Source: Nisaea sediminum | GTDB taxonomy: Bacteria > Pseudomonadota > Alphaproteobacteria > Thalassobaculales > Thalassobaculaceae | DNA length: 64,000 nt | Assembly (NCBI RefSeq): GCF_014904705.1 | Contig: NZ_JACZCQ010000001.1 | Span: forward strand, 1-64,000 | Reading direction: 5' to 3' | In this document: positions 1 through 64,000 of the stretch, in pieces | Layout: the number at the start of each line of letters is the position of its first letter | Position numbering within the stretch: the stretch's first letter is position 1 | Position numbers and translations under genes: made by a program | Notes under the pieces: model-generated | What the model saw: the letters and a program-made list of their open reading frames with translations, nothing else | Databases searched by the model: none | Told to the model about the DNA's origin: nothing

Positions 1-221
1 TCGGCGATATCGAGATCGTCACGACGCCGAGCGACGACAACCGGTCCTACCATATCAATTCGGACAAGATCGCGGAGAAGCTCGGCTTCCGCCCGCAGCA
101 TTCGATCGAGGATGCGGTGCGCGATCTGGTGACCGCCTTCAAGGCCGGCAAGCTGCCGGACCCCATGACGGACGATTTCTATTACAACGTCCGACGCATC
201 AAGCGCCTCGGCATGAAGTAA
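1..221 (+). CDS. NAD-dependent epimerase/dehydratase (SDR), 3' end only
   Basis: The window opens inside this gene. Codons run in frame from base 3 to a TAA at 219-221 and give about 72 residues. The visible tail contains RSYHINSDKIAEKLGF followed by a SIEDAVRDLV stretch, which resembles the C-terminal substrate-binding part of extended SDR nucleotide-sugar epimerases. There the mature protein carries the 'I.S.K....LGF.P...I.D.V..L' pattern. The Rossmann half and the YxxxK site lie upstream of the window, so the substrate cannot be judged. It sits 50 bp before a DegT aminotransferase on the same strand, so a nucleotide-sugar role is likely. Family confidence is moderate. Confidence 0.72.
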   Translation, partial: GDIEIVTTPSDDNRSYHINSDKIAEKLGFRPQHSIEDAVRDLVTAFKAGKLPDPMTDDFYYNVRRIKRLGMK

Positions 222-271
222 GGCGCGGTCGCCGAGCGGCGCCGGGCCTGATTGGCAATAGAGAGCCACCA

Positions 272-1495
272 ATGAGAAATATCCAGACCGGAACGCCGAA
301 ACTGGCCATCGAGGGCGGCACGCCTGTTCGAAGCGCCCCGATGCCAAAACGCCGGGCCTTTGGCGACGCCGAGCGACGCAAGGTCGAAGAGGCGATGGCC
401 TATTATCAAGAGATAGGCCAGGACCTGCCCTACGGGGGAAAATACGAGACGGAATACGGCGACGCCTTTACCCGGTACCAGGGCGGGGGCAATACCGTCG
501 TCGTCGCGACGGGCTCGGCCTCCTGCTACGTCGCTCTGCGCGCTCTCGAGCTTCCGGAACATTCAGAGGTCCTGGTTTCTCCGATCACCGATCCGGGGAC
601 GCTGAACGCGATCATTCTCCAGGGACTGCGTCCCCGCCTGATGGATACGCAACCCGACAGTTACAATGTCGGCCCAGAACAGGTTGTCGAGAGCATGACC
701 GGTCAGTCTCGTGCCATTGTGCTCGTGCATTCCGCAGGGATTCCGGCCGACGCCCGCGCCATCGCGACGATCGCGCGCGAGCGCGGCCTGCAACTGTTCG
801 AGGATTGTTCCCAGGCTCACGGCGCCCGTCTCGACAACGGCGACCGCGTGGGAACCGCCGGAAGCGTTGCGGCTTTTTCAACGATGTACCGCAAAGCCCA
901 TATTTCCGGATCCAGCGGCGGGCTGGTCTATTCAAGAGATCAGGAGATCTACAGGCGGGCGATCCTCCATTCGGATCGCGGGAAGCCGCTCTGGGACGCG
1001 GATTTCAATGACAGGCACCCAAGCAATTACATGCTCCCGGCCCATAATTGGAATACGGACGAACTGAGTTGTGCGATCGGCATTTCTTCTCTCGGCAGGC
1101 TCGATAAAAGCATCAATGACCGGCTGAATTTCGTCGAGGCTGTCCGAGAACGGATAAGTGCGAGAAGCCGGGCCTGCAGCGTCGTCAGTATCGACCGGTC
1201 GGCCTCGCCATTTTTCCTCCCGGTCCTGGTCGGAACGGACCGGATCAGCTGTACGAAGCGCGAATTTGCTCTGGCGGTCCAGGCGGAAGGGATCGATCTG
1301 AACCCGCATTACGGTTTTCTCGTGTCCGAGTGGCCATGGATTCAGGACTACCTGTCCGGACCGACGGAGCTCGCAAATGCCCGCAGAGTCCTGGACTCCA
1401 GTTTCTGTCTCTACCTGAATGAGAATTATACGGACAGGGAGGCGGAGGACGTCATCCTTGCCATCGAGAAAGTCGAGGATCGCTTCTGCGCATAG
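272..1495 (+). CDS. DegT/DnrJ/EryC1/StrS-family PLP-dependent sugar aminotransferase
   Basis: A 407-residue protein of the fold-type I PLP family that usually transaminates keto-sugar nucleotides. The expected landmarks are visible: GSASCYVALRAL (about 81-91) in the cofactor phosphate-binding region, EDCSQAHGA at 177-185 with Asp178 as the pyridine-nitrogen ligand, and MYRKAHISGSSGG with Lys208 as the Schiff-base lysine. The lysine motif departs from the common SFHxxKxxxxGEGG, having SGSSGG instead of GEGG, so the protein belongs to a divergent branch. The ATG at 272 follows a weak purine-rich stretch. It lies downstream of an SDR epimerase and converges with the FkbM gene. It could act on a sugar or on a cyclitol-like keto compound; the substrate is unknown. 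Confidence 0.85.
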   Translation: MRNIQTGTPKLAIEGGTPVRSAPMPKRRAFGDAERRKVEEAMAYYQEIGQDLPYGGKYETEYGDAFTRYQGGGNTVVVATGSASCYVALRALELPEHSEVLVSPITDPGTLNAIILQGLRPRLMDTQPDSYNVGPEQVVESMTGQSRAIVLVHSAGIPADARAIATIARERGLQLFEDCSQAHGARLDNGDRVGTAGSVAAFSTMYRKAHISGSSGGLVYSRDQEIYRRAILHSDRGKPLWDADFNDRHPSNYMLPAHNWNTDELSCAIGISSLGRLDKSINDRLNFVEAVRERISARSRACSVVSIDRSASPFFLPVLVGTDRISCTKREFALAVQAEGIDLNPHYGFLVSEWPWIQDYLSGPTELANARRVLDSSFCLYLNENYTDREAEDVILAIEKVEDRFCA

Positions 1496-1532
1496 CGAAG
1501 GGGCCCGGCTTCTTGCAGAACCGCGCGAAGGC

Positions 1533-2687
1533 TCACGGGACCGCAAAATAGGTGGCGTCGACGACACCGCCCAGGTACTGGCGCAGATAAAGCTTGCAGT
1601 CGGGGAGCAGCTCTTTCAGCAACAAAGGGACCTCATGCATATGGGACGGCTTGTGATAGCCTGAGATGGCGAGCTTTGGCCGCCACTTGGCGATAGTCTT
1701 CCGTGCGCCGTTCAAGGCGTGAATTTCCGCGCCCTCGATATTCATCTTGATGTAGGAAATCCTCTCGCCTTCGAGTTCTTCGTCGATGCTGGTCACCGGA
1801 ACGATCGTCGAGGGTTCCTCATCAGAATAGCGATGTCTGCCGACCTGCTCGGAAATCCCGGAAGCACGTCCTTCGCCGTTGGAAAATCTCAGCATCGCGG
1901 AACGGTCGAACAAACCTTTCATGATCGGCTTGACGCGATCGCAGGACATGTAGTTGCGCTCAAGCGTAGCGAAATTGTCCGGGTCCGGCTCGAACGGAAA
2001 GATTTTCGAGAAATGTCCGTCGGTCTGCCGGAAAAACTCCTCGATTGTATCGCCGGTATAGGCGCCGCCGTCGACGAAAACTTCATCATCCGCGAGTTTG
2101 AACAGATCCGTTGGAAAGAACGGCACCGGATCGATCAACCCGTCGAGCAGAAGAACGTTGCCCGAAATACGATACCCGATCTGGGCGTTCAGAATGTCCT
2201 TCGACTTCTGGTCGTCGAGGAGTCCGGAGACCTTCCGTAGGGCCTCGGCATGCTCGAGGGCGTCCTCGAGCCAATGCTCATAGAACATGTGCGGCGCAAA
2301 GATTTCGGGAAAAGCCGATTGCAGCACTCCGAACGGCAGAACTTTCCCGAAGCCTTTTTCCTTGAAATTCTTCACCGCTGCGAGCGCGACATGTGACGCA
2401 ACGACAAGCACGGTGTCCCGATCTAGATCTTCCGGCAGATCTTCCAGAACCGGGCATCCGCCCGGAAGCGGCACATTGACCCTCTGCGGATCGCGGTCCA
2501 TTGCCGCCACGATCCTGATGCCAGATTTCGTGGCAATACGGTCCAGCCTTTGACCTTCGGGAGCGGTGCCGATGATTGCAATTCGCTCGAGATCGCCGAC
2601 GCCTTGAATTCCAATCGAGGATTTCAGATGCGCACGGGCGGTTTCGATATCCGGAAACTTTTCGGCGCGATCAATCCAAGCCGACAT
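1533..2687 (-). CDS. FkbM-family SAM-dependent methyltransferase
   Basis: About 384 residues from the ATG at 2687, chosen because AGGAGA (2695-2700) lies seven bases upstream; an ATG at 2735 is also in frame but lacks such a site. The N-terminal half holds a Rossmann-like segment (IAIIGTAPEG, later TVLVVASH) that may be a nucleotide-binding accessory domain. The C-terminal half is an FkbM methyltransferase: EVFVDGGAYTGDT (SAM motif I), PFEPDPDNF, and the family-typical SYIKMNIEGAEIHAL followed by KLAISGYHKP. FkbM enzymes O-methylate sugars or polyketides; next to sugar genes, glycan methylation is the likely role (inference). It converges on the DegT gene and diverges from the radical SAM gene. 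Confidence 0.85.
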   Translation of the reverse strand: MSAWIDRAEKFPDIETARAHLKSSIGIQGVGDLERIAIIGTAPEGQRLDRIATKSGIRIVAAMDRDPQRVNVPLPGGCPVLEDLPEDLDRDTVLVVASHVALAAVKNFKEKGFGKVLPFGVLQSAFPEIFAPHMFYEHWLEDALEHAEALRKVSGLLDDQKSKDILNAQIGYRISGNVLLLDGLIDPVPFFPTDLFKLADDEVFVDGGAYTGDTIEEFFRQTDGHFSKIFPFEPDPDNFATLERNYMSCDRVKPIMKGLFDRSAMLRFSNGEGRASGISEQVGRHRYSDEEPSTIVPVTSIDEELEGERISYIKMNIEGAEIHALNGARKTIAKWRPKLAISGYHKPSHMHEVPLLLKELLPDCKLYLRQYLGGVVDATYFAVP

Positions 2688-2996
2688 TGCAATGTCTCCT
2701 AAAGAGGTACGCCTTCTGTCGCACATAAAGGTCATGAGGTCTTATCGTAATTAGGCTTGAGCGTGGGAAGAAAATTAGGCCGGCGATGCAGGCGCCACGG
2801 CGTCAATGATCCCGACTTCTGCAGAGCAAAACGCGTATCACGCGGATCTTGGATATCGAGAGAAGGAGGTCAATCAATAGAACCGGTGTGAGGAGAGGCC
2901 CACAAAGCTGTATGGCTGGCCTTGTAGAGGGAATTATGGTACGGAAATTGCTTTAAAATGCGCGTCTGAAAACTTTGTGAAAGATTTGGCCATCTG
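2688..2996. other. Intergenic region between divergent FkbM and radical SAM genes
   Basis: About 309 bases without a convincing coding region. It contains the ribosome-binding site of the minus-strand FkbM gene (2695-2700) and must carry promoters for both divergent genes. Base composition is visibly more A/T-rich than the genes. I see no strong hairpin, tRNA or repeat in it. Confidence 0.5.
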
Positions 2997-4007
2997 ATGA
3001 ACTCTATGATGCCAAATGCGAACATCGTGGAGCGTAATAAGCAGCTTCTTGATGCTTTTGCCCGGCAGACTGGATTGCTGTCAGGCGCAGATCTCGCCGA
3101 CTTTCCGCGATTCATCACAATCGAAACGGTCGCCGCCTGCAATGCGCGATGCGTTTTCTGCCCGATCGAGGAGCTGGCCAGATCGACCAGGGTGATCAAG
3201 CCTGATGTCTGGACCAAGTTCGTCGCGCAAGTGGCGGAGCGACGTCAGTCGCATCCGGAGAGCCCGCTGGACATCCATGTGTATGGCACCGGTGAACCCC
3301 TGCTGGACAAGAAACTCGAAAGCCGGATCCGCCAGTTGCGGAGGGCTGGCGTCGAGTCCGTACGGTTTTCCACCAACGCCTCTCTCATGACCCCGGAGCG
3401 ATCGAAGAGCATCCTGGATGCAGGTGCGACGGAAGTCGATTTCTCGGTCGATGGCGTGAAGGCGGAAACCCACGAAAAGCTCCGCCCGGGAATGGTGTTT
3501 CCGATCATTGTCGAAAACATCAAGAAGTTCGTCGAGATCCGCGACCGCGATAAGGCGGATTGCTCGATCAGCGTACGCATGGTCGTTACGGACGAGAATA
3601 TCGACCAGTACGACGAATTCATCGATTTCTGGTCGAAGGTGGTGTCGCCGCGGGATCGGGTCTACGGAAAGTATGTGCATAACTGGGGCAACAGGCTCGA
3701 CATCGATTCAAAAGTGAATGCCGAGCTTTCGGAGCTGAACAAGTCTGCTTGTGCGCTTCCGTTCGGGACGATGATGTTGCTTTCCGACGGGCGCGCGGCG
3801 CTCTGCTGTGTCGATTACAACGCTGCGGTCGAACTGGGAAATCTGAAGGAAATGTCGCTCCAGGAAATCTGGAGAGGTGCAGAGGCCGAGAAGATCCGGT
3901 CCATTCATCTGTCGAAAGGCCGCTGCGGCGTCAATATGTGCAAAGACTGCACGATCTGGGAACCTGAAGCGAAGTCGATCTCGGCCCTGAGATCGGAAAA
4001 ATCCTGA
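2997..4007 (+). CDS. Radical SAM protein with SPASM-type C-terminus
   Basis: A 336-residue protein. The radical SAM cluster motif is CNARCVFC with Cys48, Cys52 and Cys55 (CxxxCxxC), preceded by TIETVAACN. It is followed by HVYGTGEPLLDKK, the glycine-rich SAM-binding strand. The C-terminus carries further cysteines in SACALPFG, ALCCVDYN and GRCGVNMCKDCTIWEP, the arrangement of SPASM/twitch domains that bind auxiliary iron-sulfur clusters. Members oxidise or epimerise peptides, sugars and alcohols; several occur in aminoglycoside or surface-glycan loci. The methyltransferase follows 82 bases later (16 bases if its TTG start is used), so the two are probably co-transcribed. No peptide precursor gene was found beside it, which favours a small-molecule or sugar substrate (inference). 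Confidence 0.88.
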   Translation: MNSMMPNANIVERNKQLLDAFARQTGLLSGADLADFPRFITIETVAACNARCVFCPIEELARSTRVIKPDVWTKFVAQVAERRQSHPESPLDIHVYGTGEPLLDKKLESRIRQLRRAGVESVRFSTNASLMTPERSKSILDAGATEVDFSVDGVKAETHEKLRPGMVFPIIVENIKKFVEIRDRDKADCSISVRMVVTDENIDQYDEFIDFWSKVVSPRDRVYGKYVHNWGNRLDIDSKVNAELSELNKSACALPFGTMMLLSDGRAALCCVDYNAAVELGNLKEMSLQEIWRGAEAEKIRSIHLSKGRCGVNMCKDCTIWEPEAKSISALRSEKS

Positions 4008-4089
4008 TTCACCCGGGCACCGGTTGGCGGTATCGCGCGTCCCAATCGCGCGGGACACTCAAGATCAATACAAAGCGGAACGGCCATTT

Positions 4090-4812
4090 GTGACGGAGAA
4101 AGAGTTGAACAAGTTCTTTGGTGAGGCGAGTTCGCCATTTGCCTTGGAAGCTTATGACCATGTCGACGAATTTGTCGAAGGTGGTACTGCCCGGTGCCTC
4201 GAACTCGGTCCTTATACGACGCGGGCCTTGTTGTCGGATCCCAAGAGATTCGGGTTCATGCTCGCGCGGCACAAATTCGTCGGCAAGATGCTGACCGGAT
4301 ACGACAAAGTTCTGGAAATCGGCTGCCAGGAAGGCTTCACGTCGCTTTTCACAGCTTCGTTCGTCAAGAATCTGGTGTCGGTGGATTTTTTCCGCGAGCA
4401 CATCAAGGTCGCCGTCGAGAAGATCGCCCCCTATGCGGCGAATGTCGAATTCCGCGGTCACGACATCCTCGACGGACCGGTCGAAGGAGGCTTCGATGCG
4501 GCATTCTCCATGGACGTGTTCGAGCATATCGATCCGGCTCAGGAAGACCTCTATTTCGAGAACATAAAGGGCTCACTGACGGACCAGGGCGTCTTCATTT
4601 GCGGCATCCCGTCTCTGGAATCGCAGGAATACGCGTCCGAGGGGTCGAAGCTCGGGCATATCAACTGCAAGACCGGCCAGGGGCTGAAGGACATTTGCGA
4701 ACGGCATTTCCGGAACGTGTTCATGTTCTCGATGAACGACGAGGTGCTGCACACCGGGTTTTTCCCGATGAGTCAGTATCTGATCGCTCTCTGCGTGACC
4801 CCGAAACGCTGA
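4090..4812 (+). CDS. Class I SAM-dependent methyltransferase
   Basis: About 240 residues from a GTG at 4090; a TTG at 4024 would add 22 residues but neither start has a strong ribosome-binding site, so the N-terminus is uncertain. Motif I is KVLEIGCQEGFTS, the acidic strand follows as LVSVDFF, and the post-motif region is FDAAFSMDVFEHIDP, typical of small class I methyltransferases acting on sugars or small molecules. It follows the radical SAM gene on the same strand and ends about 100 bp before the convergent transketolase genes, separated by a strong hairpin. The substrate is not deducible; a role in the same glycan pathway is inferred from position. Confidence 0.82.
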   Translation: MTEKELNKFFGEASSPFALEAYDHVDEFVEGGTARCLELGPYTTRALLSDPKRFGFMLARHKFVGKMLTGYDKVLEIGCQEGFTSLFTASFVKNLVSVDFFREHIKVAVEKIAPYAANVEFRGHDILDGPVEGGFDAAFSMDVFEHIDPAQEDLYFENIKGSLTDQGVFICGIPSLESQEYASEGSKLGHINCKTGQGLKDICERHFRNVFMFSMNDEVLHTGFFPMSQYLIALCVTPKR

Positions 4813-4873
4813 TCGGGCCCTCGAATGAGGAAATGAGAAAACAGGCGGGCATGTCCCCGCCCGTCTCCGCTGT

Positions 4874-4907
4874 CGCGTGAGCGGCGACGGACGCCGCCTC
4901 TCACGCG
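4874..4907. terminator. Hairpin between convergent genes, probable bidirectional terminator
   Basis: CGCGTGAG (4874-4881) pairs perfectly with CTCACGCG (4900-4907). Inside, CGGCG pairs with CGCCG around the loop ACGGA, with a 3-nt bulge on the right arm. It lies midway between the plus-strand methyltransferase and the minus-strand transketolase subunit. There is no long T-run, so it may stall or process RNA rather than act as a classic intrinsic terminator. Confidence 0.6.
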
Positions 4908-4919
4908 GCTAACCCGTCG

Positions 4920-5837
4920 TCAGGCGCCAAGTTTCTCGAGGATCGCAGGTGCCGAAAGACCGTGAACCGCGAGAAGTTCCGTATGCGAGCCATAGCTGTG
5001 GATGAACTCGTTCTTGAGCGAGAACGTGTCGACCGGCTTGTCGATGCCCGAATTATAGAGCGACGCCTTCACACTCTGCCCGAGAGATCCTTCCGGCGTG
5101 GTTTCCTCGATGATCACCGTCCGCCCATGTGCGCGGATGAGATCGAGGATCGTGTCCGTATCCAGCGGTTTCAGCGTGTGGCAGGAGACGAAGCTCACGG
5201 ACTGACCTTTGTCCCGAAGACCGCAAACGACGTCCCACGCCACACCTGACATCGGACCGTATGTGAGCACGAGAACGTCCTGGCCGCGCTGGAGCAGGCG
5301 CGGCTTTCCGAACTCCCACTCGGTCTCGGCGCCTTTGGAGAGATTGGGCTCGCCGGCCTTGCCGAGGCGCAGGTAGACCGGACCGCGCGTCTGCGTGGCG
5401 CACCATCGCGTTGCGGCCTCCGTCTCGTCCGGGTCGATCGGCGCGATCACCGACATGTTCGGAAGTGCGCTCGCGATTGCAATGTCTTCCATCGCGTGAT
5501 GCGTGCCGCCCAGTGTGGAGTAGGTCACCCCGCCGCCGATTCCGACGATCGTGACCGGCAGATTCTGATAGCACAGGTCGTCCCGGATGAACTCGAACGG
5601 CCGATAGAGGGTAAAGGTCGCGATGGTATAGGCGAACGGGCGCAGGCCCCTCAGCGCCATCCCGGCTGCAAGTCCGATCATGACCTGTTCCGCGACGCCG
5701 GTATTGATAAAGCGATCCGGGAACTCCTCGCGGAACTTCGTGATCGACCCGGCCGGCGAGATATCCGCGACCACCATGCAGAGCCGGTCGTCCTTCAGAC
5801 CGAGGTCGTAGAACACATCTGCAAATCTGTTTCTCAC
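4920..5837 (-). CDS. Transketolase-like protein, C-terminal subunit
   Basis: About 305 residues from a GTG at 5837 whose GTGA overlaps the stop of the N-terminal subunit, a sign of translational coupling. It carries the pyrimidine-binding (PYR) and C-terminal domains: NTGVAEQVMIGLAAGMA holds the Glu that activates the thiamine aminopyrimidine, followed by AYTIATFTLYRPFE, and GGTHHAMEDIAI. With its partner it should form a heteromeric transketolase-like enzyme moving two-carbon ketol units between sugar phosphates or sugars. Full-length transketolases are about 660 residues; split versions occur in archaea and in secondary-metabolite or polysaccharide loci. Here it closes the sugar operon, so a biosynthetic rather than pentose-phosphate role is likely (inference). 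Confidence 0.9.
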   Translation of the reverse strand: MRNRFADVFYDLGLKDDRLCMVVADISPAGSITKFREEFPDRFINTGVAEQVMIGLAAGMALRGLRPFAYTIATFTLYRPFEFIRDDLCYQNLPVTIVGIGGGVTYSTLGGTHHAMEDIAIASALPNMSVIAPIDPDETEAATRWCATQTRGPVYLRLGKAGEPNLSKGAETEWEFGKPRLLQRGQDVLVLTYGPMSGVAWDVVCGLRDKGQSVSFVSCHTLKPLDTDTILDLIRAHGRTVIIEETTPEGSLGQSVKASLYNSGIDKPVDTFSLKNEFIHSYGSHTELLAVHGLSAPAILEKLGA

Positions 5838-6679
5838 AGGGTCGTACTCTCGATTTCTCGGATGGCTTGCGCATATTCCTCGGGATTCGGGGAACGGTAA
5901 TGCCAGATAGGCACGTTCTCCATGTAGGACACGCCCTTGCCTTTGACCGTCTGGCAGACGGCGATGAACGGTTTCGAGCCGCTCCTGGCCTCCACCGCGC
6001 GCACGATTTCCGAGGAATTGTGGCCGTCGACCTCTTCGACGTCCCATCCGAAGGAGCGAAACTTGTCGGCAAGAGGGTGAAAAGCCTTGTGGCCTTCGCT
6101 CATGCGCTCCAGCCCCGAAAAATCGTTGTAATCCACGAAGGCGACCAGGTTGTCGAGACCGAGATTCGCTGCCGTCATGGCCGCTTCCCAGGTCGAACCC
6201 TCCTGGCATTCTCCGTCGCTCAGGAGCAGAAAGGTCGTGCTTCCGCGGTTGAGCAATTGCTCCGCTTTCGCGATGCCGGCAGCGATGCCCATCCCATGCC
6301 CGAGCGATCCGGTCGCGGCCGCCACGCCGGGCGTACCGTAATCGGGGTGAGTGCCAAGCCGGCCGTCCGGCGTGCAGTATCGGTCCAGGTCCTCTTCGGT
6401 GAGCACGCCGCACTCCGCGAGGATGATGTATTGCAGGATGCAGGCGTGGCCCTTGGACATGAGGAAAATGTCTTCTCCGGCGACCGTTCCGTTGCCCGAC
6501 ATCAGGTGATTGTAGATCGAGTCGACGATCTCCGTGCAGGAGAATGCCGGCGCGACATGCAGCGCTCCGACTTTCTGGGAGACGTCGAGAACACGTCTTC
6601 TGTAGTGCTTGCACCGGTCGAATGCGGCGCTCGCATCGAAAGAGTTTGATCGTCGTGCTTCCATGGCGGCGGCAATCAC
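5834..6679 (-). CDS. Transketolase-like protein, N-terminal (thiamine-diphosphate-binding) subunit
   Basis: A 281-residue protein matching the N-terminal third of transketolase. The thiamine diphosphate/magnesium motif is visible as LSDGECQEGSTWEAA with the closing LVAFVDYNDFSG; GSLGHGMGIAAGIA and DNVEEVDGHN-like stretches (here WDVEEVDGHNSSE) are also family features. Translation probably starts at a GTG (6679) that overlaps the stop of the preceding SDR gene; an internal ATG (residue 6) is an alternative. It overlaps the C-terminal subunit by four bases. Together they supply one complete transketolase active site at the subunit interface. Gene order N then C is that seen in other split transketolases. 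Confidence 0.9.
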   Translation of the reverse strand: MIAAAMEARRSNSFDASAAFDRCKHYRRRVLDVSQKVGALHVAPAFSCTEIVDSIYNHLMSGNGTVAGEDIFLMSKGHACILQYIILAECGVLTEEDLDRYCTPDGRLGTHPDYGTPGVAAATGSLGHGMGIAAGIAKAEQLLNRGSTTFLLLSDGECQEGSTWEAAMTAANLGLDNLVAFVDYNDFSGLERMSEGHKAFHPLADKFRSFGWDVEEVDGHNSSEIVRAVEARSGSKPFIAVCQTVKGKGVSYMENVPIWHYRSPNPEEYAQAIREIESTTL

Positions 6680-7677
6680 GCTCTCAGAACGTAGTCGGTG
6701 GGATAGTCGCGGATATCATCGAGGTACTTCTTGCCCCATTCGACCATCTCCGCGAGCCCGGTATCCCAGTCGATCTCGGGCTTCCAGCCGGTTTCCTCAT
6801 GCAGGCGTGTGGAATCGAGCCAGTACCGACTGTCCTGGCCGAGCCGGTCCTCGGCGACCTCGGCCAGTTCGTTCAGCTGCATCCCCAGCGCGCCGGCGCA
6901 TCGCTCGACGACCTCCCTGATCGATGTCGGCTTCTCGGGTCCGGCGTTGAAGACGCGCCCGGTCGGTCCCTTTTTCGCCAGCAGATGGATCGCCCGCGCC
7001 AGGTCCCGCGCGTGCATGTAGGATTTCTCCGCGCGCCCCCCGCCGTGGAGCGGCAGCTTGTGGCCCGTAAGCCCGGCCCAGATCGCCTTGGGAATGACGC
7101 GATGCAGAAGCTGTCCCGGGCAATAGCAGTTGCAGGGACGGACGATCGTCATCGGGAACTCCGAGAACCTGCCGATCGACAGCAGGTACATGTCGAAGGC
7201 GACCTTCGATGCCGCATAGGGGCTCGTCGGCTGAATCGGAGCATCCTCCGTCACCGCGTGATCGACCGAGCCGTACATCTCGGACGTTCCGATCTGCATG
7301 AAATGTTCAAGCCAGTCCCGTTTGGCAAGCTCTTCAGCCAGGCGCGCGAGTGCCATGGAATTGGTCTCGAAGAACCGCCAGGAATGTTTCCACGAGACGG
7401 CGCCTTCGCCCTGAGCCGCATAATTGATGATCACCTGCGGCTTTTCCCGATCGAGAAGCTCCAGCAGCAGGTCCAGCTCATACGTGACATGTCGAGCGTG
7501 ATACTCAAACCGGGGTTTGCGATCGATGCCGAGTGAAAACGGTTCGGAACGCAGCGGGTTGCGGCCGATGCCGAGGACCTTCTCCGGTTCTGCATTCTCC
7601 AGAAGATAGAGCGCGGTATGTATGCCGAACGATCCGCCGCCGCCCAGGACCGCATATCTTTTTCCGCTCATGTTCAT
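6676..7677 (-). CDS. NAD-dependent epimerase/dehydratase, GDP-mannose 4,6-dehydratase-like
   Basis: A 333-residue extended SDR. The nucleotide-binding loop is VLGGGGSFGIHTA near the N-terminus. The active site is intact: QIGTSEMYGS supplies the Thr/Ser and Glu typical of dehydratases, and SPYAASKVAFD supplies the Tyr-x-x-x-Lys pair. RPCNCYCPGQ and GGGRAEKSYMHARDLARAI match the substrate-binding C-terminal region of GDP-mannose dehydratase relatives. A 4,6-dehydratase or 4-epimerase acting on an NDP-sugar is the best guess. It overlaps the transketolase N-subunit start by four bases, so both are made from one mRNA. Confidence 0.87.
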   Translation of the reverse strand: MNMSGKRYAVLGGGGSFGIHTALYLLENAEPEKVLGIGRNPLRSEPFSLGIDRKPRFEYHARHVTYELDLLLELLDREKPQVIINYAAQGEGAVSWKHSWRFFETNSMALARLAEELAKRDWLEHFMQIGTSEMYGSVDHAVTEDAPIQPTSPYAASKVAFDMYLLSIGRFSEFPMTIVRPCNCYCPGQLLHRVIPKAIWAGLTGHKLPLHGGGRAEKSYMHARDLARAIHLLAKKGPTGRVFNAGPEKPTSIREVVERCAGALGMQLNELAEVAEDRLGQDSRYWLDSTRLHEETGWKPEIDWDTGLAEMVEWGKKYLDDIRDYPTDYVLRA

Positions 7678-7706
7678 CCCTCGGTTTGTTCTCTCGGCAG
7701 CAGAGG

Positions 7707-8375
7707 CTACTCGATTATCGTCCAGTAATAGTCACCGGTATATCCGGCTTCTTCGAACAGCTTGATCCAGCCGTCCGGGTAATCGTGGAACTCGGCGGTA
7801 AGGACCCAATTCTCGAAGACGGCCTTCTGTTCGGGGGTTCTGTAGCTGTCCACTCTGACGTAAGCGTGACCATTCGAGATCCGCTGGATTTCCCTCAACG
7901 CCTCAAGCGCGCGCGGGCGCGGCAGGTTGTGAATGGTGTCCAGGGAGATCACGGCGTCGAAAGCGCCGTCGGGAAAGGGGAGGTGGTCCGCGCTGCCGAG
8001 ATGGAGCCGTCCGATCACCTCCGGATGGCAGTTCATCAGCGCATATTCCGAGATATCGAGCCCGAAGACCTCAAGTCCGGGCGTCGAAGCCAGGAGGTCT
8101 CTGACAAGAAAACCTTTGGCACAACCGACATCGAGAACACGGTCGCCCGCCTTGAGGCCGAAATGCGCGACGAGATCCTTCGCGACCGGCACCCATCTGC
8201 CGTCATAGCGGTATCCGCCGTAGCCATAATCGCGTGGCCCGTCGAAATAGAGCTCGCCGTATTGCTTGGATGCCTCGACGACGGCGCGATCTCTCGACTG
8301 TTCGCGTGCGTCCAGATTCCGTTTGGTTTTCGGAAGCGCACTTAGGAGATTGATCTCATTTCCCATCTTGAACAA
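7707..8375 (-). CDS. Class I SAM-dependent methyltransferase
   Basis: A 222-residue protein with SAM motif I at LKAGDRVLDVGCAKGFLVRDLL, acidic motif LEVFGLDIS and motif post-II FDAVISLDTIHNLPRPRALEAL. Near the C-terminus are HAYVRVDSYRTPEQKAVF and DYYWTIIE, which I do not recognise as a named subfamily. It sits in the middle of the sugar operon, 29 bases ahead of the dehydratase gene, so methylation or C-methylation of a sugar nucleotide is likely (inference). A 117-base gap with a hairpin separates it from the upstream SDR gene, the largest break in this operon. Confidence 0.83.
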   Translation of the reverse strand: MFKMGNEINLLSALPKTKRNLDAREQSRDRAVVEASKQYGELYFDGPRDYGYGGYRYDGRWVPVAKDLVAHFGLKAGDRVLDVGCAKGFLVRDLLASTPGLEVFGLDISEYALMNCHPEVIGRLHLGSADHLPFPDGAFDAVISLDTIHNLPRPRALEALREIQRISNGHAYVRVDSYRTPEQKAVFENWVLTAEFHDYPDGWIKLFEEAGYTGDYYWTIIE

Positions 8376-8454
8376 CCAACTGCCTCTGTAAGCTCGCTAA
8401 CCTGCGTGTTTGAAGGTCCGAAAAATCTTTGTCTTACGCATCTCTCCCGTTTCG

Positions 8455-8481
8455 CTCCTGCCTCGGCGGAGGAGGCAGGAG
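8455..8481 (-). terminator. Intra-operon hairpin, possible attenuator or RNA-processing site
   Basis: CTCCTGCCTC (8455-8464) and GAGGCAGGAG (8472-8481) form a perfect 10-bp stem with a 7-nt loop. It lies in the 117-base gap between two genes of the minus-strand sugar operon. No T-run follows on the minus strand, so partial termination or mRNA stabilisation is more likely than full termination. Confidence 0.45.
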
Positions 8482-8492
8482 TGAAAACGAGC

Positions 8493-9374
8493 CTAGCGCA
8501 TCCGGGCCGCGATGGTCTGTCTCAACCCATCCTCAAGTACCGTGAACCGGAAATCCGGGAAGGCGCGGAAGACATTGGCCGGATCGAACGGCCGGTAGCC
8601 GTTATGCGGCATCGGTCCCTGCCGCGGCTGGCCGACGATCGCGCTTTTCGAACCCGAGAGGCGGACGATCGTTTCCGCGAGCTTGCGGAAGGAATGTACT
8701 TCCCCGGTGGCGCCGTTGATCACTCCGGTGCTACGGCGAAGCACCATCCGTTTCACCAGCTCGGCGACATCCTCGACAAGGATGTGGTCGCGCTGTTCCT
8801 CGCCCTCGCCGAACAGCCGGATCTCCTCATTGGCTGCTGCGAGACGCATGAAACGGTTCGGTCCGTAGCCGTTATGCGGATCGGACGCGCCGTAGATCAG
8901 TGTCGGCCGGATGGTCGCGAGCGGGACGTCGAGCTCCGCCTGGAGGGCGACTTCGCGGCCGAGATGCATGGCACCGTGCAGACTGGCCGGCTCGGCCGCG
9001 GCACTCTCCGACATCGGGTAGAGTACGTCGCGGTAGACCGCATCCGAACTGACATTCACGAGATGTGCGAGCTTCTTCGGACCGAGCGCCTCGATCACAT
9101 TCGCGACAAGGCTCATATTATCCCGCAGCATCGCGGTGTTGCGCACCGGCGCCATGGCGGACACGAAAACCACGCTGTCGCCGTCGCTGACCAGGCCGGA
9201 CAGCTTCGACGGCGCATCGGTGGCCAGCAGGTCCACGTCCGCCCGGGAAATCGAAACGACCCTCGCTCCGGCGTGTTTCAGCGCCTTCGCGACCGCGCCG
9301 CCGACAAAGCCGGCCCCGCCGATGACGGCGACCCGGTCCGGCAGCGTGTTCCTGTCGAGCAGATGTTTCAGCAT
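8493..9374 (-). CDS. SDR-family NAD(P)-binding epimerase-like protein with altered active site
   Basis: About 293 residues from the ATG at 9374, preceded by the purine-rich GGAAGGAAGAG. The fold is an extended SDR: RVAVIGGAGFVGGAVAK (Rossmann GxxGxxG), SISRADVDL, and RPTLIYGASDPHNGYGPNRF. The catalytic segment, however, reads VSSDAVYRDV then LHGAMHLGREVAL, where the Tyr and Lys of YxxxK are replaced by His133 and His137. The Ser residues before it remain. Family knowledge says loss of Tyr/Lys abolishes normal SDR hydride chemistry, so the protein may bind but not oxidise, or use another mechanism. It lies between the dehydrogenase-like gene and a methyltransferase. Confidence 0.75.
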   Translation of the reverse strand: MLKHLLDRNTLPDRVAVIGGAGFVGGAVAKALKHAGARVVSISRADVDLLATDAPSKLSGLVSDGDSVVFVSAMAPVRNTAMLRDNMSLVANVIEALGPKKLAHLVNVSSDAVYRDVLYPMSESAAAEPASLHGAMHLGREVALQAELDVPLATIRPTLIYGASDPHNGYGPNRFMRLAAANEEIRLFGEGEEQRDHILVEDVAELVKRMVLRRSTGVINGATGEVHSFRKLAETIVRLSGSKSAIVGQPRQGPMPHNGYRPFDPANVFRAFPDFRFTVLEDGLRQTIAARMR

Positions 9375-9403
9375 GTCGTCTCTCTTCCTTCCGGGCGGAT
9401 CAG

Positions 9404-10696
9404 TCAGCCTTCGCCGAGCGGGCGGCCGAGCATGAAATGGGCGAAGCCGGCCGCACGCGCGGTGTCGTTGTCGATCAGCCCATAGGGGTCGATCACGGCG
9501 CGACCGCGCATCGCGGCCTTCAGGGCGCTGACCTCGATCTCGCGAAATGCCGGCCATGGCGTGGTCAGGAACAGCACGTCGGCATCTGCACAGGCCTCGA
9601 GCGCCGAGGCGGCATGGTCGAGCCCCGGCAGGGCGTCTCTGCCGACCACGGGATCGAAGACCTTTATGTCGGCCTCTCCGCCGAGCCCGTCCAGCAGCAC
9701 CAGTGACGGCGCGTTCTTCAGGGAATGGGTGTTCTCCTTGTAGGCGAGTCCGAGGATCGCCACGCGCGGTCGGCCCGGTAGCATCGGGCGGACGAGGTCG
9801 CGATAGATTCTGTACGGCCAGTCCTTCCGCCATTTGCTGTTGGAGATCCAGGCTTCGACCACGCCGCCATCGGTCCCGTTCGCCTCGGCAAAGCGGATCA
9901 CCGTCGCGAGATCGCGTTCCAGATTACCGCCGGAAAGACCGAGGCCCGGAGTGAGATAGGAATATTGTCCGATCCGCCTGTCGAGTTTCAGCGCCGGAAC
10001 GATCTCGGACCAGTCCGCTCCGATCTTCTCGCAAAGCTCGGCGAGCGTGTTCGCCGTGGAAAGTGAGGCCACGAGACAGCAGTTGATGGAGATCTTCGCC
10101 AGCTCGGCACTCTCGTAGCGCATCGGCAGAATGGGGCAGTCGAACGCCTCCAGGAGCGCACGGTATTTGCCGGGTAACGGCTCCGCAGCGTCCGCGCAGC
10201 CGACGATGTAGCGTTCCGGATGGCGTGCCCGTTCGATTGCGCGACCGAAAACCAGCGTCTCGACCTGGTAGTAGAGGCGCTCCTTCGGGAAATCGAGCGC
10301 CCGCGTGAAGCCCGGGGGCACCTGACAGAGAATGACGAGCAGCGCTTCGGAGCCGAGCACCGGGACGATCCTGTCGAGGATCGCCCTGATACGGGTCAGG
10401 TCCGATTGCCCTTCATCGTCGGTCGGCACATCGACCGAGATGTAGACGATATCCGCACGCGTCAGGTCTGACGGACTTGATGTGAAGTGCAGCCGGTCCG
10501 GGTTCGCGGCGAGCATTTCGGGCAAGTCCGGTTCCATTATCGGAAGGTCGCCGCGCCGGAGACCTGTTGTCTCCGCATCGGTTTCGGAAAAACCGATCAC
10601 CTCGAAACCGAGATCCGTGACGGCGACGGCCGAGTTCAGTCCGAGATGGGTCATTCCGGCGAACCCGATGACGGGCTTTTTCCTTCCGACAGGCAT
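9404..10696 (-). CDS. UDP-glucose/GDP-mannose dehydrogenase-like protein lacking the catalytic Cys
   Basis: About 430 residues from the ATG at 10696, five bases after the stop of the preceding gene (other in-frame ATGs at 10714 and 10729 would overlap it). The family layout is present: IGFAGMTHLGLNSA (NAD loop), YISVDVPTDD, VILCQVPPGFT, Glu146 in YYQVETLVFGRA, and Lys201/Asn205 in AELAKISINCCL. The C-terminal domain has VAILGLAYKENTHSLKNAPS. The catalytic loop normally reads GGSCFPKD; here it is LSGGNLERD, with Asn258 where the nucleophilic Cys should be. Two-step oxidation to a uronic acid needs that Cys, so another reaction is likely. It is a member of the sugar operon. Confidence 0.8.
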   Translation of the reverse strand: MPVGRKKPVIGFAGMTHLGLNSAVAVTDLGFEVIGFSETDAETTGLRRGDLPIMEPDLPEMLAANPDRLHFTSSPSDLTRADIVYISVDVPTDDEGQSDLTRIRAILDRIVPVLGSEALLVILCQVPPGFTRALDFPKERLYYQVETLVFGRAIERARHPERYIVGCADAAEPLPGKYRALLEAFDCPILPMRYESAELAKISINCCLVASLSTANTLAELCEKIGADWSEIVPALKLDRRIGQYSYLTPGLGLSGGNLERDLATVIRFAEANGTDGGVVEAWISNSKWRKDWPYRIYRDLVRPMLPGRPRVAILGLAYKENTHSLKNAPSLVLLDGLGGEADIKVFDPVVGRDALPGLDHAASALEACADADVLFLTTPWPAFREIEVSALKAAMRGRAVIDPYGLIDNDTARAAGFAHFMLGRPLGEG

Positions 10697-10700
10697 GTTC

Positions 10701-11627
10701 TCAGGCCGCTCCATCGATTTCGGCGGCAAGGCGTCCGAGCGAACGATAGAGCCAGCGATCGTTTTCCAGGTTGGAGCCGCCGCCTCCGGCGCAGAGCGCC
10801 TTGAAATGTGTGTACTCGGCTTCCCAGGTCGGATCGTCCTGGACCAGGGTCAAAGCTTCCTCCGGCGGGCGTCCGCTGGGCAGAATCCGGTGACGGTGAA
10901 CGAAGCGGGACGGGCCCCATTTGCAGAGCGACTCGATATGCGCGGTGCCATGCTCCGCAAAGACGTCGCAGGTAAAGTGGTTGCGCCAGGAGAGGAGAGT
11001 CATCTCCAGCTCGATACGCGGGCCGGCGTTTCCGGATGCGATCACCACATGATCCGGCGCCCGGTTTTCGAACCGGTCGGCGGAGATGATCGAGAAGTCG
11101 TCGGCGATATCGCCGAACCAGAAGCGCGCCGTATCGAGCAGATGACTTCCGAGATCCGGCAACACGCCAGCGCCCGTGTCGCGCCAGGCGGACTCCCGGA
11201 CGAGGCGGGCCGTGCCGTTTCCATAGAACATCCGGCAGCGATAGATCTCGCCGAGCGCGCCTGAGGTGATGAGGTCGCGCATGCGGACGAAATGGGGCTC
11301 GAAGCGATGATTGTAGGCGGTATAGCAGACCGCGCCGGACGTCGCGGCAAGCCCGGCGAGCTCGTCGATCTGATTTTCGTTAGAGAACCACAGGGGCTTT
11401 TCCACCAGAACATGCTTGCCGTGTGCGAGCAGGTATTTCAGGAGCTCGAATTTCGGCTCGTCCGGGGTACAGACGAGAGCTGCATCGAACCGCTCGAGTG
11501 GCACCTCCTCAAGCGTCCGGAAGTCGGCGTCTCCATGAACGGGGTCGACGGTCCCGATGCATTCCTCGCCCACGACGCGACGCCGCTTGTGGCCCTGGAT
11601 GCCGAGCCCGACGACAAGTGCTCTCAT
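10701..11627 (-). CDS. Gfo/Idh/MocA-family NAD(P)-dependent oxidoreductase
   Basis: A 308-residue protein with the N-terminal Rossmann fold LVVGLGIQGHKRR and the family hallmark HGKHVLVEKPLWFS, whose Lys in EKP is the usual catalytic/substrate residue. A second signature, GAGVLPDLGSHLLDTARFWFG, corresponds to the D-x-G-x-H region of the substrate domain. Members oxidise or reduce sugars, inositols and sugar nucleotides. It lies 15 bases after the kinase fusion gene and 4 bases before the dehydrogenase-like gene, so it is clearly co-transcribed. The exact sugar is unknown. Confidence 0.85.
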   Translation of the reverse strand: MRALVVGLGIQGHKRRRVVGEECIGTVDPVHGDADFRTLEEVPLERFDAALVCTPDEPKFELLKYLLAHGKHVLVEKPLWFSNENQIDELAGLAATSGAVCYTAYNHRFEPHFVRMRDLITSGALGEIYRCRMFYGNGTARLVRESAWRDTGAGVLPDLGSHLLDTARFWFGDIADDFSIISADRFENRAPDHVVIASGNAGPRIELEMTLLSWRNHFTCDVFAEHGTAHIESLCKWGPSRFVHRHRILPSGRPPEEALTLVQDDPTWEAEYTHFKALCAGGGGSNLENDRWLYRSLGRLAAEIDGAA

Positions 11628-11642
11628 GAACGTGGTCCCGTT

Positions 11643-13196
11643 CTAGTTCTCGAAATTCGCGCGCCGCTGGATCGCGTTGATCTTTTTCAGTACGTCCGCC
11701 GGGGTAACCGGAATATTGCCGTCCTGCTCGCATTCGACGGCTGCGGCGAAGGACCCGAGCACGGTCGAGATCGGTGCGCTGCCAGTGGTCATCATGGCGA
11801 GGGTGGCATAGGCAAGCAGTGCGTCGCCGGCTCCGACCGCGTCTTCCAGGTGATCGACGAAACTGTCGACGACGAAGAACGAGTCGAGCAAATGATGATC
11901 GGCGCTGCGACAGGTCAGTACACCGCGATCCCCGAGTTTCAGGATCAGCGTCCCGCATTCCGCCGCATCGTAGATCTGTGACGCCAGCGGACGGATGCCG
12001 GAATCCTGATCGGCGATGCTGAACCGCGCTTCGCGCTCGTTCGGCGTGATCAGATCGAAGCCCTTGAATTCGGTGATGTTGCCCCATCGGCTCGCGACTT
12101 GGCTGTCGGCCACTTTGAACACGCCCGGACGGATGGCAGAGATCAGGGACGGTATGGTCCTCCGGTTGAAGATGCCGTGCCGGAAGTCGCTGAAGACCAC
12201 GGCGCCTTCCGCCGTGGCCCGAATCTGCTTTGTCAGCTTGCCGGCGATCTCGTCGGAGATGCTCGAATTGTCCAGCGTATCGATTTTGAGCAGGCGGTAT
12301 CCTCCGGCGACGATCGCGTTTTTATTTGTCGTCGGCCGTGTCGGGTCGATGATCGGCTTCAGTGTGATTCCGGCCTCCTTGAGGTCGGCCAGGACGAAAT
12401 CCTTGTAATCGTCCTCTCCGAGGACGGTAGAGAACGTGACGTCCGCACCGGCGGCGGCGAGGTGCTTGGCGACGATGGCCGCGCCGCCGACATAATCTCT
12501 CCTGCCCTGATACAGAACGCTGATTGTCGGCGTCTTCGTCTGGCCGCCGATCATCGACGTTTCCGTATAGCTGTCGACGATCGTATCGCCGATCACGTGC
12601 ACCTTCTGTCCCGCCATGTTCTCCAGGGCGCCCGTCAACTCGTCGAATCCGAACCGCTCCTGCTGCATCAGCATCAGAAGTTTCTCCATCGGAATCCGCG
12701 GAGCTTCGAGTTCGATCAGCTTCGATGAGGAGTAGACAATATCGCCGGGCGTAAAGATCACCTCGCCGCCGAAGGATTGAACGGTCTCGACCTCTTCCTG
12801 GGTCTTCGGCGGCAAACCGCTTGCCGCATACTCGTATCCCTTCGCGAAAAGGTCGGGCTTGATGATCCGGAGATTCTCGAGTGGTTTTGCATTCGGGTCG
12901 ATCACGACGAAATCGACGATTTCGAAGGCGGCGAGATTCATGGCCCGGAGCTGTTCCGGCACATGGGGGCGATAGACGCCTTTCGCGATATGCTGATCGG
13001 CCGTCAAGCTCGCGATCAGTATGTCCGCCTTGCTCTTTGCAAACATGAGATGGCGCAGGTGTCCCGGATGAACCACGTCGAACACGCCATGGCACACGAT
13101 CACTTTCTTTTTGCGCGGGCGGGGGCCGACAATTTTCGCGATTTCCTCGGCGGTCTTGATCTTGTGCTTGTAGCGTTCTGCAAATTCAGTGGTCAT
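11643..13196 (-). CDS. Nucleotidyltransferase-PfkB sugar kinase fusion (HldE-like, reversed domain order)
   Basis: About 517 residues from the ATG at 13196. The N-terminal part has the cytidylyltransferase-fold signature VIVCHGVFDVVHPGHLRHL (HxGH) and later VYSSSKLIE. The C-terminal part is a ribokinase/PfkB kinase: VHVIGDTIVDSYTE, LITPNEREARF, and the catalytic anion hole DAVGAGDALLAYATLA. HldE (heptose-7-phosphate kinase/heptose-1-phosphate adenylyltransferase) has these two activities but in the order kinase then transferase; here they are inverted. It would phosphorylate a sugar and activate it with a nucleotide. It heads the minus-strand sugar operon and is 15 bases from the next gene. 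The codons upstream of 13196 are in frame but look non-coding. Confidence 0.85.
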   Translation of the reverse strand: MTTEFAERYKHKIKTAEEIAKIVGPRPRKKKVIVCHGVFDVVHPGHLRHLMFAKSKADILIASLTADQHIAKGVYRPHVPEQLRAMNLAAFEIVDFVVIDPNAKPLENLRIIKPDLFAKGYEYAASGLPPKTQEEVETVQSFGGEVIFTPGDIVYSSSKLIELEAPRIPMEKLLMLMQQERFGFDELTGALENMAGQKVHVIGDTIVDSYTETSMIGGQTKTPTISVLYQGRRDYVGGAAIVAKHLAAAGADVTFSTVLGEDDYKDFVLADLKEAGITLKPIIDPTRPTTNKNAIVAGGYRLLKIDTLDNSSISDEIAGKLTKQIRATAEGAVVFSDFRHGIFNRRTIPSLISAIRPGVFKVADSQVASRWGNITEFKGFDLITPNEREARFSIADQDSGIRPLASQIYDAAECGTLILKLGDRGVLTCRSADHHLLDSFFVVDSFVDHLEDAVGAGDALLAYATLAMMTTGSAPISTVLGSFAAAVECEQDGNIPVTPADVLKKINAIQRRANFEN

Positions 13197-13623
13197 CAGG
13201 ACGTGTTCCGGCTTCTCGATGCACTGACCGGATGCGAAATTTCCCGGTTGAAAGCGTAGGATAGCAGAAATTTTGCCGCTCGGGTTTCGGGCTATCTGTA
13301 CCCGTGAAATAGCGCGTCGTGAGCGTTTCAGATGCCTGACGCCAACGTCGATGAAACGTTGTCGTTCAGCCCGAATAACCATTTCCTATTTGGTGCATTC
13401 TGGGGAAAAACGGAGTTTCCACCGGATCGAGAGACCAGAGCGTCTCGCGGTTGAAGCGAGTAAATTGGGAATGGATACGCGGCAATGCCGGCGATCAGCA
13501 GGCGATATCAGTCGGCACGACTTCAAGTCGCGTCCTAGGCCGAATCGAGGGCAAAGGTCACTGAATAAAGTGCGTCCTGGTCAGCAGACCTCACCGGTTG
13601 ACTCCGATGAAGCGCGTCTGTTT
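13197..13623. other. Intergenic region upstream of the sugar operon
   Basis: About 427 bases between the start of the minus-strand sugar operon and the end of the DUF1028 gene on the same strand. It should contain the operon promoter. A plus-strand open frame (13273-13659) runs through it into the DUF1028 gene but its product is basic, Arg-rich and lacks any recognisable motif, so I treat it as chance. No hairpin, repeat or RNA gene is recognised. Confidence 0.45.
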
Positions 13624-14292
13624 TTAGCGGCCTTCGACTTCCGCCGACGATGGCGCTGAATCCGGATCCGTCGCCCGCAGGCGGTAGGCGGCTGCTTTGG
13701 GCGCCCAGTCCCGCCAGAGTTTCAGCAGATCCGACAGCGGATCGGTGGAGAAGTCGACCCTGAGGTCGGCGTCCATCAGATCGTCGCTGCCGAGGACCTT
13801 GAGCGCTGCCGACTGCAGCGGCTCCTTCTCGCTTCCGGCGGCTTCGCCGGCCTTCATACCGGCCTGCAGGCGCTCCTCGAGCGGCCCGCTCGCCGCTTCG
13901 AAGGCGCGCACCATCTCCGGCAGGACGTCCGCAGTGCCGAGGAAGTTGCCGAGGGCGAGGCAGTCGGTCCCGATTTCCCCGCCGCAATGAGGCAGGCAGG
14001 AGGCGCCGGTATGGTGCAGGGGCGTGCCCTTGAAGGGAAGCACGCCGAGCTGGCGCCAGTGCGGGGCGGTCGCGGCATCGCGCATGGCGGCGAGCGTCTG
14101 CCCGGCGTCAGCGGTGCGGTGCCATGCCGCGAGACCGAAGCTGTGCAAGCGCGGGTCTGTCCGCGCCTGGGAGAAGACGACACAGCCGTCGGTGACCGCC
14201 CCGACCCTGGCGCCGACACAGACGGAGGAGGTGGCAACGGCGAAGCCGATGCGGCCGGTTTCGAGGCAGCGTCCTGCGATGGAGAAGGTCAT
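13624..14292 (-). CDS. DUF1028 family protein (Ntn-hydrolase-like), copy 1
   Basis: About 222 residues from the ATG at 14292, which overlaps the stop of the carbamoylase gene (ATGA). It starts MTFSIAGRCLETGRIGFAVATSS and continues CVGARVGAV, the conserved N-terminus of DUF1028, followed by QARTDPRL and GTDCLALGNFL. DUF1028 proteins are predicted Ntn-hydrolase-fold proteins of unproven substrate that are often found beside amidohydrolases and transporters. A paralogue at 20449-21210 starts with the same MTFSI(A/I)GRC and lies downstream of the importer. The overlap with the amidase gene suggests they act in one pathway (inference). Confidence 0.85.
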   Translation of the reverse strand: MTFSIAGRCLETGRIGFAVATSSVCVGARVGAVTDGCVVFSQARTDPRLHSFGLAAWHRTADAGQTLAAMRDAATAPHWRQLGVLPFKGTPLHHTGASCLPHCGGEIGTDCLALGNFLGTADVLPEMVRAFEAASGPLEERLQAGMKAGEAAGSEKEPLQSAALKVLGSDDLMDADLRVDFSTDPLSDLLKLWRDWAPKAAAYRLRATDPDSAPSSAEVEGR

Positions 14293-15224
14293 TCCGCTGC
14301 CTCTATGCCTGTCTGTGCGGTGATCGGTCCGTAATGCTCGATCCGGCGGTGCCGGGCGAAATCGAACACGGAGCGCCGGATATAGGCGCCGAGATCGAGA
14401 TCGCAATTGTGGGTGATGACCTCATCCTCCTCGGAGATGGCGCGCACCGCGACCTCTCCGGTCGGTGCGACGATGGCGGAGCCGCCGATCATCGCGAAGC
14501 CGTCCTCGGCGCCGCATTTCGCCGCCGCCATCACCCAGGCCGCGTTCTGATAGGCCGCGGACTCGATGCTGAGGCGATGATGGAACTCGCGCAGATGGGC
14601 CGGTTCCGGGTGATGGATGTTACGTGTCGGCGTGTTGTAGCCGAGCATGAAGATCTCGGCGCCCTTCAGCGCCATGACGCGGAAGGTCTCCGGCCAGCGC
14701 CGGTCGTTGCAGATGCACATGCCGATCCGGCCGGACGGGGTCGCGAAGGTCGGGAAGCCGAGATCGCCGACCTCGAAATAGCGCTTCTCCAGATGCTCGA
14801 ACTCGCGGTCGCCGATCGGGTCCTTCGTGCCGGGGAGGTGGATCTTGCGGTACTTGCCGAGGATGCTTCCGTCCGGACCGACGAGGACGGACGTATTGAA
14901 GCGGCGGTATTGGCCGCCCTCCATGATTTTCTCCGCGTAGCCGAGATAGAAGCCGACGCCGAGCTCCTTCGCCTTCTCGAACAGGGGCGCCATCGCCGGA
15001 GAGGGGAGGCCTTCCTCGAAGAATACGTCGTATTCCTCGGGCGTGTCGTAGATGTAGCGGGGGAAGAAGGTGGTGAGGGCGAGTTCCGGGAAAGTGATCC
15101 ATCTCGCGCCGCGTCCGTGCGCCTCGCGCAGCATCTCTATCAGGCGCGCGACGACCTCCGCCTTCGTATCCTTCAGATGAACCGGCCCCATCTGGGCGAC
15201 GGCGAACACTTCCTTCCGGCTCAT
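14289..15224 (-). CDS. Nitrilase-superfamily amidohydrolase, N-carbamoyl-D-amino acid hydrolase-like
   Basis: A 311-residue carbon-nitrogen hydrolase. The catalytic triad is visible at the positions known for Agrobacterium D-carbamoylase: Glu47 in ITFPELAL, Lys127 in KYRKIHLPG, and Cys172 in MCICNDRRWPE. Length and the CNDRRWPE string also match that enzyme (about 304 residues). It should hydrolyse an N-carbamoyl group to amine, CO2 and ammonia; the real substrate may be another ureido compound. A GGGAG site eight bases before the ATG supports the start. It is divergent from a LysR regulator and overlaps DUF1028 copy 1, and probably feeds the DAO-type oxidase at 21216. Confidence 0.88.
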   Translation of the reverse strand: MSRKEVFAVAQMGPVHLKDTKAEVVARLIEMLREAHGRGARWITFPELALTTFFPRYIYDTPEEYDVFFEEGLPSPAMAPLFEKAKELGVGFYLGYAEKIMEGGQYRRFNTSVLVGPDGSILGKYRKIHLPGTKDPIGDREFEHLEKRYFEVGDLGFPTFATPSGRIGMCICNDRRWPETFRVMALKGAEIFMLGYNTPTRNIHHPEPAHLREFHHRLSIESAAYQNAAWVMAAAKCGAEDGFAMIGGSAIVAPTGEVAVRAISEEDEVITHNCDLDLGAYIRRSVFDFARHRRIEHYGPITAQTGIEAAE

Positions 15225-15327
15225 TTAGTCCACTCCCGCTGATCTTTGCCTCTCTAGAGCTAGACAGCCGGAATATCACCGTGAAATAAATTAGAGCGGA
15301 TATAAAATAAGATGAGGTTATTGAATC

Positions 15328-16236
15328 GTGATCAATGCGCGGCAGCTGGAAGTGATCTGTACCGTGATCGAGGTCGGTACCACGGCGCGTGCCGCAGAAT
15401 TGCTGAATGTCAGCCAGCCCGCCGTTAGCAACATGATCCGCCACACGGAGGATCTGATCGGTTTTCCGCTCTTCGTGCGCGAGCGCGGGCGTCTGACGCC
15501 GACCCGCGAGGCCCAGCACATTGCGCAGGAAGCGCAATATCTCTTCATGCAGCAGAAGCGGATCGACGATATCGTCAGCGAACTCCGCGGCGGAACCATC
15601 GGCCGGCTCAATCTCTACGCCACGCCCTCGCTCGGGCACGGCATCCTGCCGCGGGTGATCTCCGAGTTTGTCCGCAACAAGCCGAAGCTGAAGCTCTCGG
15701 TGGAATTCGGCAGCATCGACGAGATCATCGAGCATCTGGTCAGCGGCCGGGCGGATCTCGGGTTCTCGATCACCCAGCCCCGGCATTCGGTGCTGACCGT
15801 GCGCCCGGTCGCGGAAGGCCGGATGATGTGCGTCTGCCCGACGGATCACGAACTGGCCTATTCCGAGCGCGTCAACGTGACCGACCTCAATCATGTGAAG
15901 CACATCTCCTACGCCGCCAACACGCCGCTCGGGCAGCTGATCGATCCGGTCTTCTCGAAGCAGGGGCTCGAACGGCGCTATTTCTGCGAGGTGCGCCACA
16001 CGGCAACCGCGCTGGAAATGGCGCTCAACGGCTTGGGGGTCACCCTGGTCGACAGTTTCGCGCTCGTGGGGCGTGACCTGACCACCCTGGCGGTCCGCCC
16101 GACCAACCCCGTGCTGAAGCTCAACCTCTTCAGCATCACCTGCAACCTGTTCCCGACTTCCAATGTCGCGCTGCAGTTCCAGAGCTTCTTCGGCGAATAC
16201 CTCAAGCCGCACGATCCGGCGCATACGGACGTCTGA
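15328..16236 (+). CDS. LysR-family transcriptional regulator
   Basis: A 302-residue regulator read from a GTG at 15328 with GAGG about 11 bases upstream. The N-terminal winged helix is INARQLEVICTVIEVGTTARAAELLNVSQPAVSNMIRH (here given in part), followed by the linker and effector domain (IGRLNLYATPSLGHGILPRV). It faces the carbamoylase/DUF1028 genes across a 103-base AT-rich gap and precedes the ABC importer on its own strand. LysR proteins normally regulate the divergent and adjacent catabolic genes, so it is the likely controller of this module, responding to the imported nitrogen compound (inference). Confidence 0.9.
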   Translation: MINARQLEVICTVIEVGTTARAAELLNVSQPAVSNMIRHTEDLIGFPLFVRERGRLTPTREAQHIAQEAQYLFMQQKRIDDIVSELRGGTIGRLNLYATPSLGHGILPRVISEFVRNKPKLKLSVEFGSIDEIIEHLVSGRADLGFSITQPRHSVLTVRPVAEGRMMCVCPTDHELAYSERVNVTDLNHVKHISYAANTPLGQLIDPVFSKQGLERRYFCEVRHTATALEMALNGLGVTLVDSFALVGRDLTTLAVRPTNPVLKLNLFSITCNLFPTSNVALQFQSFFGEYLKPHDPAHTDV

Positions 16237-16365
16237 CGAATAATTTCAGATTATATTCCAGGCCTGATTATTAATTTCTGGCTTCTAGAGACAGCGTGAT
16301 TTCCTTCGGGTCGAGTTTGGCCGGAACGGCTCCGGTCGCTACCAACGACAGGACGCCCGCACGCG

Positions 16366-17439
16366 ATGAGCCATCCGATCCTCTCGATCCGCAATTCGGT
16401 AAAGCGCTATGGAAACGTGCACGCGCTCGATCATGTCGATCTCGATGTGGCCGAAGGCGAATTCCTGACGCTGCTCGGACCGTCCGGTTCCGGAAAGACG
16501 ACCCTTCTGACAGCGATCGCGGGCTTCACCGACCTGACCGAGGGAACCGTTTCCCTCCGCGGTCGTGACATCACCAAGGAGCCGCCGGAGCATCGCGATT
16601 TCGGGATGGTCTTCCAAGGCTATGCGCTGTTTCCGACCATGACCGTGCGGCAAAATGTCGGCTTCCCGCTGAAGGTCCGCAAACGGCCGGCGAGCGAGAT
16701 CCGCGCCCGCGTCGACGAATGTCTCGATCTGGTGCAGATGGGCGAATATGCGGATCGCATGCCAAGCCAGCTTTCCGGCGGCCAGCAACAGCGCGTCGCG
16801 CTCGCCCGCGCGCTTTCCTTCAAGCCGCAGGTCCTTTTGCTCGACGAGCCGCTTTCGGCGCTCGACAAGAAGCTTCGCGCCGACCTGCAGTGGGAACTGA
16901 AGGCGCTGCACGACCAGCTCGGCGTCACCTTCATCTACGTGACCCACGATCAGGATGAGGCGCTCTCGATGTCCGACCGGATCGTGATCCTGAAGGATGG
17001 AAAGATTCAGCAATCCGGCATCCCGGGCGAGCTTTACAACCGGCCGCGCACCCGTTTCGTCGCGGATTTCCTCGGCAAGTCGAACTTCCTCAACGTCACC
17101 ATCAAAGAGCGGACCGGCGATCAGCTCGAATGCGTCGCCGGCGGGGCCCGTTTCCCGGTGGACGCCTCCGCGCACGGTTTGGTCATGGGCAACAGCGCCG
17201 AGGTCGCGCTGCGCCCGGAACGGATCCGTCTCGGCACTGCCGGCTCTGAGTTCCTCACCGGGACCGTCAAACAGGTCAGCTATCTCGGCGAACGTTGCCA
17301 GGTGCTGCTCTCGCACGGCGCGCTCGGCCAGATCCTGGTCTCCTGCCCGACCTGGAAAGCGGGGATCGATCCCGCGCCGGGCCTGGAGGTCGGCTTTGGC
17401 TGGGATGCCGATGCCTGCGTCATTCTCGAGGCCGACTGA
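16366..17439 (+). CDS. ABC importer ATP-binding protein, polyamine/opine type (PotA-like)
   Basis: A 357-residue ATPase. It has Walker A GPSGSGKTT, Q-loop MVFQGYALFPTMT, signature LSGGQQQRVALARAL, Walker B LLLDEPLSALD and the switch His in YVTHDQDEALS. The C-terminal TOBE region (RPERIRLG, GTVKQVSYLGERCQVLL) is typical of PotA/FbpC-type importers. It energises uptake through the two permeases encoded at 18706 and 19548. The start ATG at 16366 lacks a strong ribosome-binding site. About 50 bases separate it from the binding-protein gene, so all four subunits form one operon. Confidence 0.92.
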   Translation: MSHPILSIRNSVKRYGNVHALDHVDLDVAEGEFLTLLGPSGSGKTTLLTAIAGFTDLTEGTVSLRGRDITKEPPEHRDFGMVFQGYALFPTMTVRQNVGFPLKVRKRPASEIRARVDECLDLVQMGEYADRMPSQLSGGQQQRVALARALSFKPQVLLLDEPLSALDKKLRADLQWELKALHDQLGVTFIYVTHDQDEALSMSDRIVILKDGKIQQSGIPGELYNRPRTRFVADFLGKSNFLNVTIKERTGDQLECVAGGARFPVDASAHGLVMGNSAEVALRPERIRLGTAGSEFLTGTVKQVSYLGERCQVLLSHGALGQILVSCPTWKAGIDPAPGLEVGFGWDADACVILEAD

Positions 17440-17491
17440 ACCGGCCCCGCAAAAGCAAGAAGACCGACATTTCAGCAACAAGGAGCTTCAA

Positions 17492-18625
17492 ATGACTGAA
17501 ACAACCGATTTCGAAGCCAAGGCGGACATCGCGGAGATCGCGGTCGAACGCTACAAGCAGGGTCTCTTGACCCGACGCGGCTTCATCGCCGCCATGGGTG
17601 CCCTCGGCATTCTGCCGGCGCTCGGCGCCAAGGCGATGGCGAATACCAAGGAAATCATCGTCGTGAACTGGGGCGGTGCGGCCAAGGACATCCTCCAGGA
17701 AGTCATGTGCGACACCTACACCAAGGAAACCGGCATCAAGGTGACGGTCGACGGCTCCGGCCCGTCCGCCGGCAAGATCCGGGCGATGGTCGAAAGCGGC
17801 GCGGTGGTCTGGGATCTCTGCGACAGCGGCGCCGGCTCGGCGATTATCCTGGAGCAGCAGGGCGTCACCCAGGCGATCGACTACAGCATCGTCGACAAGA
17901 GCAAGGTGCTCGACGGCGGGATCTACAACAACGGCGTCGCCAACTACGTCTATTCCTATGTCCTCGCCTCCAACCCGAAGCTGCTCGGCGGCAACGTCCC
18001 GCAGAGCTGGGTGGATGTTTGGAACACGAAGGACTTCCCGGGCATGCGCACGTTCCGCAAGTCGGTCCGCGGCATGCTGGAAAGCGCGACCATGTCCATG
18101 GGCGTCGCGCCGAAGGACGTCTATGAGGCGCTCGGCACCGACGATGGCATCAAGGCCGCGATCGACCGTTTCCGCCAGCTCCGCGAGCACGTCATCGTCT
18201 GGGGCTCCGGCAGTGACAGCCAGAACCTGTTCCTGCAGGAAGAGGTCACGATGGGCAACATCTGGTCGACCCGAGCCCACCTGCTGAAGGACCAGATGGA
18301 CAAGGACTCCTTCACCGTCACCTTCAACGGCGGTGTCGTGGCGCCCGGTATCTGGGTGGTGCCGAAGAACAACCCGGTCGGCACCGAAGAGGTGATGAAG
18401 TTCATCGCCCATGCCCAGACGCCGGAACTTCAGGTGCAGTGGCTTGAGAAGATTGGATGCGGCCCGGCGAACCCGGCGGCAGCCGCACTGGTGCCGGCGG
18501 ACTTCCAGAGTTGGAACCCGTCCAGCCCCGAGAATCTGGCAACGCAGATCATGTACAACGACGCATGGTACGCGAAGAACCAGATTGCCGCCGAAGAACT
18601 CTATGTGGACGCGCTGATCAACTGA
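17492..18625 (+). CDS. Periplasmic substrate-binding protein, polyamine type (PotD-like), TAT-exported
   Basis: About 377 residues from the ATG at 17492, with AGGAG six bases upstream. The N-terminus contains TRRGFIAAMGALGILPALG, a twin-arginine signal (RRGFIA), with likely cleavage near AKAMA. The mature part, EIIVVNWGGAAKDIL then GIKVTVDGSGPSAGKIRAM, fits the spermidine/putrescine or opine binding-protein family. TAT export implies the protein folds in the cytoplasm first, unusual but known for some alphaproteobacterial binding proteins. It is followed by a strong hairpin before the permease genes, which probably favours high binding-protein output. Confidence 0.9.
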   Translation: MTETTDFEAKADIAEIAVERYKQGLLTRRGFIAAMGALGILPALGAKAMANTKEIIVVNWGGAAKDILQEVMCDTYTKETGIKVTVDGSGPSAGKIRAMVESGAVVWDLCDSGAGSAIILEQQGVTQAIDYSIVDKSKVLDGGIYNNGVANYVYSYVLASNPKLLGGNVPQSWVDVWNTKDFPGMRTFRKSVRGMLESATMSMGVAPKDVYEALGTDDGIKAAIDRFRQLREHVIVWGSGSDSQNLFLQEEVTMGNIWSTRAHLLKDQMDKDSFTVTFNGGVVAPGIWVVPKNNPVGTEEVMKFIAHAQTPELQVQWLEKIGCGPANPAAAALVPADFQSWNPSSPENLATQIMYNDAWYAKNQIAAEELYVDALIN

Positions 18626-18638
18626 TCGGCCGTCAAGT

Positions 18639-18671
18639 GCGGGACGGCAGACCCCCTCGCTGCCGTCCCGC
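18639..18671 (+). terminator. Stem-loop between binding-protein and permease genes
   Basis: GCGGGACGGCAG (18639-18650) and CTGCCGTCCCGC (18660-18671) form a perfect 12-bp stem with a 9-nt loop. It sits just after the binding-protein stop and before the first permease. No T-run follows. In other importers such structures stabilise the upstream mRNA or cause partial termination, giving more binding protein than permease; that role is inferred here. Confidence 0.75.
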
Positions 18672-18705
18672 CCTTCCCGAACAGATTTCTCCCTCCGGAG
18701 CCGAC

Positions 18706-19548
18706 ATGCCCCGCCTGACCGACAAGGCCCGTTACTGGATGCTGGTGCTGCCCGCTCTGGCGATCATGATCATCTTCTACATCCTGCCGGTGCTCGGCAT
18801 CTGGGAGATCTCCGTCACCGAACCGGATTTCGGATTCGGCAATTACGTGAAGATGACGGAGTCCAACGCCGTCAAGACGAGCTTCATCCTGACCTTCCGG
18901 GTCGCCGCGATCACCACGATCGGTTGTCTGCTGCTCGGCTATATCGTCGCCTACACGATTTCCAATTTCGCCAGCCGCCTGACCCCGCTGATGGTCGCGC
19001 TGGTGCTGCTTCCCTTCTGGGTTTCGGTGCTGATCCGCTCCTTCAGCTGGATCGTGCTGCTCGGCCGCTCCGGCCTCGTCAACGACACGCTCCGGGATGT
19101 CGGGCTGATCACCAGCCCGCTTCGTCTCATGCATAACGAGACCGGCGTGCTGATCGCGATGATCCACGTCATGCTGCCCTTCGCCGTGCTGCCGATGCTG
19201 GCCAACATGCGCGGCATCTCGCGCTCCTATACGGACGCCGCCCGCGGCCTCGGCGCCAGCGAATGGACCGCGTTCCGTTCCGTCTATTTCCCACAGACGC
19301 TGCCCGGCGTCTTTTCCGGCGCGCTGCTGGTCTTCGTGCTCTCGCTCGGCTTCTTCGTGACGCCGGCCCTGCTCGGCGGCGGCCGTGTGCTGATGATCTC
19401 GGAATACATCACCTACCAGATCCAGGAATTCCTCGCCTGGGGGCTCGGTTCCGCGCTCTCTGTCGCGTTGCTGATCGCGACGGCGCTGGTGCTGCTGGTG
19501 GCGGCGCGCTTCGTGAACCTGAAATCCGCCCTGCTGGAACGCCACTGA
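18706..19548 (+). CDS. ABC importer permease, PotB-like
   Basis: About 280 residues from the ATG at 18706, with GGAG upstream. It starts MPRLTDKARYWMLVLPALAIMIIFYILPVLGIWEIS (quoted in part), a first transmembrane helix typical of PotB permeases, followed by several hydrophobic helices. The cytoplasmic EAA-type loop is visible as DAARGLGASEWTAFRSVYFPQTLPG, which contacts the ATPase. Its stop overlaps the start of the next permease (TGATG), so the two membrane subunits are translationally coupled. Together they form the channel for the substrate delivered by the 17492 protein. Confidence 0.9.
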   Translation: MPRLTDKARYWMLVLPALAIMIIFYILPVLGIWEISVTEPDFGFGNYVKMTESNAVKTSFILTFRVAAITTIGCLLLGYIVAYTISNFASRLTPLMVALVLLPFWVSVLIRSFSWIVLLGRSGLVNDTLRDVGLITSPLRLMHNETGVLIAMIHVMLPFAVLPMLANMRGISRSYTDAARGLGASEWTAFRSVYFPQTLPGVFSGALLVFVLSLGFFVTPALLGGGRVLMISEYITYQIQEFLAWGLGSALSVALLIATALVLLVAARFVNLKSALLERH

Positions 19549-20327
19549 TGAAGACCTCGACCTTCCGCATCTTCTTCAACACCGGCGCCTGGCTCGTGCT
19601 CGCATTCCTTGTGCTGCCGCTGCTCGTGGTCGTGCCGGTGTCGCTCACCGACACCAGCTATATCGGCCTGCCGAAAGAGCATCTCTCGCTGCAGCACTAC
19701 GAGTCCTATTTCACCTCGCCGGAATGGCTGCACGCGACCTGGACCAGCATCTGGGTCGGCCTTGCCGTCGCCGCGGCCGCGACCGTTCTCGGCACCGCGT
19801 TCTCCATCGGCTGCTGGTTCCTCTCGGACCGGGCGGCGACCATCGCGCGCTGGGTTCTGATCACGCCGATCCTGGTGCCGCCGGTCGTGCAGTCGCTCGG
19901 CTTCTACCGCTTCTGGGTCAAGCTGGACCTGATCGACACCTATACCGGGGTCATTCTGGCGCACACGCTGCTGGCGCTGCCCTACGTCTCGATCTCCGTT
20001 TTCGCGGCACTCGCCAATCTCGACCGGCGGATTCCGCAGGCCGCCCGCAGCCTCGGCGCTTCTGTCTGGCAGACGGTGACGAACGTCGTCGTGCCGGCGG
20101 CCCGCCCGGGCATGCTGACCGGCGCTGTCTTCGCCTTCATCGTCAGTTTCGACGAGATCGTCGGGGTGCTGTTCATTACCGTACGCGCGGTGAACACGCT
20201 CCCGAAAGTGATCTGGGAAGGCATCCAGGAGAATATCGATCCGACCATCGCCGCCGTCTCGACCTTCCTCGTCATGATCACGCTGGCGGCAACCGCCGTT
20301 GTGGTGCTGCGCCGACGGATCGCATGA
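19548..20327 (+). CDS. ABC importer permease, PotC-like
   Basis: About 259 residues from the ATG at 19548 (TGATG overlap with the upstream permease). It opens MKTSTFRIFFNTGAWLVLAFLVLP and has the PotC-type feature VPVSLTDTSYIGLP in the first periplasmic loop. The EAA-like loop QAARSLGASVWQTVTNVVVPAARPG docks on the ATPase. It is the last importer subunit. The next gene (DUF1028) begins about 120 bases later on the same strand, without an obvious terminator between. Confidence 0.9.
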   Translation: MKTSTFRIFFNTGAWLVLAFLVLPLLVVVPVSLTDTSYIGLPKEHLSLQHYESYFTSPEWLHATWTSIWVGLAVAAAATVLGTAFSIGCWFLSDRAATIARWVLITPILVPPVVQSLGFYRFWVKLDLIDTYTGVILAHTLLALPYVSISVFAALANLDRRIPQAARSLGASVWQTVTNVVVPAARPGMLTGAVFAFIVSFDEIVGVLFITVRAVNTLPKVIWEGIQENIDPTIAAVSTFLVMITLAATAVVVLRRRIA

Positions 20328-20448
20328 GCCGGTTCGGCAGATTTCGCGCTTCGGAAGTGCCGATGCGTGACAAGCCCGATCGCTTCGCCGACAAACGACA
20401 CGCGCCGTCCGGTTCGATGCCGGACAAGTGGGGCGCAGGGAGAGAAAC

Positions 20449-21210
20449 ATGACCTTTTCGATCATCGGCCGCTGCGAGCGCACGGGTGCCTACGGCGCGG
20501 CGATCACGACCTCCGATCTCGCGGTCGGCTCGCGCTGCGTCCGGCTCGCGCACGGGCGCGGTGCCATGCTCTCCCAGCACCGCACCGACAGCCGGCTCGG
20601 CGATCTCGGGATCTCGATGCTGGCCGAAGGCGAGTCCGCCGACCGTGTGGTCGCCAAGGTCTGCGCCTCGACGGCCGATATCGAGTGGCGGCAGATCGGC
20701 GCGCTCGACAGCGAGGGGCGCGCCGCCTTCTATCACGGCCGGCGGATGTACTCGATCTATGCTCATGCGGCGGGCCGCAACTGCCTTGCGCTCGGCAACA
20801 TTCTCGACAATCCGGACGTGCCCCAGCGCATGGTCGAGGCCTTCTCCCGCGATCCCGCGGCCCCGCTTGCGGAGAAACTCACGTCGGCGCTCGAGGCGGG
20901 ACGGGATGCGGGCGGGGAAATCCTCGGACCGCTGCGCTCGGCGGCGCTCAAGGTTTCCGGAGACTACAAGATCGATACCTACGATCTCAGGATCGATATT
21001 TCCGGCACGGATGCGGTTGCCGATCTGCGCGCGCTCTACGAATCCTACAAGAACCGCGAGGACACGATCCGCAACGTCGCTCTCCGGCCGGACACCATGC
21101 CGGTGATGCGGAGCCTGTTCGATGCCAGCATCGCGCGGATCGAGGAACTCGGTCTGCAGGACCGCTTCCCCACGGCGCGGAACCGGGAAAGCTGGACGGT
21201 GAAAGGCTGA
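20449..21210 (+). CDS. DUF1028 family protein (Ntn-hydrolase-like), copy 2
   Basis: About 253 residues from the ATG at 20449, preceded by GCAGGGAGAG. It begins MTFSIIGRCERTGAYGAAITTSD and continues AVGSRCVRLAHGRGAMLSQ, NCLALGNIL and LRSAALKVSGDYKIDTYDLR, clear counterparts of copy 1 at 13624-14292 (QSAALKVLGSDDLMDADLR). It is about 30 residues longer at the C-terminus. It lies directly upstream (5-base gap) of the flavin oxidase gene and downstream of the importer. Having two DUF1028 paralogues in one module suggests either two related substrates or a hetero-oligomer (inference). Confidence 0.85.
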   Translation: MTFSIIGRCERTGAYGAAITTSDLAVGSRCVRLAHGRGAMLSQHRTDSRLGDLGISMLAEGESADRVVAKVCASTADIEWRQIGALDSEGRAAFYHGRRMYSIYAHAAGRNCLALGNILDNPDVPQRMVEAFSRDPAAPLAEKLTSALEAGRDAGGEILGPLRSAALKVSGDYKIDTYDLRIDISGTDAVADLRALYESYKNREDTIRNVALRPDTMPVMRSLFDASIARIEELGLQDRFPTARNRESWTVKG

Positions 21211-21215
21211 CGGCC

Positions 21216-22508
21216 ATGGTCAAGCACGGAGTCTACTGGAACGAAGCGGGGGCGCCGGAACTTGACGCGCCGGCCGTGGAACTGCCGCGGGAAATCGACG
21301 TGGCGGTGGTCGGTGGCGGCTATACCGGGCTCTCGACCGCAATCCATCTCGCGCGCGGCGGCCGATCGGTGGCTCTGTTCGAGGCCGGGCAGATCGGGCA
21401 TGGCTGCTCGTCGCGCAACGGCGGGATGGTCGGGCCGAGCTTCCACAAGCTCGGCATGACCGGGCTGACGGCCAAGTACGGCGATACGAAAGCCTACGCG
21501 ATCATGCAGGAGGGGATGAACGCGCTCGATCACTTCGAGGCCTTCGTTGCCGCGGAGAAGCTCGAGTGCGACCTGCAGATGCGCGGGCGGTTCCGCGGCG
21601 CGCGGACTTTGGCGGACTACGACGCGATGGCGCGGGAATGCGAGCGTCTGAACAAGGCGGTTGGTCTACCGTACGAGATGATTTCCGCCGCGGACCAGCG
21701 CGCCGAGATCGGTTCGGATTTCTATCGCGGCGGTGTGGTCTATCTGCGCGACGGCGGGATCCAGCCGCGCAAACTGGTTGTCGCGCTGGCCGCCAAAGCG
21801 CTCGAAGCGGGCGTGCTGTTGTTTCCGGAAACGCCTGTCACTGGCATCCGGCGGGACGGCGAGGGAAGTGAGCTCAGATGCGGTGGCGCGACGGTCCGTG
21901 CGCGTGACGTCGTGGTCGCGACCAATGCCTATGCCGACCGTCGCACCGATGCGATGCACAGCCGTGTCGTGCAAATCGAAACCGGTGCTGTCGCCACTGA
22001 GGAGATTCCCGGGGCGCTGATGGCCGAACTTTCGCCGAAAGGTCGCATGTTCGGCGAGTCCGGACGGATTTTCATGTGGTACCGGCCGACCTCCGACGGC
22101 AGGCGCTTCATCTTCGGTGGCCGCATGGGCGGCCCCGGCTGCAGCGCGGAGGAGCGGGCGGCCGCGACGAAGAAGGCGATCGCCCGGGTCTTCCCGCAGC
22201 TTGCGGGTATCGACATCAGCCATGCCTGGTCGGGCGACGTCGCCTACACGCCGGACCACGCGCCGCATCTCGGCTTCGAGGACGGTGTCTGGCTCGCCGG
22301 CGGCTATTGCGGCTCCGGCGTCACCCGCAGCCTCTATTTCGGCACCAAACTTGCGCGCCGCATTCTCGGCGAGAAGGACGCGGAAACCGCTTTCGACGAT
22401 TTGCCTTTCGGCAAGGTGCCGTTCAAGCCGTTCTCTCGCCTCGCAGCCGAGCTCATGACCCGCTGGTGGTCCTGGCAGGACGCGCAGGACCTGCGCCGGC
22501 GCGGCTGA
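21216..22508 (+). CDS. FAD-dependent DAO-family oxidoreductase (PuuB/gamma-glutamylputrescine-oxidase-like)
   Basis: About 430 residues from the ATG at 21216. The FAD Rossmann motif is DVAVVGGGYTGLSTAIHLARGG followed by LFEAGQIGHGCSSRNGGMV (quoted in pieces), which is the SGRN/G region typical of DAO oxidases such as PuuB and OrdL. Later motifs are GRMFGESGRIFMWYRP, DISHAWSGDVAYTPDHAPHLG and WLAGGYCGSGVTRSLYFG, the C-terminal FAD-contact segment. It should oxidatively deaminate an amine or amino acid, giving imine and H2O2. Its position after the importer and DUF1028 fits the last step of the module; katG, which removes H2O2, is the next gene (possibly coincidental). Confidence 0.87.
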   Translation: MVKHGVYWNEAGAPELDAPAVELPREIDVAVVGGGYTGLSTAIHLARGGRSVALFEAGQIGHGCSSRNGGMVGPSFHKLGMTGLTAKYGDTKAYAIMQEGMNALDHFEAFVAAEKLECDLQMRGRFRGARTLADYDAMARECERLNKAVGLPYEMISAADQRAEIGSDFYRGGVVYLRDGGIQPRKLVVALAAKALEAGVLLFPETPVTGIRRDGEGSELRCGGATVRARDVVVATNAYADRRTDAMHSRVVQIETGAVATEEIPGALMAELSPKGRMFGESGRIFMWYRPTSDGRRFIFGGRMGGPGCSAEERAAATKKAIARVFPQLAGIDISHAWSGDVAYTPDHAPHLGFEDGVWLAGGYCGSGVTRSLYFGTKLARRILGEKDAETAFDDLPFGKVPFKPFSRLAAELMTRWWSWQDAQDLRRRG

Positions 22509-22564
22509 GCAACGCGAGCCGACCGCACACATCCAGCCGCAATTGCTCGGCAGCGCGCGCCTGA

Positions 22565-22584
22565 ATTCTGAGCCAGTTCAGAAT
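22565..22584. other. Inverted repeat upstream of katG
   Basis: ATTCTGA (22565-22571) and TCAGAAT (22578-22584) form a perfect 7-bp inverted repeat with a 6-nt spacer, followed by a short pyrimidine/A-rich stretch. It could be a weak terminator of the upstream oxidase operon or a binding site for a regulator of katG. The sequence alone does not decide. Confidence 0.35.
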
Positions 22585-22635
22585 CTTTCTAAAAAGTGAC
22601 TCATCCCTCTTGCGCTCGGCTGTGAAAAGCGCATT

Positions 22636-24855
<2,220 letters not shown>

Positions 24856-24870
24856 TAGCGGTCTGACATC

Positions 24871-24902
24871 TATAGGGGACGGCCCGTATAGGGGACGGCC
24901 CG
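24871..24902. repeat. 16-bp perfect tandem duplication after katG
   Basis: TATAGGGGACGGCCCG occurs twice in direct succession (24871-24886 and 24887-24902). The second copy overlaps the left arm of the katG terminator. It is probably a replication-slippage duplication of part of the terminator region and is not known to have a function. Confidence 0.8.
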
Positions 24903-24926
24903 GCCATTTCGGCCGGGCCGTTTCTA
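24895..24926 (+). terminator. Rho-independent terminator of katG
   Basis: ACGGCCCGGCC (24895-24905) and GGCCGGGCCGT (24911-24921) form a perfect 11-bp GC-rich stem with a 5-nt loop (ATTTC), followed by TTTCTATTT. It ends at the 3' end of the convergent LysR gene, so it separates the two transcription units. Confidence 0.88.
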
Positions 24927-25862
24927 TTTGGAGGCAGTGCCGTCGAAAAGCAGGCTGCCTTCCCAGACGCCTTGCCGGACCATAGCGGCGGTCTCGGCCT
25001 TCAACGTGTTGGCGAAGATGCGGACCGCGTTGGTTTCCGGGCGGGCGAGAGAGCGGACCAGCACCATCTTGCGGGTCACGGTCGGTGCGCGGATCGCGAT
25101 GGCGGCGAGTTCTCCCGCCTCGACCTGAACATGCACCGCCGCCAGCGGCAGCACCGTGTAGCCGAGGCCTCGGATCACAAGGTCCTTCAGTGTCTGCAGT
25201 GCATCTGCCTCGACGATGACTCGGAGCGCGATATCGTGCTCGCGAGCCGCTGCCTCCAGCAGTTTGCGCAATCCGTGGCGCGGGCCGGGCAGGATCAGCG
25301 GCTTGCCGGCAAGGGAGCGGAAATCGGCCGGTTCCGTGGTTGCGGCGTCCGGCGGGCCGATCAGGTAGAGCGTTTCCTCGATCAGCGGTTCGGAGCGGAC
25401 GTTCAGCACCGCGCCGGTTTCGTACATCACCGCGAGGTCGGCCTCGCCGCGCTGGATCATGTCGAGCAGGTAGCCGCTGAAGGCGGGAACGATGCGCAGC
25501 GTGACTTCGGGATAGTCGGTCAGAAAGCGTTCCGCGAGATGCCCGGCGATGACCTCGCCGACGGTCGGCGGCACGCCGAGACTGACGGTGCCCTTGACCG
25601 CGTTGGCGTCGGCGGAGATCGCGGCGCGGGTATCTTCGACCATCCTCAGGATCGCCGTCGCCCGGTCGGCCAGCAACTCGCCGGACGGGGTCGGCATCAT
25701 GCCGCGGCCGTGGCGGGTGAAGAGCGGAACCGAGAGCTCCTCCTCCAGTAGGCGGATCTGCCGCCCCAGCGCTGGCTGGGCAATGTTGAGCCGTTCGGCC
25801 GCCCGGCTGAGGCTGCCGGTCTCGGCCACGGTGAGGAAGGTGCGCAACTGCTTCAGATCCAT
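24924..25862 (-). CDS. LysR-family transcriptional regulator
   Basis: A 312-residue LysR protein starting MDLKQLRTFLTVAETGSLS (helix-turn-helix continues RAAERLNIAQPALGRQIRLLEEE). The C-terminal effector domain includes GTVSLGVPPTVGEVIAGHL. It is divergent from the decarboxylase/acyl-CoA dehydrogenase/CoA-transferase genes, with a near-ideal LysR-type operator (25879-25901) between them, so it very likely controls that operon. The N-terminus resembles the Nac/Cbl branch, whose members bind ATA-N9-TAT sites (family knowledge). Confidence 0.9.
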   Translation of the reverse strand: MDLKQLRTFLTVAETGSLSRAAERLNIAQPALGRQIRLLEEELSVPLFTRHGRGMMPTPSGELLADRATAILRMVEDTRAAISADANAVKGTVSLGVPPTVGEVIAGHLAERFLTDYPEVTLRIVPAFSGYLLDMIQRGEADLAVMYETGAVLNVRSEPLIEETLYLIGPPDAATTEPADFRSLAGKPLILPGPRHGLRKLLEAAAREHDIALRVIVEADALQTLKDLVIRGLGYTVLPLAAVHVQVEAGELAAIAIRAPTVTRKMVLVRSLARPETNAVRIFANTLKAETAAMVRQGVWEGSLLFDGTASK

Positions 25863-25878
25863 AATTTATATAATCACG

Positions 25879-25901
25879 GCATATCTGAAGAAGAAATATG
25901 C
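25879..25901. promoter_or_regulatory. LysR-type operator candidate
   Basis: GCATAT (25879-25884) and ATATGC (25896-25901) form a perfect 6-bp inverted repeat around 11 bases, matching the T-N11-A LysR consensus and containing the ATA/TAT halves used by Nac/Cbl-type regulators. It lies between the LysR start codon (25862) and the first gene of the divergent operon (25970). Confidence 0.6.
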
Positions 25902-25969
25902 TTCTCGTATTTTGCTCGGGTGAGCGCTACGCACTCCGGACCGCAAACGATCGCGTCCGGGGAGGCGAG

Positions 25970-26506
25970 ATGAGTGCAGTTCCGGCCGAAAAGGCCCCGT
26001 CCTGGCAGGACCAGATCCTGCCGATCCTGAAAAGCTTCGATGTCCGTCATCTGGTCTATGTGCCCGATGCGGGCCATGCCGCCGCGATCCGCGCCGCCGA
26101 ACTCGACAACGGCATCGTCTCCCTCGCGCTGACCACCGAGGAGGAGGGCATCGGCTACCTGCTCGGCGCCCATCTCGGCGGCGAGCGGGGCGCGCTGCTG
26201 ATGCAGTCAAGCGGCGTCGGCAATTGCCTCAACACCCTCGCGTTGCAGACCATGACGCGCTTTCCGCTCCTGATGCTGGTGACCATGCGCGGCGACTGGG
26301 CCGAGTTCAATCCGTGGCAGAACCCGATGGGGCAGGCGACCGAGGCGGCGCTGAAGCTGATGGGCGTGCGCACCTGGCGCGCGGACCGGCCGGAAGACGT
26401 GCCGCATCTGGTGCATGGCGCGGCCACGATGGCCTTCAACGGGGACGAGGCCTGCGCCGTGCTGCTCGGCCAGAGCCTCATCGGCGAGAAGAAGTGGGTG
26501 AAGTGA
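25970..26506 (+). CDS. Thiamine-diphosphate-dependent decarboxylase, alpha subunit (sulfopyruvate/phosphonopyruvate decarboxylase-like)
   Basis: About 178 residues from the ATG at 25970, with GGGGAGG just upstream. The sequence HLVYVPDAGHAAAIRAAE, TTEEEGIGYLLGAHLGG and LLMQSSGVGNCLNTLAL matches the PYR-domain subunit of the ComDE/phosphonopyruvate decarboxylase family; the Glu in TTEEEG should activate the cofactor. Its stop overlaps the start of the beta subunit (TGATG). In methanogens ComDE decarboxylates sulfopyruvate to sulfoacetaldehyde; in bacteria split homologues serve cysteate or phosphonate metabolism. Neighbours (acyl-CoA dehydrogenase, CoA-transferase) suggest a different 2-oxo acid, so the substrate is open. 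Confidence 0.83.
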   Translation: MSAVPAEKAPSWQDQILPILKSFDVRHLVYVPDAGHAAAIRAAELDNGIVSLALTTEEEGIGYLLGAHLGGERGALLMQSSGVGNCLNTLALQTMTRFPLLMLVTMRGDWAEFNPWQNPMGQATEAALKLMGVRTWRADRPEDVPHLVHGAATMAFNGDEACAVLLGQSLIGEKKWVK

Positions 26507-27090
26507 TGAGCAAGCAACTCCTCGACCGCCGCGCCGCCACGGCGGCTCTCCTGCAGGATCGCGGCGACCTCCTCGTCGTCACCGGCCTCGGTTCGCCGAG
26601 CTACGATGCCATGGCCGCCGGCGATAGCGACCTGAACTACTATCTCTGGGCCGCCATGGGCAGCGCCGCGACGGTCGGTTTCGGCCTCGCCATGACCCAG
26701 CGCGACAGGCCGGTGCTGGTGCTGACCGGCGACGGCGAGATGCTGATGGGCCTCGGCGCGCTCGCCTCGATCGGCCAGAAGCTGCCGCCGAACCTCACCA
26801 TCGCGGTGCTCGACAACGGGCATTACGGCGAGACCGGCATGCAGAAGAGCCATACCGGCAACGGGCTGGAGCTCGCGCGCTTCGCCGAGGCGGCCAATTT
26901 CCCCTGGACCCGGGTGATTGAGGACATGGACGGCGTCGCCGATCTGCGCGCCCGTATCCATGACAAGGCCGGGACGTCCTTCGCGGCGCTCAAGATCGCG
27001 GCGGACGAACTGCCGCGTGCCCTGCCGCCACGCGACGCCGTTCATGTGAGGAACCGTTTCCGGGCCGCGCTCGGCCATTCCACGATCTGA
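26506..27090 (+). CDS. Thiamine-diphosphate-dependent decarboxylase, beta subunit
   Basis: A 194-residue PP-domain subunit. The thiamine-diphosphate/Mg motif is VLVLTGDGEMLMGLGALAS with the closing Asn in TIAVLDNGHYGETG, the expected spacing for GDG-x(about 25)-N. It starts at an ATG overlapping the alpha-subunit stop, so the pair is translationally coupled and should assemble into one enzyme. GMQKSHTGNGLELARFAEA is characteristic of the sulfopyruvate/phosphonopyruvate decarboxylase branch rather than of acetolactate synthases. Confidence 0.85.
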   Translation: MSKQLLDRRAATAALLQDRGDLLVVTGLGSPSYDAMAAGDSDLNYYLWAAMGSAATVGFGLAMTQRDRPVLVLTGDGEMLMGLGALASIGQKLPPNLTIAVLDNGHYGETGMQKSHTGNGLELARFAEAANFPWTRVIEDMDGVADLRARIHDKAGTSFAALKIAADELPRALPPRDAVHVRNRFRAALGHSTI

Positions 27091-27101
27091 GAGGAACAGC
27101 C

Positions 27102-28259
27102 ATGTCTGCCGCCAACGATTATCAGGACATCCGCGACGCCGTGCGCGCGCTCTGCGCCGAGTTCCCGCCGGAATATCACCGCGAGGTCGACGAGAAGCGC
27201 GGCTATCCGGAGGAATTCGTCGACGCCCTGACCAAGGCCGGCTGGCTCGCCGCCATGATCCCCGAGGAATATGGGGGGTCGGGCCTCGGCCTCACCGAAG
27301 CCTCCATCATCATGGAGGAGATCAACCGGGCAGGCGGCAATTCCGGCGCCTGCCACGGCCAGATGTACAATATGGGCACGCTGCTCCGGCACGGCTCGGA
27401 CGCGCAGAAGCAGCTCTACCTGCCGAAGATCGCGAGCGGCGAGCTTCGCCTGCAGTCCATGGGCGTGACCGAGCCGACCACGGGCACCGACACCACCAAG
27501 CTGAAGACCAGGGCGGAGCGCAAGGGCGACCGCTATGTGGTGAACGGACAGAAGGTCTGGATCTCCCGCATCCAGCATTCCGACCTGATGATCCTCTTGG
27601 CGCGGACGACACCGCTTGAAGAGGTGAAGAAGAAGTCGGAAGGCATGTCGATCTTCATCGTCGATTTGCATCAGGCGATCGGCAACGGCATGTCCGTCCG
27701 CCCGATCCCGAACATGGTCAATCACGAGACCAACGAGCTCTTCTTCGACAATCTCGAGATCCCGGCGGAGAACCTGATCGGCGAGGAGGGTAAGGGCTTC
27801 AAGTACATCCTCGACGGCCTCAATGCCGAGCGCACCCTGATCGCCGCCGAATGCATCGGCGACGGCTACTGGTTCGTCGACAAGGCGGCGGCCTATGCCA
27901 AGGACCGCGTCGTCTTCGGCCGGCCGATCGGGCAGAACCAGGGCGTGCAGTTCCCGCTCGCCGAGGCGCATATCGAGATCGAGGCGGCGAACCTGATGCG
28001 CTACGAGGCCTGCCGCCTGTTTGATGCGCACCAGCCCTGCGGCGCGCAGGCCAACATGGCCAAATACCTCGCCGCCAAGGCCTCCTGGGAGGCGGGGAAC
28101 GCCTGCCTACAGACCCATGGCGGCTTCGGCTTCGCCTGCGAATACGATGTCGAGCGGAAGTTCCGGGAGACCCGGCTCTACCAGGTTGCGCCGATCTCCA
28201 CCAACCTGATCCTGAGCTACGTCGCCGAGCATATCCTCGGCCTGCCGCGCTCCTTCTGA
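27102..28259 (+). CDS. Acyl-CoA dehydrogenase family protein
   Basis: A 385-residue flavoprotein of normal length for the family. Recognisable segments are EEYGGSGLGLTEASIIMEE in the N-terminal helical domain, LQSMGVTEPTTGTDTTKLKT (FAD and substrate contact), VNGQKVWISRIQHSDL, and GEEGKGFKYILDGLNAERTLIAAE. The C-terminal helices include QTHGGFGFACEYDVERKFRE with the QxxGGxG signature. It would desaturate or oxidise an acyl-CoA. GAGGAACAG precedes the ATG. It lies 11 bases after the decarboxylase beta subunit and 8 before the CoA-transferase gene, one operon. Confidence 0.92.
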   Translation: MSAANDYQDIRDAVRALCAEFPPEYHREVDEKRGYPEEFVDALTKAGWLAAMIPEEYGGSGLGLTEASIIMEEINRAGGNSGACHGQMYNMGTLLRHGSDAQKQLYLPKIASGELRLQSMGVTEPTTGTDTTKLKTRAERKGDRYVVNGQKVWISRIQHSDLMILLARTTPLEEVKKKSEGMSIFIVDLHQAIGNGMSVRPIPNMVNHETNELFFDNLEIPAENLIGEEGKGFKYILDGLNAERTLIAAECIGDGYWFVDKAAAYAKDRVVFGRPIGQNQGVQFPLAEAHIEIEAANLMRYEACRLFDAHQPCGAQANMAKYLAAKASWEAGNACLQTHGGFGFACEYDVERKFRETRLYQVAPISTNLILSYVAEHILGLPRSF

Positions 28260-28267
28260 GGCCCGCC

Positions 28268-29371
28268 ATGACGCTTCCCCTGAAAGGCCTGACCGTGCTC
28301 GCGCTGGAGCAGGCGGTCGCGGCGCCGTTCTGTACCTCGCGGCTCGCCGATGCCGGCGCGCGGGTGATCAAGATCGAGCGGCCGGAGGGCGATTTCGCCC
28401 GGGGTTATGACGATGTCGCAAAGGGCCAGAGCAGCTATTTCGTCTGGCTCAACCGGGGCAAGGAGTCGGTGGTGCTCAACCTCGCGTCGGACGAGGGCAA
28501 GGCAGCGTTCCGCGAGCTTGTCGCCGAAGCGGACGTTTTGGTGCAGAACCTGAAGCCGGGCGCACTTGCGCGGCTCGGCTTTCCGGTGGAGGAGCTGCGG
28601 AAGACCTATCCGAAGCTGATCACGCTCTCGATCAGTGGCTATGGAGACGAGGGGCCGCTCGCCGCGCGCAAGGCCTACGATCTGCTGATCCAGGCGGAAT
28701 CCGGCCTTTGCTCGATCACCGGCGGGCCCGAGGAACCGGCGCGGGTCGGTGTCTCCATCGTCGATATAGCCACGGGCCAGACTGCACATGCCGCAGTGCT
28801 CGAAGCGCTGATCGCCCGCTCGATCTCGGGCGAGGGAGCGGACATCCGGGTCTCCATGTTTGACGTGATGGCGGACTGGATGACGGTGCCGCTCCTGAAC
28901 CACGAGGGCGGCAAGTCCCCGAAACGGCTCGGCCTCCGGCACCCGTCCATCGCGCCCTACGGCGTCTTCCCGACGGCGGACGGGCCCTCGGTGCTGATTT
29001 CGATCCAGAGCGAACGGGAATGGGCGGTGCTTTGCCGCAAGGTTCTGGAAGACGAGAGCGCGATCACCGATCCGCGCTTCTCAACCAACGTGGCCCGGGT
29101 GCAGAACCGGGCGGAAACGGACGCCCTGGTCGGCGGCGTGTTCGGAAAATTGCCGGTCGAGGCTCTGGAAGCGAAACTCGACGCGGCCGACATCGCCTTC
29201 GCGCGGGTCAATGACACCGGCGCGCTCTCGAGCCATCCGCATCTCCGACGCATCACGGTGGAGACGCCGAACGGCCCGGTTGCCTACCCTGCGCCCGCCG
29301 CGATCTTCGTCGGTGAACCGCGCCGTTACGGTCCGGTGCCGGCGGTTGGAGAGACGCCCGAGACTATCTGA
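28268..29371 (+). CDS. Family III CoA-transferase (CaiB/BaiF-like)
   Basis: A 367-residue protein, slightly shorter than the usual ~400. It opens PLKGLTVLALEQAVAAPFCTSRLADAGARVIKIERPEGDFARGYD (quoted in part here as ALEQAVAAPFCT and VIKIERPEGD). It has the family features NRGKESVVLNL and KAYDLLIQAESGLCSITGG; the Asp in KAYD is the catalytic carboxylate that forms the acyl-CoA anhydride. It would activate an organic acid by CoA exchange, giving the substrate of the neighbouring acyl-CoA dehydrogenase. Its 3' end overlaps that of the convergent MFS gene by 8 bases. Confidence 0.92.
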   Translation: MTLPLKGLTVLALEQAVAAPFCTSRLADAGARVIKIERPEGDFARGYDDVAKGQSSYFVWLNRGKESVVLNLASDEGKAAFRELVAEADVLVQNLKPGALARLGFPVEELRKTYPKLITLSISGYGDEGPLAARKAYDLLIQAESGLCSITGGPEEPARVGVSIVDIATGQTAHAAVLEALIARSISGEGADIRVSMFDVMADWMTVPLLNHEGGKSPKRLGLRHPSIAPYGVFPTADGPSVLISIQSEREWAVLCRKVLEDESAITDPRFSTNVARVQNRAETDALVGGVFGKLPVEALEAKLDAADIAFARVNDTGALSSHPHLRRITVETPNGPVAYPAPAAIFVGEPRRYGPVPAVGETPETI

Positions 29372-30671
29372 GAGGAGATCTGCTGCGGTCCGGCATGAGC
29401 AAAAGGGCAAGGACCGCGGCGAGGGCGGCCGCACCGAGATAGAGCGCGCCTGCCGTTGCCAGCCCGCTGAACGCAATCAGGGCTGTCGCGATCATCGGGG
29501 TCAGTCCCCCGAAGACGCCCATACCGAGATTGAAGGCGACGGAATAGCCGGAAAGCCGGTCCTCTTCCGGAAACAGCTCGACGAACAGGGCCGGGCCCGA
29601 GCCGAGCGGAACGGCAAGCAGGGTGAAGGCCACCAGGTGGGCCGTGATCACGGACGTCATCGATCCGCCGGAGAGCAGCATCCATTCGTGCAGCGGCCAG
29701 GCCACGAGTGCCAGGAGCAGGACCGATATCGCAATCAGTGTTCGCCGCGGTACCCACCGGTCTCCGACGATGGCGAAGAGCGGCATCAGGGGGATCACCA
29801 GGAGCGTCATCGCCGTGTTGATGGTGAGCGACGTTGCGCGCTCCATCAGCCCCTGGCGGGACAGCCATTCCGGCAGATACACGAAGGCGAGATAGTAGCA
29901 GGTGCCGTAGCCCGCGGCGAAGGCGAGCGCCAGAAGGGTCTCGCGCCGGTTCGTGGTGAAGGCCTCGAGAAGGGGGGAGGTTTCCGAACGGCCACTGTCA
30001 TGCTCTTCGAAATGCCGGGACTCGTGCAGGTTCCGGCGTAGAAGGATGGCAGATGCGCCGAGTATCGCCCCGGCGAAGAAAGGCAGGCGCCAGGCCCAGT
30101 CCGCGACGGTTTCCGGAGCGAACAGGCTCGTGGTCAGCGCTGCCGCACCGACCCCGAGGAGCGAGCCTGTCATTGAGCCGATGTTGGCCCAGCTACCGGT
30201 GAGCCCCCGTTCGCCGGCCGGTGCGGTTTCGACCAGGTAGGTCGCCGAGGAGGAAAATTCGCCGCCGACAGACAGTCCCTGAAGTAGCCGGACAAGGACC
30301 AGAAGCGCCGGGGCAAGCAATCCGGCCGTTTCGTAGGACGGCAGGACGCCGAGCAAGAGCGTCGGCAAAACCATCATGGTGACCGAGATCTGCATCGTCC
30401 GCGCCCGGCCGAAACGGTCGCCGAACCAGCCGAAGACGGCTGCGCCGAGCGGGCGCATGAGGAAGCCCGCGGCAAAAATGCCGTAGGTCGCGATCAGGCC
30501 CGCCGTCCGGTCGTGCTCGGGAAAGAAGACAGGCGCTATGATTCCCGCGAGATAGCCGTAGAGCGCGAAATCGTACCACTCGATCACGTTGCCGGCGAAC
30601 CCGGCCATGATCCGGTGGCGAAGCTCCGGCGGATGGGTCACGGGCATTTCCGCTGCGGACATGAAGCTCAC
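29364..30671 (-). CDS. MFS transporter, metabolite:H+ symporter (MHS/ProP-like) type
   Basis: A 435-residue membrane protein with 12 predicted helices. MAGFAGNVIEWYDFALYGYLAG is the hallmark of the MHS subfamily (ProP, KgtP, ShiA), followed by the GDRFGRARTMQIS loop between helices 2 and 3 and SVGGEFSSSATYLVE in helix 4-5. MHS members import organic acids or zwitterions. The start codon may be the GTG at 30671 or the ATG at 30662. It converges on the CoA-transferase gene and is divergent from the 3-hydroxyisobutyrate-dehydrogenase-like gene. It probably supplies the substrate of one of these flanking pathways. Confidence 0.9.
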   Translation of the reverse strand: MSFMSAAEMPVTHPPELRHRIMAGFAGNVIEWYDFALYGYLAGIIAPVFFPEHDRTAGLIATYGIFAAGFLMRPLGAAVFGWFGDRFGRARTMQISVTMMVLPTLLLGVLPSYETAGLLAPALLVLVRLLQGLSVGGEFSSSATYLVETAPAGERGLTGSWANIGSMTGSLLGVGAAALTTSLFAPETVADWAWRLPFFAGAILGASAILLRRNLHESRHFEEHDSGRSETSPLLEAFTTNRRETLLALAFAAGYGTCYYLAFVYLPEWLSRQGLMERATSLTINTAMTLLVIPLMPLFAIVGDRWVPRRTLIAISVLLLALVAWPLHEWMLLSGGSMTSVITAHLVAFTLLAVPLGSGPALFVELFPEEDRLSGYSVAFNLGMGVFGGLTPMIATALIAFSGLATAGALYLGAAALAAVLALLLMPDRSRSPLR

Positions 30672-30744
30672 TCTTTGACGTAACGGCGGAAGGATCAGGT
30701 TCGCGCATTGCGCTGGGCATGACCAGAGATAGGACCGGTCGGCG

Positions 30745-30758
30745 CATGATGCATCATG
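30745..30758. promoter_or_regulatory. 14-bp perfect palindrome, operator candidate
   Basis: CATGATGCATCATG at 30745-30758 is a perfect palindrome in the space between the divergent MFS and dehydrogenase genes. Such short palindromes are typical sites for GntR/FadR-type or similar repressors. No matching regulator gene lies next to it. Confidence 0.45.
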
Positions 30759-30821
30759 ACGGGATGTCGCGGAGGGGCCGAGCCGCTAAGCTGTCGCAAA
30801 ATCATTCACGGGGGGAACGGC

Positions 30822-31712
30822 ATGAGCGGCAAAGTGCGCGTGGGCTTCATCGGCGCCGGGCTGATGGGGCACGGGATGGCGAAGAATCTGGTCGAGAAGG
30901 GCTTCCCTCTGACGGTCATGGGAAACCGCAATCGCCAGCCCATCGATCATCTTGTCTCGCTCGGGGCGACGGAGGCGAAGACGCCCCGCGCCGTCGCCGA
31001 GGCCTCCGACATCGTCTTTCTCTGCCTGCCGAACTCGACGGTGGTGGACAAGGTCGTGCTCGGCCCGGACGGGATCGCCGAGGGTGCGCGCGAGGGCCTG
31101 ATCGTCGCGGACTCGACGACCGCCGACCCGACGGAGACCAAACGCATCGGCGCGGCGCTGGCGGAGAAAGGTGTCCTGATGCTCGACACGCCGCTCACCA
31201 TGACCCCGAAAGAGGCCGAGGCCGGGACGCTGAACGTGCTGGTCGGCGGACCGGCCGAGGTTCTGGAAAAAGTGCGCCCGGCCATCGCCTGTTTCGGCAG
31301 GAACATCTTCCATGTCGGCCCGCTCGGCGCCGCGCACAGCCTGAAGCTGATCAACAATTTCATGTCCATGAGCATGGTCGCGCTCTTCGCCGAGGCGGTG
31401 ACGACGGCGCGCAAGGCCGGCGTCAGCGTCGAGGGCCTGCACGAGCTGATCTCAGCCGGCGCGCTCAACAACCCGCTCTTCCAGAAGGTTATGGACTGGC
31501 CGCTGAAGGGCGACGCGGGCGGGCTGCAGTTCGCCATCGAGAACGCGCTGAAGGATGTCTCCTATTACAACCGCGTCGCCGCAGACGCGGGCGCGACGGC
31601 CCCGATCGGCGCGACCGTGCAGCAGATCTATGCCCTCGCCAATGCCCAGGGCGAGGGCAAGACCCATGTGCCGAAACTGATGGACGTGCTGAGCCGCCTG
31701 AACGGTCTTTGA
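30822..31712 (+). CDS. 3-hydroxyisobutyrate-dehydrogenase-family NAD(P)-dependent oxidoreductase
   Basis: About 296 residues from the ATG at 30822, downstream of a G-rich GGGGGGAAC site. The NAD loop is VGFIGAGLMGHGMAKNLVEKG; the third family motif with the catalytic Lys is SLKLINNFMSMSMVALFAEA, whose KxxNN pattern is intact. The substrate motif, usually DAPVSGG, here reads DTPLTMTPKEAEAGTLNVLVGG, so the substrate may differ from 3-hydroxyisobutyrate (tartronate semialdehyde or another beta-hydroxyacid are alternatives). It is divergent from the MFS transporter with a palindrome between. Confidence 0.9.
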   Translation: MSGKVRVGFIGAGLMGHGMAKNLVEKGFPLTVMGNRNRQPIDHLVSLGATEAKTPRAVAEASDIVFLCLPNSTVVDKVVLGPDGIAEGAREGLIVADSTTADPTETKRIGAALAEKGVLMLDTPLTMTPKEAEAGTLNVLVGGPAEVLEKVRPAIACFGRNIFHVGPLGAAHSLKLINNFMSMSMVALFAEAVTTARKAGVSVEGLHELISAGALNNPLFQKVMDWPLKGDAGGLQFAIENALKDVSYYNRVAADAGATAPIGATVQQIYALANAQGEGKTHVPKLMDVLSRLNGL

Positions 31713-31731
31713 ACCGCGAGGCGGGCGCCGC

Positions 31732-32475
31732 TCAGACCAGCAGGAAGTCGGAGGCGCTGAGGTTCGCCGGCGCGACCCCGATCAGCGTCACCGTATTGCC
31801 GTCGCCGAGGCTGACGACGGCGTCGCCCGTTTCCGTCTGGGACGCGTTCCGGAGCAGATCTTCGGCCGAGGTCTGGGCCTGGTCCGGCGTGCGGACCCAG
31901 ACGATCTTGTCGCCTTCGGCGGCATTGAAATCGAAGATGGTGTCGTTGCCGGAACGGCCCGAAAAGGTGAAGATATCCGCTCCTGCGCCGCCGACCAGGA
32001 GGTCGTTGCCGACACCGCCGTTCAGCGTATCGGCGCCGTCACCGCCGGAGATCGTGTCCTGGTCGCGTCCGCCGTGGATCCAGTCGTTTCCGGCGTCGCC
32101 GATCAGGTTGTCATTGCCGAAATTTCCGTAGATCACGTCGTTGCCGGCGCCGCCTTCGGCGATATCGTCGTGCTGCCCGGTGAAGATGACGTCGTCGCCC
32201 TCCTCGCCGAAGACGTGGTCGTTGCCCCGGTTGCCGTAGATCAGGTCGCTGCCGTCCATCCCATGGATGCTGTCGTCGCCGTCGAGGCCGCTGAGCTCGT
32301 CATGTCCGTCATGGCCGGAGATGTCGTCGTCGTCGAGGCCGTGTCGGTCGTCGCCGTGGTCGTCGTCGCGATCATCATAATGATCCTCATCCCGATCATC
32401 ATGGTCGTCATGCTCGTCGCTGTCTTCGAAACGGGACCGGTAGAGCTCGTCTTCATATTGTTCGTAGCCGGACAT
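31732..32475 (-). CDS. RTX-type calcium-binding repeat protein with Asp/His-rich N-terminus
   Basis: About 247 residues from the ATG at 32475, preceded by AGGAGAA seven bases upstream. Residues about 10-65 are extraordinarily rich in Asp and His (runs such as DEHDDHDDRDEDHYDDRDDD), followed by roughly ten GGxGxDxxx nonapeptides (GGAGNDVIY, GDAGNDWIH, GGVGNDLLV) that form Ca-binding beta-rolls, and a C-terminal GDAVVSLGDGNTVTLIG segment typical of type I secreted proteins. No signal peptide is seen, consistent with type I export. No protease or lipase domain is visible, so the function is unknown. It faces the LuxR-type membrane regulator. Confidence 0.87.
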   Translation of the reverse strand: MSGYEQYEDELYRSRFEDSDEHDDHDDRDEDHYDDRDDDHGDDRHGLDDDDISGHDGHDELSGLDGDDSIHGMDGSDLIYGNRGNDHVFGEEGDDVIFTGQHDDIAEGGAGNDVIYGNFGNDNLIGDAGNDWIHGGRDQDTISGGDGADTLNGGVGNDLLVGGAGADIFTFSGRSGNDTIFDFNAAEGDKIVWVRTPDQAQTSAEDLLRNASQTETGDAVVSLGDGNTVTLIGVAPANLSASDFLLV

Positions 32476-32618
32476 GGCGTTCTCCTCTCGTCGGGTCATC
32501 TGTTCTCGATGCTGGGAGAAACATGCGTCGTTATGTCCGGCGCCTCTATTGGACGAGGGTTTGTTCGCGGCGCTTTCCGGGGGCATAATCCAAAGTCGTA
32601 TGACCGACGGAGGATGCC

Positions 32619-33152
32619 TTGCAGACTGCGGAAATAGGTAGATCGCAGCCGCGCACCGCCGCGGTGCTCGTCGGTGCCGCAAGCCTGCTGCTCTGCATGC
32701 TGTTCTTTGCGTTCGATGTTGTCTGGGATCTCTGGGAGCATCTGGGGGCCGGCAGCGGATACGGCGCCGGGGAGTCCGTGCATCTGGTGTTCGAGATCCT
32801 CGCGGTCGCCGGCCTCGGCTACGGGGCCTGGCTGCTTCGCGGCTACGTCGCCTTCCTGCGCCGCGAGACCGACCGTAACCAGCAAACCATCGCCTCGCTC
32901 AGGGGCAGTTTCGAGCAGGTCCTGACCGAAAAGTTCGACGGCTGGAACCTGACGCCCGCCGAGAAGGACGTGACGCTCTTGATCATCAAGGGGCTCAGCA
33001 TCAACGATATCGCGAGCGCGCGGAACACCGCCCCCGGAACGGTGAAGGCCCAGTCCTCCTCGATCTTCCGCAAGATCGGCGTCTCGTCCCGCACCGAGCT
33101 GATGAGCAGCGTGCTGGACGAGTTCATCGACGTCTCGAACGTGGAGACGTGA
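32619..33152 (+). CDS. Membrane-anchored LuxR-type HTH regulator
   Basis: 177 residues starting at a TTG (32619) that has a strong GGAGG (32609-32613) five bases upstream; the ATG within this stretch is in another frame and hits a stop quickly. Two hydrophobic segments (about residues 13-33 and 57-74) anchor the protein, a short coiled region follows (FLRRETDRNQQTIASLRGS), and the C-terminus is a LuxR/GerE helix-turn-helix: NLTPAEKDVTLLIIKGLSINDIA, then NTAPGTVKAQSSSIFRKIGVSSR. There is no receiver or autoinducer domain. It is divergent from the RTX gene and is the obvious candidate for its regulation (inference). Confidence 0.85.
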   Translation: MQTAEIGRSQPRTAAVLVGAASLLLCMLFFAFDVVWDLWEHLGAGSGYGAGESVHLVFEILAVAGLGYGAWLLRGYVAFLRRETDRNQQTIASLRGSFEQVLTEKFDGWNLTPAEKDVTLLIIKGLSINDIASARNTAPGTVKAQSSSIFRKIGVSSRTELMSSVLDEFIDVSNVET

Positions 33153-33191
33153 GGAGCGGTCTGGACTGACAGGCGCGAAGCGGCGGGAAAC

Positions 33192-33268
33192 TGGCGACCC
33201 CGACAGGATTCGAACCTGTGACCTACAGATTAGGAATCTGTTGCTCTATCCTGCTGAGCTACGGGGTC
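33192..33268 (-). tRNA. tRNA-Arg (anticodon CCT)
   Basis: Read on the minus strand, a complete cloverleaf of 77 nt including encoded CCA: acceptor GACCCCG/CGGGGTC, D-stem GCTC/GAGC, anticodon stem ACAGA/TCTGT with loop TTCCTAA (anticodon CCT, reading AGG), T-arm ACAGG-TTCGAAT-CCTGT. The discriminator base is G. No integrase or attachment-site duplication is visible beside it. Confidence 0.97.
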
Positions 33269-33359
33269 GCACCGGACGAAGTGATACAGGACCGTCGCGG
33301 ACTTGCCAATGGCTTGCGGCAGCCTTCGAGGCCGGTGTCCGGGCTGTCCGCAATGCCCG

Positions 33360-33860
33360 TTACTTGCCAGTCATCAGGGCGAATAGAAGCCGGTTCGCCT
33401 CGCTTCCCGCATCGGCGGCGATTTGAGAGAGCGTCGCGCCGTCGGATGCGGCTTTGAAGCCGTCGCTCTCCAGCCGGGCGCGCAAGGCTTGTGGCGTTGT
33501 CTTCAGGACCGGTGCCAGGTCGGAGAGCGGTGCTTCGGTCAGCAGGGAGACCGCTTTGAAGGCGGGATTGCCGCCGCTCGCGTTTCCGGTCAGTGCCGGT
33601 ACGGCGAACGGTACCGCGACGGCGACCGACAGGGCGAGCGGAATGGTCAGGGCTCCACGCCGCACATAGGCGGCGAATGCCGGCCAGTTCTTCCAGAGAT
33701 GCAGGCCGAACGGAAGCAGAAGGGCGATGCTGAGCCATTCGTGCATGCCGTGGAACGCCGCCGGTGCCCAGTGAAAGAAGAGAGCGATGCCGGAAACGGC
33801 GGAAACCGCGAAAAGTCCGGTGGTCAGCGGCGTCGCATAGCGGTTGAAGAGGGGTGTCAC
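33360..33860 (-). CDS. Small membrane protein, DUF4405-like
   Basis: About 166 residues from a GTG at 33860 that has AGGAG seven bases upstream; the open frame extends further but the added part looks non-coding. Three hydrophobic segments are visible: TPLTTGLFAVSAVSGIALFF, HEWLSIALLLPFGLHLW and TIPLALSVAVAVPFAVPALTG. His residues in HW..AFHGMHEW and FGLHLWKNW resemble the haem-ligand His pattern of DUF4405/cytochrome b-like small proteins. The C-terminal part (ALRARLESDGFKAASDGATLSQIAADAG) is a soluble domain of unknown role resembling repeats that follow this domain in other proteins. Function is not known. Confidence 0.7.
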   Translation of the reverse strand: MTPLFNRYATPLTTGLFAVSAVSGIALFFHWAPAAFHGMHEWLSIALLLPFGLHLWKNWPAFAAYVRRGALTIPLALSVAVAVPFAVPALTGNASGGNPAFKAVSLLTEAPLSDLAPVLKTTPQALRARLESDGFKAASDGATLSQIAADAGSEANRLLFALMTGK

Positions 33861-34015
33861 GGGGAGTCTCCTGAAAACCGGGGGGTGAGGAGCGGCGTCT
33901 CGTGCGCTCCTCGACAGACATGAATATAACGGATCCAAGAGAGTGTATCCGTCGCGGTGATCGTCATTTTTCGGAGAACGAGGACTGACCACCTGTTGCG
34001 GAAAGTTCGTGAGGT

Positions 34016-34405
34016 TTATTCCGCGGGAGCCCGGCTGCCGGGGACATCGATCTGATCGAGCGGGCCCGGCGTCACCAGGCAGCTGATGTAATGCACCTTT
34101 TCCCGGAACAGGTTGGAAAGCCATTCCTCGGCCACCTTGCGGGCCGCCGACAGACGGTGGCCGCCGTCGATCAGGACGAAGCTGTCGTCGAGATAGAAGA
34201 TCCGGAGCGGGTCGGAGGAGGCGTAGCCGTGATCGCGAATCGCATGTACGAGGCGCCAGAAGCGGTCGTTCTGCCGGTCCGTGCCGCGATCGTCGTTGAT
34301 CAGGTGCAGCTTCTGGATCTGGTCGAGCGTAAGGTCCACTTCCGCGAAGCCCTGCTCGCGAAGCTGTTTCTTGATCGATTTCTTGACCTTGCCCTTGATG
34401 ACCAT
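34016..34405 (-). CDS. Small ParB/sulfiredoxin-like domain protein
   Basis: About 129 residues from the ATG at 34405; upstream in-frame codons to 34555 lie in clearly A/T-richer sequence and are doubtful. The central motif FYLDDSFVLIDGGHRLSAARKV is the DGxHRxxAA signature of the ParB-like nuclease/sulfiredoxin superfamily, whose members bind or hydrolyse nucleotides. The protein lacks the DNA-binding domain of ParB and no ParA is near, so it is not a partition protein. The N-terminus is basic (KGKVKKSIKKQLREQ). Function unknown. The A/T-rich upstream region hints at possible acquisition by transfer. Confidence 0.6.
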   Translation of the reverse strand: MVIKGKVKKSIKKQLREQGFAEVDLTLDQIQKLHLINDDRGTDRQNDRFWRLVHAIRDHGYASSDPLRIFYLDDSFVLIDGGHRLSAARKVAEEWLSNLFREKVHYISCLVTPGPLDQIDVPGSRAPAE

Positions 34406-34593
34406 ATCCGCCGGTCCTGAAGCCTCACAGGAATCGTTGCACATCAACGCTATTAACTTAGGTTCGAACGAATTCGGTTTCCAGTAAAAAATGCGCACTG
34501 GTTGCGCTTTATTTTTGCGTCCGCCGCGTCCGGCGGAGCGGCGCGGTCGCCCCATGCCTCTGAAAAACTACCGCAAAGGTAGTCGGCGACGCC

Positions 34594-35406
34594 TTACGGG
34601 CGGCGATAGATCATCCAGTAGATGAAGGCGACGAAGCCCCCTCCGCCGACCATGTTGCCAAGCGTGACGGGCAGGATGTTGCCCGCGATTCGCGCCAGCG
34701 TGGCCTCCGGAACGCCTGAAAACGCGGCAATCGGCAGAAAGTACATGTTGGCGATCGAGTGTTCGAGACCGATCGCGACGAAGGCGCTGATCGGGAACAG
34801 GATGGCGGAAATCTTCCCCGGCACGGAGCGCGCCGCGACGCAGAGCCAGACCGCGAGACAAACCAGAACGTTGCAGAGCAGGCCGCGCCAGAAGTTTTGT
34901 TCGAACGAAAGTTCGAATTTGCCAATCGCGATGCGCGTCGCGGTCTCCAGCACCGCCCCGCCGCCGATCTCCAGCACCCCTGCGCGCCAGGCGATGAGAG
35001 CGGTGGCGACCGCGCCGACCAGATTTCCGAGATAGACCAGCACCCAGTTGCGGACGAGGGCGGAGGCGCTGACCTTGCCGTCGACCCAGGCCATGACCAT
35101 CAGGCTGTTGCCGGTAAAGAGCTCGGCCCCGCCGACCACGACCAGAACGAGCCCGAGGGAGAAGGCGAGACCGCCGAGGAGCCGGGTCGGCCCGAGACCG
35201 AGATCGCTGCCCGTCACGGTCACGGTGAAGACCATGGCGCCGAAGGAAATGAAGGCACCGGCGAGGATGGCGAGAAGCAGGATCTTCAGAGCCGGGAGGT
35301 GGGCCTTGCCGACGCCGGAGGTCTCGACGAGTTCGGCGATCCTTGCCGGCGTGTGGGCCTCGAAGGCCGACGGGCGCGCACCCGGCCGGGATTCCTCTTG
35401 CGTCAT
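34594..35406 (-). CDS. Formate/nitrite transporter (FNT) family channel
   Basis: About 270 residues from the ATG at 35406, chosen because GGGGGGA lies seven bases upstream; in-frame ATGs at 35412 and 35430 fit the site less well. Six hydrophobic helices are visible. FNT signatures are present: GGAELFTGNSLMVMAW, NWVLVYLGNLVGAV, and IGLEHSIANMYFLPI, whose His is the central pore residue. FNT pentamers pass formate, nitrite, hydrosulfide or related small anions. No formate or nitrite enzyme is encoded nearby, so the substrate stays open. Confidence 0.9.
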   Translation of the reverse strand: MTQEESRPGARPSAFEAHTPARIAELVETSGVGKAHLPALKILLLAILAGAFISFGAMVFTVTVTGSDLGLGPTRLLGGLAFSLGLVLVVVGGAELFTGNSLMVMAWVDGKVSASALVRNWVLVYLGNLVGAVATALIAWRAGVLEIGGGAVLETATRIAIGKFELSFEQNFWRGLLCNVLVCLAVWLCVAARSVPGKISAILFPISAFVAIGLEHSIANMYFLPIAAFSGVPEATLARIAGNILPVTLGNMVGGGGFVAFIYWMIYRRP

Positions 35407-35556
35407 TTTCATTCCCCCCAATCCAGGCATCCGGACATCGTTTCCCTTGGCGATAGACTGACATGACCGCCCCGCGGGTCAAGCGGCGGCCGGGCTTGTG
35501 GGGCGCTTGCGGATCGGAGAGACTGCCGCCACGCAAGCGCGATGGAGGAACCGAAC

Positions 35557-36360
35557 ATGACCGGCGGGACTATTGAAAAGGAACGGGCGATCGCCCGGCA
35601 ACTGCTTGCGGAACACGCATCCCGGACACCTTACCATACGCTGACGGGCGACCTGGCGCTTGCGAACATGGCGGAGGCCTACCGGGCGCAACAGGCTTTC
35701 ATCGCCCAGCGCCGCGCTGACAAGGGAGTCGGGATCGCCGGCTACAAGATCGCTCTGACCTCCAAGGCGATGCAGGACTTCGTCGGCGTCGGCCATCCGC
35801 TGCTCGGTGCTATTTTCGAGGACACGGTGAGCGCCTCTCCGGCGGACATATCTCTCGCCGATTTTCAGCGCGTCGGCATCGAGTTCGAATTGGCGCTCAG
35901 GCTCGGACGCGACGTACCCGCGGCGCCGGCGCCCTATGACGCCGAAAGTATCGCTGCCTTCGTCGACGCGGTGATTCCCGCCTTCGAACTGGTCGAGGAC
36001 CGAAACGCGGTCTACGAGAATTTCGATGCTCTCTCCCTTGTCGCTGACAATGCCTGGAGCGCGGGCGTGGTTCTCGGGACCCCGGTCGGCGATTGGCGCG
36101 CCCTCGATCTCGCCGCCACACCGGCGCGGCTGGAGGCGAACGGCGAGGTGGAGACAGCAACGACCGGAGCCGCGCTCGGCAATCCGCTGAACGCGCTGGC
36201 GTGGGCGGCGAACGAGCTCGGCGCGCAGGGGCGGCCGCTTTCGGCCGGCATGATCGTGATGACCGGTTCGACCATGAAGACGCGATTCCCGGCCGCAGGA
36301 GACGCGTTCCATTACGGGATCGAGGGAGTGGGCGAGGTCCGGCTGTCCATCCTGCCATGA
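35557..36360 (+). CDS. 2-keto-4-pentenoate hydratase / fumarylacetoacetase-superfamily protein (MhpD-like)
   Basis: About 267 residues from the ATG at 35557, with GGAGG upstream; the ATG at 35542 precedes that site and is rejected. Family features are GVGIAGYKIALTSKAMQ, GHPLLGAIFEDTV, and the metal-binding RVGIEFELALRLGRD (E-x-E) with a later AFELVEDRN. The C-terminus has MIVMTGSTMKT..AAGD. Such enzymes hydrate 2-hydroxydienoates in meta-cleavage pathways or decarboxylate oxo-acids. No meta-cleavage dioxygenase is present, though a Rieske oxygenase lies at 39800. The stop overlaps the start of the DUF547 gene (ATGA). Confidence 0.87.
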   Translation: MTGGTIEKERAIARQLLAEHASRTPYHTLTGDLALANMAEAYRAQQAFIAQRRADKGVGIAGYKIALTSKAMQDFVGVGHPLLGAIFEDTVSASPADISLADFQRVGIEFELALRLGRDVPAAPAPYDAESIAAFVDAVIPAFELVEDRNAVYENFDALSLVADNAWSAGVVLGTPVGDWRALDLAATPARLEANGEVETATTGAALGNPLNALAWAANELGAQGRPLSAGMIVMTGSTMKTRFPAAGDAFHYGIEGVGEVRLSILP

Positions 36361-37232
36361 CCCGATCTCCCGCACCGGCGCGCCGCCAGGTGCTGGCGGG
36401 TCTGATGACGGCGGTTGCGCTCGGCGGCTGCTCAGGTCTGGGTGCCTACCGGGAGGACACGCCCTTCCGGCCGGGCCCGGTACGGCCGCTCGAACACTGG
36501 AAGGCCTTCAGTCCCGGCTCGCAGCGTCTGGTCGATCACAGTCTCTGGAACCGTTTCCTCAGGACCTACCGGCGGCTCCGCTCCGACCGGGTGCCGCTGC
36601 TGCCCTACGGCGAGGTGGCGAGCGCCGAACTGGAGCTGCTCGACGAATATCTCTCGCAGCTCGCGGCGACACCGGTACGCAGCCTCGACCGGCCGGAGCA
36701 GTACGCCTTCTGGCTGAACCTCCACAATGCGCTGGTGGTCCGTCTGATCGAGCGGGCCTATCTCGTGCTTTCCATCCGCGACATCGATTTCGGTGACGGC
36801 ACGCCCTGGAACCGCCCGATCGTTGAGGTCGAGGGGCAGCGCCTCAGCCTCGCCGATATCCGGGATCGGGTCCTGCGCGCCTTTTGGCGGGACGGCCGGT
36901 TGCATTACGGTCTCAGCTATGGCGCCATCGGCTCGCCCGGCCTGCTTGGCGAGGCTTTTACTGGGGCCAATGTCGACAGGCTGCTCGACGAGCAGGCACT
37001 CGATTTCGTCAATCATCCGCGTGGCGTCTGGGTCGATGGCAACAGAGCGGTGCTGTCCGCCATCTACGACTGGTATGCCGAGGACTTCGGCGGCTCGCGG
37101 GCGGCGATACTGGCGCACCTGAAGCTCTACGCGCTGCCGGGCCTGAGGCCGTTGCTGCGTGAGGACCTCGCCCTCGACTATGCGTTCGACTGGTCGCTCA
37201 ACGACGCGACCGGCAGCCTCGGGAAGATTTGA
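36357..37232 (+). CDS. DUF547 domain lipoprotein
   Basis: About 291 residues from the ATG at 36357 overlapping the hydratase stop. The N-terminus ARRQVLAGLMTAVALGGCSGL combines a short basic region, a hydrophobic core and a lipobox (LGGC), so it should be anchored to a membrane as a lipoprotein. The DUF547 domain is marked by PEQYAFWLNLHNALVVRLI, LRAFWRDGRLHYGLSYGAIGSPGL and a C-terminal LALDYAFDWSLNDA. The function of DUF547 is not established; some members resemble cysteine proteases. Coupling to a cytoplasmic hydratase is odd and may only reflect gene packing. Confidence 0.85.
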   Translation: MTRSPAPARRQVLAGLMTAVALGGCSGLGAYREDTPFRPGPVRPLEHWKAFSPGSQRLVDHSLWNRFLRTYRRLRSDRVPLLPYGEVASAELELLDEYLSQLAATPVRSLDRPEQYAFWLNLHNALVVRLIERAYLVLSIRDIDFGDGTPWNRPIVEVEGQRLSLADIRDRVLRAFWRDGRLHYGLSYGAIGSPGLLGEAFTGANVDRLLDEQALDFVNHPRGVWVDGNRAVLSAIYDWYAEDFGGSRAAILAHLKLYALPGLRPLLREDLALDYAFDWSLNDATGSLGKI

Positions 37233-37459
37233 GTTCTCGATCCTTCCCGGAACCTTCGGCGGAGCCTCCGCGTTGATCTGTCACGGCGGCGGAGAGAACA
37301 TATCGTCAGTCCGGGTTTGATCTTGCCGCCGCAATCGGGTTGAGTGGTGCTCTTTCCAACGGGGACGAAATTCTGTCCCGCCCTCGCTCTTGACGCGCTA
37401 GTGTCTTTCAAAAGGCATCACCGCCGCAGCACAACCGGTCTGGCAAGGAGACGCATGCA

Positions 37460-38272
37460 ATGAAACAAGTCCTTCTCCCGTTCGGGTCTGACAATGCCGA
37501 TGTCACGCCGGTCGCGGCCGCCGCGCAGTTCGCGAGCCGGTTCGACGGCAAGGTCACGGCCCTGTTCTATCCGCGGCTGCCGGATCCGGTGATCGTCGAT
37601 CCGATGAGCGGCGGCGTCGTCTCCTACGAGGGAATCGACGAGGAGGTCGCGGCGCAGCGCGAGCAGGCGCAGGGCCAGTTCGCCGCCCTGAAGGACGGGC
37701 TCGCGGCGGATCTCGCGGCCCGGATCTCGGTCGACATGCAGCGCCTGTCGAACTGGCGTCAGATCGGCGAGGAATCGCGGGTCTTCGATCTCACCGTGGT
37801 GGCGCGGGCGAGCAAGAGCCCGCACTGGCAGACCCTGTTCGAGATGGCGCTGTTCGAGGGCGGCCGGCCGGTGATGCTGGTGCCGGAAGGCTGGAGCAAG
37901 CCGTTCGGCGACACGGTGGTCATCGCCTGGAACCGCAGCACCGAGACGGCGCGTCTGATCGGCCAGAGCCTGGGCGCGCTCAAGGCGGCGAAGTCCGTGC
38001 ATATCGTCGAGCTGGAAGGCTGGTACACGGCCGGGCCGGACGGCAAGGCGCTGCAGGCCTACTTTGCCGGCCACGGCATCGAGGCCCAGCACCACAAGGC
38101 CGACGCCCCGAACGGACCGGGCGCGAAGATGGTGGAACTGTCGCGCGATCTCGGCGCCGATCTGATGCTGAAGGGGGCCTACACGCAAAGCCGCCTGACA
38201 CAGCTGATCTTTGGTGGCGCCACCCGTCAGGTGCTCGAGCAATCGGACATCCCCGTCATCTTCGCTCATTGA
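37460..38272 (+). CDS. Universal stress protein (UspA) family protein
   Basis: A 270-residue protein about twice the size of a single Usp domain. It starts MKQVLLPFGSDNADVTPVAAAAQFASRF, the first strand and helix of the fold, and ends DLMLKGAYTQSRLTQLIFGGATRQVLEQSDIPVIFAH, in which the GGAT stretch is the ATP-phosphate region of the second domain (quoted here in pieces). DTVVIAWNRSTETARLI in the middle marks the start of the second domain, so it is a tandem Usp. An AAGGAG site lies nine bases upstream. It stands alone between the DUF547 gene and fliG. Confidence 0.87.
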   Translation: MKQVLLPFGSDNADVTPVAAAAQFASRFDGKVTALFYPRLPDPVIVDPMSGGVVSYEGIDEEVAAQREQAQGQFAALKDGLAADLAARISVDMQRLSNWRQIGEESRVFDLTVVARASKSPHWQTLFEMALFEGGRPVMLVPEGWSKPFGDTVVIAWNRSTETARLIGQSLGALKAAKSVHIVELEGWYTAGPDGKALQAYFAGHGIEAQHHKADAPNGPGAKMVELSRDLGADLMLKGAYTQSRLTQLIFGGATRQVLEQSDIPVIFAH

Positions 38273-38372
38273 TCCGCGGGCAGCCGTGCGGTCAGAGCCG
38301 GGCTTTGATGCTTCGCTCAGATTTGTTATTATTAACCAAATGCATGGGTTGATCTGAGAGAGGGCTCCCACC

Positions 38373-39395
38373 ATGGGCATGCGGGTCCGTGAGGATTACC
38401 GGGGCATTACCGGACCGGAGAAGGCCGCGATCCTTCTGATGTCGCTTGGGGAAGACCAGGCGGCGAAGATTTTTGCTCTGCTCGACGACGAGGAGATCAA
38501 GGAAGTCTCGCAGGTGATGGCCGGGCTCGGCACGGTCAGCTCCAATATCGTCGAGCGGCTGTTCGTCGAGTTCGCCGAGCAGGTCTCCTCCACCGGCTCC
38601 CTCGTGGGCTCCATGGATTCGACCGAGCGGCTGCTGACCAAGGTGCTTGGCGGCGACCGCGTCAACGAGATCATGGAGGAAATCCGCGGTCCGGCCGGCC
38701 GCACCATGTGGGACAAGCTCGCCAATGTGAACGAGCAGGTCCTCGCGAATTACCTGAAGAACGAATATCCGCAGACCGTCGCGGTCATTCTCGGCAAGAT
38801 CGGCCAGGCCCATGCCGGCAAGGTGCTCTCGATCCTGCCGGAGAACTTCGCCATGGAAGTGGTCATGCGCATGCTGCGCATGGAGGCCGTGAACAAGGAG
38901 ATCGAGAAGGACGTGGAGCGGGTGCTGCGCACCGAGTTCATGTCGAACCTCGCCCGCACCAACCGTCGCGACGCGCACGAGATGATGGCGGAGATCTTCA
39001 ACAACCTCGACCGGGCGACGGAGAGCCGGTTCCTCTCGGCGCTGGAAGAGCGCAACAAGGACAGCGCGGAGAAGATCCGCAGCCTGATGTTCACCTTCGA
39101 GGATCTGGCGCGGATCGATCCGGCAGGTGTGCAGACGCTGCTCAGGGCCGTCGACAAGGACAAGCTGACGATCGCGCTGAAGGGCGCGTCGGAGGAGCTG
39201 AAGGATCTGTTCTTCTCCAACATGTCGGAACGTGCGGCGAAGCTGCTGCGCGAGGACATGCAGTCGCTCGGCCCGATGCGGCTGAAGGACGTGGAGGAGG
39301 CGCAGACCGCGATGGTCACGGCGGCGAAGGATCTGGCGGACCGCGGCGAACTCGTGATCGGCGGCTCCGGCGGCGACGACCAGCTGGTATACTGA
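38373..39395 (+). CDS. fliG: Flagellar motor switch protein FliG
   Basis: A 340-residue protein. The N-terminal domain starts [23 protein letters not shown]; the middle domain contains the EHPQ-like signature [15 protein letters not shown]; the C-terminal torque-generating domain has [26 protein letters not shown] and [14 protein letters not shown] with its charged residues. FliG assembles the rotor C-ring with FliM and FliN and contacts the MotA stator. The usual neighbours fliF, fliN and the fli operon are absent from the window, so fliG is detached here. The ATG follows CTCCCACC rather than a clear ribosome-binding site. Confidence 0.95.
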
Positions 39396-39420
39396 ACCGG
39401 CAACGGATGCCGGAGGCGTC

Positions 39421-39756
39421 ATGGGGTTCGATTTCGACCATTTCCGCGAACGTCTTCTCGCCCGGCGGGCGGAAATCCAGTCCGTGATGGAAGCCGCATC
39501 CGACTCTGCCAAACCGGTCGAACTGGACCAGACGCGGGTCGGCCGTCTGTCGCGTATGGATGCCCTGCAGGGACAGGCCATGGCCAAGGAAACCGAACGC
39601 CGGCGCGGGCTCGAACTGCAGCGCATCAGAACCGCCCTTGAGCGTATCGAGGAGGAGGAGTTCGGCTATTGCGTTTCCTGCGGCGAGGAAATCCCCCTGA
39701 AGCGCCTCGAGTTCGATCCGGCGGTTACGACTTGCATCGACTGTGCCGGCAAATGA
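39421..39756 (+). CDS. DksA/TraR-family C4 zinc-finger protein
   Basis: A 111-residue protein with an N-terminal coiled-coil (DFDHFRERLLARRAEIQS) and C-terminal four-Cys zinc finger: FGYCVSCGEEIPLKR and TCIDCAGK. This is the DksA/TraR architecture; these proteins enter the RNA polymerase secondary channel and modulate transcription with ppGpp. It is shorter than E. coli DksA (151 residues), closer to TraR/YbiI-type proteins. GGAGG precedes the ATG. It begins 25 bases after fliG on the same strand, so it could be co-transcribed with it. Whether the coiled-coil tip acidic residues are functional cannot be judged by eye. Confidence 0.9.
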   Translation: MGFDFDHFRERLLARRAEIQSVMEAASDSAKPVELDQTRVGRLSRMDALQGQAMAKETERRRGLELQRIRTALERIEEEEFGYCVSCGEEIPLKRLEFDPAVTTCIDCAGK

Positions 39757-39799
39757 TGGCGCTTGCGGGCCTGTGGCGCCCTTGGCACTCTCCGGCCCC

Positions 39800-40867
39800 A
39801 TGAACGAGCTCACACAAAAGACCGACGACGGATTTCTCCGCGATCTCTGGTATTTCGCCCTGCCGGCATCGGCCCTGAAGCCGGGACAGATGATCGCCAA
39901 GACGCTTCTCGGCGAGCCGGTGGTGATCGCCCGCCAGGCCGACGGAACGGCCTACGCGCTGCGCGACATCTGTCCGCATCGCGGCATCCCGCTGTCCGAC
40001 GGCCGCATGGTCGGCGACGAGGTCGAGTGCTGCTATCACGGCTGGCGCTTCAACTGCGAGGGCACCTGCACGCTGATCCCGTCGATCACGACGGAGCAGG
40101 ATTTCGATTCGACCCGAATCAGGGTGCGGAACTATCCGCTGGTGGAGAAACATGGCGGGCTCTGGATATTCATGGCGCGGCCCGACGCGAAGTTGCTGTC
40201 GGCGGATCTGCCGGATCCGGGATTGCCGGACATTCCCGATTTCGCGGAGCTCCCGAACATCCAGGTCAGCATGGATTTTCCCTGTCATATCGACCATGCG
40301 GTGATCGGCCTGATGGATCCGGCCCACGGGCCCTATGTGCACAAGAGCATCCTCTGGCGCGACGAGAAGAGCATGCACGACAAGGCGAAGGCGTTCGGCC
40401 CGTCCGAGTTCGGTTTCGCCATGAAGCGCCATCCTCCGTCGAAGAACGCGGCCGCCTACAAGATCCTCGGCGGCGAGATCACCACCGAGATTCGCTTCCG
40501 GCTCCCGGGCATCCGGGTCGAGCATATCATCGCCGGCCGCTACCAGCTCTGTAACCTCACCTGCGTGACGCCGATCGGCCCGATGCAGACCGAGGTGCAT
40601 CACATGGTCTACTGGACCGCGCCCTGGCTGACGCCGCTGAAGCCGCTGCTGATCCCGCTGGTGAAGCGCTTTCTCGGGCAGGACCGGGACGTTGTGGTGA
40701 AGCAGCAGCGCGGCCTCGCGTTCAACCCGCAGCTCATGCTGATCAACGACTCGGACATCCAGGCCAAATGGTATTTCCGCCTGAAGAAATCCTTCGAGAC
40801 CTGGCGCAAGGATGGCGGCGCCTTCGACAATCCGGTGCGCGACACGGTGCTGCGCTGGCGGAGTTGA
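39800..40867 (+). CDS. Rieske [2Fe-2S] non-haem iron oxygenase, alpha-subunit type
   Basis: About 355 residues from the ATG at 39800. The Rieske cluster motif is CPHRGIPLSDGRM followed by CCYHGWRFN (CxH and CxxH), within the first 100 residues. The catalytic domain follows, with iron-ligand candidates in CHIDHAVIGLMDPAHGPYVH. The relationship is closest to Rieske oxygenases such as vanillate demethylase, ketosteroid or pheophorbide oxygenases. No ferredoxin reductase is adjacent. The PNPOx-fold gene follows 57 bases later. The substrate is unknown. Confidence 0.9.
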   Translation: MNELTQKTDDGFLRDLWYFALPASALKPGQMIAKTLLGEPVVIARQADGTAYALRDICPHRGIPLSDGRMVGDEVECCYHGWRFNCEGTCTLIPSITTEQDFDSTRIRVRNYPLVEKHGGLWIFMARPDAKLLSADLPDPGLPDIPDFAELPNIQVSMDFPCHIDHAVIGLMDPAHGPYVHKSILWRDEKSMHDKAKAFGPSEFGFAMKRHPPSKNAAAYKILGGEITTEIRFRLPGIRVEHIIAGRYQLCNLTCVTPIGPMQTEVHHMVYWTAPWLTPLKPLLIPLVKRFLGQDRDVVVKQQRGLAFNPQLMLINDSDIQAKWYFRLKKSFETWRKDGGAFDNPVRDTVLRWRS

Positions 40868-40924
40868 CCTCGGAGCGGTCGCGGCGCAGCATGGCCGCTC
40901 TTTAATCACTCCCGGACGAAAATC

Positions 40925-41536
40925 ATGGCGAAGATCGAGACCGTCGAGGCGCTGCGCGCCATCTACAAACCCGTGCATGAGCGGGCGCGGCAGAAGGAAA
41001 TTCCGGTTCTCGACAAGCACTGCCGCCGTTTCATCGAGCTCTCGCCTTTCCTGCTGCTGGCAACCCACAACGCGGAGGGCGTTGTCGATATCTCGCCGCG
41101 CGGCGACGGACCGGGCTTCGTCGCCATGCCGGACGACAGCACCCTGTTGATTCCGGACCGGCCGGGCAACAACCGGCTCGATTCCCTGCAGAACATCCTC
41201 GAGAACCCGACGGTTTCGGTGATCTTCCTTGTGCCCGGCGTGGACGAGACCCTGCGGATCCGGGGCCGGGCCGAGGTTCGCGACGACGAGGATCTGCGCG
41301 CCGGGTTCGAGGTCCAGAAACGGCTGCCGGCGACCGTGATCCGGATCGCGATCGACACCGCCTTCCTGCATTGCGCCAAGGCGCTGATGCGCTCGCGTCT
41401 CTGGGATCCGGCGACGGTGAATGACCGCTCCGTGCTGCCGAGCCTCGGCCAGATGATCAAGGACCAGATCGGCATCGACATGCCGGTCGAGACCCAGGCA
41501 GAGATGGTCGCGCGCTACAAGGAAACGCTGTACTGA
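40925..41536 (+). CDS. Pyridoxamine 5'-phosphate oxidase-fold (flavin-binding) family protein
   Basis: A 203-residue protein. LSPFLLLATHNAEGVVDISPRGDGPGFV, RPGNNRLDSLQNILENP and VSVIFLVPGVDETLRIRGRAEV (each quoted in part) are the split-barrel features of the MSMEG_1061-type PNPOx family, which binds FMN or F420 and reduces or oxidises small molecules. It is downstream of the Rieske oxygenase on the same strand and may share its transcript. The palindromic repeat at 41569 follows and probably ends the transcript. Confidence 0.85.
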   Translation: MAKIETVEALRAIYKPVHERARQKEIPVLDKHCRRFIELSPFLLLATHNAEGVVDISPRGDGPGFVAMPDDSTLLIPDRPGNNRLDSLQNILENPTVSVIFLVPGVDETLRIRGRAEVRDDEDLRAGFEVQKRLPATVIRIAIDTAFLHCAKALMRSRLWDPATVNDRSVLPSLGQMIKDQIGIDMPVETQAEMVARYKETLY

Positions 41537-41568
41537 GCCTTAAGCGCTTCCTTCGCCGCTCATAATCG

Positions 41569-41654
41569 GTCGTCATCCCCATGCAAATGGGGACCCAGGG
41601 AGCGTAGAGCGGTAACCTGGATCCCTGGGTCCCCGCTTTCGCGGGAATGACGAC
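41569..41654 (+). repeat. ~86-bp palindromic interspersed repeat, copy 1
   Basis: Begins GTCGTCAT and ends ATGACGAC. The left arm holds ATGGGGACCCAGGG and the right arm TCCCTGGGTCCCCG plus CGCGGGAATGACGAC, so the whole unit can fold on itself. It is closely related to the copies at 46408-46492 and 46833-46919 and lies in the same orientation as the latter. It separates two convergent genes and is followed by TTTTTT, so on the plus strand it can also act as an intrinsic terminator. Palindromes of this GTCATTCCCGCG type are common in proteobacterial genomes. Confidence 0.85.
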
Positions 41655-41684
41655 TTTTTTGGCGCGAACTAACTCAGAGAGGCG

Positions 41685-42596
41685 CTAAGCAACCCCCTCC
41701 AGAACCTCTTTTTCCTTCTGAAACAGCCGCGCGAGCTCGTCCATCATCGCGCGGACGCGGGGCAGGGTGCGGAGGTCGCGATGGACCAGCATCCACTGGT
41801 CGGCGATCACGTCCTCCAGCACCGGCGTCGCGCGGACGAGGTTCGGGTCCGGATCGCCGATGAAGCAGGGCAGCACGGTCACGCCCGCACCTGACGAAAC
41901 CGCGTAATGCAGGTTGTTGCCGTTGTTGGTGCGGACCGCCGGGACGCGGTTTCCGAGCAGGCGGCGGATCCAGGCCTGGCCCGGCATGTACTGGTGGGCC
42001 TCGTCGAAGCCGACCCACGGCAGGTAGGCGAGGGATATGTTCAGGGGATCGCAGCCCGCGCCTCCGCTCCCAATCTGACCGACGAGCTGCGGCGTGCCGT
42101 AGACCGCGTAGCGGAACCGGCCGATCCGCCGTGTCACGAGATCCGCCGCGTCCGGCACCTGCTCGCGGATCGAGATGTCCGCCTCGCGGCGCGAGAGATT
42201 CGCCATCAGGTGGGTAACGTGAAACTCGATCTCGATCTCCGGCAAGCGGTCGCGCAGCTCGACGAGGTGCCGGGTCAGGAACTGCATCATGTGCTCGCCG
42301 ACGGAAACCCGGACCGTGCCGCGCGCCGTGTCGGTGAGGCCGAGGCTGCGCCGCTCGATCGCCTGCGCCGCGTCATCCATCGCTTCCACATCGGCCAGCA
42401 GCTGTTCCGCCGCAGGGGTCAGGACATAGCCGTCCGGCAGACGGTCGAACAGTCGGGCGCCGATCGCGTCCTCGAGCGACTTCACCCGCCGCGCAACAGT
42501 CGGATGGCTGACATTCAGCGCCTTCGCCGCCGCCGTCAGGCTGCGTTCGCGCGCGAGGGTCAGAAAGACCCGGTAATCGTCCCAGTCGGTCAACAT
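41685..42596 (-). CDS. LysR-family transcriptional regulator
   Basis: A 303-residue protein. The DNA-binding part is MLTDWDDYRVFLTLARER followed by SLTAAAKALNVSHPTVARRVKSLEDAIG, the pattern of LysR regulators in the small-regulon GcvA/PecT-like group. The effector domain includes ARGTVRVSVGEHMMQFLTRHL. It is divergent from the double ABC exporter, with an 8-bp inverted repeat between the two start codons, so it most likely controls that gene in response to an exported compound or stress (inference). Confidence 0.9.
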   Translation of the reverse strand: MLTDWDDYRVFLTLARERSLTAAAKALNVSHPTVARRVKSLEDAIGARLFDRLPDGYVLTPAAEQLLADVEAMDDAAQAIERRSLGLTDTARGTVRVSVGEHMMQFLTRHLVELRDRLPEIEIEFHVTHLMANLSRREADISIREQVPDAADLVTRRIGRFRYAVYGTPQLVGQIGSGGAGCDPLNISLAYLPWVGFDEAHQYMPGQAWIRRLLGNRVPAVRTNNGNNLHYAVSSGAGVTVLPCFIGDPDPNLVRATPVLEDVIADQWMLVHRDLRTLPRVRAMMDELARLFQKEKEVLEGVA

Positions 42597-42636
42597 GGCG
42601 GCACCTTACTGCGAGTGGTTCGCAAATAGACGGTAC

Positions 42637-42662
42637 AATTTTGTTCGCCGTGATACAAAATT
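42637..42662. promoter_or_regulatory. Inverted repeat between LysR gene and ABC exporter, operator candidate
   Basis: AATTTTGT (42637-42644) and ACAAAATT (42655-42662) form a perfect 8-bp inverted repeat with a 10-nt spacer in the A/T-rich divergent promoter region. It would suit binding of a LysR dimer. Confidence 0.5.
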
Positions 42663-42761
42663 TATCCAGTCCCGGAAAATTATCTTTCCGATAATCTGAT
42701 CGCGGTTGGATTTCCGGGCGATGGCTCTTGCATGTCCGGACAGTCGCAAGGGGACCACGCG

Positions 42762-45700
42762 ATGCATTTCGAGACCCGGCTCTGGCAATTTACCGAAGGC
42801 GTCCGCGGACGCATTTCCTGGGCGATCCTGATCGGCCTGCTCGGGGTCACTCTCGGCGTCGCGCGCCTCGGTCTCCTCGGCTGGCTCATCGGACAGGTCT
42901 TCGCCGGGAAGTCGCTGGAGGAACTCTGGCCCGCGATCGCGGGTATCGCGGTGGTGATGATCGCCCGGGGATGGGTCGAACAGTGGCGCAACATGGTGGC
43001 GCACGAGACTGCGGCCAAGGTGCAGATCAGCCTCCGTCGCAAGGTCTACGACAAGCTTGCCAGCCTCGGCCCGGCCTATGTCGGTCGTGAGCGCTCCGGC
43101 GCCATCTCGCTTGCCCTGACCGATGCAGTCGACCGGCTCGAGGTCTATTTCGGCCAGTATCTGCCGCAGCTTGCGGTCTCGCTGCTGACACCCGTTCTGA
43201 TCTTCGCCTTCGTCGCCTGGATCGACCTGCCGGTCGCGTTGGTCATGCTCGGCTTCGCGCTTGTCGCTGTCTTCGCCCCCTCGCTCTGGCACAGTTCGAA
43301 CGAGAAGAGCGCCCGCCGCCGCCAGCAGGCCTATGCCTCCTTCGCCTCGGAGTTCCTGGACAGCCTGCAGGGCCTCGCCACGCTGAAGGCCTTCGGGCAG
43401 AGCCGGGCACGCGGCGATGTGCTGGAAGTGAAGGCGCGAGAAGTCTTCCGCAGCACCATGTGGGTGCTGAGCGGCAACGTCCTCGCTCGCGGCATCACCG
43501 ACAGCTCCATCGCCTGCGGCGCGGCCGCGGCGCTTGCGCTCGGCGCCTTTCGGGTGACCGAGGGGCAGCTCGAACTGACCTCGCTGCTCGTCATCCTGAT
43601 GCTCGGCGTCGAGGTTTTCCGGCCGATGCGGGAACTGCGCAACGTGCTGCACGAGGGCATGGTCGGGCTTTCGGCGGCCAAAGGCATCTACCGGGTGCTC
43701 GACGGCGAACCGGACGTCGAGGACGCGCTCTCGGCCGCCACCGGCAAGCTCGAGCCCTTGATCACATTCGAGCATGTCGGCTTCCGCTATCCGGGCAATC
43801 AGCGCACCGTGCATGATGGGCTCGACTTCACCGTGAAGCCGGGCGAACGCATCGGTCTCGTCGGGCCGAGCGGCTGCGGCAAGAGCTCCGTCGTCCGCCT
43901 GCTGCTGCGCTTCTTCGACCCGGTCGAGGGCCGCGTCCTGCTCGGCGGCAAGCCGCTGAACGAGCTCTCCTTCGAGCAGATCCGCTCGATGATCTCAGTG
44001 GTCAATCAGGACACCTTCCTTTTCCATGGCACGGTCGAGGAGAATATCCGCATGGGCGATCCGGGGGCGGACCATGCCGCCGTCGTCGCGGCCGCCAAGG
44101 CGGCGAACATCCACGATTTCATCGAGGGCCTGCCGGATGGGTACCGCACCGTGATCGGCGAGCGCGGGATCAAGCTCTCCGGCGGCCAGCGCCAGCGTGT
44201 TGCCATCGCCCGGGCGCTGCTGCGCGACACCCCAATCCTCGTGCTCGACGAGGCGCTCTCGGCGGTGGATGCCGAGAACGAGGCGGTGATCCAGGACGCG
44301 CTCAACCGGTTGATGAAGGGCCGCACCACGCTGGTCCTCGCGCACCGGCTTTCCAGCGTGATCGATTGCGACCGCATTCTCGTCCTCGACCATGGCAAGG
44401 TGGCCGAGGAGGGGACCCACGCCGCACTCATGAAGGCGGGCGGTCTCTATGCCGGCCTGATGGCGGAGCAGGCGCGCGAGGCCGCCGCCGCGAGGACGGC
44501 AGAGCCGGTCGCGCGCGAGGCCGCCGCCGCGAGGACGGCAGAGCCGGTCGCGCGCGAGGAAGCACCGAAGCCGGACGCCGAGACCCTTTCCGACACTCCG
44601 GGCGGGGCCGTGCAGGCGCCGACCGAGGGCATCATCAAGGCCGAGGGGCTCAGCTGGTTCCAGGTCGTGGTCGAACTGATGAAGGTGATCATGCCTTGGA
44701 AGGGGAGGCTCATCTTCACCTTCCTCTTCGGCGTCCTCCGGGTCGTCGGTTTCATCGGCGTCGGCGTGCTCAGCGCGCTGGTCGTGCTGGCCCTGAAGAA
44801 CGGCGAGGACTTCACGCCCTGGCTCTGGGGGCTCGCCGCGGTCGCGCCGCTTTCCGGCGTGCTGCACTGGCTGGAGTCCTGGCTCGCCCATGACATGGCC
44901 TTCCGGTTGCTCGCGGAGATGCGGGTGGAGGCCTATCGCAAGCTCGACGCGCTCGCGCCTGCCTATCTCGTCCGCCGCCGCACCGGCGACCTGATGACGC
45001 TGGTCACCCACGATATCGAGCTGGTGGAGTATTTCTTCGCCCACACTGTGGCGCCCGCCTTCGTCGCCATCCTGGTGCCCGGCTGCGTGCTGCTCTGGCT
45101 TGGCGCGGCAAGCCCGGCGCTGGCCCTCGCGCTCACACCGTTCCTGCTCGCGGTCGGGATCAGTCCCTTCCTGATGCGCGGTCGGGTCGACCGGCTCGGC
45201 TCGGAAGCGCGGGAAGCCTCGGGCGAACTCGGCGCCTTCGCGGTGGACAGCGTGCAGGGCCTCGGCGAGATCGTGGCCTTCCAGCAGGAAGCGGAGCGTG
45301 GCGAAAAGCTGGACCGGCTCGGGCAGCGCCACGTCGATCTTCGCCTGCCGTTCTTCCGGGAACTGACGGCGCAGCAGAGCCTTCTGGAGGCACTGACCGG
45401 TCTTGGCGGCCTTGCCATCGTCGTGACCGGCGCCGCGCTTGCCGCAGCGGGAACGATCGATGCCGGTGTCCTGCCGTTGCTGACCATCCTCGCCATGGCG
45501 GCTTTCCTGCCGGTCTCCGAGATCGCGCAGATCGGCCGTCAGCTCGCCGACACGCTCGGCTCCACCCGAAGGGTCTACGGGCTCTGGAACGAGCCGGTGC
45601 CGGTGAAGGACGGACCGGGTGTGGCCGCCAAAGACGGTCCGGTCTCGCTGGCGCTGGAGAAGGTGGATTTCCGCTATCCCGGGCAGAACCGGCGCGCGAT

Positions 45701-46385
45701 CCGCGATTTCACGCTGGAGATCCCGGCGGGCAAGACAGTGGCACTGGTCGGCACCTCGGGCGCCGGCAAGACCACGCTGGCGCAGATGCTGATGCGGTTC
45801 TGGGATCCGGATGCCGGCAAGGTTTTGATGAACGGCACGGACCTCCGCGACTACAGGCTCGACGAGCTGCGCAGCCGGATCGCGCTGGTCGCTCAGGACA
45901 CCTACCTTTTCAACGACACGCTCCGCGCCAACATCCTGCTGGCGAAGCCGGGGGCGAGCGAGGAGGAGCTAAGGGCGGCGGTGCGCCATGCCTCGCTGGA
46001 GGACCTGGTGGCGATGCTGCCGGAGGGACTCGACACCCCTGTCGGGGAGCGCGGGACCAGCCTCTCAGGAGGTCAGCGCCAGCGCGTTGCCATCGCCCGG
46101 GCGTTTCTCAAGGACGCGCCGGTGCTGATCCTCGACGAGGCGACCTCGCATCTCGACGCGGTGAACGAGCGTGCGGTCCGCGTCGCCCTCGACCGGCTGC
46201 AGTCCGACCGCACCACGGTGGTCATCGCCCACCGCCTCTCGACCATCCGCGACGCCGACCTGATCGCGGTGCTGAGCGAGGGCGCGCTGATGGAGACGGG
46301 CACGCACGACGAGCTGGTGGCGAAGGGCGGGCTCTATGCGAAGCTGGTCTCGCACCAGCTCGCGTCGGCGGTGGCGGCGGAGTAA
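42762..46385 (+). CDS. Fused double ABC exporter (two TMD-NBD units in one chain), CydDC-like
   Basis: About 1207 residues from the ATG at 42762, with AGGGGA upstream; an in-frame ATG at 42732 lacks a site. The chain holds two complete exporter halves. Half 1: membrane domain from residue ~10, Walker A GPSGCGKSS, signature LSGGQRQRVAIARAL, Walker B ILVLDEALSAVD. A ~60-residue Ala/Glu-rich linker follows (with a 39-bp duplication), then half 2: membrane domain and Walker A GTSGAGKTT, LSGGQRQRVAIARAF, VLILDEATSHLD. The closest known relatives by look are CydD/CydC, thiol exporters for cytochrome bd assembly, but those are separate chains and no cydAB is near. Export of a thiol or another small molecule is inferred. 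Confidence 0.88.
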   Translation: MHFETRLWQFTEGVRGRISWAILIGLLGVTLGVARLGLLGWLIGQVFAGKSLEELWPAIAGIAVVMIARGWVEQWRNMVAHETAAKVQISLRRKVYDKLASLGPAYVGRERSGAISLALTDAVDRLEVYFGQYLPQLAVSLLTPVLIFAFVAWIDLPVALVMLGFALVAVFAPSLWHSSNEKSARRRQQAYASFASEFLDSLQGLATLKAFGQSRARGDVLEVKAREVFRSTMWVLSGNVLARGITDSSIACGAAAALALGAFRVTEGQLELTSLLVILMLGVEVFRPMRELRNVLHEGMVGLSAAKGIYRVLDGEPDVEDALSAATGKLEPLITFEHVGFRYPGNQRTVHDGLDFTVKPGERIGLVGPSGCGKSSVVRLLLRFFDPVEGRVLLGGKPLNELSFEQIRSMISVVNQDTFLFHGTVEENIRMGDPGADHAAVVAAAKAANIHDFIEGLPDGYRTVIGERGIKLSGGQRQRVAIARALLRDTPILVLDEALSAVDAENEAVIQDALNRLMKGRTTLVLAHRLSSVIDCDRILVLDHGKVAEEGTHAALMKAGGLYAGLMAEQAREAAAARTAEPVAREAAAARTAEPVAREEAPKPDAETLSDTPGGAVQAPTEGIIKAEGLSWFQVVVELMKVIMPWKGRLIFTFLFGVLRVVGFIGVGVLSALVVLALKNGEDFTPWLWGLAAVAPLSGVLHWLESWLAHDMAFRLLAEMRVEAYRKLDALAPAYLVRRRTGDLMTLVTHDIELVEYFFAHTVAPAFVAILVPGCVLLWLGAASPALALALTPFLLAVGISPFLMRGRVDRLGSEAREASGELGAFAVDSVQGLGEIVAFQQEAERGEKLDRLGQRHVDLRLPFFRELTAQQSLLEALTGLGGLAIVVTGAALAAAGTIDAGVLPLLTILAMAAFLPVSEIAQIGRQLADTLGSTRRVYGLWNEPVPVKDGPGVAAKDGPVSLALEKVDFRYPGQNRRAIRDFTLEIPAGKTVALVGTSGAGKTTLAQMLMRFWDPDAGKVLMNGTDLRDYRLDELRSRIALVAQDTYLFNDTLRANILLAKPGASEEELRAAVRHASLEDLVAMLPEGLDTPVGERGTSLSGGQRQRVAIARAFLKDAPVLILDEATSHLDAVNERAVRVALDRLQSDRTTVVIAHRLSTIRDADLIAVLSEGALMETGTHDELVAKGGLYAKLVSHQLASAVAAE
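44472..44559 (+). repeat. 39-bp perfect tandem duplication in the exporter linker
   Basis: A 39-bp unit (44472-44510) is repeated exactly (44511-44549), and the first ten bases recur once more. It encodes two copies of AREAAAARTAEPV within the linker between the two halves of the ABC exporter. The frame is preserved. The unit number probably varies between strains by slippage. Confidence 0.92.
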
Positions 46386-46407
46386 TCGCGCTGCACACCC
46401 AACAAAG

Positions 46408-46492
46408 GTCGTCATTCCCGCGAACGCGGGGACCCAGGGAACACATGCTCGCTCTACGATCCCTGGGTCCCCACTTGCGTGGGGATGACGAC
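46408..46492 (-). repeat. ~86-bp palindromic interspersed repeat, copy 2 (inverted)
   Basis: The reverse complement of this copy aligns with copies 1 and 3; its right arm is identical to that of copy 3 over 37 bases. The inner hairpins are CCCCAC-GCAA-GTGGGG and CCCGCG-TT-CGCGGG (on the minus strand). On the plus strand it is followed by GTTTTTC, just after the ABC exporter gene, and may terminate that transcript. Confidence 0.88.
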
Positions 46493-46503
46493 TGTTTTTC
46501 AGT

Positions 46504-46788
46504 TCAGAACAGATCCGGATAGAGATCGCGCCAGCGCGGGTTCTGCCGCTCGATCAGTTCGAGCTTCCAGCGGCGGCGCCATTTTTTGACTTGCCGCTCG
46601 CGCCGAACCGCATTTTCCATGGTCTCATGCGGCTCGAAATAGACGAGCGTCTTGACGCCATACTGTGCCGTGAAGCCGCCGGCCATCCCGTGTTTGTGCT
46701 GCGCGACCCGGGCCGTCAGGTCTGACGTGACGCCCGTGTAGAGCGTTCCGTTGCGCTTGCTGGCGAGGATGTAAAGAAATGGCCGCAT
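46504..46788 (-). CDS. Single-domain GIY-YIG nuclease family protein
   Basis: A 94-residue protein that is little more than one GIY-YIG domain. It has the strand pair FLYILASKRNG and TLYTGVTSDLTARVAQHKHG (YIL...YTG), the following AQYGVKTLVYFEPHETMENAVRRERQVKKWRR with the expected Glu and basic helix (quoted in part: HETMENAVRRERQVKKW), and a short C-terminus. Such domains cut DNA using one metal ion; stand-alone versions are widespread but their role is unclear. The gene lies between two palindromic repeats in inverted orientation and may act on them (inference). Confidence 0.87.
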   Translation of the reverse strand: MRPFLYILASKRNGTLYTGVTSDLTARVAQHKHGMAGGFTAQYGVKTLVYFEPHETMENAVRRERQVKKWRRRWKLELIERQNPRWRDLYPDLF

Positions 46789-46832
46789 GTCCGCTCAATG
46801 GGACGGATTGGCCATTTATTCCCAACATAACG

Positions 46833-46919
46833 GTCGTCATCCTCACGCAAGTAGGGACCCAGGGGAACGTAGGGCGGTGACCGTGTTCCCTGGGTCCCCG
46901 CGTTCGCGGGAATGACGAC
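46833..46919 (+). repeat. ~86-bp palindromic interspersed repeat, copy 3
   Basis: Same orientation as copy 1. Begins GTCGTCATCCTCACGCAAG and ends CGCGGGAATGACGAC. It is followed on the plus strand by GTTTTTTT. It lies immediately upstream of the GIY-YIG gene start (on the minus strand) and downstream of the M20 peptidase gene. Confidence 0.88.
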
Positions 46920-46960
46920 CGTTTTTTTGGCTTGAGCTTTGTGGGCTGAAAAAGCTGCCG

Positions 46961-48118
46961 CTACTCAAGCGTCTCCAAGAGCCGCACCCACATCTTCGCG
47001 CGGGGCTCCAGAGAGGAGAAATAGATCTTCTCTTCGAGCGTATGCGCGCCCGCGCCGTCGGCGCCGAGGCCGTCGAGGGTGGGGACGCCGAGAGCCGCCG
47101 TGAAGTTGCCGTCGCTGCCGCCGCCGGTCGTGACGGTGGCCTCGAGCGCGAGGCCGGCTTCGGCGGCGCATTTCTTGGCATGTTCGAAGAGCTTCATGCT
47201 CTCTTCGCTCGCCTCGAAAGGCGGGCGGTTCATGCCGCCGGTGACCTCGACCATGACGTCCGGATTCTGCGCCTTGAGGGCGAGCATCTTGGCCGTCATC
47301 TCCTCGCCGTCCTCCTTGGTGAGGACGCGCAGGTCGATCTCGGCGACCACGTCGCGCGCGACCACGTTCACCGCGGTGCCGCCGCTGATCAGGCCGACAT
47401 TGGTGGTGATCCCGCGTTCGTAATCGACCATCGCGTCCACCGCCTTGATCTGGTTGGCGAGTTCGCTGATGGCGCTGCGGCCCTTCTCATGGTGTCCACC
47501 TGCGTGCGACGGGCGGCCGGTGATCTTCATCACGAAGCGGCCGACGCCCTTGCGCGAGACCACGACCTTGCCGCCGTCGCGCGCGGGCTCGGTGACCAGC
47601 ACGTATTTCGCCTTGCGGGCCTCTTCCTCGATGATCTCCTGGGAGATCGGGCTGCCGACCTCCTCCTCCGAAACGTAGAGGAAGGTCACCGGCAGTTTCG
47701 TCGTCCGGCCGAGGCGCTGCAGATGGCGGTAGGCGTAATAGGGCAGGTAGGCGCCGGACTTCATGTCGTAGATGCCGGGGCCGTAGATCTCGTCGCCCTC
47801 GCGGCGGATCTTGAGCTCACCCTCCTTGACGCCGATCGGATGCACCGTGTCGATATGGCTGAGCACCAGAATGCCCTTCTCGCCGGAGCCGTTCTCGGTG
47901 CGGGCGCGGACGATGTCGCCATAGCCGTCCCGCCCTGCAGTCCGTTCGATGGCGAGGCCGAGGCCGGCATAGAGACCCTGGACCTTGTCCGCGACCTTGT
48001 TGACGGCCGCCGCGTCGGTGGTCGGGCTCTCCGCCTCGACCCAGTCGAGGATGCCGTCCAGGATCTCTTCGGGCTCGATTTTCGGGGTGTTGGATTGGGC
48101 GCTGGAGTCCGTGCTCAT
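46961..48118 (-). CDS. M20-family metallopeptidase (carboxypeptidase G2/ArgE-like)
   Basis: A 385-residue zinc peptidase of normal length. First metal ligands are in ILVLSHIDTVHPIG (His, with the nearby Asp) and GPGIYDMKSGAYLP (bridging Asp). The catalytic Glu and next ligand are in FLYVSEEEVGSP, and SHAGGHHEKGRS with TGRPSHAGG marks the dimerisation-domain His. It should hydrolyse an amide or peptide bond with a free carboxylate, such as glutamate N-acyl derivatives. It is a single gene convergent with nothing on its downstream side except the palindromic repeat. Confidence 0.9.
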   Translation of the reverse strand: MSTDSSAQSNTPKIEPEEILDGILDWVEAESPTTDAAAVNKVADKVQGLYAGLGLAIERTAGRDGYGDIVRARTENGSGEKGILVLSHIDTVHPIGVKEGELKIRREGDEIYGPGIYDMKSGAYLPYYAYRHLQRLGRTTKLPVTFLYVSEEEVGSPISQEIIEEEARKAKYVLVTEPARDGGKVVVSRKGVGRFVMKITGRPSHAGGHHEKGRSAISELANQIKAVDAMVDYERGITTNVGLISGGTAVNVVARDVVAEIDLRVLTKEDGEEMTAKMLALKAQNPDVMVEVTGGMNRPPFEASEESMKLFEHAKKCAAEAGLALEATVTTGGGSDGNFTAALGVPTLDGLGADGAGAHTLEEKIYFSSLEPRAKMWVRLLETLE

Positions 48119-48149
48119 GGGCGCGCGGCCTTTCGTTCGGATGCTGGTT

Positions 48150-49958
48150 TTATGCTGCGTCTTCCGGCGGGAGCCGCCGGAAGCTGACGGGATTGCTGAA
48201 GCCTCTTATAGCTTGTCGGTCCTGCTCCATCCATTGCGAATTCAGAATGTCCGCCGCCGCCGGATCGGCGGCAATGGTTTCGCTGACGACGATCTCTCCC
48301 GGCCGCGCCTCGCCCTGCAGGCGGGCCGCCATGTTCACCGTGCCGCCGAAATAATCGAGCCGTCCGTTGAGGGTGACGGCAATGCAGGGGCCGGCATGGA
48401 GCCCGAGCTTGAGGCCGATCGGCGAGCCCCGGTGCTGGCGGTTGAAGTCCCGCACATGGGCGCGGATGTCGAGTGCGGCGGCGAGCGCGCTCTCCGGCTC
48501 GGTGAAGGCCGCCATCACCGCATCTCCGATGGTCTTCACCACGCCGCCGTCATGCTCGCGGACGATGCGGGAGAGAAAGTCGAAATGCTCGCGCACAAGG
48601 CCGTAGGCCGGAGCGTCGCCGATCCGCTCGTAAAGCGCGGTCGAACCGGAAAGGTCGGTGAACATCAGCGCGATATGGGCAATGCCGACCTCATCGCCGC
48701 CGCGCAGCACGTCCTCGGCGAAGAGATGGCGGAAGGCCTGCATGGTGGTCACCCGATGCGCGGTCAGCGCGTCCTCGGCCCAGTCGCGCGCCTCGACAAT
48801 GACGACCCGTGGACGGGCGCAGCGGTTTCGAAGCGTGACTGTGCCGGTTTCGCCAGCCTCGGCGCCGACGGGGATATCGTCCTCTTCGATCGCTATGGCG
48901 GGAAAGCCGCCGCCCGAATAATCGATGATCCGTTCCGGCCCGGGCTCCAGCGTGCGGATGCGGTAGGAGCCGGGTGCGAGCACTGTCTCTACATTTTCGC
49001 TGCCGCCGGGCGCGACGCGGACCTGGAGGCGGACATGGGGCGTCGACATCGGGCCGAACAGGCAGAATTCGCCATGCACCACCTTGCGGATGCTGGCGGC
49101 CGGCTGGAAGGTCAGTTCGACATTGCGGGCGAAATCCCGGTCGTAGCTGACATTGCAGGAGGCGCAGTGCGCGCCCTGGGGCAGTTCGTCGAGGCTGGCC
49201 TCCGAGAGCTTGGCGCCCTTGCAACGCGGGCAGAGCAGGTCCCAGCGGCTTTCCAGTAACCCGTCCTTCACCGCCTCGAGGCACAGCTCGATGACGTGGC
49301 GTTCCTCTTCCTGCCACATCCGGGCGAGCTTCAGCGGCCGGATGCTCATCAGGTCGACCTCCTGGGCTGAGAGCAGCCAGTCGGCAAGCTTGCGCCCGAG
49401 ACCGTGCCCGTAGCGCGAGGCGTCCAGGCGACCAAGCGCGGTCTCGAGGCGCCGGCTGTGGGTCTCGTCGAGTGCCAGCGGTTCGGTCGGGTAGGGCGTT
49501 TCGACCTGTTCCTGCGCCCAGGCTTCCACCTGGTCGGCGACGCGGAAGAAATCGCGCTCGCTTGCCGCGAAGACGGCCTTGTGGGCGATCAGGCTGCCGA
49601 GCAGCCCGGCCGGCTCGACCTCGATGCGGTAGCGCACCGTGCAGCCGTCTCCTTCGTCGTCGAACCGCACGAAGACATTGAGCTGCTTGAGAGGGCCTTT
49701 CAGGAACAGGCGCCGGTGGCGGAACCAGCGCCCCGCGGCCCATTCCTGGGGAATGTCCTCCCAATGCAGCGTGAAGGGTCCGAGCTTCGCCGTGGCGAAG
49801 AAACGGACGCTGCTGTCCGGTTGAGGCTCTTCGCGGATCTCGTGTTTCGGTAGCCCGATGGATTCGTTGTACCGCTTGGTGTCGGCGAGCGCTTCCCACA
49901 CAAGCTCCCGCGGCGCCTCGAAATGCCGCACGAACTCCCGGGACAGCAGAGTGCTCAC
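48150..49958 (-). CDS. DUF5939-type class III adenylate/guanylate cyclase with SRPBCC and zinc-ribbon domains
   Basis: A 602-residue soluble protein starting at a GTG (49958) that overlaps the stop of the DUF455 gene. Residues ~5-150 look like an SRPBCC (START-like) domain: REFVRHFEAPRELVWEALAD, then FTLHWEDIPQEW. In the middle a zinc ribbon is formed by LLCPRCKGAKL and HCASCNVSYDRD. The C-terminal class III cyclase domain has the two metal Asp in ALMFTDLSGSTALYE and KTIGDAVMAAF, and transition-state Asn/Arg in GGTVNMAARLQGE. This mixed architecture is that of DUF5939 cyclases. The ligand of the SRPBCC domain is unknown. Confidence 0.88.
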   Translation of the reverse strand: MSTLLSREFVRHFEAPRELVWEALADTKRYNESIGLPKHEIREEPQPDSSVRFFATAKLGPFTLHWEDIPQEWAAGRWFRHRRLFLKGPLKQLNVFVRFDDEGDGCTVRYRIEVEPAGLLGSLIAHKAVFAASERDFFRVADQVEAWAQEQVETPYPTEPLALDETHSRRLETALGRLDASRYGHGLGRKLADWLLSAQEVDLMSIRPLKLARMWQEEERHVIELCLEAVKDGLLESRWDLLCPRCKGAKLSEASLDELPQGAHCASCNVSYDRDFARNVELTFQPAASIRKVVHGEFCLFGPMSTPHVRLQVRVAPGGSENVETVLAPGSYRIRTLEPGPERIIDYSGGGFPAIAIEEDDIPVGAEAGETGTVTLRNRCARPRVVIVEARDWAEDALTAHRVTTMQAFRHLFAEDVLRGGDEVGIAHIALMFTDLSGSTALYERIGDAPAYGLVREHFDFLSRIVREHDGGVVKTIGDAVMAAFTEPESALAAALDIRAHVRDFNRQHRGSPIGLKLGLHAGPCIAVTLNGRLDYFGGTVNMAARLQGEARPGEIVVSETIAADPAAADILNSQWMEQDRQAIRGFSNPVSFRRLPPEDAA

Positions 49959-50803
49959 GCGTCCCGCCCGCTATCCTGCTGCGCCTGGAATTCCTCGCCG
50001 AGCGGAACGTAGAAGGCGGCGGCGAAACCGGCGAGTTCGCGGGCCGGGACATTGAAGGGAGGCTTCACGCCGCCGCGGAAATGGGTGCGCACAAGGTGCT
50101 GCCAGGTCTCGATCCTGGGTTTGCCCTCGCGGTCGCAGACATGGTCGAACCAGCGCTTGCCGACGGCGACATGGGTGATCTCGTCGTCGAAGATCACCTG
50201 CAGGATCTCGGCGCTGGCATCGTCGCCGACTTCCCGCATCTTCTTGATCATCGCCGGCGTCACGTCGAGCCCCCGCGCCTCCAGCACCAGCGGCACGATG
50301 GAGAGTCGGGCGAGCAGGTCGGGCGCCGTCTCGGTCGCCGCCTGCCAGAGGCCGTCATGGGCGTTGAGCGCGCCGTAATGCGAGCCGAGCTCCTCCAGCC
50401 GGTCGGAGATCATCAGGAAATGTTTCGACTCGTCGTCGGCAACCTTCATCCAATCGATATAGAACCCCTCCGGCAGGCCGTGATCGGTGTAGCGGGCGAT
50501 CATGTCCCAGGAGAGATCGACGGCGTTCAGCTCGATATGGGCGAGCGCGTGCAGCAGGGCGATCCGGCCCGCGGGGGCTCCGGTGATCTTGCGCTTGGGC
50601 ACCTCGCGCGGCGGACGCAGGGCGGGTGTTTCCGGCCGGCCCGGGCGTTCCGGAGCCGTGGCGCTGCCGATACCTTGGAAGGCGCCCTCGCGCCAGGCGG
50701 CGACGGCGGCCCTGCCGAGCTTCGCTTTTTCGCGCGGATCGGCGGTCTCAAGGACGGCGACCGCCGCCTCGGCCAGTGTGGTGAATTCTTTTGCCTCGGA
50801 CAT
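49955..50803 (-). CDS. DUF455 (ferritin-like) family protein
   Basis: About 282 residues from the ATG at 50803. The ferritin-like iron ligands are visible as AHIELNAVDLSWDM, KVADDESKHFLMISDRL and VIFDDEITHVAVGKRW, i.e. repeated E/D...ExxH pairs. DUF455 proteins are ferritin-like diiron proteins of unproven role, sometimes annotated as rhamnosyltransferase-associated. An additional feature is the N-terminal Pro-rich linker after FQGIGSATAPERPGRP. It overlaps the cyclase start by four bases. It is divergent from hisI. Confidence 0.85.
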   Translation of the reverse strand: MSEAKEFTTLAEAAVAVLETADPREKAKLGRAAVAAWREGAFQGIGSATAPERPGRPETPALRPPREVPKRKITGAPAGRIALLHALAHIELNAVDLSWDMIARYTDHGLPEGFYIDWMKVADDESKHFLMISDRLEELGSHYGALNAHDGLWQAATETAPDLLARLSIVPLVLEARGLDVTPAMIKKMREVGDDASAEILQVIFDDEITHVAVGKRWFDHVCDREGKPRIETWQHLVRTHFRGGVKPPFNVPARELAGFAAAFYVPLGEEFQAQQDSGRDA

Positions 50804-50935
50804 GCCGTTGCGGTCCCTATCGCTTTCCCTCTTGATGGTTTTACGCGCTTGGAACCCTTTTGGTCCACTTTCGGCGACGTTGCGGCCGGCGCGTGGCACG
50901 GCCTATAACCGGGCCTGATATCTGGAGCATGTGTC

Positions 50936-51385
50936 ATGACAGCACAAAGCCTGTTTGCCGAGCGCGGGAGCAAGGCCGAGATCGAGGAAGGCAGCGCCTT
51001 CCAGCCGAAATTCGATGCGGATGGTCTGATCCCCTGTATCACCCAGCATGCCGAGACCGGTGAGGTGCTGATGTTCGCCTTCATGAACCGCGAAGCGCTG
51101 GCACGAACGCTCGAACTGGGCGAGGCGGTCTATTGGAGCCGGTCGCGGAACGAGATCTGGCACAAGGGTGCGACCAGCGGCCATGTGCAGAAGGTCGTAG
51201 AACTCAGGACCGACTGCGATCAGGACGTGGTGCTGCTCAGGGTGCTCTCGGGCCCCGCCTGCCATGTCGGCTATGACAGCTGCTTCTATCGCGCGGCGAC
51301 GGTCCAGGACGGCAGGGCGGTGCTGGCGGTGGTGAAGGACGGCAAGGCCTACGATCCGGATGCGGTCTACGGAAAGAAGGGTTGA
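50936..51385 (+). CDS. hisI: Phosphoribosyl-AMP cyclohydrolase HisI
   Basis: A 149-residue protein carrying the HisI signatures: [37 protein letters not shown] (the Trp-Lys-Gly-x-Thr-Ser-Gly core), [13 protein letters not shown] with Mg ligands and [11 protein letters not shown] with the zinc Cys. It opens the adenine ring in step three of histidine synthesis. The HisE function must be encoded elsewhere since there is no fused C-terminal domain. It lies just upstream of cytidine deaminase (4-base gap) on the same strand and diverges from the DUF455 gene. Confidence 0.95.
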
Positions 51386-51389
51386 GCCC

Positions 51390-51941
51390 ATGGCCGCGAT
51401 CGAGATCGTTCTGCCGGCGGTCGAAGCCGAGGACAGGGTGGTCGAAACGGCCGCCGGACGCTTCCGCGTCGCGGGCGTGAGGATCCCCGAAAAGCGGGTC
51501 ACCGCCGATCCAGAACTTCTGCGCGACCTGGTGAAGGTGGCGCGCGCGGCGGCGGCAAAGGCCCATGTGCCCTATTCGCATTTCCATGTCGGTGCCGCCG
51601 TGATCATGGCGGACGACCCGGAAGGACGGATCATCACCGGCGCCAACATCGAGAACGCCTCCTACGGCGCGACCGTCTGCGGCGAGCGCAACGCGCTGCA
51701 CGCGGCGGCGGCGAAAGGCTTTCGCAAGATCCGCTTCCTCGCCCTCTCGACGGCGGACAGTCTGGGCGGTCCGCTGCAAGAGCGCTCGCCCTGCGGCATC
51801 TGCCGGCAGGTGATGCGCGAGTTCATTGACAGGGACGAGTCCGGCGGAGCGGCTCTGATTCTGATCGATACCGGCGATGCGAATTTCACCGCCGATATTG
51901 TCGATATCGACCGGCTGCTGCCTTACGGTTTCCGGCTCTAG
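51390..51941 (+). CDS. cdd: Cytidine deaminase
   Basis: About 183 residues from the ATG at 51390. The zinc site is intact: ENASYGATVCGERNALHAA (Cys and catalytic Glu) and RSPCGICRQVMREF (PCxxC). KAHVPYSHFHVGAAVI precedes it. This is the tetrameric-type cytidine deaminase that converts (deoxy)cytidine to (deoxy)uridine in pyrimidine salvage. The family usually has ~130 residues; here an N-terminal extension of ~45 residues (VRIPEKRVTADPEL) is present, whose role is unclear. The stop overlaps that of the convergent RidA gene by four bases. Confidence 0.92.
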   Translation: MAAIEIVLPAVEAEDRVVETAAGRFRVAGVRIPEKRVTADPELLRDLVKVARAAAAKAHVPYSHFHVGAAVIMADDPEGRIITGANIENASYGATVCGERNALHAAAAKGFRKIRFLALSTADSLGGPLQERSPCGICRQVMREFIDRDESGGAALILIDTGDANFTADIVDIDRLLPYGFRL

Positions 51942-52321
51942 GCTGCGGCGATCGCCTCGATCTCGATCATCCAGCCGGGCTCCAGCGTCTCCGCGACGAT
52001 TGCGGTTGTCGGAATCCTTCTTCCGCCAAGGGCGGCGAGGCGGGCGTCCCTATTGGCTGCCGCATAGTCGGCACGCCTCAGATAGCTTGTCACTCGAATG
52101 ATATCGTCGAGGGTCATGTCCGCGGCGGCGAGAATGCGGGAGAGATTCTGCCAGACGAGTGTGAGCTGCTCCTCCAGAGTTTCCGGCGGCCGGAAGTCGG
52201 GAGTGAGGCCCATCGTTCCGGCGGTGAAGATCAGCTTCCGCATATCTTCGATTTGAATGCCGTGCGCGTAATCTCTCGCCGGATAAATGCCGTCGGTCGG
52301 TTCGATCAGTCGTGTTTTCAT
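51938..52321 (-). CDS. RidA (YjgF/YER057c/UK114) family protein
   Basis: About 127 residues from the ATG at 52321, with GGAGAT upstream. The sequence DMRKLIFTAGTMGL, EEQLTLVWQNLSRILAAADMTLDDIIRVTSYL (quoted in pieces) and GRRIPTTAIVAETLEPGWMIEIEAIA follows the RidA fold; RidA enzymes hydrolyse reactive enamines/imines made by PLP enzymes, the conserved Arg-like residue near the end being replaced or shifted here. It is divergent from an Lrp-type regulator with a short palindrome between the starts. A role in amino-acid catabolism under that regulator is likely. Confidence 0.87.
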   Translation of the reverse strand: MKTRLIEPTDGIYPARDYAHGIQIEDMRKLIFTAGTMGLTPDFRPPETLEEQLTLVWQNLSRILAAADMTLDDIIRVTSYLRRADYAAANRDARLAALGGRRIPTTAIVAETLEPGWMIEIEAIAAA

Positions 52322-52335
52322 GATTCGATCTCCAT

Positions 52336-52350
52336 TCAGGAATTTCCTGA
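52336..52350. promoter_or_regulatory. 15-bp palindrome, probable Lrp/AsnC operator
   Basis: TCAGGAATTTCCTGA at 52336-52350: 7-bp perfect inverted repeats around a single T, in the 69-base gap between the divergent ridA and Lrp-type genes. Lrp/AsnC sites are commonly such A/T-centred palindromes, so autoregulation and control of ridA are plausible. Confidence 0.55.
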
Positions 52351-52390
52351 TATGGTCGAATAATGTTGGGAAAAAGCGGAATTTAACTTG

Positions 52391-52921
52391 ATGAACGAAG
52401 AAACAGAAATCATTCAGAAGAAGAATATTCAGCATCGCGATCTTGACGTCCAGGACCGAAAGATCTTAAGCGCCCTGCTTGAGGATGCGCGGCAATCCTA
52501 CGCCGAGATCGGTAAGGGGATCGGGCTTTCCGCCCCGGCTGTGTTCGAGCGGGTGAAGCGGATGCGGGTGACAGGTGTCCTGACCGGTACCGCGGCGCGG
52601 GTGGATCCCGCTGCAGTGGGCAAACCGTTTTTGGCCTATGTGCATGTCGATGCCGACGGCTGGGGCAAGAGCCAGCGGATGATGCGTTTGCGGAAGTTTC
52701 CCGAAGTCGAGGAGATGCACTCGGTTGCGGGAGATACCTGCGTGATTCTGAAAGTCCGCACAGCGAGCGCGCAGGCAATGGAGCAGTTTCTCTCCCAGCT
52801 CTACGTCCTGCCGGGCGTGCGGGGAACGAGAAGCTTTGTCGTTCTTTCGACCTATCTCGAACGGCCGGTACAGGCGGAGGTGACAGAAGACTGGCCGGAT
52901 ATCCCTTTACCGCCGGAATAA
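52391..52921 (+). CDS. Lrp/AsnC-family transcriptional regulator
   Basis: About 176 residues from the ATG at 52391. The HTH region is DVQDRKILSALLEDARQSYAEIG followed by KGIGLSAPAVFERVKRMRVTGVL, with the C-terminal RAM ligand domain VGKPFLAYVHVDADG and EVEEMHSVAGDTCVILKVR. It has ~20 extra residues at the N-terminus compared with Lrp. It faces the RidA gene over a short palindrome and most likely controls it (inference). The C-terminal tail is Glu/Pro-rich. Confidence 0.88.
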   Translation: MNEETEIIQKKNIQHRDLDVQDRKILSALLEDARQSYAEIGKGIGLSAPAVFERVKRMRVTGVLTGTAARVDPAAVGKPFLAYVHVDADGWGKSQRMMRLRKFPEVEEMHSVAGDTCVILKVRTASAQAMEQFLSQLYVLPGVRGTRSFVVLSTYLERPVQAEVTEDWPDIPLPPE

Positions 52922-52945
52922 CAGCGCCCTTTCGATGCAGGTTCG

Positions 52946-53788
52946 TTACTGGAACAGCCCGAGGATCGTCTGCGGGCGCTGGTTGGCAAGGCCGAGGGTC
53001 TGGACGGCGAGCTGCTCCTGGACCTGAAGGGCGGTCAGCCGGGCGCTTTCGCGAGCCATGTTCGCATCGACGATATTGCCGAGGCCCTCGTCGACGGCAT
53101 CGCGTGTGCTCTCCAGAAAGGTCGTCTGCAGGTTCAGCGCCCTCGCGTCGGCACCGAGTTCCCCGAGAGCCGTCCCGATATCCGTCATCGCGGTTTCCCA
53201 GACGGTGAGCGCGTTCTGGGCGTTCGCAGGTGTGCTGATATCTTCGTTCACGAGCCGGGCATAGCTGACGTCGATGCGCTGACCGCGAACGGTCAGGGTA
53301 CTGCCGTCGATATTGGAGAGGACGTTGATGTCGTTCACCGTGCCGATCGCGAGATTGAACGGGATCGCGTCCTCGATCAGGATATTCTCGCCGTTGAAGG
53401 TGGAGTTCTCCAGGATCTGGCGCATCTGCGCGATCATGTCGCTGTAGTCGTTCTGCAGGATCTGCTGCTGAAGCGTCGTGTTTCCCTCGTTGGCGCCTTC
53501 GGTGATCTTCTTGCGGATGTCGATCATCAGGTTGGAGACGGCCGTCGCCCCGGCGATGCCGACCTGTGCCACGCCCTTGGCGTTGTTCAAACCCTTGATG
53601 ACGGCATCGATCGCGCGGAGGTCCGTCCGTATACCCTGGGCAATGGCAAAATTGGAGGCATCCTCAACCGCGCCGGTGACGCGGAGGCCAGTGGAGACAT
53701 GGTCTTGCACCCTGTCCTTCGCCATCTGGATGCCGGTCAGGTTTCTGAGCGCCGTCATCGCGGGTGGATTTGTGTGTATCGAAAGCAT
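52946..53788 (-). CDS. Flagellin
   Basis: A 280-residue flagellin from the ATG at 53788. The N-terminal D0/D1 region begins MLSIHTNPPAMTALRNLTG and continues VSTGLRVTGAVEDASNFAIA; the C-terminus ends SARLTALQVQEQLAVQTLGLANQRPQTILGLF (in part: ALQVQEQLAVQTLGLANQ), the conserved coiled D0 helix. The variable central domain is very short, so this is a minimal flagellin. It lies alone, away from other flagellar genes except fliG at 38373. A sigma-54-like promoter is visible just upstream. It could also be a lateral or minor filament protein. Confidence 0.92.
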   Translation of the reverse strand: MLSIHTNPPAMTALRNLTGIQMAKDRVQDHVSTGLRVTGAVEDASNFAIAQGIRTDLRAIDAVIKGLNNAKGVAQVGIAGATAVSNLMIDIRKKITEGANEGNTTLQQQILQNDYSDMIAQMRQILENSTFNGENILIEDAIPFNLAIGTVNDINVLSNIDGSTLTVRGQRIDVSYARLVNEDISTPANAQNALTVWETAMTDIGTALGELGADARALNLQTTFLESTRDAVDEGLGNIVDANMARESARLTALQVQEQLAVQTLGLANQRPQTILGLFQ

Positions 53789-53802
53789 CGCAGATCCATT
53801 GA

Positions 53803-53818
53803 AGCAAGATGCGTGCCG
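53803..53818 (-). promoter_or_regulatory. Sigma-54-like promoter of the flagellin gene
   Basis: On the minus strand CGGCACGCATCTTGCT matches the -24/-12 consensus TGGCAC-N5-TTGCW in all but the first base. The -12 element lies ~15 bases upstream of the flagellin ATG, which would place the transcript start about four bases before the codon. Sigma-54 control of flagellins is known in alphaproteobacteria; the near-leaderless arrangement makes the call tentative. Confidence 0.45.
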
Positions 53819-53905
53819 GTTTGAGGGTGTCTCTTCGGTTGCATCTGGAAACTTAATTTGCCTGAATGGCGCGCGACCGGATTCGGATCATCTTGGGGAC
53901 TGCAC

Positions 53906-54391
53906 ATGCCGGACAATGCCTCGCTGTTGGAAGGCGGCTGTACCTGCGGCGAGATCCGCTACCGTCTTGAGAGTGAGCCGCTTTTCGTCAATTGCTGTCA
54001 CTGCTCCTGGTGCCAGCGCGAGACCGGGTCGGCCTTCGTGTTGAACGCAATGATCGAGGCCGACCGGGTGACGCTCCTCAGAGGCGTGCCGGTGATGGTT
54101 CCGACGCCGTCGCTGAGTGGCAAGGGGCAAAAGATCTGGCGTTGCGAGATCTGCCGCGTCGCCCTCTGGAGCAACTATTCCGGGGCCGGCGACAAGGTAC
54201 ATTTCGTCCGGGTGGGCACCCTCGACGACCCGGGCGCCCTGCCGCCGGACGCGCATATCTTCACAACCACAAAGCTCCCGTGGGTGCGTCTTCCCGATGA
54301 TGTCCCGGTTTTTCAGGATTTCTACGATCCGGGGGAGACATGGCCGCAGGATACGCTTGATCGCATGCGGGCGCTTCGCCGCCAGGAATGA
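53906..54391 (+). CDS. GFA (glutathione-dependent formaldehyde-activating) family protein
   Basis: About 161 residues from the ATG at 53906. The zinc-binding motifs of the GFA/CENP-V fold are present: LLEGGCTCGEIRY (CxC), NCCHCSWCQRETG (CCxxCxxC) and RCEICRVALWSNY. GFA itself condenses glutathione with formaldehyde; most family members have unknown roles. The gene is divergent from flagellin and runs into the cupin gene 10 bases later. Confidence 0.85.
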   Translation: MPDNASLLEGGCTCGEIRYRLESEPLFVNCCHCSWCQRETGSAFVLNAMIEADRVTLLRGVPVMVPTPSLSGKGQKIWRCEICRVALWSNYSGAGDKVHFVRVGTLDDPGALPPDAHIFTTTKLPWVRLPDDVPVFQDFYDPGETWPQDTLDRMRALRRQE

Positions 54392-54401
54392 GGAGACAGG
54401 G

Positions 54402-54824
54402 ATGACGGATCGCAAACCGGTCGTGCTCGCCCCGCATGGGGGGCGCGGCTACGAGATGGGGCGCATCAGCGCGCTGTTCAAAGCCGACGGTGCGGAGACC
54501 GGAGACCGCTATTCCATATCCGAATGGTGGCTGGAGGCGAACACGACCGGGCCGGGCGCCCATGTCCACGAGGACGGCGATGACGTGTTTTTCGTTCTGG
54601 AAGGCACAATGAGCTTTCTCGTCGGCGAGGCTTGGCAGGACGCACCGGCCGGCTCGTTCATCCTCGTTCCGGCCGGTGTGCGGCACGATTTCGAGAACCG
54701 TCGCAATGCCCGCGCGGGACTGCTGAACTTCTCGATCCCGGGCGGATTCGAGCCGAACATGCCCTCGATCGTCGACTGGTTCCGCGAGAACCCGCCGGGC
54801 GATGCCCGTCCGCCCGAGGTCTGA
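54402..54824 (+). CDS. Cupin-domain protein
   Basis: A 140-residue protein starting with the ATG at 54402 (AGGAG five bases upstream). The cupin motif 1 is GPGAHVHEDGDDVFFVLEG, a GX5HXH-like metal site with His-x-His and Glu, and motif 2 is GSFILVPAGVRHDFEN (PXGXXH). Small single-cupin proteins bind a metal and either bind or isomerise a small molecule; no enzyme is inferable. It follows the GFA gene in what looks like a two-gene operon and ends three bases before the convergent bcp gene. Confidence 0.85.
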   Translation: MTDRKPVVLAPHGGRGYEMGRISALFKADGAETGDRYSISEWWLEANTTGPGAHVHEDGDDVFFVLEGTMSFLVGEAWQDAPAGSFILVPAGVRHDFENRRNARAGLLNFSIPGGFEPNMPSIVDWFRENPPGDARPPEV

Positions 54825-54827
54825 GCT

Positions 54828-55289
54828 TCAGAGCGCCTTCGCCGCCGCGAGGACTTCGTCCGCGTGGCCCGGAACCTTCACCTTGCGCCAGACGTGGCGG
54901 ACCTTGCCGTCGCCATCGATCAGGAAGGTGGCGCGCTCGATGCCCATGTATTTCTTGCCGTACATGTTCTTCTCGACCCAGACGCCATAGCGCTCGCAGA
55001 CGTCGCTGTCTTCGTCGGATGCCAGGGTGAAGGGCAGGTCGTATTTCGCCTTGAACTTGTCGTGCTTGGCAGCGGAATCCTTGGAGACGCCGATGATCTC
55101 GGCATCCACGCCGGAAAAGTCCGGCATCGCATCGCGGAACGCGCAGGCTTCCTTGGTGCAGCCGGGGGTGTCGTCCTTCGGGTAGAAATAGAGGACGACT
55201 TTCTTTCCCTTCAGATCGGCGAGCGAGACGGTCCCGCCACCATCCGTGGCCATGTTGAAATCAGGTGCCTTATCGCCGACATCGGCCAT
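54828..55289 (-). CDS. bcp: Peroxiredoxin, Bcp/PrxQ type
   Basis: About 153 residues from the ATG at 55289, with GGAG upstream; the reading frame runs further upstream but those codons look non-coding. The active site is YFYPKDDTPGCTKEACAFRD, peroxidatic Cys44 and resolving Cys49 five residues later, the atypical two-Cys arrangement of Bcp. ERYGVWVEKNMYG and TFLIDGDGKVRHVWRKVKV complete the thioredoxin-like fold. It reduces peroxides using thioredoxin. It is a single gene convergent with the cupin gene. Confidence 0.94.
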   Translation of the reverse strand: MADVGDKAPDFNMATDGGGTVSLADLKGKKVVLYFYPKDDTPGCTKEACAFRDAMPDFSGVDAEIIGVSKDSAAKHDKFKAKYDLPFTLASDEDSDVCERYGVWVEKNMYGKKYMGIERATFLIDGDGKVRHVWRKVKVPGHADEVLAAAKAL

Positions 55290-55365
55290 GAAACTTCTCC
55301 GGATTGTGGATTGCAGTAAGGACAGGAGGCAATCTGGCGCGCTTGGGCCCACCGTCAAGAGAAGG

Positions 55366-57285
55366 TCAGGCGGAGGTCCCCTCGCTGAGGATCAGATCTA
55401 TGAACGGGGCGGCGAATTTCTCCAGTTTGGCCTGCCCGACGCCGTGGATCGAGGCGAAGCTTTCCTTGCAGGTCGGGCGCTTGGCCGCCATGTCGGCGAG
55501 GCTGCGGTCGGTAAAGACGACATAGGCCGGCACGTTGCCTTCGCGCGCGATTTCGGAGCGGAGCTGTTTCAGCGCCTTGAAGAGCCGCAATTCCGGGCCG
55601 CTCATGGATTCGGTCGGCGCGGCGGTCGAGCGCGCGGTCTTCGCTTTGCGCTCGCGGCGCAGACTGTCCTGACGGTAGCGGAATTCCACCTCGCCGCCGA
55701 GCAGGGCCTTCCCCTTGGTGCTGACCGAGAGGCCGCCGAAACCCTGGATGTCGAGATCGAGGAAACCGCCCGAGACCAGTTGCCGGATCAGGGACTGCCA
55801 GTCCTTCGCCCCGTGCGCGGTGCCGGCGCCGTAGGTCGAGACCTTGTCATGTCCGAACTTGCGGATGCGTTCGGTGTTTCCGCCGCGGAGCACGTCGACG
55901 ATGTGAACGGTGCCGAAGCGCTCCCCGGTCTCCTGGATCGTCTTCAGGGCCAACTTGGCGTCCTCGGTGCCGTCCGCCGTTTCCGCCGGATTGAGGCAGG
56001 CATCGCAATTGCCGCAGGGCTCCGACTCCTCGCCGAAATAGCGTAGCAGCGACTGGCGCCGGCATTCCGCAGCCTCGCAATAGGCGATCAGCGCATCGAG
56101 GCGCTTATGCTCGCGCCGCCGGCGGTCGCCCTCCTCATGCTCCTGATCGATGAACATCCGGCGCATGCGGATATCGTCGAGCCCGTAGAGCATCAGCGCG
56201 TGCGCGGGCGCCCCGTCGCGCCCGGCGCGGCCGAATTCCTGATAATAAGCCTCGACGCTGCCCGGCATGTCGGTGTGCAGCACGAAGCGCACGTCCGGCT
56301 TGTCGATCCCCATGCCGAAGGCGATGGTCGCGACCATGATAACCGCGCTCTCCGACATGAAGAGGTCCTGGTTGCGGTCGCGTTCTTCCTTGTCCATGCC
56401 GGCATGGTAGGGAAGGGCATTGTAGCCTTTCGCGCGAAGGAAACCGGCGATTTCCTCGGTCTTCTTGCGGGAGAGACAATAGACAACGCCGCTTTCGCCC
56501 GCATGGGCCTCCAGGAAGTCCAGAACCTGTGCCTTCCAGTCGGCGCGCAAAGCGACGTCGAGGCGGATGTTCGGGCGGTCGAAGCCATGCACGAAGATCT
56601 CGGCCTTCCCGGCAAACAGTTTCTCCGCGATGTCGAGGCGGGTGACCTGGTCCGCCGTCGCCGTGAAGGCGGCGATCGGGACATTCGGGAAGACGGTCCG
56701 CAGGCGGGCGAGATCGTCATATTCCGGGCGGAAGGAGGCGCCCCATTGCGAGATGCAGTGCGCCTCGTCGACCACGAGAAGCGAAAGCGGCAGCTTCGAG
56801 ATCGCCGCCAGCATGCGGTCCGTCATCAGCCGCTCCGGCGAGAGATAGAGCAGGTCGAGCTCTCCCGAGGCGACCTTGTGCCAGACCGCGACATTCGCCG
56901 CCCGGTCCTTGGCCGAATTGATGGTATCGGCGCGCACCCCGGCCAGTTTCAGGGCTGCCACTTGGTCCTGCATCAGCGCGACGAGGGGAGAGACCACTAC
57001 GGTCAGGCCGCCGCGCACGAGCGCCGGAAGCTGGAAACAGAGCGACTTCCCGGAGCCGGTCGGCATCACCGCGAGGGCGTTGCTGCCGCCAAGGATCGCA
57101 TCCACCACAGGCTCCTGTCCCGGCCGGAAGCCGTCGAACCCGAAAACATCTTTCAGAATGCGGTATTTTTCGCTTTCCGGGTCCGGGCGGACGGCATGCA
57201 TCATCGGAGTGTAGGTCCAAGTCTGGTGGGGTTCGGCTTGGCCGACGTCAAGATCTGGTGTTCTTGGTACAGGAGGCACCGTCAT
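55366..57285 (-). CDS. recQ: ATP-dependent DNA helicase RecQ
   Basis: A 639-residue SF2 helicase of usual length. FGFDGFRPGQEPVVDAIL is the RecQ-specific motif 0, AVMPTGSGKSLCFQLPAL Walker A, LLVVDEAHCISQWG the DEAH box followed by the aromatic-rich RecQ loop, and TGRAGRDG-like EFGRAGRDGAPAHAL motif VI. The RecQ zinc-binding region has CRRQSLLRYFGEES and CGNCDACLNP, and the C-terminal HRDC domain ends the protein. The start ATG at 57285 follows GGTTGCGGG. It lies 19 bases downstream of glnE on the same strand, so probably shares its transcript. Confidence 0.95.
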   Translation of the reverse strand: MTVPPVPRTPDLDVGQAEPHQTWTYTPMMHAVRPDPESEKYRILKDVFGFDGFRPGQEPVVDAILGGSNALAVMPTGSGKSLCFQLPALVRGGLTVVVSPLVALMQDQVAALKLAGVRADTINSAKDRAANVAVWHKVASGELDLLYLSPERLMTDRMLAAISKLPLSLLVVDEAHCISQWGASFRPEYDDLARLRTVFPNVPIAAFTATADQVTRLDIAEKLFAGKAEIFVHGFDRPNIRLDVALRADWKAQVLDFLEAHAGESGVVYCLSRKKTEEIAGFLRAKGYNALPYHAGMDKEERDRNQDLFMSESAVIMVATIAFGMGIDKPDVRFVLHTDMPGSVEAYYQEFGRAGRDGAPAHALMLYGLDDIRMRRMFIDQEHEEGDRRRREHKRLDALIAYCEAAECRRQSLLRYFGEESEPCGNCDACLNPAETADGTEDAKLALKTIQETGERFGTVHIVDVLRGGNTERIRKFGHDKVSTYGAGTAHGAKDWQSLIRQLVSGGFLDLDIQGFGGLSVSTKGKALLGGEVEFRYRQDSLRRERKAKTARSTAAPTESMSGPELRLFKALKQLRSEIAREGNVPAYVVFTDRSLADMAAKRPTCKESFASIHGVGQAKLEKFAAPFIDLILSEGTSA

Positions 57286-57304
57286 CCCGCAACCGTCCCT
57301 CCGT

Positions 57305-60301
57305 TCACTCCGCGGAATCCGCGTCCACCGGCGGAAGAGCGGCGGCGGGCTCCTCGATCACGGTCCTGAAGGCGTCGCGCACCTCGGCCCCGCGCTTCTC
57401 GATGATTCTGTCCAGATCCTCGAACGCGTTTACGCCGGCCGACATGGAGAGCCGCGCCTTCAAGGCGGCCGGCGCGGTCTCCGGATCGAAGCTTTCGTCG
57501 ACGGTCAGCCGGAGAATCCACTGGATCGCACGCCAGAGCCGGGTGGTGCCGGCGAGCTTGTCGGCAAGGTCCCGCTCAAGGAGCTTCGCGTCGCCCAAGC
57601 GGTCGAAAACGTCCGCCGTGTTGCCGGTCAGCAGCTCCGGGTGCTCCCGGCAGTGCTTCAGGAGGAGATACTGAGCCATGAATTCGAGGTCCACCAGACC
57701 GCCGCGCCAATGCTTGATCTTCCAATGGGAGGCGCTGGAATGTTCCTTTGCGATCCGCTCTCGCATGTCCGCCACGTCACGGAGCAGCTTTTCCTGGTCT
57801 CGTTCCTCGGTAAGCAGGTCCGCGAAGAGCCATTCGAGCTTGGCGGTCAGCTCCTGTGAGGCCGAGACCACACGGGCGCGGGTGAGCGCCATGCGTTCCC
57901 ATGTCCAGGCTTCCTCGCGGTGATATTTCTCGAAACCCTCGAGGCTCGGCACCATTGTGCCCTTGTTGCCGCTCGGGCGTAGACGCAGATCGACCTCGAA
58001 CAGGCCGCCTTCCGCCGTCTGGGCGGTCAGCGCCGCAAGCAGGCGCTGGCCGAGGCGGGTGAAATATGTGCTGGCAGGTAGCGGTTTCTCTCCGTCCGAC
58101 TCGGCATCGAAAGGCGCGTCGTAGAGGAACACCAGATCGAGGTCGGAGCCGGCGGAGATCTCCCTCGCCCCGAGCTTGCCGTAGGCGATGACGGCGAGCG
58201 CCGGGAGCGTGCAGCCGGGAATGCGTCCGTGTCGGAGCGCGAACTCCGCTTCGACCCGTGGCAGCAGCGCCCGGATCCCCACATCGACGATATCGGAGAG
58301 GCATTCGGCCGCGCGGGTTGCAGGTACCCGTCCCTGCAGGACCTGAATGCCGACCAGAAAGCGCTGGTCGTTGATCCAGCGCCGCGCGATGTCTAGCACG
58401 TCCTCATAATAGCGGGCGCCCGCGAGATCGCGCTCGAGTTCCGCCTCCAGGCTGTCCCGGTCGCCGAGCTTGGCGGACGGATCGTGGGTCAGCACGCCTT
58501 CGAAGAGGGATGGATGATGGCCGAGCTGGCGCGCCAGCGAGGGCGCCATGCCCATGATGTCCGCCAGCATCTCAAGCAGCGGAGGGTTTGCCTGGAAGAG
58601 GGAGAAGAGCTGCACGCCCGCGGGCAGGCCCTCCAGAAACCGGTCGAACCGGCGGAATGCGGTGTCCGGCTCGGGCGCCTTTCCGAAGGAGGTGAGCAGC
58701 GCCGGGACGATCTCGGTCAGGATCTGACGCGAGCGCTCGCTTCTTGTCGCCCGGTAGCGTCCGTGATGCCAGGTGCGGATCCTGGTGGCGACGAATTCCG
58801 GGTCCGCGAAGCCAAGGGATTCAAGGGTTTTCAGCGTCTCGGGATCGCTCTCGACCCCGGTGAAGACCAGGCTGCCCGCATCCTCGACATCGGAGGAGAG
58901 AGGAGCGCTTTCCTCGAACAGGTTGCGGTAATGATGCGCCACGGTTGAGAGCTGGTGGATCAGCTCGCGGCGGAAGCGGTCGACCTCCTCGATGCCAAGG
59001 AAGCCGGAGATCTTTGTGAGGCCGTCCGTGGTTTCGGGGAGCGAGTGGGTTTGCGCGTCGTTCACCATCTGCAGTCTGTGCTCGACCGTGCGCAGGAAGC
59101 GGTAGGCATCCATCATCGCCTTGGCGACATCCGCCTTGACGCGGCCGAGATCGACCAGGGCCTGCATGGCGTCGGCGGTCTTCTTGCCGCGCAGGCGGGC
59201 GTCCCGCCCGCCCCATATCAGCTGCTGGGTCTGCACGAAGAACTCGATCTCGCGGATCCCGCCGCGGCCGAGCTTCACGTTGTGACCCTCGACCTTGATC
59301 TTGCTGCCGCCCTTATGCGCGGCGATCTGGCGCTTGATCGAGTGGATGTCCTCGATCGCGGCAAAATCGAGATGCTTGCGCCAGACGAAAGGCCGTATCA
59401 GCGAGAGAAACATCGCCGCCGCCTTCATGTCGCAGCCAATCGGGCGCGCCTTGATCATGGCTGCGCGTTCCCAGTTCTGGCCGAGGCTTTCGTAATAGAT
59501 TTCCGCTGCCGCGACCGAGACGGCTATCGGTGTCGCGCTGGCATCCGGCCGCAGGCGCAGGTCGGTGCGGAAGACATAGCCGTCGGGCGTCCGCTCCTCC
59601 AGGAGCCGGACAACCAGCCGCGTCATGGTGACGAAATGCTTCTGCAGTTCCTCGACCCCGGCATAGGCCGGCAGCTCGTTGTCGTAGAACACGATCAGGT
59701 CGATATCGCTGGAATAGTTGAGCTCCTTCGCGCCGAGCTTGCCCATGCCGAGGCAGATCAGCCCGGAGCCGTCGAGGATGTCGCCCGGCCCGTCCGCGTC
59801 GAGCGGCAGCCTCCCGGCACGCGCCTCTATTCCGAGCGCGTGGCGCCAGGCCGCCGCGATGGCGATGTCGGCAAGCTCGCTCAGCGCGCCCGTGACCCGT
59901 TCCAGCGGCCAGACCCGGGTGATGTCGGCGATCGCCGTCGTCAGGGAATAATGCCGCTTGAGGACCCGCAGGGCCGACATCAGAGCGGTGGTGTCCATGG
60001 CGAGAGGATCCAGTGCCGCCGCACGCTCTTGCAGCCGGACTTCCATCGCATCCGGACCGTTTTCCAGAAGGTCCGCGGCGAATTCGATATCCCGAATCAT
60101 GAGACGGGTGAGGTAGGGACTGTTTGCGAACAGCCCTTGTAACAGCGGCGTGCCATTCCGATGTTCGGCGAGTGCCGCAATGCGCGTGGCGAGAGCGTCT
60201 TCGCCCGTCAGCCCGGGCTGCTCGCACCAGCGCTCAAGCCCTATGCGGGCGGCCTCGCTGTCGGTGACCGTCGGAAAATAAGTGATTTGGTCCAGAAACA
60301 C
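57305..60301 (-). CDS. glnE: Bifunctional glutamine synthetase adenylyltransferase/adenylyl-removing enzyme
   Basis: About 998 residues from a GTG at 60301 with GGGGG just upstream; a longer TTG start at 60370 has no ribosome-binding site. Two nucleotidyltransferase domains are visible: an N-terminal adenylyl-removing half with GKLGAKELNYSSDIDLIVFYD and a C-terminal adenylylating half with GKLGAREISAGSDLDLVFLYD, each supplying the catalytic Asp pair. GlnE adenylylates and deadenylylates glutamine synthetase under PII control, adjusting nitrogen assimilation. Length is normal for the family (~950-1000). It diverges from the AsmA-like gene and precedes recQ. Confidence 0.95.
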   Translation of the reverse strand: MFLDQITYFPTVTDSEAARIGLERWCEQPGLTGEDALATRIAALAEHRNGTPLLQGLFANSPYLTRLMIRDIEFAADLLENGPDAMEVRLQERAAALDPLAMDTTALMSALRVLKRHYSLTTAIADITRVWPLERVTGALSELADIAIAAAWRHALGIEARAGRLPLDADGPGDILDGSGLICLGMGKLGAKELNYSSDIDLIVFYDNELPAYAGVEELQKHFVTMTRLVVRLLEERTPDGYVFRTDLRLRPDASATPIAVSVAAAEIYYESLGQNWERAAMIKARPIGCDMKAAAMFLSLIRPFVWRKHLDFAAIEDIHSIKRQIAAHKGGSKIKVEGHNVKLGRGGIREIEFFVQTQQLIWGGRDARLRGKKTADAMQALVDLGRVKADVAKAMMDAYRFLRTVEHRLQMVNDAQTHSLPETTDGLTKISGFLGIEEVDRFRRELIHQLSTVAHHYRNLFEESAPLSSDVEDAGSLVFTGVESDPETLKTLESLGFADPEFVATRIRTWHHGRYRATRSERSRQILTEIVPALLTSFGKAPEPDTAFRRFDRFLEGLPAGVQLFSLFQANPPLLEMLADIMGMAPSLARQLGHHPSLFEGVLTHDPSAKLGDRDSLEAELERDLAGARYYEDVLDIARRWINDQRFLVGIQVLQGRVPATRAAECLSDIVDVGIRALLPRVEAEFALRHGRIPGCTLPALAVIAYGKLGAREISAGSDLDLVFLYDAPFDAESDGEKPLPASTYFTRLGQRLLAALTAQTAEGGLFEVDLRLRPSGNKGTMVPSLEGFEKYHREEAWTWERMALTRARVVSASQELTAKLEWLFADLLTEERDQEKLLRDVADMRERIAKEHSSASHWKIKHWRGGLVDLEFMAQYLLLKHCREHPELLTGNTADVFDRLGDAKLLERDLADKLAGTTRLWRAIQWILRLTVDESFDPETAPAALKARLSMSAGVNAFEDLDRIIEKRGAEVRDAFRTVIEEPAAALPPVDADSAE

Positions 60302-60468
60302 CGGTGCCCCCGCTGCAGTATTATCCGACGGAGGGTGCGCACCGGGACCGCCCGCGTCAACCGGGACCAACCGCGCTGTTCCGAGGATGTTCCGGCGTCG
60401 CCTCTTTGGCGTCGCGCGGTCCGGCGCCCTATGTTAAGCGGAATGACCCCGAGCCAAGAGTGCCCCGC

Positions 60469-63400
60469 GTGCTGAGAAGAACCACCAAGATCGCCCTGGA
60501 AGTCGTTGCCGCGGTTTTTACGGGCCTCGTCGTCCTCTCGGCTCTGGTGTTCTGGCGTGCCAGCACTCAGCCGATTCCACTCGAATTCTTGAAGGACCGC
60601 GTTGCCGCGGCGCTTTCGCCGGCGGATCTCGGGTCGGCGTCGATCGGCGAACTCCGGATGGAATGGCGCGGCTGGAGCCGGCTCTTCGAAGTGAGGGTCA
60701 CCAGCCTCAAATTCGAGAACGAGGCGGGCGGCGTGATCCTCTTCGCTCCGTCGGCCGATATCGCTCTCTCCGGCCCGCGGCTCCTGCTTGGCGAGATCGC
60801 ACCCGTGCAGATCGCGGTCGACCAGCCGGTTCTGAATCTCGAGCGCCGCTCCGACGGCACCTACCAGCTCTATGGCGCCGCCCCCGGTGACGGAGGGGCC
60901 ATCGCAGGCGATCTCTTTTCCATCCTTCAGCAACCGACCGGAGACGGGGCTGCGGGGCTTGCCGGCCTGGAGCGGCTGGAACGGTTCCTGCTCCGGCGCG
61001 CGACCGTCCGCATGACGGACCACGCCGGCACGTTCGACAATCTCCGTCTGTCGGGCCTCGACAGTGTGTTTGCGAGGGAGCGCGACGGCTGGCGCGTGGA
61101 AGCCCGGGCCGACCTCACGCTCGGAGACGAGACCGTAGAGATCCGCGGTGACGGAAACTATTTCTTCCGCAGTCGGGAGCTCGACGGCTCGGTTCTGTTC
61201 CAGGGGTTGACCCCGGATCTGGTGCTGTCGAATCTGCCGCATTCCCCGGCGGATCTGGCCGTATCGAGCCGCCTCAGCGGCAGTATCGCCTTCTCGCTGG
61301 CGGACTTCCGCTCGCTTCTCAATGTGGACGTGATCGCCACCACGACAAAGGGAGAGGTTGCTTTCGGATCCGTCCTCCCGGCGCCGATCCCTTACGACAG
61401 CCTGCGCTTCCAGGTTGGCTACGACGCTCATGACGACGCTGTCACGCTGCGGAACTTCGTCCTCGAACGGGGCGGGATGACCGCCATGCTGAGTGGTTCC
61501 CTGCGCGATCTCGCGGCTCCCAAGCTGGAACTGCGGACCAAGGTCACCGGCATGCCGGTGGATGAGATCGAGGGGCTATGGCCCGCGGATCTCTTCGAAC
61601 TGGCGCGGGACTGGACGACCGGCAACCTGCTGTCGGGAACCGTCACCGAGATGGTCGCCACGCTCGACGGGGATCTGGAGGTGGGCGAGAAGACCCGGCT
61701 GCGCGATGTGTCGCTCGAAGGCTTCATGAGCTTCGACGGCGTGACCGTGCATTACCTCCGGCCGCTTCCTCCCGCCCTGGATGTCGGTGGCCGCGCGACT
61801 TTCACGGAAAAACGTATCGATGCGGAGGTGACGAAGGGACATCTCGGCGACATCCAGCTGAAGCGCGCCGATGTTTCGCTGACGGGAATCCACACGGTCA
61901 GCGACGATTATGCGAGCATCGAGGCCGAAATCGACGGCCCGATCTCGGAAATTCTCCGCGTTCTCGATACCGAACCCTTCGGCTACGCACGCGCACTCGG
62001 TCTGGCCCCCGAGGAAGTCGGCGGGACAGGGCGCGGGATTATGCGGTTCGAGATGCCTTTGCTCAGGAAAATGACCTTCGAGATGGTCGACCTTCAGGCC
62101 AGCGGTCAGTTCACCGGGGTCTCGCTGCCTACCCGGACGACCCGGTTGCCGTTCGAGAACGGGACGATGACCCTGGACCTCGACAAGACCGGCATGCTGC
62201 TCGACGGAACCGGCGATCTATCCGGGCAGCAGGCACAGATCGCCTTTCTGCAATCCTTCGAGGATGCGGCCGAGATTCGACGGCGCACACATGTCATCGT
62301 GCGTCCAGATGTGGATAAAATCGCGCAGCTTGGTCTCGACATGCGGCGGTTCGCCAGGGGCGAGGTCGAGCTCGATGCGACCATCCAGGAGCCGCGCGAC
62401 GGCGACATGCGGGTCGATCTGGTCATGGGGCTGCAGAAAACCGAGTTCAAGGTCGACGAACTCGGCTGGGAGAAGCCCGCGGGTGCCGCCGGGACATTCA
62501 GGGCGCAGATTCGTGCTCGCGACGATGCCGTCGTTGCGATCGATCAGTTCAGCGTCGCGACGGCGGATCTCGCGGCGTCGGGATCGGTGGAGTTCTCCGA
62601 CGACACATTGCGGCCGACCCGCTTCACGATCGATCAGCTGCAGCTCGGCAGGACCGACCTCTCAGGTGTCATCGCGGCCGACGGGGCGGGCGGCTACACC
62701 GCGAATGTGCAAGGTCCCTTCGCCGACCTTCGCAAGCTGGTGGAGAAGTTCGACGAGACGGAGGCGTCCTCCAAGGTTCCGCTGGTTGTGAACGCCCGGA
62801 TCGATCAGGTCCTTATCGGCAAGCTGGAGCCGATGAAGGACGTGACCCTGCTGATCGAGAACGACGGAAAGGGGAGGTTCTCGCTCGCGGCGAACGGTGT
62901 GATCGGAACCGAGCCTGCCGATCTCCTCTACAGCACGGCATCGGGAACTCCGCATTTCGATCTGAGCACTCAGAATGCGGGCAACGTGATGCAGGCTTTC
63001 GAGGGCTTCGACTCGATCTCCGGCGGCCGGCTGGTGGCTTCCGGCGAGATGGAGGAGCGCGAAGGTGGCCGGGGTTGGAACGTTTCGCTCACGGTGCTTG
63101 ATTTCGATCTGGTCGACGCTCCGGTGATGGCGCAGCTGCTGAGCGCGGTCTCCATAACCGGGCTGCCGGCGGTCGTGCAGGGGCGCGGCGTTCATTTCGA
63201 CAGGCTGGACGTGAACATGTATGTCAGCGACGAGAAACTCGTTCTGGACCGTTTGCTGGCCCAGGGGCGATCGCTCGGAATCTCGGCCTCCGGCGAGATT
63301 GATCGTATCATCGACGAGAGCGACCTGACCGGAATGGTGGTTCCCGCCTATGTGTTGAACCAGATCCTCGGCTCGATCCCCATTCTCGGCACACTGCTCA

Positions 63401-63591
63401 CCGGCGGCGAAGGCGAGGGGTTCCTCGCTTCCGAGTTCACGGTCAAGGGACCGCTGCAGCGGCCAGAGGTCACGGTCAATCCGCTGACGGCCCTGACGCC
63501 AGGGATCTTCCGCAATCTGTTCCGGCTCGAAGATGCGCGCCCGAAGGATCCGGAGCCGGCCGAACCGCCGGTCCCGGATCGCAGTCCCTGA
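60469..63591 (+). CDS. AsmA/YhdP-family (DUF3971) large envelope protein
   Basis: About 1040 residues from a GTG at 60469, preceded by AAGAG eight bases upstream; another GTG at 60460 is possible. The N-terminus is a basic-plus-hydrophobic anchor (VLRRTTKIALEVVAAVFTG), and the remainder is a repetitive beta-rich domain of the kind found in AsmA-like bridge proteins. The C-terminal end has the conserved SGEIDRIIDESDLTGMVVPAY and GSIPILGTLLTGGEGEGFLASEFTVKGPLQRPEV (quoted in part). These proteins span the periplasm and are thought to shuttle phospholipid to the outer membrane. The gene ends in a hairpin facing tyrS. Confidence 0.87.
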   Translation: MLRRTTKIALEVVAAVFTGLVVLSALVFWRASTQPIPLEFLKDRVAAALSPADLGSASIGELRMEWRGWSRLFEVRVTSLKFENEAGGVILFAPSADIALSGPRLLLGEIAPVQIAVDQPVLNLERRSDGTYQLYGAAPGDGGAIAGDLFSILQQPTGDGAAGLAGLERLERFLLRRATVRMTDHAGTFDNLRLSGLDSVFARERDGWRVEARADLTLGDETVEIRGDGNYFFRSRELDGSVLFQGLTPDLVLSNLPHSPADLAVSSRLSGSIAFSLADFRSLLNVDVIATTTKGEVAFGSVLPAPIPYDSLRFQVGYDAHDDAVTLRNFVLERGGMTAMLSGSLRDLAAPKLELRTKVTGMPVDEIEGLWPADLFELARDWTTGNLLSGTVTEMVATLDGDLEVGEKTRLRDVSLEGFMSFDGVTVHYLRPLPPALDVGGRATFTEKRIDAEVTKGHLGDIQLKRADVSLTGIHTVSDDYASIEAEIDGPISEILRVLDTEPFGYARALGLAPEEVGGTGRGIMRFEMPLLRKMTFEMVDLQASGQFTGVSLPTRTTRLPFENGTMTLDLDKTGMLLDGTGDLSGQQAQIAFLQSFEDAAEIRRRTHVIVRPDVDKIAQLGLDMRRFARGEVELDATIQEPRDGDMRVDLVMGLQKTEFKVDELGWEKPAGAAGTFRAQIRARDDAVVAIDQFSVATADLAASGSVEFSDDTLRPTRFTIDQLQLGRTDLSGVIAADGAGGYTANVQGPFADLRKLVEKFDETEASSKVPLVVNARIDQVLIGKLEPMKDVTLLIENDGKGRFSLAANGVIGTEPADLLYSTASGTPHFDLSTQNAGNVMQAFEGFDSISGGRLVASGEMEEREGGRGWNVSLTVLDFDLVDAPVMAQLLSAVSITGLPAVVQGRGVHFDRLDVNMYVSDEKLVLDRLLAQGRSLGISASGEIDRIIDESDLTGMVVPAYVLNQILGSIPILGTLLTGGEGEGFLASEFTVKGPLQRPEVTVNPLTALTPGIFRNLFRLEDARPKDPEPAEPPVPDRSP

Positions 63592-63602
63592 TCCGGGACC
63601 GG
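63568..63602. terminator. 13-bp stem-loop spanning the AsmA-like gene's stop codon
   Basis: CCGGTCCCGGATC (63568-63580) pairs perfectly with GATCCGGGACCGG (63590-63602), leaving a 9-nt loop. The TGA stop lies across the loop/right-arm junction (63589-63591). No long T-run follows. It lies between convergent genes (tyrS stop at 63617), so it can terminate or protect both transcripts. Confidence 0.72.
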
Positions 63603-63616
63603 TCGGGAAGATCCGG

Positions 63617-64000
63617 TCAGACTTCCAGCAGGACGTGCTTCTTCTTGCCCGAGGAGAGCTTGATCACACCGTCGGCGATGTCGCCGTCGCCGAGCTTCAG
63701 GTTCTCGTCTGTCACCTGAACGTCATTCACGCGGGCACCGCCACCCTTGATGAGCCGGCGCGCCTCGCCGCTGGATGCGGCGAAACCGGCGAGACGCAGG
63801 GCGTCGACGATCCAGAGGCCCTCGGCGAGCCGGGAGGCTTCGACCGGGACGCGCGGCAGACCTTCACCGAGCGCGCCCTGTTCGAAGGTCTTGCGCGCGG
63901 TCTCGGCCGCAGCCTCCGCTTCGTCCTTGCCATGCAGCAGCGTCGTCGCCTCGTTGGCGAGGACCTTCTTCGCCTCGTTCAGCTCAGCGCCTTCCAGCTT
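63617..64000 (-). CDS. tyrS: Tyrosyl-tRNA synthetase, C-terminal part
   Basis: The window's right edge cuts this gene; 127 codons of its 3' end remain, in frame to base 64000. The sequence KLEGAELNEAKKVLANEATTLLHG, DEAEAAAETARKTFEQG and the S4-type RNA-binding segment GFAASSGEARRLIKGGGARVNDVQV (given in part) followed by LSSGKKKHVLLEV are typical of the C-terminal, tRNA-binding domain of bacterial TyrS. The catalytic domain (HIGH, KMSKS) is outside. It charges tRNA-Tyr and is convergent with the AsmA-like gene. Confidence 0.9.
   Translation of the reverse strand, partial: KLEGAELNEAKKVLANEATTLLHGKDEAEAAAETARKTFEQGALGEGLPRVPVEASRLAEGLWIVDALRLAGFAASSGEARRLIKGGGARVNDVQVTDENLKLGDGDIADGVIKLSSGKKKHVLLEV

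Follow-up and report, generated by a model that had tools for sequence, protein, structure and literature searches.

A split transketolase in a conserved Nisaea sediminum locus predicted to make a C2-branched higher-carbon sugar

We analysed the first 64,000 nt of contig NZ_JACZCQ010000001.1 of Nisaea sediminum (assembly GCF_014904705.1), the whole of which is referred to here as the window. ORF calls together with Pfam and NCBIfam assignments confirmed the eight minus-strand ORFs at window positions 13196-4920, and the gene families, that an earlier note had described as an operon, but this operon is only half of a larger locus, which reaches past 4920-13196 to window base 1 and onto another contig, C16. 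The host isomerase and transaldolase genes and the start of an SDR gene, SDRd, lie at the edge of C16, and because the split SDRd gene bridges both contigs, we treat the two parts as one locus. The features in the window are the following:

3..221, plus strand: the last 72 residues of SDRd, a member of the NAD-dependent epimerase/dehydratase family; the N-terminus is at the C16 edge, behind the isomerase and transaldolase
272..1495, plus strand: DegT/DnrJ/EryC1/StrS PLP aminotransferase; homologues (at least 45%) adjoin ThDP genes in 13 relatives
1533..2735, minus strand: FkbM-family methyltransferase, of uncertain locus membership
2997..4007, plus strand: radical SAM/SPASM protein, of uncertain locus membership
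4024..4812, plus strand: class-I methyltransferase, a likely member, with 40-52% homologues near the module in several relatives
4920..5837, minus strand: TKC, C-terminal half of a split transketolase (Transket_pyr and Transketolase_C)
5834..6679, minus strand: TKN, N-terminal half of the split transketolase (Transketolase_N), ThDP-binding, with the SDG...N motif and the His residues present
6676..7677, minus strand: SDRb, GDP-mannose/dTDP-glucose 4,6-dehydratase-like SDR (GDP_Man_Dehyd-like)
7707..8366, minus strand: MT, class-I SAM methyltransferase, part of the conserved module (Pfam/NCBIfam and relatives' loci)
8376..8492, minus strand: intergenic hairpin between SDRa and MT, a possible attenuator or unit boundary
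8493..9374, minus strand: SDRa, NAD-dependent epimerase/dehydratase family (Pfam/NCBIfam and relatives' loci)
9404..10696, minus strand: UGL, UDP-glucose/GDP-mannose dehydrogenase-like protein (UDPG_MGDP_dh, three domains)
10701..11627, minus strand: GFO, Gfo/Idh/MocA oxidoreductase (Pfam/NCBIfam), its order kept in relatives
11643..13196, minus strand: NK, fusion of an N-terminal nucleotidyltransferase with a C-terminal PfkB kinase (CTP_transf_like and PfkB)

The genes had been described as overlapping or nearly touching, which does not hold for the fourth and fifth (SDRa and MT): these are ~120 nt apart, and the gap contains a perfect 10-bp hairpin (-40 kcal/mol, z -2.1). Given this gap and hairpin, the operon may consist of two transcription units.

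The comparison of gene neighbourhoods that the earlier note called for recovered the full module in dozens of named genomes, and homologues of NK, GFO and UGL, the first three genes, are collinear in all 20 of the 20 best relatives. The gene set is thus not a product of chance; it is widespread, and undescribed, in Gram-negative genomes. Over 80 named loci, with relatives from several phyla, the common order is isomerase, phosphatase, transaldolase, two SDRs, nucleotidyltransferase-kinase, Gfo/Idh, UDP-glucose-dehydrogenase-like protein, SDR, methyltransferase and one two-subunit ThDP carboligase. The ThDP slot is occupied by a split transketolase in 37 of these loci and by a pyruvate-dehydrogenase-E1-like pair in 20, with no locus among the 80 containing both. 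Its content has switched at least six times, once within the genus Nisaea, where species have different carboligases next to neighbouring enzymes that are ~80% identical; the carboligase of N. nitritireducens is an E1 pair. A HAD phosphatase gene is present in 45 of the 80 loci, with no match to it near the host locus; the transaldolase of one relative scores above the TIGR02134 cut-off (324 vs 282 bits). No plasmid-borne copies of the UGL protein were found at E <= 1e-60. We also considered the 'sporadic carbohydrate cluster' markers TIGR04323 and TIGR04324 as defining the module and rejected them, as they adjoin it in one relative and have homologues in only 3 of the 80 loci.

Judged by its residues, the TKN-TKC pair is a genuine two-gene ThDP transketolase, as had been proposed: the ThDP motif, the catalytic Glu (in TKC), H26, H66, H100, H261 and H473 are all retained in the window and in the family, and the first Gly of the GDG motif is replaced by Ser in TKN. 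However, the acceptor-phosphate/substrate residues H461, D469 and R520 (E. coli numbering) are replaced by G, L and K, respectively, in TKC and throughout the module (36/36 members), whereas the host's own TktA has H, D and R at these positions. A wider split-transketolase sub-family shares the same losses, which we counted against our main reading; the R358 column was left out as unreliable, the solved split enzyme being misaligned there too. A canonical transketolase that strayed into a glycan locus is ruled out, given that the genome has a separate TktA and the substrate residues differ, and so is a frameshifted single transketolase, the split being kept in the solved split enzyme and in all relatives that have a transketolase.

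In NK, the nucleotidyltransferase precedes the kinase, the reverse of the kinase-adenylyltransferase order of HldE, and the scores fall far below the HldE equivalog cut-offs (121.5 vs 345 and 87.2 vs 181.5 bits); on cut-offs and domain order together, we rejected a plain ADP-heptose operon. In UGL, the catalytic Cys of the GGSCFPKD motif is replaced by Asn258, which is invariant in 13 aligned proteins, so that oxidation to an acid is not expected, only alcohol/ketone chemistry, and we rejected UDP-glucuronate-type acid formation.

On balance, we expect the product of the locus to be a higher-carbon sugar that is nucleotide-activated and C2-branched (or C2-extended) and that most likely goes into a surface glycan, in line with the unusual activated sugar that the earlier note had predicted. 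The pathway is known here from its genes alone, and we infer each reaction from them. The transaldolase would place a C3 unit on a pentose phosphate, giving octulose 8-phosphate (or, less likely, a heptulose), which the SIS isomerase would convert to the aldose. The PfkB half of NK would phosphorylate C1, the phosphatase encoded in relatives would strip the phosphate at the distal end, and nucleotidyl transfer by the other half of NK would yield the NDP-sugar, to be epimerised, oxidised or dehydrated by the SDRs, Gfo/Idh and the Cys-less UGL, with SDRb leaving a keto-sugar. The split transketolase would then move a hydroxyacetyl (C2 ketol) unit onto the ketone to form a tertiary-alcohol branch, the E1-alpha/beta pair of sister loci would move acetyl instead, and the methyltransferase and DegT aminotransferase would complete the sugar. 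From gene context and residues, C2-branching of a keto-sugar nucleotide is the probable function of the ThDP enzyme. C2 ketol transfer, already suggested from the window, is its likely role, since an E1-like pair of the C2-transferring kind takes its place in other loci, and since relatives of the split transketolase are found in the bradyrhizose cluster and have been proposed for miharamycin branching (PMC12247030).

For the backbone, we lean towards an octose on the basis of the gene families, although SIS, HAD and NK also belong to heptose-type families and NK is HldE-like rather than a guanylyltransferase as described for LmbO. It is rather unlikely, but deserves weight, that the backbone is instead a C7 chain drawn from sedoheptulose 7-phosphate through GmhA/HldE/GmhB-like steps before ThDP-dependent C2 branching, the transaldolase merely feeding the pentose-phosphate pool. 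The best named-family models for SIS, HAD and NK are indeed GmhA, GmhB and HldE, all under cut-off, the matches of SDRb include a GDP-heptose 4,6-dehydratase (7us5), and C7 + C2 + C-methyl would also give the ten carbons of bradyrhizose. This account is opposed by the retention of a dedicated transaldolase in 53 of the 80 loci, the reversed domain order and low heptose scores of NK, and late enzymes that fit the families of the octose pathway.

The earlier note had the sugar branched first, then phosphorylated and activated; this order is probably reversed, with the transketolase acting late, on a keto-sugar nucleotide. It seems improbable that TKN/TKC adds C2 to an aldose phosphate, forming an unusual ketose phosphate before isomerisation, phosphorylation and activation, even though the fold retains all ThDP and His relay residues and chain elongation is textbook transketolase chemistry. 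The acceptor-phosphate end has lost H461, D469 and R520; the transaldolase and isomerase genes, which lay outside the view of that note, explain the carbon chain more simply; and the slot swaps with an E1-like pair, a class that is not known to build sugar phosphates, with both enzymes coming after SDRb in many loci. Finally, 3-amino-5-hydroxybenzoate (AHBA) pathways also have split transketolases, Gfo/Idh, kinase and DegT proteins, but a cyclitol or aromatic precursor of this type as the product is very improbable, given that no dehydroquinate-synthase-type gene is among those scanned at the locus and that a nucleotidyltransferase and sugar SDRs predominate.

Two-subunit ThDP enzymes beside keto-sugar-forming enzymes are familiar from YerE-like proteins, alphaKADH2 (e.g. 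KbDH) and the split transketolases proposed for miharamycin/amipurimycin, and both E1-like and split-transketolase types occur there as here. Addition of C2 to keto-sugars is known or proposed for E1-type enzymes and proposed for split transketolases, and ketone-accepting split transketolases have so far been listed, uncharacterised, from streptomycetes only (PMC12247030). Those enzymes each work on their own, in streptomycete-type secondary metabolism, whereas here the two types alternate in one conserved Gram-negative locus. If our reading is true, ketone-accepting split transketolases extend to many Gram-negative surface glycans, and the Nisaea species that differ in carboligase are natural pairs for studying C2 branching and enzymatic tertiary alcohols. 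With the HldE/ADP-heptose pathway, the locus shares its isomerase, kinase, phosphatase and nucleotidyltransferase logic and recognisable HldE domains, but differs in the reversed, low-scoring fusion, the dedicated transaldolase and the late enzymes.

In the lincosamide GDP-octose pathway of Streptomyces (lmb/ccb), LmbR/N/K/P/O/M/L/Z/S match the locus one for one at the level of families, by described functions (PMC4351081). The transaldolase and SIS (octulose-phosphate) isomerase lie at the host C16 edge, and the kinase, nucleotidyltransferase, SDR epimerase, UDP-glucose-dehydrogenase-like protein, Gfo/Idh and PLP aminotransferase have family counterparts in the host locus, that of the phosphatase being found in relatives' loci only. 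The locus differs in its fused, HldE-like kinase and nucleotidyltransferase (LmbO is described as a guanylyltransferase), extra SDRs and methyltransferase, Gram-negative hosts and ThDP carboligase ending. Thus, the earlier view that the combination matches no described pathway stands for the transketolase/E1 ending, which is not part of the lincosamide pathway, but not for most of the families.

The bradyrhizose O-antigen cluster of photosynthetic Bradyrhizobium, mutants of which lack this ten-carbon sugar, has counterparts in the locus for 7 of its 11 genes: the NK fusion (31%), SIS (29%), an SDRd-like protein (46%), gdh/SDRb (33%), TKN and TKC (41%) and the methyltransferase (44%). The order gdh-TKN-TKC is that of the locus, and the transketolase active site has replacements identical to those of the module, within a separate branch of the split-transketolase sub-family. 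The other four genes are without counterparts, the cluster having NTP_transferase, zinc alcohol dehydrogenase and APH-like kinase genes, and the window has extra genes in turn; with transaldolase, UGL and Gfo/Idh genes absent there, as are HAD and SDRa, we regard it as a cousin and not the same pathway. From PMC9912281 we infer that C4 of bradyrhizose must be a tertiary carbinol. We tentatively suggest that this widespread glycan locus could combine a lincosamide-like octose pathway with a swappable slot for C2 branching, in which a split transketolase would add hydroxyacetyl and E1 would add acetyl, and that the same transketolase sub-family could perform the C-C branching of bradyrhizose, with the split transketolase behind gdh as a concrete candidate for a bond-forming step of its synthesis.

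The locus of the host is larger than eight genes and spans contig edges. All eight genes that the earlier note had placed in a minus-strand operon are present, and the following parts of the locus lie in the window:

3-221: last 72 residues of SDRd, an SDR protein
272-1495: DegT enzyme
13196-4920, minus strand: operon of NK (nucleotidyltransferase-PfkB fusion), GFO (Gfo/Idh), UGL (UDP-glucose-dehydrogenase-like), SDRa (SDR), MT (methyltransferase), SDRb (SDR), and TKN and TKC (transketolase N and C parts), by family assignment
8376-8492: SDRa-MT gap, with a strong, perfect 10-bp hairpin

The description of these genes as overlapping or nearly touching applies to most of the junctions but not to the SDRa-MT gap of ~120 nt, where the hairpin, which has no immediately following T-run, may act as an attenuator or mark a unit boundary.

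The start of the window is also an edge of contig C1. The host transaldolase (75% identical to that of a congener) and SIS isomerase are located at the edge of another contig, C16, with the beginning of SDRd behind them, so that one gene is split over both contig edges; from this split, rather than from joined sequence, we infer that C1 and C16 form one locus, with the isomerase, transaldolase, SDRd, DegT and other genes therefore running towards the eight-gene operon. The congeners Nisaea nitritireducens and N. denitrificans likewise carry two converging halves, as in the host. The genes bounding the locus, namely SDR, amidohydrolase and TRAP transporter genes upstream of the isomerase on C16 and cobalamin genes beyond NK in the congener, are unrelated to it, and no glycosyltransferase was found among the scanned genes adjoining the host locus.

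Gene order and content are conserved in relatives, forming a module. NK is present at ≥60% identity in 22 of 98 relatives, and a UGL profile built from 13 proteins matched 255 encoding stretches in genome_contigs, the best 80 of which were fetched. Among these best 80 of 255 loci, many of them cut by contig ends, we found NK in 73, GFO in 74, SDRa in 72, MT in 65, SDRc in 62, SDRd in 59, transaldolase in 53, HAD phosphatase in 45 and SIS in 42. A DegT homologue (≥45% identity) occurs in 14 of the 80, adjoining the genes for the thiamine-diphosphate (ThDP) enzyme in 13. Three MAG records from environmental bins (L062, L067, L110) are titled Nitrospira lenta or Bordetella parapertussis, labels that are probably wrong and should not be used to name the host. 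In one relative (L033), the genes immediately upstream of the module (3406-4696) match TIGR04323 and TIGR04324 ('sporadic carbohydrate cluster', NCBIfam) well over cut-off; homologues of these genes are confined to 3 of the 80 named loci. Separately, two congeners carry a paralogous locus (L042, 9135-16176; L043, 4041-11076). It combines an NK at ~31% identity with an E1-alpha/beta pair and two DegT genes, which hints at a second higher-carbon or branched sugar in Nisaea.

The 3' slot of the module alternates between two ThDP enzymes. Within the 80 sampled loci, 37 have a split transketolase there and 20 a pyruvate-dehydrogenase-E1-like alpha/beta pair, but none has both (hypergeometric P ~3e-7 for 10-kb flanks, with loci that are not phylogenetically independent). 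The E1-like pair gave TIGR03182 and PRK11892-type matches below cut-off, and no E2 gene was found among the scanned flanking genes of the congener. On the UGL tree, slot content changes 13 times, at least 6 of these forced by well-supported branches; the window, with transketolase, groups with the two congeners, with E1, in a single clade of full support, their UGL proteins being ~80% identical.

Several active sites carry residue changes. In UGL, aligned with 3gg2, Asn occupies the position of the catalytic Cys and is invariant among 13 aligned UGL proteins. This Cys serves the thiohemiacetal step in UDP-glucose dehydrogenases; that step would thus be lost, leaving alcohol/ketone chemistry. 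SDRb contains TSEMYG and YAASK motifs, which we take to resemble those of GDP-mannose 4,6-dehydratases. Transketolase residues were mapped via the host's own TktA in E. coli numbering, with numbering and roles taken from known transketolase structures. The module enzyme retains the catalytic Glu, both Asp and Asn of the ThDP motif, and H26, H66, H100, H261 and H473, whereas H461, D469 and R520 are G, L and K in 36/36 module transketolases, unlike the Carboxydothermus split transketolase, which has H, D and R there. The same changes (H461G, D469L or Q, R520K) recur in another 29 split transketolases from a sample of the phylum (L142-L170), some adjoining sugar-SDR or methyltransferase genes, and therefore mark a sub-family, not the module alone; this sub-family probably represents many other C2-branched sugar loci across the phylum.

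Bradyrhizobium ORS285 loses its bradyrhizose O-antigen when gdh is mutated, although the authors of that study could not exclude polar effects; gdh lies within an 11-gene cluster, and bradyrhizose genes were otherwise unknown at the time (PMC4743980). The gene-derived portion of the forward gdh primer, searched against 391 genomes of the family, matched four large genomes with 0 or 1 mismatch; one of these matched both primers exactly. In 4/4, TKN and TKC directly follow gdh (~41% identity to those of the window). The cluster in one primer-matching genome reads:

genes 1-5: NK fusion, NTP_transferase, SDRd-like, SIS, gdh
genes 6-11: TKN, TKC, zinc alcohol dehydrogenase, unknown, APH-like kinase, methyltransferase

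Within the bradyrhizose cluster, L134 13734-14348 encodes a 204-aa protein that matched no Pfam family. In the TKC tree, the module clade has the Bradyrhizobium proteins as neighbours, not as members. Ring closure of bradyrhizose joins its C1 aldehyde to O4 (furanose), O5 or O9 (pyranoses) (PMC9912281); C4 must therefore have bonds to both C5 and C9 as well as a hydroxyl, making it, by this reasoning, a tertiary carbinol. ThDP-dependent attack on a 4-ketone would yield exactly such a carbinol at C4, and the ten carbons would correspond to octose plus C2 or to heptose plus C2 plus C-methyl.

A 2025 review on tertiary-alcohol formation by ThDP enzymes records split transketolases, proposed to branch keto-sugars, from streptomycetes alone (13 sequences, all uncharacterised) and attributes LPS branching to YerE-like enzymes (PMC12247030). 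As far as these sources go, a conserved Gram-negative locus with alternating transketolase and E1 is undescribed. The data show directly its genes and their order, its completeness across the contigs and its conservation, as well as slot exclusivity within the sample, the residue changes and the position of the split transketolase after gdh; all its reactions, the length of the carbon chain, the stage at which C2 is transferred and where the sugar ends up are inferred. In lincosamide biosynthesis, work from 2020 on LmbM, LmbL, CcbZ and CcbS reportedly assigns steps in which the octose is epimerised, dehydrated and transaminated. The proteins listed for that pathway are a transaldolase (LmbR), an octulose 8-phosphate isomerase (LmbN), a phosphatase (LmbK), a kinase (LmbP), a guanylyltransferase (LmbO), an epimerase (LmbM), a dehydrogenase (LmbL), an oxidoreductase (LmbZ) and an aminotransferase (LmbS) (PMC4351081). 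Each of these nine functions has a counterpart in the module at the family level, the HAD phosphatase only in relatives.
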